34,345 nucleotides of DNA, taken from positions 1 to 34,345 of the forward strand of contig JAJFLO010000124.1 in the NCBI GenBank assembly GCA_021772675.1, in the 5' to 3' direction. Both the position numbers and the translations under genes were made by a program. Positions 1 to 34,345 of the stretch are shown piece by piece. Origin of the DNA: Verrucomicrobiota bacterium (GTDB taxonomy: Bacteria; Verrucomicrobiota; Lentisphaeria; JABSQK01; JAJFLO01). How positions within the stretch are numbered: the first letter of the stretch is position 1; the number at the start of each line of letters is the position of its first letter. The notes beneath the pieces were generated by a model. That model worked only from the letters and a program-made list of their open reading frames with translations. It had not been told where the DNA came from and made no database searches.

Positions 1-162
1 AGGTGCCATACACTCGCTGAAGCGTCGTTAAAACTTCCGCCTGAAGACGGGACTACGAACCTTACCCCGTCCGAGTTTTTCGTTGATTTGATTGTATAAG
101 CACTTGTATTTTAAGTTACAATTGATGTAAGACGAAAACCCCGGCAAAGCCGGTTAAGTTCA
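1..162 (+). repeat. Family D repeat, partial at window edge
   Basis: This stretch is nearly the reverse complement of the first half of the element at 26870-27165, including the module CTTCCGCCTGAAGACGGGAC and the end hairpin CCGGCAAAGCCGG. The left part lies outside the window. It stands head to tail with the next copy at 165-452. Non-coding. Confidence 0.75.
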
Positions 163-164
163 TA

Positions 165-452
165 GTATAGGTAGTGTATTCTAAGTTGTTGTTAAATGCT
201 GGAAAAGCACATATTCAGTAAAATCACTATCTTGGAAGAGGTTGAGTTTGTAGTACTGTCTTCAGGCGGAAGTGTTAGCGATGCTTCAGCGAGCGTGTAA
301 AAACACCGGATAGCTGAAGCTCTCCGAAAACTTCCGCTTAAAAGCGGGACTACGAACGAGCTGAAATTAAATTTATAACATAGGAGGTTGACCAGGAGGA
401 TTAATTTTGCCAATCTTAGCGGTAAAACCCCAGCGTAGCCGGTTAAGTTCAA
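165..452 (+). repeat. Family D repeat, full copy
   Basis: About 285 bp that match 23118-23403 almost base for base. The core is a long hairpin whose arms carry GTAGTCCCGTCTTCAGGCGG-like sequence on the left and CTTCCGCTTAAAAGCGGGAC on the right, with a second GCTTCAGCGA/TCGCTGAAGC pairing inside. The end is a CCGG...CCGG mini-hairpin followed by TTAAGTTC. An open frame on the minus strand is conserved between copies only because the DNA is a repeat. Confidence 0.8.
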
Positions 453-510
453 AATATGGGTAAAATAGACAAGTATTGATTCTAAAAACAGTACGTATGA
501 AAGAGTAAAT

Positions 511-726
511 ATGTCATCTCTATGTCAGTTATCGGTGAAAGTGTACCAGCAATTATCACATTAACAATGTACCACTATTAGCGAATATATTTTTACAACT
601 CACCTTCCGCAAAGTGTTGTAAAAAGGTTAATTGTGAAAATATATTCTACTCAACTTTGATCGAAAAAACGGCACACCAATTTCGATAATTAGGTGGTAC
701 ACTTTTTAGTGATAGGTGACATCTCT
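511..726. repeat. Palindromic element of about 215 bp
   Basis: The outer arms (about 511-553 and 685-726) are imperfect inverted repeats centred on AAGTGTACCA/TGGTACACTTT. Inside them, TTTTACAACTCAC (about 590) pairs with GTGTTGTAAAA (about 617), and GAATATATTTT pairs with AAAATATATTC. The nested design suggests a MITE-like element. No second copy was seen in this window. Confidence 0.5.
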
Positions 727-902
727 ATTTGATGTTTTGTCAAATCGTAGGTTTGACTCTAAAGTTTTTTCGGTTGACCGGCGTTGATATTTTCCTGTGT
801 TCCAAGTGTAAACAGGGTCGTCTATTCAAAGCAGCTGTGTTACATCCCGAATCAACAAGACAACTCGAATCACTTAAATTAGTTAAAACCCATCCACCAT
901 AG
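720..902 (+). pseudogene. Possible IS91-type transposase C-terminal remnant
   Basis: An open frame from 720 to the TAG at 900-902 reads in part LKFFRLTGVDIFLCSKCKQG. A 'LTG-D--xCPxCKxGxL' zinc-knuckle tail of this kind resembles the C-terminus of IS91-family (Y2 HUH) transposases. Only about 60 residues remain, no catalytic part is present, and the right arm of the palindrome at 511-726 touches its beginning. The assignment rests on recall of the family tail, so it is tentative. Confidence 0.25.
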
Positions 903-1198
903 CTATGAACCTGTTTGACAATAAACCCAATTCCCTCAGATCCAAGCCTATTTTTTTAAGCAGAACAGGACAGTGGACCGGTCTGTCTTTGTGCCGGAAA
1001 ATTGGCCAATTCGATCAAATCAGAAGCTGAAATCTAATCAAAAATGAACAAAAAACTCATAGAAGACCAACTGTTTTTCATGCTCGTTCAAAAAATCATC
1101 CATCAAACTACTTGTTCTGCCGACAAAAAAAACATACAATACCCATAGAGCCGATTATCAAGATTACTGCCAATACCGACATTCGGCTTAGTTCAACA

Positions 1199-1278
1199 GT
1201 ATTTTATCGATCATGCACTGGCATCCCTTTACTATTTTGTTTCAGCTCTCTTTGTCGGTGCACGATCGATAAAATACT
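1199..1278. repeat. Inverted repeat, 21-bp arms
   Basis: AGTATTTTATCGATC...GCAC at 1199-1219 is matched by its reverse complement at 1258-1278 with one mismatch, leaving a loop of about 38 bases. It is the first of three successive palindromes. Confidence 0.6.
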
Positions 1279-1282
1279 AATC

Positions 1283-1360
1283 ATTATGTGAAGTAAATTC
1301 TACGGTTCGCATATATATTACTACTCAATTTTCATCAGGTTATAGTTTACTTCACATAAT
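1283..1360. repeat. Inverted repeat, 15-bp perfect arms
   Basis: ATTATGTGAAGTAAA at 1283-1297 is the exact reverse complement of TTTACTTCACATAAT at 1346-1360. It lies between two other palindromes. Its function is unknown. Confidence 0.6.
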
Positions 1361-1379
1361 ACATTGCTACACATAACGC

Positions 1380-1405
1380 GGCTTATGTGGAGCTCCACAT
1401 AAGCC
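1380..1405. repeat. Perfect 26-bp palindrome
   Basis: The 26 bases are self-complementary without a spacer, centred on GGAGCTCC. Neither strand has a T-run after it, so it is not a standard terminator. It could be an operator for a dimeric protein or a remnant of a mobile element end. Confidence 0.55.
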
Positions 1406-1632
1406 AAGCTACTTTAGCCACATCCAAAGAATGAAGCCTCGTTCTATAAACAATGACTTTTACCTGATTTTGTGTTGTAAGTGGTGAACGCTCTCGGAAA
1501 GATGAAAAATAAAAACAGAATATTTCGAGGAGGAGAACGAAGACGCGGATGATTTTTGAGGTCACAAAACGTTAAAGAATGGGGGACACACACACAGTGC
1601 GCCCCCCGGTCACGTTTCGGTATCAACAGTAT
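1406..1632. other. Gene-free stretch, nothing recognised
   Basis: This covers the bases downstream of the 3' end of the secreted protein gene. A G/C-rich patch around 1583-1610 could pair weakly but has no clear U-tract. The short open frames here have no recognisable content. Confidence 0.4.
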
Positions 1633-4608
1633 TTACATCGGAGGTATAGTGAAAGTCTCGAATAGAAACTCTACTTCCCGCTCGGTTAACGCACGATTAT
1701 AGATACGAACATCATCCATAAAACCGTCCACATTTTTAAGGCTCGCTCTTTGACAAATGAGCAGTGAATTCGTACTAACTTTAATTGTGCCGGAATGTGC
1801 AAAAGAACCTGTCAATTGTCCGTCAATATATATATTCAGGGCAGCGCCATCAAAGGTGCCGACAAGATGGTACCATTGCCCCACCGTTATGGGGCTGGTC
1901 GATACAGCTGTAGTACGGCCATCATTTTGGATAGCAAATCTTGGTATACTGTCACTGATTCTTAGGAGGTAACCGCCGTTATCTAATTCCGAATTCCACC
2001 TTCCTTTGAAAACAGGAGTAGGGTCATCATCCAGACTATCTAAGTTAACCCATGCACTGACTGTGATTGCCTCGGTCGGCATGATAGTTGGATCGTGCAG
2101 TATTTCATTATACTGGTCGATACCATCAAGACTAACTGCCTGACCGTCGACGCCGCCGGTGAATCCAGGGTTATTGAAAGGGGTCCCATTATTTTTGTTT
2201 AGGGTTGAATCATTTGTATTATTTTCGAATTCATAGTGAGCGCCGAGCCCGAAATTCAGATCAATGTAAGTATCGTATAGAGCTTCTATTTCCTGGTCGG
2301 TCAACGTACGATCATAAATACGAACATCATCGATAAGACCATCCACTCTAAAGCCGTCAAACTTTTCACCAATACGCAGTGGTACTGTATGGCTTTTAAT
2401 TGTCCCTGGAAATGCAGTCATTCCTGTCAATTGGCTGTCAACATATATTTTCACATCTTCACTATCAAAGGTGCCGACCAGATGGTACCACTGACCAACC
2501 GTTATGTCGCTGGTAGATACTGCAGGATTTACGCCATTGTTTAGGATCGTAAATTTTGGTTTACCTGCAGCAATCCTTAAAAAGTAGCCAGCGTTGTCTA
2601 ACGAATCAGTCCACGCCTGCTTGGAAACAATAGTAGGGCTGTCTTCAAGATTATTTAACTTAACCCACGCACTGACAGTGACTGCTGCGGTCGGCATGAT
2701 ACTTGTATCGTGCGCTACTTCTATATAGTCTTCGATACCATCGAGACTAACTGCTTGACCTTGATCGTAGACACCGCCGTCGAATGCAACTCCGTTTTGA
2801 GGGACCCCATCATTTTCGTTACCACTCAAATCGTCAGCATTCCCTTCGAATGGATAATGGGCGACTAAACCTTGTTCCTCGACTGTGGTAACCTGATGGG
2901 TGGTCTGAGAACCGAATATGGCTCCACCTGAAAGGTTGTTGAGCGAGAGATTAATAGTTTCATTGTTGTCATCAACGGTGTCAGGAAGAATAAAAATATC
3001 CAGTGACTCACTGACCCCATCGAAGGCGCCTGAGGGAAACGTCAGTGTTGTTGGAATTGGCAAAGCGACATAATCGACTCCACTCGTCGCCACCCCTGTC
3101 ATATCGTCAATTACGTCAACGGTTACCGGATTCGAAATTCTGCCCCCACCTGGAAGGTTTAACTTAACGGAAACATTGTGCGTCAAAGGTCCCTCATTAG
3201 CCGTATCACTCGTTCCTGTTTCAAAGGATACCTCAGGAATATCATCGTCGATAATTGTCACAGTATGAACTGGTGTGGTACCTATAAGTGCATTCGTTGG
3301 TGTTCCCAAGGATATGATAATGGTTTCATTCGCCTCTAGAATTGTGTCATCCATAACTGTAATCGTAACATTACGTGATGTTACGCCCGGCAGGAATTCC
3401 ACAGTGTTGGGTGAAATTGTATAGTCAATTATATTAGTCGCTGATCCTCCCGAGATATTGATGGGTACTGTCACTGTCACATTCTGCGCATTTGACAATA
3501 CAACAGCGACCGTTTTAGGGGGATCTGATTCAAGTATTGACTGAGATGGGGCAGCAAAATCTACAAATACAGGCGGCTGAAAGCTAATCCACCATTCCAG
3601 TAACATACCATTGTCAGTACCGGACACTAGATCTTTTACCAACAAAGCCCATTGTCCATCTGCATCTTCCCCAGCGAAATCGGAAAGCACCATGCCTGCC
3701 GACGTAAAACTAGCTGAATAAGGTGCGTCACCACCCGTAATATTGGTTGACGATTCGTCATTGATCTCAGTACATCTAAAATTATTGCCGTCACTTCCAA
3801 TTGATGAAAACAAAACCTTGGAAGGACCATTGTTCTTACCTAAGGTAACCTCTAAATGGCCAACCTTTGTGTGGTCAATATTGAATCCGACATTAACATC
3901 ACCGATGATAAACCCTCTGTTCGCCGGCACAACGATTTCCGATCGGGCTCCTGGCGACCCCGGTCCGCCGATTTCTTTATCTACTTCTGAATCGCTTCGA
4001 CTTGACACCATCAAGACACCGTTAAATGACACACTGAAACACACCAATTGGCCTTGCCCGCTTCCCTGAAGATTATCCACCGTCAACCGCCAGGTTCCCT
4101 GAGCAGTAGTTAATGTATTGAATGCGTCCAGCGTCCGCTCCGGCATAAATGTTTCCCGATAAAAATTTGTGCCGGTTCTCAAATTTAGGGTCGCATCACT
4201 GTCAAATGTTGTTCCATGAAGACCATTCCCATTCCGCTCATCGAAAAGCTTTACCTTGATACCGGATTCAACATGTTCTATAAATACCGTAATGTGGCCG
4301 GTTGAGATGTTCTTGATCATAACAGTTACATCGACGTCGTCAACGTCAAAATTATTAGGGATAGTTATATCTGCGCTGACGGTGCCAGTCCCTGGATCCG
4401 GGATGTCGACAGCATCGCCGGAACGGTACAGATCCCACGAAAAGGGGGCTGCCAAGGTCGAGATCCCTGTCCCAAACTGGAAAACACTGAAACACCAAAT
4501 CCAAAATAGAACTTTAACATTGCAAACCCATCTTTGAGATTCCAAATTCCCTTTTCTGTAACTTTTGTATACAAAACCATACTCATTTGCGTAACTCATA
4601 CTTCTCAT
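1633..4608 (-). CDS. Secreted multidomain protein: two P-domains, two Calx-beta, two LamG-like
   Basis: 991 residues. After a long, basic N-terminal stretch a hydrophobic segment (about 32-53) ending in a 'TLAA-PF' site looks like a signal peptide, so export is likely. Two proprotein-convertase P-domain-like beta modules follow (about 60-195 and 215-345; typical 'GTWRLTVDN' and 'GQWALLVKD' strands), then two Calx-beta repeats (about 350-455 and 456-575; 'DDTILEANETIIISL' with an acidic calcium-type loop). Two concanavalin/LamG-3 modules complete it (about 585-785 and 790-985; 'GQWYHLVGTFD', 'DGLIDDVRIYDRTLT'). No peptidase or hydrolase catalytic domain and no C-terminal sorting domain is seen, so a surface adhesion or binding role is an inference. 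An AGGAG site 9 bases upstream supports the ATG at 4608. The two LamG modules are alike in DNA as well, pointing to internal duplication. Confidence 0.85.
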   Translation of the reverse strand: MRSMSYANEYGFVYKSYRKGNLESQRWVCNVKVLFWIWCFSVFQFGTGISTLAAPFSWDLYRSGDAVDIPDPGTGTVSADITIPNNFDVDDVDVTVMIKNISTGHITVFIEHVESGIKVKLFDERNGNGLHGTTFDSDATLNLRTGTNFYRETFMPERTLDAFNTLTTAQGTWRLTVDNLQGSGQGQLVCFSVSFNGVLMVSSRSDSEVDKEIGGPGSPGARSEIVVPANRGFIIGDVNVGFNIDHTKVGHLEVTLGKNNGPSKVLFSSIGSDGNNFRCTEINDESSTNITGGDAPYSASFTSAGMVLSDFAGEDADGQWALLVKDLVSGTDNGMLLEWWISFQPPVFVDFAAPSQSILESDPPKTVAVVLSNAQNVTVTVPINISGGSATNIIDYTISPNTVEFLPGVTSRNVTITVMDDTILEANETIIISLGTPTNALIGTTPVHTVTIIDDDIPEVSFETGTSDTANEGPLTHNVSVKLNLPGGGRISNPVTVDVIDDMTGVATSGVDYVALPIPTTLTFPSGAFDGVSESLDIFILPDTVDDNNETINLSLNNLSGGAIFGSQTTHQVTTVEEQGLVAHYPFEGNADDLSGNENDGVPQNGVAFDGGVYDQGQAVSLDGIEDYIEVAHDTSIMPTAAVTVSAWVKLNNLEDSPTIVSKQAWTDSLDNAGYFLRIAAGKPKFTILNNGVNPAVSTSDITVGQWYHLVGTFDSEDVKIYVDSQLTGMTAFPGTIKSHTVPLRIGEKFDGFRVDGLIDDVRIYDRTLTDQEIEALYDTYIDLNFGLGAHYEFENNTNDSTLNKNNGTPFNNPGFTGGVDGQAVSLDGIDQYNEILHDPTIMPTEAITVSAWVNLDSLDDDPTPVFKGRWNSELDNGGYLLRISDSIPRFAIQNDGRTTAVSTSPITVGQWYHLVGTFDGAALNIYIDGQLTGSFAHSGTIKVSTNSLLICQRASLKNVDGFMDDVRIYNRALTEREVEFLFETFTIPPM

Positions 4609-5553
4609 TGTAAATTACTCCTTTTCTAATAAATGTGAATCATTCATATATATTATTAAAACAGCTAATATGTTGGCACAACTCAAAGCCATTTGATCAG
4701 GTCTCTTTCTCGGTATTGTTTGTCGAAGCTCTCCTCCTTAGTTTTGTTGTTTGAATGTTAGATGGAAAAATCAGAAAAAAACGTTTTCCAGACTGATTTG
4801 ACCGTTGATCTGACCCACAATACGAAAAATCCATATTGATGTAGGTATATATTAGACGATAATCTTAAAGTTCGGTATCGGCTGATTCATTCTCATTTTG
4901 CGCTACCAACTAGATGGGTCTCATTTCTGTCAAAGTTAGAAATGCGATCAAAGAGAAATAATAATCAATGAGAAAACACCTTAATCAGAAAGGGGGGCAA
5001 TTCCCCGACCCTTGGGTCGTAGAAATCCTATTTTTTTGTATTTAGATACCTTGTGGGCTCGCCCCGAAGAGTTTCATTTTAGAGGTGTCTACGATACTCG
5101 ACTTCTAGAGAAATCGGGTTTTGAATTGCTGTACTGATTTTTTCCCCATAGTGTTATAGTACGTTAATGCGTTAAAACAGTCACATTGATTTCCCCTAAT
5201 GCGACATCGGTGAGTCATAGTCCTTACTTCTTGTGATTAGAGTAAATGAAGTTACTCTCTTTTTTCGTAAGGGTTTCCAGGTGAGGAGCCGATTTAATGC
5301 CAAAAAATAATTATAGTGACTTAAACAGTTATATATGAATAATCTATGAATTGCGGAAATGTTTTTATTATCCGAATTGTCAGGAATCAAAGAAATAGAA
5401 TTCTGGATTTGGCGTTTTTTGTAATGGTTTACTGACAAAGCGCTCTTTTAGGAGAGGAGCGCCAAAGTGCGTTAAGCGCATGATCTAAGCAGGCTTAATA
5501 AGGATAAAAGAAGCAGGATTTGTGTTGTCAGAAATCGATTACAATGTAAGTGA
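4609..5553. other. 945-bp gene-free region with one shared repeat
   Basis: No convincing gene. It contains a copy of a repeat also present near 33 kb (5030-5080) and a GC-rich hairpin near 5440-5463 (GCGCTC...GAGCGC) that is downstream of the regulator on the minus strand and followed by TTTGT, a weak terminator candidate. The upstream control region of the secreted protein gene should lie around 4609-4850. Confidence 0.4.
5030..5080 (-). repeat. Dispersed repeat, pair of 32996-33048
   Basis: The reverse complement of this stretch shares GAAACTC..., the GCAAGCCCAC/GCGAGCCCAC core and GAGGTATCTAAAT with 32996-33048. At the second site it lies inside a large nested palindrome. Confidence 0.55.
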
Positions 5554-6114
5554 TTACTGACACTCTTTGCGAATTTGCCTTAAATCCAGTTTGTATTCCT
5601 CGGCCAACTGGTATAAACGACTGTGGTTGACATCAACCGTCTGCGCGGCTTTACTAACATTTCCTCCACTCTTTGTCAACCAGTTTATCAATGCTTTACG
5701 TACAATAGGGATCGCAACCCTATTTTTTTCCCTGGTTAGGTGATGACCCAATTCCTGATATGTTTGCGGACAATGATGAGCGTCGATATTGCTATTGTCT
5801 CGGCTAAACTCATTCTTATTGTTAAGGGATAGTTCACTGGGTTGGATGATCGGTCCTTTACTCTTGATCAATGCATGTTCGATAATGTTTTTCAGTTCAC
5901 GGATATTACCGGGAAATGAATATGCCGATAGCGCGGCATGTGCGGCGGAATTCAGGACAGGGCATTTTCGCCCCATTTCTTTAGCAAAGAGATCAAGGAA
6001 GTGGTTCGCTATCAGCGAAATATCGCCGGAGCGTTCCCTGAGCGGGGGGACTTCAACGGGAAAGCAGGCTATCCGATAGTATAAATCTTCTCGAAATGAG
6101 CCTTCGATAATCAT
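5554..6114 (-). CDS. C-terminal part of frameshifted sigma-54-type response regulator
   Basis: This frame holds the rest of an AAA+ sigma-54 activator domain ('FREDLYYRIACFPVEVPPLR', the sensor region, then 'YSFPGNIRELKNIIEHA') and a Fis-type HTH_8 DNA-binding domain near the end ('NVSKAAQTVDVNHSRLYQLA'). It continues the protein at 6053-7126 in another frame; the two join at an A8 run (T8 at 6114-6121 on the plus strand). The ATG at 6114 lies inside that run with no ribosome site, and the fragment lacks the Walker motifs, so independent function is unlikely. If joined, the protein would be about 524 residues, a normal length for this class. Confidence 0.8.
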   Translation of the reverse strand: MIIEGSFREDLYYRIACFPVEVPPLRERSGDISLIANHFLDLFAKEMGRKCPVLNSAAHAALSAYSFPGNIRELKNIIEHALIKSKGPIIQPSELSLNNKNEFSRDNSNIDAHHCPQTYQELGHHLTREKNRVAIPIVRKALINWLTKSGGNVSKAAQTVDVNHSRLYQLAEEYKLDLRQIRKECQ

Positions 6115-7126
6115 TTTTTTTAAGATTGGCGTTTGTTGCCGACAGAACTCTGACGTCTATTGATTTTTCTTGAGAATCACCTATCGGGGTAATATAACCT
6201 TCTTCAAGAACACGCAGAAGTTTAGCCTGGAGCGCGAGGGGCATATCGCCAATTTCGTCAAGAAATAAGGACCCTCCGTTTGCCAGCTCAAAGTATCCTT
6301 GCTGGTTCGTATTAGAACCCGTAAAGGCGCCGCGCACATGCCCGAAGAAAAGAGATTCGGCCAGGTCTTTGGGGATGGCCGAACAGTTTACCGGAATGAA
6401 TGGGGCATTACGTCTTCGTCCGCCATAGTGGATGGCTCGTGCAATCAATTCTTTTCCGGTCCCGCTTTCACCAGAAATCAACACACTCGTATTTATGCCC
6501 TGAAGGTTTCGCACTTCAGCCATTATTTGCCCGATCGCCGCGCTGTGGGAAATAAAATCGTCTATCTTCCAGAGTTTCGCTTCGTTTCGTGTCAGTACTT
6601 TAATGGTCGCCCTTGCCTGATTGCGCTCATTCTCGGCTCGCTCGCGCTTTTCGGATGCAACTTGATAGTTTTCGTTGGCAATTCTCAACTCTTCTGCCTG
6701 TATCTGCAACGTTTCAGACTTTTGGGTCAGTTGTTGTGTCAATGAACTGATTTTTAGGTGGTTTTTTACGCGAGCCATGACCACTTCGTTGCGGCAGGGG
6801 CGAGTAATAAAGTCCACGGCGCCCTCCTTAAATCCATGAACGATTCCCGTCGCCTCATCGTCGCTTGAGGTTATAAAAATCACGGGGATATGTTGCGTCG
6901 TCGGATGTTCTTTGATTATGCGACAAACCTCATACCCATCCATCTCGACGGTGAGTCGAATGTCGAGCAGAACAAGATCGGGGGCTTTGGTCTTGGCTAT
7001 CTTAATCGCATCGACGCCATTGTTCGCGAGGAAGATTTGATAGTTCGACTCTTTCAATATCTTTCGTAAAATCCGTCTATTGCTTTGCTTGTCGTCAACA
7101 ATCAGAATTTTTTCGCTTTTTTTCAT
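6053..7126 (-). CDS. NtrC-type response regulator, REC and most of AAA+ domain (frameshifted)
   Basis: The receiver domain (about 5-125) has acidic 'VDD' near residue 11 and the phospho-acceptor Asp55 in 'LVLLDIRL'; the usual lysine of the 'KP' motif is Arg109 ('ITRPC'). A coiled coil follows (about 128-180), then the sigma-54 AAA+ domain with Walker A GESGTGKE (219-226), GAFTGS (266-271, GAFTGA in most members) and Walker B 'SLFLDEIGD' (286-294). After Lys337 the frame runs out into unrelated residues, and the expected continuation is in the other frame from 6114. Role by family: phosphorylation-controlled activator of sigma-54 promoters. The kinase gene just upstream in transcription order is the obvious partner. 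AGGAAATCC precedes the ATG. Confidence 0.85.
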   Translation of the reverse strand: MKKSEKILIVDDKQSNRRILRKILKESNYQIFLANNGVDAIKIAKTKAPDLVLLDIRLTVEMDGYEVCRIIKEHPTTQHIPVIFITSSDDEATGIVHGFKEGAVDFITRPCRNEVVMARVKNHLKISSLTQQLTQKSETLQIQAEELRIANENYQVASEKRERAENERNQARATIKVLTRNEAKLWKIDDFISHSAAIGQIMAEVRNLQGINTSVLISGESGTGKELIARAIHYGGRRRNAPFIPVNCSAIPKDLAESLFFGHVRGAFTGSNTNQQGYFELANGGSLFLDEIGDMPLALQAKLLRVLEEGYITPIGDSQEKSIDVRVLSATNANLKKNDYRRLISRRFILSDSLLSR

Positions 7127-7169
7127 CGTTAGGATTTCCTAAATTTTATTGTCGTATTCGTCGTTCTTA

Positions 7170-7349
7170 GGAATGAGAATTAAATAACTTCCTAATTTGA
7201 AGTGTGTATTTTGTATTAGGTTTTGCCGAAACAATAGAGCAAAATCGCAGTAATAGTATGCCTATTTCGAGGGCTTTTGAGATTGAGTTTCGACGAAAGA
7301 TGACATGAAAGATATGTTTAAAATTAGGAAGTTATTTCATTCTCATTCC
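7170..7349. mobile_element. MITE-like insertion between kinase and regulator
   Basis: 29-bp terminal inverted repeats (7170-7198 and 7321-7349; starting GGAATGAGAAT, one mismatch) are flanked by direct TTA trinucleotides (7167-7169 and 7350-7352). The 180-bp unit has no ORF. It supplies the present stop codon of the kinase at 7343-7345. Removing the unit and one TTA leaves a kinase frame that reads eight or nine residues further (KNDEYDNKI) to a TAG ending 12 bases before the regulator's ATG. Confidence 0.75.
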
Positions 7350-10300
7350 TTAGCTCTCAAAAAGTTTTTTATGCCGTCAATTTCGGCATTGTCAAGCAGT
7401 TCGTGAATCGCTTGTGCAATAGCATTGCCCGATGCGCCGAGGTTACGCACCTCCTCAAGAATCTCTTCAATTGCCAATTCGTCGCCGTAGTCCGCCGCTT
7501 CACGCAGTGATGTGAGCACGTGTTCCGGTAGAATTTCTACAGGACTCAACGACTTCCCTTGTGGATTCGGAGGATGAGGCGGACGGACGTCAAGTTCAAC
7601 GTTTAGGTTACGGCTCAGGCGCTCACAGATTTGCTTTCGAGTAAACGGTTTGGCGATGACATCGTCGAAACCCGCCGCCAGATAATCTCGATGTTGACCG
7701 GCCAATATCGAAGCGGAAACGGCGACAAACTTGACCTCCGTTTTTCCCATGCTGGAACGGATTGCCTGCAGCGCTTCCACCCCATTCATCTTTGGCATCA
7801 AAATGTCCATAAACACAATATGAACCGGCTGCGATTGCACCATTTCTACGGCTTCCGGACCGTTTGTCGCTTCAGTGACTTCGACACCGATGTCGGTCAA
7901 CATCGCCGAAAGTACATCTCTTTGGTTCTGAAGGTCATCCACAATCAGCGCCCAAATAATTTGATCCTGGACACGCGGACGCAGGGCGGGATCGTTAGTG
8001 GTCGCCGGCAACGCATGCCGAATGGCGGCGAGAGGAATAGTGAAAAAGAACCGAGAACCACGATCGACATCCGATTCGAACTTGATTTGGCCGCCCATCA
8101 GTTCGATTTGGCTTTTCGATATTTTTAGCCCGAGTCCAGTTCCATCGCGCTTCCGTCCCTGCTCACTTTGAACAAAGGGTTCGAAAATGGTCGTCTGCTC
8201 TGAGATCGGGATGCCAACTCCCGTATCTCTAACCTCGAAATGATAATGCCCTTCGTGGCTTTCTCGGGTGACGCTAAGAGTGATTTGACCATGCTCGGTA
8301 AATTTCAGTGCGTTGTCGAGTAGGTGAAGTAAAATTCGTTTCAGTTTGCTTTCATCCGCGTGGACCCGGATTGGATCAGTGTCGTTGACAATTCCCTCGA
8401 TACACCAGCGAATTCTTTTGGTTTCACAACCCGATCGAATCATGACGGACAACTCGTTCACAAGTTGCGTAAGGGAGAAATCGACCGGGTGCAATTCCAT
8501 ATGGCCAGCCTCGATACGGGATAAATCGAGTATGTCGTTTACCAGGGTTAACAGCACATTGGCGCTTTGTTCGATTGTTTCTACCTCTTTGCCGGCGCTT
8601 TCGTTTCCGTTCAGCAGTTGGGTGTTGCCGATGATGATATTTAGCGGCGAACGAATTTCGTGGTTCATATATGCAAGAAATGCGCTTTTGGCGCGATTGG
8701 CGGCTTCCGCTTTCTCCTTTGCATCATTAAGCTCCCGGGTTCGTTGCGCCACCTGTTTCTCCGTCGTTTCATATTGGCGGGCATTGTCAATGGAAATAGC
8801 CGCTTGTGTGCACAGGAGGATTAACATCTCTATTCGTCCGGCGGTAAACGCCCCCTGTATGAGGTTGTTTTCAAGATAGAGGACGCTGTTAAGCCTGCCT
8901 TGACTGACTATTGGTAAACAAAGGATCGATCGTGGTTTATGCTCGACGATGTAAGGATCTTGGTTGAACCTTCCCTGTACAGGGTTGTTCTCGACAACGT
9001 ATTCGCCAGCCCTGACGACGAAGTTTACAATGCTTTCGGGAATTGACCTGTTTCCACGGACCGGAAGTGATTTCAGTAACTCAATTGAATTCGTTTTTGT
9101 GGTGTCATTGAGCGCCTCTATCATGAGTTGGCCGTTTCGTTCCAACATGAGAACTCCTTTCTGCGCGCCGGCATTCTGGACAACGATCTTCATGATTTTC
9201 GACAAGAGTCGCTCGAGAATAATTTCATCGGAGATGGCTTGCGACGCTTTAAGTATCGACTCTAAATCCAAAGAAAAATGGGCTTCTTGCATGGTGGGCT
9301 CGGTCAGTTTTTTGGACGTGTTATGCAGGGCTGAAGGCAACGGTTTGCTTAGCCATTGGGGATACCGTTCTTCCAAGTCATTGACTTTAGCGATGGCTCC
9401 CCATCGTGCATAGGTATGACGGGCGCTCATCAGGTAACTGCCGGCAAATTTGCCTTTCCCATTCTCAAGGCAACATTTCCCAGCTAATTCGCAGGCCAGC
9501 GCTTCGTCGTTTAGATAGTCGTATTTCTGGGCGTCGGCGATTGCTTTGTCGTAGAATTTGATCGCCTTCCAGACTTCTCCCGCAATGCGAAGTCTTTCTG
9601 CTTCGACCAGTGTGTATTTATGTTGGTAATTCATCGGCGCATGAGCGGCGTAGCGCTTCATCAGTCTTTGGTTGGTTCGAACCTTCTTAAGGAGTTTCCT
9701 TATTTCGGATTTCTTTGCTGTGGGGATCAATGCCAGGCTGGCCAGGGAGGAATAGAAACTGGCGACGGGGACGATTATCCCTCCTTGAAAGTTACCTACA
9801 TTATCGTGGTAAAGCGCGGCATACTCCACCGCCGCGCGATAATCCGAAAATAGATAACATAGGATGACTTTGTCCAGATATAATCCGGCTAACCTCTGCC
9901 TGCTGCCCTCGTCCTCAAGTAATCGAACGAGTTTGCTTTCGTCAAAATGACTCCCGACAAGTTGACACGGATTCTTACAACCTTTCCCCGTCAAATTTAG
10001 AATCACCTGATAAAACTGTTCCAGGCCGAACATGGCGCCTTGTTTGCCGAGTTGTAACACTCCGCGATAGTGGCGGGCTTGCTGTTCCAGTTTGTGTAGT
10101 TCAACGCCGACGAAATGCGTGTGAAGCAACTCGATGCTAATACTTCCGGCCGTTGTCAGTAGATCCCCGTTATCCATGCTCTGTTGAACGACATGTTTTA
10201 ACGGTTCGAGGGTATCCCGGACGTGGGTTTTCCAATGGCTCAAAAACCAATTGAACGTTAATTGAACTTGTGTTTTACGCATACCGGAATCAAGCCTTTC

Positions 10301-13198
10301 GGCGAGGTTGACAGCAAACACGCCGAACTTATAACCATAATCGACGTCTCTTACCGACTGAATAATTCCGTAGGTCAAGTAAAAGTGCGCAGCACTCCGG
10401 GGATGGCCAAGTTTTAGAAACAACCTGATCATTCTTAGCGAGATCTGAGCATAGACATCGGGCGAGGCATCTAAAACCGCGACGCTCCAAAATCCCTCCG
10501 TGATGAGGCGCAATGCAGCTAATGTCATTTCGTCCGTCATCTCCGGGGAATCCATCAGGTTTGAAACAGACTTCCCGTTCAAGGCAGATTGAACTTTACG
10601 TAGTTCGAAATAAATGCCAATCTTTGACGGTTTACCGGGAACGTCAATTCCCAACTGTCTCAGCACAGCCTCACCCTCAATACGGAGATTCGTTAGTTTG
10701 CTTTGTGTGTAGTAGGATTGAAATCGGATTTCAAGAACGCCAATTTTGTCAAGAATCGTATGCGCGTTATCGAGCACGGCTTCGATAAAGGCGTCCATCT
10801 GTTGAAAGTCTCGGCAAAGATAGGCGGCTTTTGCCACGTGCGTGTTAAACTCAAGAGTCAACGGGTACTGAGATGTCCAGCAGTCTTCCGGTAACAGCCC
10901 CAATCCGATTTTCAAATAGGTGTATGCGGCCTGATTTGCAGCAGACGCCAGCGCTTTCAACCCTGCGGCAAGATTCAGGCGTTGCAGTTGCTCGAGTTCA
11001 TGAGGGCAGACGATCGAAACAACACCCAAATTAAGGTGTTCAACCATTTCGAAGAGTGGTTTTTCGAGGGTGGAACATTGATCGCGGAGTGACCGCCCGA
11101 TGCTCAAATGGACGGCTGGCGCCTCGGATTCGCTGAGTAATGAATAGGCGGCCTGTTGAATCTGATCATGGGCAAACTTGTACAAGGCGACGTCTGCGAC
11201 CGGAGGATCAAAGCCATCTTCAACAGGCACTATCACGCCTTCCATTATCGCATCTTCTAATATTCCGGCTGTTTCCGTCAATGAACTTTGGCTAACAAGC
11301 GAGAGAATCCCGAGATCGAAACGATTGCCGATACATGCGGCGAGCGTCAGGACTTTCCGGGTGTCGTCATGAAAATTCCGGATCTGGGCAATCGTCAATT
11401 CAACCACGTTGTCGGTTATCACCAATCCGGAAATTTTGTTCGCATTCCAGTGCCATACGCCATTGTCAAAATCGAAAGCTAACAGCTCACGCGAATAAAT
11501 CTCTGCAAGAAACTGTTTAACGAAGAACGGATTACCGTGAGTGCGCTGCATGACCAGAGACGTCAGGGGTTCTGTTGCGCGTCTATTGGACGCTAATGCC
11601 TCGCTTATCAATCGATTGACGGTCGTGAATGCCAACGGCTTTAGGGCTATGGTCGTAATTCTGGTCCCGGTCTTCCGTATGGCCGCCATGGTGTCTGTTA
11701 CGCGGGGATTGGGTGACGCCTCCGCATCGCGGTGTGCGACAATGAGAAATATACATTGGAGTTTGGGACTGGCCGTCAGGGTTTCGATCAGTTGTAGCGA
11801 CGATGCGTCGGCCCATTGCAAGTCATCGAGAAATAATACCAATGGTTGTTCCTGAGAAGCGAGCGCACGCGAGAAATTCCGGAAGACCATGTTGAACCGG
11901 TTTTGGAAAGAATCGGGAGGAACGTCTGGTACCGGAGACTGTGGACCGATAATCGATTCTACAGCCGGTATCAGATCAGTAATTATACGTCCATTCGGTC
12001 CCACTGCGTTGAGGATCCGAGTCTTCCATATAGCCAGTTCGCCCTCGGCTTTCGCCAGTAGCTGCTTAGTTAAATCGTTAAGTGCTATGACGAATGCGCT
12101 ATAAGGAGTGTTATGTTGCAGTTGATCAAACTTGCCACTGACAAAATGTGCGTGTTGGCTCGGAATCGATTGTCGAATCTCGTGTACAAGGAGGGATTTA
12201 CCGATCCCGGGGGGGCCAACGACCGCTAGTATTTCCATGGTCCCACAGCAAACCCTGGCGAAGGCGTCGCGAATGGCATGTGACTCGGTTTCACGACCAT
12301 AAAATTTCAGAGGAACGCGAAATTGGGACGGTACATCTTGCGAGCCGGCTCCAAGGATTTCGATGCAACCTGCGGTCTTCCAGGAATCGCGGACCTCTTT
12401 CAGGTCTGCCAGTATGCCGAACGCGCTCTGATAACGATCTTCTGCCGTCTTAGCAAGTAATTTCGAGATCAGTTTTAAGACGACTTTAGGAATATCAGGA
12501 TGTGTTTCGTCCAACACATTCGGGATTTTTGCAATATGAGCGTGGATTAATTCCAATGGATCGGTGGCCGTAAACGGTAGAGAACCGGTTAGCATTTCGT
12601 AAAATGTAACACCGAGCGAATAGAAGTCTGTCCTATAGTCGACGCCGCGATTCACGCGACCGGTTTGTTCCGGCGACATGTACGGTAAGCTTTCTTCGGC
12701 GATGGTTGGTTCCGGAGCATCGTGAGATTTTCCAGGCGGCCGGGACGAAATGCCGAAGTCAATTAGTTTGGTTGCATAGGTCTTAGGATTGACCAGGATA
12801 TTGCGTGGCTTGATATCGTTATGCACAAATTGACACTTATGTACTTCACGCAAGCCTTGCGCGAGTTGTATACCGACATTCAGAAAACATGAGAATGTCA
12901 TACCCTTCGTCGGGATAACGTCAGCGAGGGACATTGCACCAAAGTCTTCGCTAATCAACGCGTATGTATTTCGATATCGATGTAATTCATAGTACTTGAG
13001 AATTGAAACACTCAAGAAACGTTTGCCGATATCGTACTCCCGCTTAAATTTGGCAATGTCCTTCATTGGCGGGAGATCATTCCTATGGATTTTAATGACG
13101 ACGGGCAGATCGTCTTTTAAGCGATGCCCTCTATACACAACGACTTTGGAACCTTGGTAAATTTTTTCTTCGATTTTATAGCCATCAACGGTAATCAT
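7343..13198 (-). CDS. Trifunctional Ser/Thr kinase, AAA ATPase and hybrid histidine kinase
   Basis: 1951 residues. The N-terminus is a Hanks-type kinase (about 8-270): Gly-loop 14-22, Lys36 in VVIKIH, catalytic HND (126-128, with Asp128) and DFG at 147-149; HND replaces the usual HRD. Next comes a large STAND/ORC-like ATPase (Walker A GPPGIGKS at 328-335, Walker B 'LVLFLDD' near 456) and a long helical TPR-like region to about 1290. A GAF domain (about 1305-1470), coiled coil, HisKA with His1513 in MNHEIRSPLN, HATPase ('DTGVGIP', 'GTGLGLKIS') and a receiver with Asp1798 complete it. No Hpt domain is seen in the tail. This architecture is a known family that integrates signals in large-genome bacteria; the ligand is unknown. 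No membrane segment is evident, so it is likely cytosolic. No clear ribosome site precedes the ATG. Base composition is richer in GC than the neighbours. Confidence 0.9.
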   Translation of the reverse strand: MITVDGYKIEEKIYQGSKVVVYRGHRLKDDLPVVIKIHRNDLPPMKDIAKFKREYDIGKRFLSVSILKYYELHRYRNTYALISEDFGAMSLADVIPTKGMTFSCFLNVGIQLAQGLREVHKCQFVHNDIKPRNILVNPKTYATKLIDFGISSRPPGKSHDAPEPTIAEESLPYMSPEQTGRVNRGVDYRTDFYSLGVTFYEMLTGSLPFTATDPLELIHAHIAKIPNVLDETHPDIPKVVLKLISKLLAKTAEDRYQSAFGILADLKEVRDSWKTAGCIEILGAGSQDVPSQFRVPLKFYGRETESHAIRDAFARVCCGTMEILAVVGPPGIGKSLLVHEIRQSIPSQHAHFVSGKFDQLQHNTPYSAFVIALNDLTKQLLAKAEGELAIWKTRILNAVGPNGRIITDLIPAVESIIGPQSPVPDVPPDSFQNRFNMVFRNFSRALASQEQPLVLFLDDLQWADASSLQLIETLTASPKLQCIFLIVAHRDAEASPNPRVTDTMAAIRKTGTRITTIALKPLAFTTVNRLISEALASNRRATEPLTSLVMQRTHGNPFFVKQFLAEIYSRELLAFDFDNGVWHWNANKISGLVITDNVVELTIAQIRNFHDDTRKVLTLAACIGNRFDLGILSLVSQSSLTETAGILEDAIMEGVIVPVEDGFDPPVADVALYKFAHDQIQQAAYSLLSESEAPAVHLSIGRSLRDQCSTLEKPLFEMVEHLNLGVVSIVCPHELEQLQRLNLAAGLKALASAANQAAYTYLKIGLGLLPEDCWTSQYPLTLEFNTHVAKAAYLCRDFQQMDAFIEAVLDNAHTILDKIGVLEIRFQSYYTQSKLTNLRIEGEAVLRQLGIDVPGKPSKIGIYFELRKVQSALNGKSVSNLMDSPEMTDEMTLAALRLITEGFWSVAVLDASPDVYAQISLRMIRLFLKLGHPRSAAHFYLTYGIIQSVRDVDYGYKFGVFAVNLAERLDSGMRKTQVQLTFNWFLSHWKTHVRDTLEPLKHVVQQSMDNGDLLTTAGSISIELLHTHFVGVELHKLEQQARHYRGVLQLGKQGAMFGLEQFYQVILNLTGKGCKNPCQLVGSHFDESKLVRLLEDEGSRQRLAGLYLDKVILCYLFSDYRAAVEYAALYHDNVGNFQGGIIVPVASFYSSLASLALIPTAKKSEIRKLLKKVRTNQRLMKRYAAHAPMNYQHKYTLVEAERLRIAGEVWKAIKFYDKAIADAQKYDYLNDEALACELAGKCCLENGKGKFAGSYLMSARHTYARWGAIAKVNDLEERYPQWLSKPLPSALHNTSKKLTEPTMQEAHFSLDLESILKASQAISDEIILERLLSKIMKIVVQNAGAQKGVLMLERNGQLMIEALNDTTKTNSIELLKSLPVRGNRSIPESIVNFVVRAGEYVVENNPVQGRFNQDPYIVEHKPRSILCLPIVSQGRLNSVLYLENNLIQGAFTAGRIEMLILLCTQAAISIDNARQYETTEKQVAQRTRELNDAKEKAEAANRAKSAFLAYMNHEIRSPLNIIIGNTQLLNGNESAGKEVETIEQSANVLLTLVNDILDLSRIEAGHMELHPVDFSLTQLVNELSVMIRSGCETKRIRWCIEGIVNDTDPIRVHADESKLKRILLHLLDNALKFTEHGQITLSVTRESHEGHYHFEVRDTGVGIPISEQTTIFEPFVQSEQGRKRDGTGLGLKISKSQIELMGGQIKFESDVDRGSRFFFTIPLAAIRHALPATTNDPALRPRVQDQIIWALIVDDLQNQRDVLSAMLTDIGVEVTEATNGPEAVEMVQSQPVHIVFMDILMPKMNGVEALQAIRSSMGKTEVKFVAVSASILAGQHRDYLAAGFDDVIAKPFTRKQICERLSRNLNVELDVRPPHPPNPQGKSLSPVEILPEHVLTSLREAADYGDELAIEEILEEVRNLGASGNAIAQAIHELLDNAEIDGIKNFLRAKE

Positions 13199-13270
13199 AG
13201 AAAATTAGAGATTATATTTCGTATAGAATTCAATGGCGCGAAACTGGTAGGCAAATTGATTTTGGGGTAA

Positions 13271-13321
13271 CAGTCTGCCCAGATTGACAAACGAATGTCG
13301 AATAATCGACTGCTTGCAGTA
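13271..13321 (+). repeat. Family A repeat, partial copy
   Basis: GATTGACAAACGAATGTCGA followed by ACTGCTTGCAGTA matches the right half of the copy at 23895-23984. It lies 87 bp upstream of the transposase remnant. Confidence 0.65.
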
Positions 13322-13407
13322 TAATGCAGAACATTATAAAAAACAGGGGATATGCTTTATTTTGAATATTATATGGGTATTTTGTTTAAAGATAGTTCTT
13401 TCATTTT

Positions 13408-13757
13408 ATGGGTCGTATATCTCGACAACGTCTTGGACATGGAATCTACCATGTTTACAATCGGGCAATTGAACAAAAGTAGATTCTTGAAACCACTGAA
13501 GATCGAAATAAATTCCTAAATCTGCTGGTGCGCTTTAGTGAACCTTACTTGCTTAATATCTACCATTGGGTAATTATGTCGCATCATTTTCATAATGCAG
13601 TAGAAGCTGTTAATCTTAAAGAATTGTCAGATTGGATTGGTAAAGTTTGTTCAAGATATGGTGTTTATTATCACAAAATTCACGGAGGCAGTGGTCGATT
13701 ATGGCAAGACGGTATCGAACTATCTTGATCCCGAAAAAAGGATATCTTGCTAAACTA
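13408..13757 (+). pseudogene. REP-associated tyrosine (Y1/HUH) transposase remnant
   Basis: Starting at ATG 13408 the frame reads MGRISRQRLGHGIYHVYNRA, the typical start of the TnpA_REP/Y1 family. It hits TAG at 13480-13482, then continues in the same frame with '...RNKFLNLLVRFSEPYLLNIY' and the HUH motif in 'IMSHHFHNAVEA' (usually NHFH), then 'YHKIHGGSGRLWQDG'. A shift near 13710 moves the reading to the frame 'RYRTILIPKKGYLAKL', after which homology stops at the cruciform element. The catalytic tyrosine region cannot be confirmed. With one nonsense codon, one frameshift and a missing C-terminus the gene is dead. It is the only recognisable transposase in the window and might once have moved the family A repeats. 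Confidence 0.75.
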
Positions 13758-14023
13758 GATAAGCTCGGCGTAAGTTCTTCGGGTGTGCACGGAGCATTTC
13801 TTGATAGAGTTTCGTTTGCATGGAAGTAAGTCGATCCGGGGATCGTCGTCTTCCACGCAAATGAAATTCTGCAAGAAATGCCCGCCCTTTGGGTTGTTTG
13901 TACAGGCGGATTTGCATCCTTAGAAGACCGGGGAGTACCTCAGTACGCCTCGATCCTCTAAAGATACGACTCCATCCAGTACAGACAATGCACACCCGAA
14001 GGACTTACGCCGAGCTTATCTAG
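13755..14023. mobile_element. Cruciform element with 35-bp arms and three inner hairpins
   Basis: The outer arms 13755-13789 and 13989-14023 are reverse complements with a single T/G wobble. Inside, three further stems pair: about 13793-13824 with 13850-13882, a short one around 13882-13911 (CCGCC...GGCGG), and 13919-13939 with 13944-13964 (21 bp, loop CTCA). Differences between arms are mostly C/T or A/G, as expected for paired structure. It is flanked by TA on both sides (13756-13757 and 14021-14022) and truncates the transposase remnant. There is no ORF of substance. Confidence 0.65.
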
Positions 14024-14099
14024 CAAAACCACTCCTTATAGCTAAGTCAGATTGCCATGTCGATCTTTTTTGACATACACACTAAAAGTGTTTGCTACT

Positions 14100-15215
14100 T
14101 CAGCCCATCACATTCTGATAGCACTTCAGGTATTCACCAATTATTTTTTCTTTATTGAACTTTTCTACGGCACGCTGTCGCCCGTTTATTCCTAATTCTT
14201 GGGCAAAGTCCGCAGAGGAACAAATTTCGATAACGTGCTCTGCTAATTTCTGGTAATCCTTTGGATTTGCCATTAATCCGGTTTCTCCCTGAACCACAAC
14301 TTCGGGGATACCATCCACATTACTGCTGACAGTAGGAACTTCACATGCCATTGCCTCTAGCAGGACCATACCAAATGACTCCCTTAAACTAGGCTGCAAT
14401 ATACAATCAGCCATAGGAATTATATTTTCAACATTATCGATTTTCCCGAGAAAACAAACGTGATCACAGATCTTAAATTTTTTACACAATGTTTTAATCT
14501 CTCCAATACCAGGGCCATCACCAATCAATATTAGCTTCGCTTTGACTTTCCTTCTAACCTCATGAAAAACATTAATGACACCTTCTGGGTCCTTGGGTGA
14601 ACGAAAATTTGAAATATGCATGATGATTTTTTCGTCGTCTGCCGCAAGAGATGCCCGGCACTTACCTTTTGGAATCGGTTTAAATATTTCTGCATCAACA
14701 AAATTATATATCACCTCAATCTCGTTGGCGATGCCAATATATCGGTTCGTATGGTCTTTCTGAAACTGGGAAACTGTTGTCACTTTATCGCTTTGCTCTA
14801 TTCCGTATTTATTGAGCGAAAACAATGGCTTATTCTGCCCCACAATTGTGACATCGGTACCATGTAATGTCGTGACAATTTTGAATTCCCGACCACTGAC
14901 CTCCCTTGCTAAATGCGCACACAATGAATGTGGAATTGAATAATGAGCGTGAACAAGATCAAGATTATATTCCTTAACAACATCAATAATTTTTGCAGTG
15001 AGTGAAAAGGTATAAAGCGTTTGATTAAATAAGGGATAATTAATGGGATCAACCGAATGAAAATTAACATTCCGGTCAAACGTCGACAGCTTAAAAGGTA
15101 CCGAGTATGAGATGAAATGTACCTGATGGCCTAATTTTGCCAAATTGACCCCCAGCTCAGTTGCAATCAGCCCAGAACCGCCGATTGAGGGATAACATAC
15201 GATGCCAATATTCAT
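14100..15215 (-). CDS. bshA: N-acetyl-alpha-D-glucosaminyl L-malate synthase (bacillithiol step 1)
   Basis: 371 residues, the usual BshA length. It belongs to the GT4 (GT-B fold) glycosyltransferases and joins UDP-GlcNAc to L-malate, the first step of bacillithiol synthesis, in the cytoplasm. The N-terminus MNIGIVCYPSIGGSGLIATE with 'GGSG' is characteristic of BshA. The C-terminal half has 'FLGKIDNVENIIPMADCILQ' and the donor-site E-x7-E in 'ESFGMVLLEAMACEVP'. A ribosome site AAAGGA lies before the ATG. It is the last gene of the same-strand set methyltransferase, bshC, bshB1, bshA, separated from bshB1 by a 467-bp gap occupied by a MITE-like element. Confidence 0.93.
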   Translation of the reverse strand: MNIGIVCYPSIGGSGLIATELGVNLAKLGHQVHFISYSVPFKLSTFDRNVNFHSVDPINYPLFNQTLYTFSLTAKIIDVVKEYNLDLVHAHYSIPHSLCAHLAREVSGREFKIVTTLHGTDVTIVGQNKPLFSLNKYGIEQSDKVTTVSQFQKDHTNRYIGIANEIEVIYNFVDAEIFKPIPKGKCRASLAADDEKIIMHISNFRSPKDPEGVINVFHEVRRKVKAKLILIGDGPGIGEIKTLCKKFKICDHVCFLGKIDNVENIIPMADCILQPSLRESFGMVLLEAMACEVPTVSSNVDGIPEVVVQGETGLMANPKDYQKLAEHVIEICSSADFAQELGINGRQRAVEKFNKEKIIGEYLKCYQNVMG

Positions 15216-15250
15216 AGAATTTCCTTTGGAACTTAAGAATTGTTAATAGT

Positions 15251-15534
15251 TAGACCCCGTTCGAAAAGGTATTACGACAGCGCGCTTGCCTATTTCGGAT
15301 AACGTTTTCGTTTTTACGGAGCTATATTCGATGCTTGAGCATCGGATTCTCGCCGAAAAGACGAAAAATTGCCGAAAGAGACTGGCGCCCTAAGGGGTGG
15401 GGCGGATGAGGGGCATCATTCGACGGTAATCGCTAAGTTGATACCTATGAGGTATTAACGTGAGCAATTACCGTCGAAACCTGACCCACATGCGCTCCCA
15501 ACGCGGTTCGCAAGACCTTTTCGAACGGGGTCTA
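15251..15534. mobile_element. MITE-like cruciform between bshB1 and bshA
   Basis: Terminal arms GACCCCGTTCGAAAAGGT (15253-15270) and the exact reverse complement (15515-15532) are bordered by TA on both sides. Inside are a perfect hairpin CGATGC/GCATCG (15329-15344) and a stem TTCGACGGTAAT (15419-15430) with ATTACCGTCGAA (15467-15478). There is no ORF. The design is the same as the element at 13755-14023, with different sequence. Confidence 0.65.
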
Positions 15535-15682
15535 GTTAATAATTAACGACGAATTGATAAAGATTGAAACCGAAAACGGGAAAGATTGACCATTCACAAT
15601 GGGACGTCATCAATTCGCAATTAAAGTCTTGTTTGATATGTGTCTTGCCCAGCGACCCTTCAAAAGAGGATGCGTCTTCCCC

Positions 15683-16393
15683 CTACCCTTCTAATCTGTT
15701 TTTTAATGGATTATCAATCCTCAATGTTTCCTCTAAGATATACGGTTCTCCATACTTACAATTTATCAGATTGCCATAATATTTAAATCGGGAAATCATC
15801 AATTCTCTGAATTGTTGTGACCCGATTAACGTCTTTTCTTCTTTATTGGTGTCGGTATAAAATTGAGTACTATAAGCCTCGATCGTCTTCATTTTCCGAT
15901 CAAACTGATCTGAAACATCAATAACAAAGGACGGTTTTATATCCTGGTATTCCATATGGTAGATGAGTCGATATGGTCGCCACGGCTTATGCTCTGAGGG
16001 GAATTTACCGGCACCAGAAAAGAACAATACATTTTTTGCTAATGTCGAGACGGCGGTATGATCCGGATGCCGACATGGACCATATGGTGCGATGAGTACT
16101 TTGACTTTATACTTGCGAATAAAATTGACCACTAATATTCTGGTGACTTCATCATCTGCTAAGCCACTGTCCACCAAGCTGAGATTCTGTCGAATTTCAG
16201 GTTGAAGTAACAAATTTGACTCTGAAGTTTCACTATCCCGATCTTTGGTGGTACCCGATGTGGCTGCTTCGCCTTTGGTGAAATCCAGGATACCGACTTT
16301 ATACCCTTGTTCCCTAAATTTGATTATTGATCCACCGCAATAAAGCTCGGCATCATCGGGATGTGCTGCCAGAACTAAATAATCCAATTCCAT
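15683..16393 (-). CDS. bshB1: Bacillithiol biosynthesis deacetylase BshB1
   Basis: 236 residues, normal for BshB1. It is a zinc-dependent PIG-L/LmbE-family deacetylase that removes acetate from GlcNAc-malate (step 2 of bacillithiol synthesis). Visible metal and catalytic residues are AHPDDAE (10-16: His11, Asp13, Asp14) and HPDHTAVS (109-116: His112). The segment 'DFTKGEAATSGTTKDRDSE' corresponds to the 'GE-x-GTxG' stretch of the family, slightly unusual here. It lies between bshC and bshA on the same strand; a weak GAGAG ribosome site precedes the ATG. BshB2 or a mycothiol conjugate amidase would be alternatives, but the context favours BshB1. Confidence 0.92.
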   Translation of the reverse strand: MELDYLVLAAHPDDAELYCGGSIIKFREQGYKVGILDFTKGEAATSGTTKDRDSETSESNLLLQPEIRQNLSLVDSGLADDEVTRILVVNFIRKYKVKVLIAPYGPCRHPDHTAVSTLAKNVLFFSGAGKFPSEHKPWRPYRLIYHMEYQDIKPSFVIDVSDQFDRKMKTIEAYSTQFYTDTNKEEKTLIGSQQFRELMISRFKYYGNLINCKYGEPYILEETLRIDNPLKNRLEG

Positions 16394-16507
16394 AATAAAT
16401 GAACTCTCTATTGTTTTGGTAATCGTTCAAAAAGTGTCAGCTTTCAGTGGTCAGAACAGAATCCTACCCCAAAAAGTTAATAGTAAAAACGTTATATCAT
16501 TAAGGAA

Positions 16508-16735
16508 CCTGGATTATTCATAAAATTTTGTGATGAAAGTTATTAGATTGCGTGAAATCAATGAGTTATGAATATCGTTTGCGTGCAGTCTTCCAGCTCG
16601 TAGAGCCTATAGCTCGGAGAGAATCGTGTTAAAAATCCGCCGTGGTGGAAACTATTTCGAACCAAAAAATCTTTATAACTCGTTTATATCACGTGACATA
16701 ATGACTCGTAATAGAAATTTTATGCATAATCCAGG
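16508..16735. repeat. Family B palindromic repeat, copy 1 (with internal extra sequence)
   Basis: Ends CCTGGATTATTCAT and TGCATAATCCAGG. The element is palindromic over about 70-base arms (GATTGCGTGAAATCAATGAG pairs with the right-hand CTCGTTTATATCACGTGA region). Compared with copies 2 and 3 it has about 50 extra bases near the centre (around 16593-16650). It lies in the gap between bshC and bshB1. Confidence 0.75.
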
Positions 16736-16787
16736 CGAATGCAGCAACAATTTTTCCTGACACCTGGCACCCTACAAGCAGCTACTA

Positions 16788-16878
16788 TACTGCAAGCAGT
16801 AGGTTTTTCGACATTCGTTATTCATTTCAGGCAACAATTTTACAGAAACCTGTCGAAATCCTGATGGTTGTCGGTATA
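16788..16878 (-). repeat. Family A repeat
   Basis: About 90 bp starting with TACTGCAAGCAGTA, then GTTTTTCGACATTCG..., CAGAAACCTGTCGAA and GATGGTTGTCGGTATA. TTTTCGACA pairs with TGTCGAAA. Other copies: 13271, 23019, 23895 and 27174. The family J element follows directly. Confidence 0.8.
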
Positions 16879-16891
16879 TATTAATCAATAA

Positions 16892-17080
16892 CCTGAATCC
16901 GTGAAGGCTTTCTTTTTATGTAGCTGCAAGGCATCAAATCCTTAGCTGTAGTGACTACTGCAAGTGTTTGATAACGTAGCAAATGCATAATAAGAATGCC
17001 ATTCTGAAATAGCAGACGATCGCTACAATACACAATACCTATTAGGTAACCTTTATTATACTTATCGTCACGGATTCACG
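16892..17080. repeat. Family J repeat next to bshC stop
   Basis: Inverted ends CCTGAATCCGTGA (16892) and TCACGGATTCACG (to 17080). It shares its left end (TTAATCAAT-AC-TGAATCCGTGA), a TTAGCTGTAGT interior and its right end with 22662-23427. Its right end lies 6 bases from the bshC stop codon. Confidence 0.65.
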
Positions 17081-17086
17081 AATAAC

Positions 17087-18661
17087 TTAACGATCAGTCT
17101 GAATCACATAATGTCCACATTCCAAAGGATCCATAATTTCCAGTAAATCACTAATAATAGACAAACCGTTTTGTTCAATAAAATAAAAAATATTAATTAA
17201 TCGCTCTTGCATCGAATTTTTAGGAAAAACACAACTAAAAAAGCGATCAATTCTGGCATTATCAATTTCACCCCGTCTTAAAAATTCTCTGGTAACCTGC
17301 TTTTCCAGCTTTTCCAATTGGAAACTTAAAACCGACTTAAATTTTTCTTTACGGTTCTTGTTGATTAAATCCGGCATTTCACAGTATAAATTCTCTACAG
17401 TTTCCATAAAGATTCGGTCCGCATTGAGAAAACCCTGCGTTTCATTTTCATTGAGTTTTTGTTGATGATAAAAAGATTGAGGACCCAGAAAATAATCATC
17501 AATTGTCAATCCCAGTTTATTTGCAGTCTTTATCTCCTTATGCGTTAATATAGTTCCATGATTTCTCGGCAATATAATCGGCATGTTGACATCGAATAAA
17601 TCAAATAGTTTATCCAGTTGGAGATGATACTTATATTCAGCTGGACCGGCGATATATGCCAGTGTCGGAATTATTTTTGACTGTAATACCGGTCTCAAGT
17701 AAGCACCAGTGGAAAAATCTGTAGGAGATGCCATGATTTCCTGGCAAATTGAGGATTTCGAAACCCAGTTATCATTGAGGAAAAAATTGTCGTCTTTATT
17801 TTTTATTTGATACCGAACCCCATCGTCATTTAGATAAAATAATCCAGTAGAATCATCGGTTACATTGAATGTAGGTGGAATTTTATTTTTCTGCAACACT
17901 TCACCCGTTTGCTGCAAACAATTTCTGATATCCTGACGAAGCTCGATGCCCTTCTTAAAAAATGATACTGATTTTTCCCGAAGTAATTTGGGTTCAATAA
18001 TAATCAAACCCGTCCCCTTAAATAGGCGGGCAATCACAGACGATGAAAATTCCCCGTAACTTTCAAAATCATTTGTTATTATCGATGTAATTTCCTTCTT
18101 ATGATTTATTTCTGAAATCGAATTTAAAAAATCCTGGACCAAATCTGAACATGCTGGATTTACCCCTAAATACTGTGCCGCAACTCCCTTTTTTCGAAAT
18201 AAAGCCGTCCAAGTCTTATCAGGATAGTGAAATGCTTCGACCTCACTCAAATCATGATCTTCTGTGGCGTTCCAAAAGACAGGGACGACAGGTGTCTTAA
18301 ATTGCGTTTCACAACGTTTTGCAAAGTTAATTGCAGTAATAATTTTATAAACCGTATACAACGGTCCAGTCAACATTCCAGCTTGCTGACCCGTAACCAC
18401 GGCAACTGAACGAGGTTCCTTTAATCGGTTACAATTAGACAACGCCAGCGAATCATTGCCGATTATTTTATTATAATCTGAGAAAGATTCCGACAAAAAT
18501 ACCCGATCATAGTCTGATCGCGCTAAAATGTGTTCATAACAGCCTGCCCATGCGGTCGGGGAATAAGGATCGCGTCTCTGAAATGCAGAGGTAAATTCGT
18601 TTTTAAGAAGATAGTCTTCGACCAGATTTAAATTATGAATCGTGACAGTCAATTTTTTCAC
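17087..18661 (-). CDS. bshC: Putative cysteine ligase BshC (bacillithiol final step)
   Basis: 524 residues, close to the family's roughly 540. BshC is thought to add L-cysteine to GlcN-malate to give bacillithiol. The hallmark 'AVVTGQQAGMLTGPLYTVYK' near residues 88-107 is a nucleotidyltransferase-like BshC signature, followed by 'PVFWNATEDHDLSEV'; 'RPVLQSKIIPTLAYIAGPAE' and a C-terminal coiled-coil region ('FQLEKLEKQVTREFLRRGEI') also fit. The annotated start is GTG (18659-18661), but a TTG three codons in has the better spaced AGGTG ribosome site, so the start may be at 18652. The gene overlaps the upstream methyltransferase by 20-29 bases, suggesting translational coupling. Confidence 0.93.
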   Translation of the reverse strand: MKKLTVTIHNLNLVEDYLLKNEFTSAFQRRDPYSPTAWAGCYEHILARSDYDRVFLSESFSDYNKIIGNDSLALSNCNRLKEPRSVAVVTGQQAGMLTGPLYTVYKIITAINFAKRCETQFKTPVVPVFWNATEDHDLSEVEAFHYPDKTWTALFRKKGVAAQYLGVNPACSDLVQDFLNSISEINHKKEITSIITNDFESYGEFSSSVIARLFKGTGLIIIEPKLLREKSVSFFKKGIELRQDIRNCLQQTGEVLQKNKIPPTFNVTDDSTGLFYLNDDGVRYQIKNKDDNFFLNDNWVSKSSICQEIMASPTDFSTGAYLRPVLQSKIIPTLAYIAGPAEYKYHLQLDKLFDLFDVNMPIILPRNHGTILTHKEIKTANKLGLTIDDYFLGPQSFYHQQKLNENETQGFLNADRIFMETVENLYCEMPDLINKNRKEKFKSVLSFQLEKLEKQVTREFLRRGEIDNARIDRFFSCVFPKNSMQERLINIFYFIEQNGLSIISDLLEIMDPLECGHYVIQTDR

Positions 18662-19376
18662 CTACCATTATCAGTCGACTTGAAGTATTTTTGAATGGTT
18701 TTCCAATGACATCTCCAAACGCATGCGTAATCTTCAAATTCAAGGATGAACAAAATTGATTAAAATCAGCCAAATCATAAAGTTTAACGCTTTCAAAGTA
18801 AGATCGTTCACCCTTAGCATCTTCAACAACCAACTCTTTTTCTACCGTGTTTAAATCCGTATTTATCCATCGCTTCTGTTTCACTGTGAAATCATCATAA
18901 CAACGGAGATCGTTTTCTCTCAAATTATCTCTGACATGTTCGGCATTGAGATAATCGATTACAAACCGACCATTTGATTTTAACACCCGATAAATCTCAC
19001 GCAACACCCCTATATTTTCAGAATCCTGGTGGAAATAACCAAAGCTGGAAAAAAATGAAAAGACAAAATCAAACGATTGGTTAAATGGCAGATGTCTCAT
19101 GTCTCCCAGAATAACTCGACCCGCTAGTTTTTTTATTTCAACGGCATTTTCTAACAATGGCTGAGACAAATCCAGTCCATAGGTATTAACTCCCCGGCTG
19201 AGCAGGTATGATAAATGACGACCAAAACCACAACATAAATCTAAACACAATGAGTCCGTTCCCAGATTCAAAAAATGCAATAGCTGATCAATGGTAATCG
19301 TCGCCTCGGTCTGACTGCGATGCTTGTAGATATTAATGTAGTCTTCTGTAAAGGCTTCTTTATACCAATTTTTCAT
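18633..19376 (-). CDS. SAM-dependent methyltransferase, candidate N-methyl-bacillithiol enzyme
   Basis: 247 residues with a class I Rossmann methyltransferase fold: motif I in 'SLCLDLCCGFGRHLSYLL' (about 40-57), an acidic end of strand 2 in 'TYGLDLSQPLL', motif 'GDMRHLPF', and 'FSFFSSFGYFHQDSENIGVL' followed by 'REIYRVLKSNGRFVIDYL'. No metal or membrane segment. Its 3' end overlaps bshC, and it is first of the four same-strand genes, so it probably acts on a compound of that pathway. In green sulfur bacteria a SAM methyltransferase (NmbA) makes N-methyl-bacillithiol; that this protein does the same is inference from position. A general small-molecule methyltransferase is the alternative. Confidence 0.85.
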   Translation of the reverse strand: MKNWYKEAFTEDYINIYKHRSQTEATITIDQLLHFLNLGTDSLCLDLCCGFGRHLSYLLSRGVNTYGLDLSQPLLENAVEIKKLAGRVILGDMRHLPFNQSFDFVFSFFSSFGYFHQDSENIGVLREIYRVLKSNGRFVIDYLNAEHVRDNLRENDLRCYDDFTVKQKRWINTDLNTVEKELVVEDAKGERSYFESVKLYDLADFNQFCSSLNLKITHAFGDVIGKPFKNTSSRLIMVGEKIDCHDS

Positions 19377-19498
19377 AAAATATGATACTCAAAATTTTCG
19401 TGGAACGTCCAATTAAGAAAACGTGTGATTTTGGAAATCACGGTGGAGTAAAAATACTGAGGAAAGAGAGTTTATATCAGTTATTCGAGTTTTTTGCA

Positions 19499-19540
19499 AT
19501 CCGTACTACTATCTGGAAATTTCTTGTTTTTTTTAACATG
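19499..19540 (+). repeat. Family F short repeat, copy 1
   Basis: ATCCGTACTACTAT...CTTGTTTTTTTTAACATG. The same string occurs at 19789-19830 and 32774-32816. It ends in a small CTTG...CAAG-type hairpin whose loop is the T-run. Confidence 0.65.
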
Positions 19541-19649
19541 CTTTTAATTTCAATTGAAACATAAAATTTTAATTACAAGTTGGTTATGAACAATTATTTG
19601 AGATTCGAACTTTTCAGATTTTCTGTCCTGTTATTGTTGAAATATTTTA

Positions 19650-19700
19650 GGAAAAGAGTCTGAGAGAGAATTCGCCACTACGAATTTCTCTCAGCACGAG
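19650..19700 (+). repeat. Family E hairpin repeat, copy 1
   Basis: GGAAAAGAGTCTGAGAG then a hairpin (CTGAGAGAGAATTCG with CGAATTTCTCTCAG). The same design appears at 34120-34170. Confidence 0.6.
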
Positions 19701-19788
19701 TCTCGTCATTTTATCTCGCCATAGCTTGAGCAAAGGCGGAAGCTACCAGAGCGACGGCGGTTGAGCATTGCGATTATGGCTGTTTTTC

Positions 19789-19830
19789 ATCCGTACTACT
19801 ATTCGTAAGAATCTTGTTTTTTTAACAAGG
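19789..19830 (+). repeat. Family F short repeat, copy 2
   Basis: ATCCGTACTACTATTCGTAA, then CTTGTTTTTTTAACAAG, a perfect small hairpin with the T-run in it. This is the best preserved copy. Confidence 0.65.
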
Positions 19831-20013
19831 TTTGCGTCCTAACTATCGGTGTTACCGCTAATTACTAAATTAAAAAGCTGCCCACGAATTTGTATCCACG
19901 GTTACGCAGAGCGATAGCGTGGATACGGTTCCTGTCTTCGTTCTATTTGTGAAGATTCGCGTGATTCGTGGGCCAAAATCTTTGTTTCTTTGGTTGCGGC
20001 TCCGCCGCGCTAA

Positions 20014-20079
20014 GTTGATCCGTGAAAATCCGCGGTTAAGTTAAATTTTGATTCTGCTGTACAGCAGAATGCCGCGCTA
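20014..20079 (+). repeat. Family G repeat, copy 1
   Basis: 66 bp, GTTGATCCGTGAAAATCCG through TACAGCAGAATGCCGCGCTA, matching 33434-33499 with about four differences. The TTCTGCTGTACAGCAGAA part is a palindrome. It directly abuts the family B copy at 20081. Confidence 0.75.
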
Positions 20080-20080
20080 G

Positions 20081-20255
20081 CCTGAATAATTCATAAACTT
20101 TCGTAGTGAGAGTCATTAGATTGTGTGAGATCAATGAGTTATTAATTTTATCCGCGTACAGGAATAGTGAACTATTTCGAACCCGGATAATTTTGTAACC
20201 CATTGATGTCTGATGATATTATGGCTCGTAATAAAAAGTTTATGAACTATTCAGG
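20081..20255. repeat. Family B palindromic repeat, copy 2
   Basis: 175 bp with inverted ends CCTGAATAATTCATAAACTT and AAGTTTATGAACTATTCAGG, and TA one base outside both ends. A central AATAGTGAACTATT hairpin is present. The right end is 8 bases from the stop codon of the YqjE-like gene. Confidence 0.8.
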
Positions 20256-20262
20256 CTAAATA

Positions 20263-20652
20263 CTACTTTTCTGAAAAAACATCATCCAGCATCGGATCGC
20301 AATCTGTATATTTAAGCCATTTTTTTTCAGAGCAGAAAATTGAGAAAATGGCGAGCGGAACAAAGCAAAATGTCGCCCCTCCTAGAAAAAGACAAACGAC
20401 TGCTATTTTAATTCCCAATTTCATCATAACCACAATAAAACCCGTCGCGATCAACATCGCAAAACCGCACGTAAAAACGCTATATAAAAAAAGCAATCCT
20501 GTACCACTGAGAAATATCAGGTGAACTTTCTTAACAATCTTAATACGGCGACGAGCAACCTCGATCTTTAATAACTTAAGAGACGTCTGTCGGCCGACAC
20601 TCAAAATTGGATTTATGATGTTACCAATTATTGAATTAAAAATATTCTTCAT
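20263..20652 (-). CDS. YqjE-like small membrane protein (phage holin superfamily 6 type)
   Basis: 129 residues. A basic amphipathic N-terminus ('LLKIEVARRRIKIVKKVHLI') leads into two long hydrophobic segments (about 43-75 and 80-108), then a short acidic tail 'DCDPMLDDVFSEK'. Architecture and partner fit the YqjE/holin-like inner-membrane family that is paired with DUF883/YqjD proteins in other bacteria; the sequence match itself is loose. It lies downstream of the DUF883 gene, and the two are separated by 227 bp filled mostly by a family B repeat, so they were probably once closer. No clear ribosome site is seen. Molecular function unknown. Confidence 0.65.
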   Translation of the reverse strand: MKNIFNSIIGNIINPILSVGRQTSLKLLKIEVARRRIKIVKKVHLIFLSGTGLLFLYSVFTCGFAMLIATGFIVVMMKLGIKIAVVCLFLGGATFCFVPLAIFSIFCSEKKWLKYTDCDPMLDDVFSEK

Positions 20653-20691
20653 TGTGCAAAAGATAGATTATTATAGTTGGATAATTGCTAA

Positions 20692-20866
20692 CCTGGATTA
20701 TTCATAAAGTTTTGTAATGAGAGTCATCAAATTGCGTAATATCAATGAGTTATGAATATTATTTGCGTGCAGGAATAGTGAACTATTTCGAACCCGAAGA
20801 ACTTTATAACTCGTTGATATTATGTGATATGACGATTCGTAATAGAAAGTTTATGAATAATCCAGG
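20692..20866. repeat. Family B palindromic repeat, copy 3
   Basis: 175 bp with ends CCTGGATTATTCATAAA and TTTATGAATAATCCAGG, and TA near both borders. The whole unit can fold into one imperfect hairpin of about 70-base arms with an AATAGTGAACTATT tip. It lies between the two YqjD/YqjE-like genes, 13 bases after the stop of the first. Confidence 0.85.
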
Positions 20867-20879
20867 CTAATAGGATAAA

Positions 20880-21218
20880 TTAGTCTTTGCGTCCCATAAT
20901 GTAGCCGATCAACAGGGTACAGAACGCTGCTCCGCCAATATAAGGCCATGGATTGTTATGCACATTTTGATCAATTTCAGTCGCAATTTCTTTAACTTTA
21001 TCTTCACTTATTTCACATACTTTTGATGCGGTATCTGTAGCAGATTTCTTAAATGAATCAACTGAATCTTTAGAATCAAAACTAGCAAAAGTCTCCTTTA
21101 TATTCTTATACTTGTTAGACAACAAGTCTTGAATTTCTTGCTTTTTACTTTTTGCAGCATCATCAAGCATTTTTAATGCTTCAGACAGCTTATCATTGCT
21201 TGAGCTTGTCTTTTCCAT
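20880..21218 (-). CDS. DUF883/ElaB-YqjD-like tail-anchored protein
   Basis: 112 residues: a charged, helical, coiled-coil-like body (1-85, rich in Lys, Asp, Glu and Ser) and one C-terminal membrane segment ('NPWPYIGGAAFCTLLIGYIM', about 88-108) closing with a GRKD tail. The 'NPW' plus glycine-containing helix is the typical end of the DUF883 family, some members of which bind ribosomes and sit in the inner membrane in stationary-phase E. coli. The role here is not known. A GGGGA ribosome site precedes the ATG. It faces away from the isomerase gene across a 383-bp shared upstream region. Confidence 0.75.
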   Translation of the reverse strand: MEKTSSSNDKLSEALKMLDDAAKSKKQEIQDLLSNKYKNIKETFASFDSKDSVDSFKKSATDTASKVCEISEDKVKEIATEIDQNVHNNPWPYIGGAAFCTLLIGYIMGRKD

Positions 21219-21601
21219 GTCACGTTTTCCCCTTTTCTAAAGTTTAAACATTTGTTCATATACCAACGGTGAGTAATCACAATATCTGGCGACACTCCTG
21301 CTGTTAATTAGGTTAGTAGTAAAAAAATATCGACATCAATATTGACTAAGACATTTCAATACGGAAAATGTTCAAACTAATGGAACAAAATAATATTTTG
21401 AAACATCAATCTACATATCCGATCACTCGACATCCTACACCAAGTGAGCAGGCAATTCAAATTGAAAGCAATATTTTATGATATCACATTGTCACATGGG
21501 TAGATAACCATTACTTTGTTTTTTCAATTAGAAATGATCGGCGCAAATAGATACGATCAGTGATCACAACCAGAATAATTTTAAAATAGGAAGAAATCGA
21601 A
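21219..21601. promoter_or_regulatory. Divergent upstream region, promoters expected
   Basis: This is the only fully divergent gap in the middle of the window, between the DUF883 gene (minus) and the isomerase gene (plus). It is AT-rich. Short palindromic bits such as GATACGATCAGTGATCAC (about 21551-21570) are present. No dispersed repeat element was found in it. No confident -35/-10 pair is proposed. Confidence 0.3.
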
Positions 21602-22654
21602 ATGACTACAAGTTTGCAAAAACTAAAAAATACGAGTTACCTAACTATTTTCATAACATTGATTGCTATGATAAATCCCGTTGCCAAAGCATCTGAACTA
21701 CCAATCAAAGATCTAAAAAATGGTATATACGCGGACATAAAAACTTCAAAAGGATCGATTCTCTTGGAATTATATTATCAAAAGGTTCCACTTACCGTTG
21801 CTAATTTTATTGGATTAGCTGAAGGAACAATTGATTCCAATAAACCTGAAGGAACCAAATTTTATAATGGATTAGTCTTTCACCGGGTTATCCCGAATTT
21901 CATGATACAAGGGGGTTGCCCACTCGGCAATGGAACCGGCGGTCCAGGGTATAAATTTCCTGATGAATTTGATCCATCCCTTAAACACAGCGGTCCAGGC
22001 ATACTTTCGATGGCAAATTCAGGGAAAGACACAAATGGCAGCCAATTTTTCATCACTCATAAAGCGACTCCCTGGTTAGATAACCGGCATTCAGTATTTG
22101 GAAAGGTTTTGCAGGGCCAAGACGTTGTTGATAAAATCGCGAAAAACGATAAGCTTGAGACAATGAATATCATTAGAGTCGGTGATGACGCAAAGAATTT
22201 CAAATCAGATAAGGCGAGTTATGATAAACGACGAAACTCAGTTAAAAACGAGCAAAAACAGACGGAAAAGGCGGCCCAGGCAAAGATCGACGCTATCATA
22301 AACGAAAAATGGCCAAACCCGATTAAAACGACATCTGGTTTAAGATACGTCGTATTGAAAGAAGGTACTGGCAATAAACCTAAAAAAGGAACCAAAGTAA
22401 AGGCCCATTATACCGGAACGCTTGTTGACGGAAAAAAATTTGACAGTTCGCGTGATCGTAATCAACCGTTTGAATTCAATGTGGGTGCTGGCCAGGTTAT
22501 TAAAGGTTGGGATGAAGGATTTTTAGACATGAAAAAGGGAGAACAACGCATATTGATCATTCCATATCAATTAGCTTATGGCGAACGCGGAGCTCCGCCA
22601 CGAATTCCGCCTAAAGCAACACTTATTTTTGATGTTGAACTACTTGATTTTTAA
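21602..22654 (+). CDS. Exported peptidyl-prolyl isomerase, cyclophilin-FKBP fusion
   Basis: 350 residues. A signal peptide (1-30, site 'AKA-SEL') points to the periplasm or cell envelope. The cyclophilin domain covers about 38-195 ('[20 protein letters not shown]', '[20 protein letters not shown]'). A lysine-rich linker leads to an FKBP domain at about 255-350 ('[19 protein letters not shown]', '[14 protein letters not shown]', '[20 protein letters not shown]'). Both are proline isomerase folds, so it likely helps exported proteins fold. The cyclophilin tryptophan is kept ('[13 protein letters not shown]'). AGGAAG lies 8 bases before the ATG. The stop TAA runs directly into the left end of a family J repeat. 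Confidence 0.92.
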
Positions 22655-23018
22655 TCAATGACATGAATCCGTGATGGATTTTTGATGTTGATGCAGCCGA
22701 ACGCAGTGAGACAGGCTCTACAGAACAACAGAGTAATAAGCATAACGAATGGCAACGTATCAAATTTTAGCTGTAGTAGCAACTACAGCTGATGCCGTCT
22801 GTGGGAGAGACGGCCTGATTCCCTCGGGGCATCAGGAGCGAGCCAAGCGAGAAAAGCTGAACAGATGCTCAGCAATACTAGTGAAGTGCCAACCGTCAAC
22901 AGTTTGATAATAGAGCAGACCTGTCTCGACGTAGTTATACCAAACGCGGGCGGATGCATAGAAAAAAAGCAGTTCTGCCAGAGCAAAATAATCGCTAAAA
23001 TGTAAGATGCCTTTTAAG

Positions 23019-23109
23019 TATGCCGACAGCCATCAGGATTTCGACAGGTTTCTGTAAAGTTGTTGCCTGAAATGAATAACCAATGTCGAAAAACCTACTG
23101 CTTGCAGTA
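23019..23109 (+). repeat. Family A repeat
   Basis: GCCGACAGCCATCAGGATTT through TACTGCTTGCAGTA, reverse complement of the copies at 16788 and 27174. Nested in the J composite. Confidence 0.8.
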
Positions 23110-23117
23110 AAACTGGA

Positions 23118-23403
23118 TTATTTAGGAATTTGTATTGTAAGTTGTTGTTAATGCTGGAAAAGCACATAATCAATGAAACCATTGTCATGGAGGAGCGTGA
23201 GTTTGTAGTCCCGTCTTCAGGCGGAAGTGTTAGCGATGCTTCAGGGAGCGTGTAAAAACACCGGATCGCTGAAGCTCTCCGAAAACTTCCGCTTAAAAGC
23301 GGGACTACGAACGAGCTGCAATTAAATTTATAACATAGGAGGTTCAACAGGAGGATTAATTTTGCCAATCTTAGCGATAAAACCCCGGCATAGCCGGTTA
23401 AGT
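23118..23403 (+). repeat. Family D repeat, full copy
   Basis: Closely matches 165-452 along the whole length, including GTTAGCGATGCTTCAG, AACTTCCGCTTAAAAGCGGG and the final CCGG-CATA-CCGG module with TTAAGT. No coding function. Confidence 0.8.
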
Positions 23404-23517
23404 CCTTTTATACTTAACATCACGGATTCAGGAATGATATTATAGACTCGTTATTGGCAATCAGCCTTCGGAAGACTCGACCTTTTCTGTTTTTTTTGTT
23501 AATCGGCGCTATCTTAG

Positions 23518-23713
23518 CCTGCATTATTCATAAACTTTTGTAGTGAGAGTCATCAGATTGCGTGAGATGAATGAGTTATGAATTTCATTTGCGTGCAGAA
23601 ATAGTGTTGAAAATTCGCCATGGTGGAAACTATTTCGACCCCGAATAACTTCACAACTCGTTGATATTATGTGATATGATGACTCGTAATAGAAAGTTTA
23701 TGAATAATGCAGG
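23518..23713. repeat. Family B palindromic repeat, copy 4
   Basis: Ends CCTGCATTATTCATAAAC and GTTTATGAATAATGCAGG, with TTAG on the left and TTAG on the right just outside. The middle shares GTTGAAAATTCGCCATGGTG with copy 1. Free-standing between repeats. Confidence 0.8.
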
Positions 23714-24246
23714 TTAGAGCATGATAAAAACTAACTTGGTATTTTTGCATCTCATTTTTAGACCAGATTTGATCTCGTTTCGGTCAAAAAATCATCGAAA
23801 TAGTTCGCTATTCATGTGGCTTTTCTTGGTCAGCGTAATCAAATCTAACCCAAAACTGAGTGCAAAAACAATATTGATACAATTCGATAGGATTATACCG
23901 AAAGCCATCAGGTTTTCGACAGGTTTCTGTAAAATCACTGCCTAAATTGACAAACGAATGTCGAAAAACTTACTGCTTGCAGTATATACCAACTTATTTT
24001 TTATCAGGCCCTTAGAATAATTAGCCCATTTTTCTCACCAACGTCGTAACGAGAGGACTTAGATTGCGTCATTTGAGTATTTTACAGATGGATTGAGAAT
24101 GATTCCGCTGTCCGGCAGAAAGACACACTAAATCCGATAGTCAAGGTAAGATGCTGAAATAATGTGATATACGTGCTCAAAGTAGCTGCTTTGTGTGAAT
24201 GCGGGTTAGAGATAGACAATGGTAAATTTAACACAATAAAACCTGA
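23714..24246. other. Upstream region of the REC-kinase gene
   Basis: Gene-free apart from a family A copy at 23895-23984. The last 250 bases should contain the promoter of the kinase gene, but no clear promoter or ribosome site was recognised. Confidence 0.35.
23895..23984 (+). repeat. Family A repeat
   Basis: ACCGAAAGCCATCAGGTTTT through TACTGCTTGCAGTA. This is the copy most like the partial one at 13271-13321 (shared ATTGACAAACGAATGTCGA). Confidence 0.75.
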
Positions 24247-25800
24247 ATGAAAACGTGTGTAGCTAAACCGAAAATACTTATCATCGATGATTTAATTGAT
24301 CCTCGGAATACGCTCAGCTATTTACTCGAATTCGATTATGAAATTGCGACGGCAGATGACGTAAAATCAGGGCTTGAAATTTTTAATAGAATAACGCCTG
24401 ATTTAGTCATTATGGATATCATGCTCCCAGATAAAAGCGGTATTGACGGATTACGTGAAATTCGAGAAATTGATGCAAAAGTTTCAGTTATAATGTTAAC
24501 AGGTTATGCCTGTCTGGAAACCGCCCAAAAAGCAATCAGTCTGGGTGCCAATGAATATGTTCAAAAACCATGGAATGCAGAAGAAATCCTGGCATTGGTT
24601 AATAAATGTGTCGAGGATACACGAAAAAAGCGAAACATTCTTGACAATGTAAAGAAAATTTTTAAGTTTCAAACTCGTGCAAATACCACCCCGTCCACAG
24701 TACCCTACACATCCACCAGTCAATCCAAAACGGTCGGCCCGGGAAAAGTTGTAACTAACGAAGAAAGTGCTGCTATCGAAAAATCAACTTATGATTTCGA
24801 ATCGACAAAAATTCAACCCGATGATCAGCGGTATCCAGATGATGCAATCGATCTCGACTGGGATCAGGAGTTAGAAAAAGCATCATCGAAAAAGATTCAA
24901 AAAGAATCGTCTGAAATCAAGCAAGACACCACGCTTTCATACAGTAAAGGAAGTTTAATTCCCGGCTATGAAATGTTAGAGTTGCTCGGTGAAGGTAATA
25001 TGGGCCTTATCTATCTAGTGCGAAATGTTAAAACATCTAAAAAATATGCCCTCAAAGTCATAAAAACCTATGGCCGTGATAACAAAGCTAAAAAACGTTT
25101 AAAAGAACGTTTTTTCCACGAAGCCGAAGCCACCGCGGCAATAAAGCATCCAAACATAATCGAGATCGTTGAGATTCAACTCAACCCGGATTTGAAAAAT
25201 AGTTATATCGTCATGGAATTTGTAGAAGGTGAACCGTTGAGTGTTTTTATTGACGAATGTCGCGTGCTTAAATATACACAGAAAGCAGAAATCATTACTC
25301 AAATCGCAGATGCCTTAGCTGCTATTCACACCCATGATATATATCACAGAGACATAAAACCATCAAATATCATTGTCGATAGAAATCTGAATATTAAGCT
25401 CATGGACTTCGGTGTAGCAAAGCTGCCAAGTTCAATGCTGACCATGACAAGTGACCTCCTTGGAACTCCAGGCTATATGGCTCCAGAATCATTTGTCTCC
25501 TCACAAGTCGATCACAGAGCAGATTTATTTTCACTGGGTATTTTGACCTATGAGTTTTTTCTCGGCGAACATCCGTTTGAAACGGATAATTATGTTCAAG
25601 CCTATCATCTCATCACGACAGCGGACCATATACCTCCATCAAAAATAGCGTTAGATTTTCCTAAGGATTTGGAACAAATCATTGAAAAAATGTTAAAAAA
25701 AGACCCAGAAAAACGCTACAATAGTGCCGCAGAAGTAGCTGCTGATTTAAGAATATTTGTCAAGTCCCTATCTGACGAAAGTCACCCCAGCCTTCACTAA
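24247..25800 (+). CDS. Receiver domain fused to Hanks-type Ser/Thr protein kinase
   Basis: 517 residues. The N-terminal receiver (about 8-125) has acidic IIDD (12-15), Asp57 in 'LVIMDIML', Thr85 and Lys107, so all phosphotransfer residues are present. A polar linker (about 130-235) joins a full kinase domain (about 238-505): Gly-rich GEGNMGLIYLV, Lys270, HRD with catalytic Asp369 in 'YHRDIKPSN', DFG at 387-389 and 'GTPGYMAPE'. Expected role: a two-component phosphorelay input that controls Ser/Thr phosphorylation of unknown targets in the cytosol. There is no membrane segment or sensor domain and no histidine kinase next door; the giant kinase 11 kb away is one possible partner. No ribosome site is seen before the ATG. 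Confidence 0.92.
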   Translation: MKTCVAKPKILIIDDLIDPRNTLSYLLEFDYEIATADDVKSGLEIFNRITPDLVIMDIMLPDKSGIDGLREIREIDAKVSVIMLTGYACLETAQKAISLGANEYVQKPWNAEEILALVNKCVEDTRKKRNILDNVKKIFKFQTRANTTPSTVPYTSTSQSKTVGPGKVVTNEESAAIEKSTYDFESTKIQPDDQRYPDDAIDLDWDQELEKASSKKIQKESSEIKQDTTLSYSKGSLIPGYEMLELLGEGNMGLIYLVRNVKTSKKYALKVIKTYGRDNKAKKRLKERFFHEAEATAAIKHPNIIEIVEIQLNPDLKNSYIVMEFVEGEPLSVFIDECRVLKYTQKAEIITQIADALAAIHTHDIYHRDIKPSNIIVDRNLNIKLMDFGVAKLPSSMLTMTSDLLGTPGYMAPESFVSSQVDHRADLFSLGILTYEFFLGEHPFETDNYVQAYHLITTADHIPPSKIALDFPKDLEQIIEKMLKKDPEKRYNSAAEVAADLRIFVKSLSDESHPSLH

Positions 25801-25837
25801 ATCGACATTTAGCTACATCTCAGCAGGCCAGTTTTCC

Positions 25838-25928
25838 CACCTGACACCTGACACCTGACACCTGACACCTGACACCTGACACCTGACACCTGACACCTGA
25901 CACCTGACACCTGACACCTGACACCTGA
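25838..25928 (+). repeat. Tandem heptamer, 13 exact units of CACCTGA
   Basis: Thirteen perfect head-to-tail copies of CACCTGA (91 bp) start 38 bases after the REC-kinase stop; a degenerate unit (AACCTGA) follows. Perfect identity suggests recent slippage or active copy-number change. Related CCTGACACCTGGCACC occurs once at about 16756. Confidence 0.9.
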
Positions 25929-25971
25929 AACCTGAAATCTCTTACCATTCAAATAAGCCGATTAACTCAAT

Positions 25972-26026
25972 TTATTATGAGCGGGCTAAGTGCTCTCGCG
26001 ACGAATCGCATGAATTAATCAGGTTA
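25972..26026 (-). repeat. Family C repeat end, abutting the SDR stop
   Basis: About 55 bases (GCTAAGTGCTCTCGCGACGA, then GCATGAATTAATCAGG TTA) match the left end of the element at 27267-27527 on the other strand. The partner end is missing, so it is a truncated copy. The final TTA is the stop codon of the SDR gene. Confidence 0.6.
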
Positions 26027-26701
26027 GGGATTTGTTCCCCAGATTTCGAGGTCTCGAAATAATGCTCTGCCTCTATTCTCTGTTAAAAATACTGCTGTAT
26101 CGGCAATATCCTTACCATTCAATCCGACGCCCTTTCCAGAATCAGGAGCATCACCAAAACAAATCGATGAAGGCGAAATTGATGTTACTCTGATATTAAA
26201 TTTGCGGACTTCCTTACGCAAGGCTTCCGTAAATCCCAACACACCAAATTTTGATGCGTTATATGCAGATGAACCTGAATCAGCTCGATGACCCGACGTC
26301 GATGCCACATTAATAATTAATCCATCGCCGGATAACTTTATCAGCGGCAGCAACTTGTGAGTACATAAAAATGTGCCGTAAAGATTAACATTGACAACAT
26401 CAAAAAACAATTTGGGTTCCATAATTTCGACCGGTTGCGATTGGACCAGCCCTGCGTTGTTAATGAGTACATCAAGTTTATTATATTTCTTCCTCAAATA
26501 ATCTTCTAATTCCTGTGTATTTTCTTCATCCGTTACATCGTGTATAAATGAATCACAATTGATTTGCCTTGCAGTCGCAGATAATTTTTGACTGTTTCGC
26601 CCCGTAATAACCACCTGATCACCGTTATCCGTAAATGCATTTGCAAATTCCACTCCTAACTTCCCATATCCCCCTGTAATAAGTATACATTTATCCGCCA
26701 T
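26024..26701 (-). CDS. Short-chain dehydrogenase/reductase
   Basis: 225 residues, classical SDR size. The NAD(P)-binding motif is 'ITGGYGKLGVEFA' (TGxxxGxG, 8-15), then 'NNAG' near residue 85, the catalytic serine in 'NVASTSGHRADSGSS' and YNASK (Tyr and Lys). A soluble cytosolic oxidoreductase of unknown substrate; the C-terminus is short and may reflect the truncated repeat that now follows the stop. AAGGAG about 11 bases upstream supports the ATG. It is a single gene, convergent with the REC-kinase gene and divergent from the menA pair. Confidence 0.88.
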   Translation of the reverse strand: MADKCILITGGYGKLGVEFANAFTDNGDQVVITGRNSQKLSATARQINCDSFIHDVTDEENTQELEDYLRKKYNKLDVLINNAGLVQSQPVEIMEPKLFFDVVNVNLYGTFLCTHKLLPLIKLSGDGLIINVASTSGHRADSGSSAYNASKFGVLGFTEALRKEVRKFNIRVTSISPSSICFGDAPDSGKGVGLNGKDIADTAVFLTENRGRALFRDLEIWGTNP

Positions 26702-26869
26702 TCTAAGAATTACTCCTTGTTAATCGCTTCATCCAAAAGTCTAATTGAACCCTCGAAAATGCAATGTTGTGCGAGCAAAGACACTTTTTCAAGAGACACG
26801 TTATATTTAATCCTCAATATAGATTATAATATCGAGTAAAGCGGAATTACAGAAAGTTTTATACAGAAT

Positions 26870-27165
26870 TAAATTAACCGGCTTTGCCGGAGTTTTTGTT
26901 TGCAAATAGTAACGACTTAGAATACAAGTGCTTATAAAATCAAATCAACGCAAAACACGGACGGGGTTAGGTTTGTAGTCCCGTCTTCAGGCGGAAGTTT
27001 TAACGACGCTTCAGCGAGTGTATGGCACCTAGCGACTCGCTAAAGCTCATCGGAGACTGCCGCCTGAAGACGGAACTACAAACGCACGCTCCTCCAGGAT
27101 AATGATTTCATTAAATATGTACTTTTATCGCAATTATAACCACTTAGAATTCAAATTCCTATACT
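26870..27165 (-). repeat. Family D repeat, inverted copy
   Basis: Begins AATTAACCGGCTTTGCCGG, holds two facing modules TAGTCCCGTCTTCAGGCGG and CCGCCTGAAGACGGAACTAC, and is the full-length version of the partial copy at 1-162. Lies between the SDR and menA genes. Confidence 0.75.
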
Positions 27166-27173
27166 ATTCAATT

Positions 27174-27264
27174 ATACTGCAAGCAGTAGGTTTTTCGACA
27201 TTCATTATTCATTTCAGGCAACAATGTTACAGAAACCTATCGAAAACCTGATGGCTGTCGGTAT
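27174..27264 (-). repeat. Family A repeat
   Basis: TACTGCAAGCAGTAGG through GATGGCTGTCGGTAT, about 90% like 16788-16878. A family C element starts right after it. Confidence 0.8.
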
Positions 27265-27266
27265 TA

Positions 27267-27527
27267 CCTGATTAATTCATGCAATTTCATCACGAGAGTG
27301 CTTAGGGCTCACAAATAAATAACCTGGATAATTTCGCGCTCAGATTTATGTCAGGTTTGGGCGATCTGAATGGCGAAAAGCAGCAGGAATATTGCAATAT
27401 TTCAATGATTTATGGAGGTTTGGAGGATGCAGAAATAGTATACTATTTCGAATTCTCCAGCTCTTCATAAGTCTTTTATGTGAAGCAAACTATGTGCTCA
27501 TAGTAGAAACCACGTGAATTAATCAGG
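27267..27527. repeat. Family C element with inverted ends and TA borders
   Basis: Ends CCTGATTAATTCATG and GTGAATTAATCAGG, with TA immediately to the left and TTA to the right. The interior has further pairings (GCGAAAAGCAGC..., AATAGTATACTATT) and resembles family B in plan (CCTG-ATT-ATTCAT ends, central AATAGT-ACTATT tip). About 40 bases before the menA start, so it may influence its expression. Confidence 0.65.
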
Positions 27528-27568
27528 TTAAACTGCCTGGATTTTAACAAATTTAAGGAACTATAATT

Positions 27569-28471
27569 TTGTCTAATTTTCAAAAAAAAGAATTGTCCCA
27601 ATTAAACATCTGGTTTATGGCGATTCGACCCAAAACATTATTTGCTGGAATCGCACCGGTACTAATGGGCACAGCGATAGCCTATAAAGATGGATTGAAT
27701 CATTGGCTGTCAGCAGCAATTTGTTTGCTGATTGCTGTTTCGATTCAGATTGCAACAAATTTTGCGAACGACTATTACGATTTTATAAAGGGGTCGGATT
27801 CGGAAAAACGACTCGGACCAACCCGGGTAACTCAGGCGGGCCTTGTAAAACCTCAGACAATGAAAAACTCGTATATCATACTGATGATCATTACGGGATT
27901 GCTGGGGCTCTTACTTTTTAAACGTGCAGGCTGGCCAATCATTATCATTACAATCATATCGATTGCTTCAGGAATTCTCTATACCGGAGGTCCCTATCCA
28001 TTGGGTTATAATGGATTGGGAGATATTTTTGTACTTATATTTTTTGGCCCCGTAGCACTTGCCGGGACATACTTCGTTCAAACATTAACCCTGGATTTTA
28101 ATATTATTATCATTGGCTTTGGCCCCGGATTAATATCAATGGCGATGTTGGCAGTTAATAATCTTCGGGATATCGAAGAGGACAGATTATCAGGAAAACG
28201 TACCCTCGCTGTCGTTTTTGGAAAAACATTTGCTAAATGGGAATATCTCCTGGGTATCGTTTTGGCCTGTTTGCTACCCATCTACATATTCATGACCTAC
28301 AAACCCTATGAATACTGTGTTATAAGCAGCTTAATATTGCTACCTGCTACCCCCGTGATTAAAACTGTGTTTACTAATACAGATGGAATAGCACTCAATA
28401 ATTCGCTTGCCTATACTGGCAAACTGCTGCTGCTCTACAGTATCCTATTTTCGCTAGGCTGGATTGTTTAA
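27569..28471 (+). CDS. menA: 1,4-dihydroxy-2-naphthoate polyprenyltransferase (MenA-like)
   Basis: 300 residues, usual for MenA. A UbiA-superfamily integral membrane enzyme with about eight to nine hydrophobic helices that attaches a prenyl chain to 1,4-dihydroxy-2-naphthoate in menaquinone synthesis. Both Asp-rich metal sites are present: 'NDYYDFIKGSD' (about 67-77) and 'DIEEDRLSGKRT' (about 196-207). 'FMAIRPKTLFAGIAPVLMG' is the typical MenA N-terminus. The start is TTG, 8-9 bases after an AAGGA site. No other men gene lies in the window. It is followed after 18 bases by the debranching enzyme, so the two are probably cotranscribed, though their functions are unrelated. Confidence 0.88.
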   Translation: MSNFQKKELSQLNIWFMAIRPKTLFAGIAPVLMGTAIAYKDGLNHWLSAAICLLIAVSIQIATNFANDYYDFIKGSDSEKRLGPTRVTQAGLVKPQTMKNSYIILMIITGLLGLLLFKRAGWPIIIITIISIASGILYTGGPYPLGYNGLGDIFVLIFFGPVALAGTYFVQTLTLDFNIIIIGFGPGLISMAMLAVNNLRDIEEDRLSGKRTLAVVFGKTFAKWEYLLGIVLACLLPIYIFMTYKPYEYCVISSLILLPATPVIKTVFTNTDGIALNNSLAYTGKLLLLYSILFSLGWIV

Positions 28472-28489
28472 CTTAGGGAGTGATCAAAC

Positions 28490-31400
28490 ATGCTAATATC
28501 GAGCCCCGCCACCGGATCGGAAATTATGACCTACCGGGGTGATGTCATTCAATTTTCATTGACAACACGTCAATTGGGTGAGGGAAACGCCTGGATAAGA
28601 ACGACCTTGAACCACGGTGAAAAAAATCGACGGGATATCATTAATCACGTGGAATTTGGGAAACCTAAAAAGAATGATGGTTGGTTTGATTTCCCCTTGA
28701 AGAAAGAAAGTAAGAATCGGTACAAAATCTCCTTGCCAATGCTAGCCGTGGGCTATTTCCAGGCAAAAGTATTTTTCCTTCCCGAAAATTCAGACGATCC
28801 TATATGGCCTGACGGGGACAATATCTACATTAAAATAGAACCCGCGGATACCTGCTGTGCGAACATTGTTTACAACGCATTTGTTCGCCAGTTTATCTCT
28901 ACCAAAGAAAAAGACGCTCCGCTCAGTAATGACGAAAAAAAGTCAATAACTGCATTGGCAGAAAAAGGTTATACAGTCATACCTCCTTCAGGTACTTTTC
29001 GCGATTTAATTCAGCAACTTGACTTTATCTTCGACACACTGGGTTGCAGAATCATTCAACTTCTACCCATCCATCCTGTACCAACCCTGTACGGGAAGAT
29101 GGGAGCATTTGGCAGTGCATTTGCTTCTTTGGATTTTTTTGATGTCGATCCAAGCCTGGCAGAATTTGATACCAAACATTCTCCATTTGCACAATTTGTA
29201 GAACTAGTTGACGCAGTGCACCATAAACACGGAAAAATCTTTCTTGATATCGCCACAAACCACACCGGCTGGGCATCTAAACTTCAGAATCATCATCCCG
29301 AATGGTTTGTACGTGAACAAAACACCTCTTTTTTTTCACCCGGTGCCTGGGGAACAACATGGGAAGATTTGATAAAACTCGACTACAATCACCATGAATT
29401 ATGGAACTACATGGCTGACATGTTTTTATCGTGGTGTCGAACCGGTGTCGATGGCTTCCGCTGTGATGCGGGTTATAAGATCCCTGTTCCAGTCTGGCAA
29501 TATATTGTAGCTAAGGTTCGATTGGAATTTCCCGATACACTATTTCTGCTGGAAGGCTTAGGCGGTTACGTTCATACAACCAGGGAATTAATGACAACCG
29601 CAAATATCAATTGGGCGTATTCGGAATTATTTCAAAATTATGATAGAAATCAAATCGAACACTACCTTCCTGGCGCGCTGGACATATCTGAAAAACAGGG
29701 ACTATTGATCAATTTTTCTGAAACTCACGATAACAAACGATTGGCCGCAACATCATCCAAATTTTCCAAATTAAGGACTGCATTAGCAGCATTGACATCG
29801 ATAAATGGTGGATATGGTTTTGCAAATGGGGTGGAGTGGCTTGCGACCGAAAAAATTAATGTCCATCAGTCGAATGACCTGAATTGGGGCAGCCGAACCA
29901 ACCTGATCTCTTTTATTTCAAAGCTAAGTAATTTATTGAAAAATCATTCCGCATTCAATAAAGAATCTGTGCAGCAGATGATACAACGCGGTGAAGGTAA
30001 CAGTCTAGCCATTGTTCGCCGTAACGAGAAAATGAAAAGTAAGGTATTAGTCCTGATAAATTTGGACCACGACAAATCCAATCCAGTCAAATGGAAAACA
30101 GAGGACGTAAATTGGAATGCAACCACTGTTATCGATCTTCTTACAGAAACAAAAATCAAATTCAATAAAGAGGGAATATTTCATACAATTCAGCTTGAAC
30201 CCGGATCAGTATTATGCCTGGAAAATCAGCACGAACAATCGAAGAAGATTATCAGGAACTCCTTTCAATCACTGGATAATAATATTCAACAGTCGCTAAA
30301 AGCAAAAGCTCTATGCATATACTATTCATTAAACAATTATGGAAATTGCCAAGAACGTGATACCGACACTTTAGTCGAAAAATTATTTAATGATCCGATG
30401 GATTATTGTCGCTCTGTTAATTCATCAAAAACGAGTCAAACAAACGTCGTTCATTGGAATGTACCGGAAGATGCAAACAGAGAAGTCATGATTCCACCGA
30501 ATCATTTTGTTTATGTCAATACAAATGATTATTTTCAGTTACAGATATGTCAGGAAGGAAGAGTTATATTTTCTGAATTTAGCCTTCCTCAAAAAAACAA
30601 ATCCCAATTCAGTTTGGTTTACCCGATTCCTCTGCCCGATTCCCATAGGCATGCAACCTTAAAACTAACGATATTCGCCTCAGCAAAAATTCAACGTTTC
30701 AACGGTCAATTACTCCATTTGACATCCTTAAATAATACACGAGTTCAACGATGTTTTTCCAGAGATGAAATAATAAAGAATCATTTATCCGTGCTTGCCA
30801 CAAATGGCCGAGGAGCAATGGCGACAGTAAATGCTTCATGGGGGACGCTAACCAGTAAATATGATGCGTTACTAGCGGGAAATCTAAACCCCGATTATCC
30901 GGATGATCGTCAAATCATGTTAACCCGCTGTCGATTATGGGTGGTATCCAGAGACTATTCTTATGAAATAAATGATAATCTTATCCACCAACTTATTCAC
31001 AATGATGATAACACGATGTTATGTGAGTACGTCGTCCCTGTAGGTAACGGACAAACTCGCGAGATTTGCATTCACTTAGCCATGATGCAAAATAGAAATG
31101 CGATCAAAGTCACATTTTATTGTAAGCAATCCAGCAACAAAACTTCCTCAGAATCCGACCAAAAGCCTCCGATTAAATTAATCATCAGACCTGACCTAGA
31201 AGATCGCAATTTTCATGAGGATACCAAAGCCTATGCAGGTCCGGAGGCCGCTTGGGAGAATGCAGTTTCACCTCTTAAAGATGGGTTCACATTTTCACCA
31301 AATGTATCCCATTCCCTGAAAGTGACAGTGTCAGAAAGCCAGTTCCACCCGGAACCGGAATGGGAATATATGATCCACCATTCTATTGAAAATGAACGAG

Positions 31401-32764
31401 GGTTAAATCCAACATCAGATTTATTCAGCCCGGGGTATTTTTCAGTTGAGCTTAAGGAAAAGACCCCGTACACATTATTAGCTTCAATAAAAACCAAATT
31501 TGAAAATTACATTTCTCCCGACGAAATCACGGAAAAATCGCATCCAAAATTTACAGCGAAAAAAGAACCCCTATCGCGTTCCTTAATTGATTCATTGTCA
31601 ATCGCCTTAAAACAGTTTGTTGTAAAACGAACCCGTCATAAAACCATTATTGCCGGTTACCCATGGTTTTTAGATTGGGGCCGCGATACACTGATTTGCA
31701 GCAGAGGAATGATCGCAGCCGGATACTTTGAGGAGACCAAAGCCATACTGAAACAATTTGCCCAATTTGAAGAACACGGTACAATTCCCAATATGATCCG
31801 TGGGAATGATATCCGGAACCGCGACACCTCAGATGCGCCATTGTGGTTGATTGTAGCCGTCTCCGATTATATCAATACAACAAAAAGTGATGAAATTTTA
31901 GACATGGACTGTGATGGACGGTCATTAATGAAAATTTTAGAATCCATTATTAACGCCTATAGTCTCGGAACGCCTAATGGAATTGTGATGGATAATAACT
32001 CCGGATTAATATTCAGCCCAGCCCACTTCACCTGGATGGATACAAACCACCCGGCCGGAACACCACGGCAAGGATATCCAGTTGAAATCCAGGGGTTATG
32101 GTATGCAGCACTTAATTTCATGTCGAAATATACCGGTAACCATCAATGGCGGAACCTTGCCGGATTAATCAAAGAATCCATAAAAAATTTGTATTATAAT
32201 AAGGAACTGGGATACCTCTCAGATTGCCTGCATGCTCAACCGGGTCAGGCAGCCTCGGAAGCGACAGCAGATGATGCCCTTCGTCCCAATCAGCTTTTCT
32301 GTATAACCCTTAACTCCATTTCAACCAAAAAGATCACAAAAAATATGTTGGCTGCATGCGAAAAACTACTAATACCCGGCGCAATTCGCAGTTTAGCAGA
32401 TCAACCCGTCAACTATCCGCAACCGGTTATTTACAATGAAAAGATTATAAACGATCCCGTCAATCCATATTGCGGACACTATCTTGGAGATGAAAACACC
32501 TCTCGCAAGCCGGCTTACCATAACGGCACAGCATGGACATGGGTATTCCCATCCTATGGAGAAGCGTTATTAAAGACATTTGGAAACGGGATAAAAGGTA
32601 AAGTAAGGTCGATTTTAAGCAGCAGCACAGAGATTATAAACAAACGATGCATTAATCAGGTACCCGAAATTCTCGACGGCAATTTCCCGCATCACCAACG
32701 AGGATGCCTAGCACAGGCATGGGGCGTTAGTGAGTTATACAGAGTACTAAAGCTGCTAAACTAA
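28490..32764 (+). CDS. Two-domain glycogen debranching enzyme (GH13 plus GDE C-domain)
   Basis: 1424 residues. The N-terminal half is an alpha-amylase (GH13) barrel: 'GKIFLDIATNHTG', the nucleophile Asp326 in 'FRCDAGYK', the acid Glu355 in 'LLEGLGG', and Asp414 in 'SETHDNKRL'. The C-terminal part (about 1040-1424) is the amylo-alpha-1,6-glucosidase (GDE, (alpha/alpha)6) domain with 'PWFLDWGRDTLICSRGM' (Asp1062, Asp1066) and 'GTIPNMIRGND'. Together these would transfer glucan stubs and remove alpha-1,6 branch residues in glycogen breakdown in the cytosol, as in the bifunctional eukaryote-like enzymes. No signal peptide. GGGAG lies 9 bases before the ATG. The middle (about 600-1030) is a poorly conserved beta-rich linker. 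Confidence 0.9.
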   Translation: MLISSPATGSEIMTYRGDVIQFSLTTRQLGEGNAWIRTTLNHGEKNRRDIINHVEFGKPKKNDGWFDFPLKKESKNRYKISLPMLAVGYFQAKVFFLPENSDDPIWPDGDNIYIKIEPADTCCANIVYNAFVRQFISTKEKDAPLSNDEKKSITALAEKGYTVIPPSGTFRDLIQQLDFIFDTLGCRIIQLLPIHPVPTLYGKMGAFGSAFASLDFFDVDPSLAEFDTKHSPFAQFVELVDAVHHKHGKIFLDIATNHTGWASKLQNHHPEWFVREQNTSFFSPGAWGTTWEDLIKLDYNHHELWNYMADMFLSWCRTGVDGFRCDAGYKIPVPVWQYIVAKVRLEFPDTLFLLEGLGGYVHTTRELMTTANINWAYSELFQNYDRNQIEHYLPGALDISEKQGLLINFSETHDNKRLAATSSKFSKLRTALAALTSINGGYGFANGVEWLATEKINVHQSNDLNWGSRTNLISFISKLSNLLKNHSAFNKESVQQMIQRGEGNSLAIVRRNEKMKSKVLVLINLDHDKSNPVKWKTEDVNWNATTVIDLLTETKIKFNKEGIFHTIQLEPGSVLCLENQHEQSKKIIRNSFQSLDNNIQQSLKAKALCIYYSLNNYGNCQERDTDTLVEKLFNDPMDYCRSVNSSKTSQTNVVHWNVPEDANREVMIPPNHFVYVNTNDYFQLQICQEGRVIFSEFSLPQKNKSQFSLVYPIPLPDSHRHATLKLTIFASAKIQRFNGQLLHLTSLNNTRVQRCFSRDEIIKNHLSVLATNGRGAMATVNASWGTLTSKYDALLAGNLNPDYPDDRQIMLTRCRLWVVSRDYSYEINDNLIHQLIHNDDNTMLCEYVVPVGNGQTREICIHLAMMQNRNAIKVTFYCKQSSNKTSSESDQKPPIKLIIRPDLEDRNFHEDTKAYAGPEAAWENAVSPLKDGFTFSPNVSHSLKVTVSESQFHPEPEWEYMIHHSIENERGLNPTSDLFSPGYFSVELKEKTPYTLLASIKTKFENYISPDEITEKSHPKFTAKKEPLSRSLIDSLSIALKQFVVKRTRHKTIIAGYPWFLDWGRDTLICSRGMIAAGYFEETKAILKQFAQFEEHGTIPNMIRGNDIRNRDTSDAPLWLIVAVSDYINTTKSDEILDMDCDGRSLMKILESIINAYSLGTPNGIVMDNNSGLIFSPAHFTWMDTNHPAGTPRQGYPVEIQGLWYAALNFMSKYTGNHQWRNLAGLIKESIKNLYYNKELGYLSDCLHAQPGQAASEATADDALRPNQLFCITLNSISTKKITKNMLAACEKLLIPGAIRSLADQPVNYPQPVIYNEKIINDPVNPYCGHYLGDENTSRKPAYHNGTAWTWVFPSYGEALLKTFGNGIKGKVRSILSSSTEIINKRCINQVPEILDGNFPHHQRGCLAQAWGVSELYRVLKLLN

Positions 32765-32773
32765 CCAATGCAA

Positions 32774-32816
32774 AATCCGGACTACTATCCGTAACAATCT
32801 TGTTTTTTTAGCAAGT
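32774..32816 (+). repeat. Family F short repeat, copy 3
   Basis: ATCCGGACTACTATCCGTAA...CTTGTTTTTTTAGCAAG starts 9 bases after the stop of the debranching enzyme gene. Its hairpin-with-T-run could act as a transcription stop, but the T-run lies in the loop, not after the stem. Confidence 0.6.
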
Positions 32817-32881
32817 ATTTACGAGGTAATTAATAATTTCAATAAGCTCCCCACTCCATAGTTCATTCCACAACGGCAGAT

Positions 32882-33218
32882 CGGTGCCGGCAGAAATTAT
32901 GGGTGAAATTCATTTAAGAGCACAGTTAATTTATTTGGGGTTGAATTGCCGTTATTTTGGAGTTCAAGCTTCAGCTTGCTTATTTAAGTCCTTCAAAAAA
33001 ATGAAACTCCTAGGCGCAAGCCCACGAGGTATCTAAATAAAAAAAACCAAATCGGAACGACGCAAGCATCGGGGAATTAAACCCTCAAACTGATAAAAAC
33101 CAAGCTGAAGCTTGAACTCCAAAATAACGGCATCCATGACAAACTGTACGAATTATTAATGTAAATTTGTCAAATCTAATGCTTAAAAATGAATCACCCA
33201 TAATTGCTGCGGTGCCGG
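32882..33218. repeat. Large nested palindrome, 337 bp
   Basis: Inner arms of 32 bp are perfect reverse complements (32947-32978 and 33101-33132). Outer arms (32882-32915 and about 33187-33218, AATTATGGGTGA-ATTCATTT) pair imperfectly. The loop carries the repeat shared with 5030-5080. There is no ORF. Confidence 0.65.
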
Positions 33219-33433
33219 GCTGAATCATAAGCGTGTTGTTTGTCTATTTCAAGTTTTTTGATCCTCCTCCCAGAAGAAACCTGTGAACCGTGAACAGAGA
33301 CAGTATGTTCAGTGGTTGAATCCCTGTAAGACCCAAAAAAACAACTCTATAAGACGGTTTAATGTTCTTAGTTTTTAACCGCTGAACCTTGAACTTTGAA
33401 CCCCGAGAACGGTTACCTTTGCTTTTCATCCGT
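33219..33433. other. Low-complexity gene-free stretch
   Basis: Loosely repeated words (GTGAACCGTGAAC, CCGCTGAACCTTGAACTTTGA) appear, similar in style to the CACCTGA heptamer. No gene. Confidence 0.35.
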
Positions 33434-33499
33434 GTTGATCCGTGAAAATCCGTGGTTAAGTTAAATTTTGGTTCTGCTCTACAGCAGAATGCCGCGCTA
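33434..33499 (+). repeat. Family G repeat, copy 2
   Basis: 66 bp matching 20014-20079 with about four differences, ending GCCGCGCTA. Confidence 0.75.
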
Positions 33500-34279
33500 A
33501 GAAATTCCGTAGTGAAAATAGATTGGCCTTAACCCTGTTCATTTTTTGGACAGGCATTGTCCATATTCTGGACAACTCAATGATAACACTCATTTTAGAC
33601 GCTTCCATTGAGGCTATTCAATGTTTGGCACAAAACCTTCTATGGATCATTTAAATAGTTTATTTTACCACCGATATTCACGGATTTTTTCACCGAGGAA
33701 ACAATTAGATAAAATTCCATGTATTTCCGTGAGGCTCAGTGGTTAAATTTAAATATTCGTATTATCTCCAGCGTGTCTCGTGGTAGCTGCAAAGAGCGAC
33801 GACGGATGGGCAAATAAAAAATTAAAATGCTGCAAAAAAACAACACTTTTTAATGAAAATTTAAAAATATCACTTGCATAATTTCATTTATTTGAAAACA
33901 TTAACAGCTTTGATGAATATACCCGTAAACGAGTGGGATCCGTAATATTTACTCATGTTTTCTCCCCCTCAAAATGGCTAAATAAAAGCGATTTTCACCT
34001 AGGAAACACACAGAATTTTCACTGACTAGATCAATAAGGGGTTAGTTTTTACTGGTCACTGATAACCGTTCACTTGTTTTTCATTCGTGTTGATCCGTTT
34101 GTAATACATAAAAGTTTTCGGAAAAGAGTCTGAGAAAAATCCCTTTTTCAAAATGGTTTCTCTCAGCATAAGCATCGCGAATTAAAATTGTTTTCATCCG
34201 TGCCGATCCGTGGTAAAAAATAAATCGTTTTTCATTCGTGATAATTTGTGGTTAACCAAACAAAAAAAAGCATCTCATT
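33500..34279. other. 780-bp gene-free region upstream of the last gene
   Basis: Holds palindromes (TGTCCATATTCTGGACA near 33558), several loose copies of the words TTCATCCGTG and GATCCGTG (33670-34255) and the E repeat at 34120. No coding frame was recognised. Confidence 0.35.
34120..34170 (+). repeat. Family E hairpin repeat, copy 2
   Basis: GGAAAAGAGTCTGAGAAA...TTTCTCTCAGCA, same plan as 19650-19700 with a different loop. Confidence 0.55.
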
Positions 34280-34345
34280 ATGAAACCTGCAAACTTCTTT
34301 ACTTATCTACGCCTCGCCTCCTTCATCTTTCTATATTCAATTGTA
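34280..34345 (+). CDS. Start of a membrane protein, possibly CDP-alcohol phosphatidyltransferase
   Basis: 22 codons before the window ends: MKPANFFTYLRLASFIFLYS then IV. The N-F-F-T-Y-x-R pattern followed by a hydrophobic helix is what PgsA/PssA-type CDP-alcohol phosphatidyltransferases show at their N-terminus, where 'NxxTxxR' precedes the first membrane helix. No strong ribosome site is visible. The catalytic DG-AR-D motif lies outside the window, so the call is provisional. Confidence 0.4.
   Translation, partial: MKPANFFTYLRLASFIFLYSIV

Follow-up and report, generated by a model that had tools for sequence, protein, structure and literature searches.

Which reaction is catalyzed by a methyltransferase whose gene overlaps that of the enzyme completing bacillithiol? 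In the published pathway, BshA, BshB and BshC lead to bacillithiol, and NmbA methylates the amine of its cysteine moiety (PMC6282198, PMC12719100). For the methyltransferase of the window (the whole stretch of 34,345 nt analysed here), we put the probability that it is an orthologue of NmbA making N-methyl-bacillithiol at about 0.88; substrate and product we infer from homology, orthology by reciprocal match, conserved pairing and co-occurrence, all of which were computed. The original prediction had deduced the link to NmbA from gene position, and it now gains support from a best and reciprocal match to the enzyme of C. tepidum (CtNmbA, CT1040), from tree grouping, shared residues, the pairing with bshC and co-occurrence. 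That prediction had also ascribed N-methyl-bacillithiol to green sulfur bacteria, where it is indeed known, but the compound is not restricted to them: Polaribacter is another producer, and an enzyme from Paenibacillus has been proven in vitro (PMC6282198, PMC12719100). An NmbA-type enzyme has already been predicted in 1765 species (PMC12719100), and thiol content in Polaribacter and Thermus was predicted by gene content (PMC12719100, PMC6282198).

Four intact reading frames lie on the minus strand in the order nmbA, bshC, bshB1, bshA, which confirms the coordinates, the overlap and the same-strand arrangement originally proposed. The nmbA-like gene (18633–19376) encodes a class I SAM methyltransferase of 247 aa, the putative bacillithiol N-methyltransferase, assigned by phmmer, reciprocal match, tree and residues. 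It is followed by bshC for the cysteine-adding enzyme (17087–18652, with the open reading frame extending to a GTG at 18661; TIGR03998, 353.9 bits, cut-off 265.8), bshB1 for GlcNAc-malate deacetylase (15683–16393; TIGR04001, 214.1 bits, cut-off 182.5) and bshA for N-acetyl-glucosaminyl L-malate synthase (14100–15215; TIGR03999, 469.9 bits, cut-off 273.7); thus, all three Bsh enzymes are encoded within the window and score above the curated NCBIfam cut-offs. A scan for promoters and terminators gave scores no better than those of shuffled sequences.

The methyltransferase itself contains only generic Pfam methyltransferase domains and no NCBIfam family above cut-off, and databases alone therefore give it no name. 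Its best match among all PDB chains is 9RI2, that is, crystallised CtNmbA (phmmer E 4.8e-25, 91.6 bits; the next chain scores 53 bits), and the match spans residues 2–238. Conversely, CtNmbA searched against the 7.3-Mb genome finds the window gene (1.5e-24, 88.3 bits) well ahead of the next one (6e-7, 30.6 bits); the C. tepidum side of this reciprocal match is represented by the PDB chain set rather than by the whole C. tepidum genome. For a homologue of CT1040 to count as NmbA, published limits ask for E ≤ 1e-20 together with identity >25% and coverage >80% (PMC12719100), and the window protein falls inside these limits (4.8e-25; residues 2–238 of 247; 28%). Its identity to CtNmbA is 28–29%, which, CtNmbA being the only crystallised NmbA, is within the range where the substrate can change; to the NmbA-type proteins of Paenibacillaceae it is about 36–43%, and a Paenibacillus NmbA-type protein is 37% identical to CtNmbA. 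A tblastn search of plasmids returned a single match, in Paenibacillus, on a replicon of megaplasmid size.

Several other candidates were set aside. The families of UbiE (ubiquinone/menaquinone), BioC, and glycine/sarcosine and daptide methyltransferases match the window protein weakly at the domain level, all far under cut-off. Treponema proteins with a 25–26% match come from genomes without bshC and fall outside the NmbA group in the tree; the same holds for a protein of genome G109 (31%, E 9.5e-22), which is encoded among polysaccharide-type genes in a genome without bshC. As the latter reaches 9.5e-22 and still lies outside the group, passing an E-value of 1e-20 is by itself not enough to identify an NmbA.

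The original prediction would have fallen had the protein grouped with unrelated methyltransferases. In a maximum-likelihood tree it is found on the NmbA side: a branch with moderate support (81/81) separates 17 other methyltransferases from a set made up of CtNmbA, the Paenibacillaceae proteins and the window group. The branch of CtNmbA is long, and a test of whether CtNmbA joins Paenibacillaceae to the exclusion of the window group gave a non-decisive p-AU of 0.168. Eleven residues (W4, F9, Y13, Y17, H19, R20, A25, R94, R169, E195 and R234) are identical in 18/18 NmbA-type proteins and are rarer or absent, most of them uncommon, in other methyltransferases. Y114/F115 of the window protein align with Y134/F135 of CtNmbA, which are SAM-site residues, and R20, R94, R169 and R234 align with R33, R114, R189 and R254; conserved arginines are described in the substrate cleft of CtNmbA, their positions not being named in the text (PMC12719100). 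Of the shared residues, E195 and those near the N-terminus are probably part of the cap reported in the same work. The window protein and CtNmbA are both class I SAM methyltransferases similar over their full length and share motif I (LDxxCGxGRH), an FSSFGYF segment, the N-terminal motif WxxxxF...YxxxYxHR and a C-terminal SxR.

Structure prediction is less telling, since the AlphaFold model of the window methyltransferase has a good core, but neither model nor Foldseek discriminates among methyltransferases: CypM ranked above NmbA in the fold search, and TM-scores were similar for several other N-methyltransferases. The crystal structure 9RI2 has an unusual split cap-sheet topology, and AlphaFold is reported to mispredict the cap in NmbA itself (PMC12719100). 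Natural-product N-methyltransferases such as CypM, CcbJ and CgnL share the fold and a four-strand cap at comparable TM-scores; however, they show only 17–23% identity, a far weaker sequence match, and belong to different pathways.

CtNmbA and PpNmbA (from P. polymyxa) methylate bacillithiol in vitro, while disulfide, glutathione and glycine are not methylated by NmbA (PMC12719100). An improbable alternative is that the window enzyme serves the bacillithiol pathway with another substrate or at another position, that is, on GlcN-malate, on free cysteine before BshC, on the sulfur, or by a second methylation of bacillithiol yielding the N,N-dimethyl form. A gene probably coupled to bshC, whose close orthologues occur only with the pathway and whose product is yet only 28% identical to CtNmbA, could encode such an enzyme, and in vitro CtNmbA can also act on a by-product that is a secondary amine (PMC12719100); but the window protein retains the residues that CtNmbA has in common with the Paenibacillaceae set, the N-terminal motif included, and N-methyl-cysteine was never observed in C. 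tepidum by Hiras et al. (PMC6282198).

If the enzyme is NmbA, as we consider likely, the route would start with BshA joining GlcNAc and malate; BshB1 would take off the acetyl group, BshC would add cysteine to give bacillithiol, and the methyltransferase, with SAM as methyl donor, would methylate the cysteine amine of bacillithiol. YpdA, of the bacillithiol disulfide reductase family, would then keep N-methyl-bacillithiol reduced.

The junction of nmbA and bshC depends on where bshC starts. Its reading frame opens at GTG 18661, giving an overlap of 29 nt, while a start at TTG 18652 gives one of 20 nt (18633–18652, minus strand). The 20-nt version is conserved in two relatives, where bshC starts with TTG (locus L004) and ATG (L005), both closely preceded by a G-rich tract, which makes TTG 18652 the better choice. 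L004 is from an uncultured Lentisphaeria bacterium of the same genus, L005 from Verrucomicrobia bacterium OFTM198 of the same family; their methyltransferases are 82% and 52% identical to that of the window, the order nmbA–bshC–bshB1–bshA is kept in both, and the pathway genes of the relatives pass the cut-offs. In genome G005, which belongs to another family of the same order, the methyltransferase gene ends and bshC begins within a common ATGA, an overlap of 4 nt (ATGA overlap in L047); the contig ends inside this bshC, the N-terminus of which is readable. Hence the pairing with bshC, loss of which in relatives would have spoken against the original prediction, is retained in all three, and the overlap is not due to chance, as relatives at 82% and 52% protein identity still have both the pair and the overlap, and an ATGA link is found in another family. 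The 20 shared nucleotides probably link bshC translation to nmbA translation, and the last two enzymes would then be made together; since nmbA is upstream of and overlaps bshC, such coupling would make translation of bshC depend on nmbA.

Further, the two genes co-occur. Among 289 genomes of the phylum, bshC is present in three (this one, one of the same genus and one of the same family), and a close nmbA orthologue is present in exactly the same three; G005, a fourth genome of the same order, also has both. A further bshC on contig C63 of G005 is divergent from the ATGA-linked copy and cut at its own contig end, and as the assembly is estimated to be 6% contaminated, this gene may be a duplicate or may belong to a different organism. 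YpdA is over cut-off in all four Lentisphaeria genomes with bshC and nmbA (482 bits in this genome) and not over cut-off in another two genomes from the order, which both lack bshC; YtxJ is found in 2/4. A glutamate-cysteine ligase of the GCS2 type, the only type searched for, was not found in any of the four (4/4), in a search which detects GCS2 in five control genomes. A second YpdA-like stretch (G000:C263:2846–3780) is interrupted by several stop codons, changes frame, and is apparently a pseudogene.

It would be very improbable, and is strongly disfavoured, that an unrelated small-molecule or protein methyltransferase ended up next to bshC accidentally or by hitch-hiking. The generic Pfam domains and the missing NCBIfam assignment would fit such an enzyme, but overlap and order are conserved in two families of the order, the gene is the reciprocal best match of NmbA, and the tree sets it clearly apart from the genome's other methyltransferases.

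The arrangement differs from that of characterized systems. In C. tepidum, nmbA (CT1040) is, by locus number, far from bshA (CT0548), bshB (CT1419) and bshC (CT1558); in the window, by contrast, the four genes lie together, with nmbA overlapping bshC. NmbA-type proteins occur in 36/40 sampled genomes of Paenibacillaceae, as a single copy in all but one, and genome G295 also carries bshC; in Paenibacillus sp. 32O-W, however, the nmbA-like gene has a metallo-beta-lactamase-fold gene as its neighbour, while a different contig carries bshC. At this locus (L006, 8001–9742), the two adjoining genes overlap by 4 nt, and the second may encode a thiol-related partner. The overlapping nmbA–bshC arrangement was thus seen neither in C. 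tepidum nor in the Paenibacillus checked, and because the C. tepidum genes are unlinked, the linkage found here is independent genomic evidence for a role of NmbA in the bacillithiol pathway.

For Verrucomicrobia, Planctomycetes, Spirochaetes and others no low-molecular-weight thiol had been documented or predicted (Hiras et al. 2018). No paper pairing bacillithiol with Lentisphaerae was found in the literature searched; the supplementary species list of PMC12719100, which lay outside that search, may have an entry for Lentisphaerota/Verrucomicrobiota. The kind of enzyme is known; the present analysis adds the full pathway with YpdA in a Lentisphaeria order and the conserved nmbA–bshC overlap. 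The cluster predicts N-methyl-bacillithiol in one order of Lentisphaeria, with YpdA for its reduction, a service to the methylated thiol which we infer. It is conceivable, if unlikely, that N-methyl-bacillithiol is the main thiol of this order and that the coupled NmbA and BshC form a complex or channel in which methylation takes place during synthesis, leaving little free bacillithiol.

Ancestrally, the four genes form a single cluster, into which repeats have come to lie in the window. Its gaps between bshC and bshB1 (693 nt) and between bshB1 and bshA (467 nt) are both repeat-rich, whereas the closest relative has 85 and 9 nt at these places, and because repeat elements separate bshC, bshB1 and bshA, only the nmbA–bshC pair is certainly still tight. 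The first gap holds a MITE-like inverted-repeat element (16508–16735) with 21-nt terminal inverted repeats that are 95% complementary, the second gap another inverted-repeat element (15243–15542) with 35-nt arms (TTAGACCCCGTTCGAAAAGGT) that are 86% complementary; both are outside the pathway, and neither is assigned a strand. A reading of the cluster as a silent or degenerating remnant, split by such mobile repeats, has very little chance of being true, for in spite of the elements in both widened gaps the four frames are intact, the three bsh genes score above curated cut-offs and YpdA reaches 482 bits.

The MITE-like element, of approximately 200–230 nt and with terminal inverted repeats CCTGnATTATTCATAAA..., recurs in the window at 20076–20260, 20687–20871 and 23519–23716; genome-wide, at least 40 copies were scored among 404 candidate places, 83–94% identical to the copy at 23519. 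A third repeat, with ACTGCTTGCAGTATA and GACAAACGAATGTCGAA, is present in both orientations at 13276–13323, 16786–16833 and about 23945–23992. The cluster is flanked by genes for two small, membrane-associated-looking proteins (20263–20652 and 20880–21218) and a cyclophilin-FKBP fusion (21602–22654), and these three adjoin the cluster in L004 and L005, too. Elsewhere in the window, the minus strand encodes a protein of 1951 aa (7343–13198) which, judged by eye, appears to combine Ser/Thr kinase, AAA-like, GAF, histidine kinase and receiver parts in one chain.
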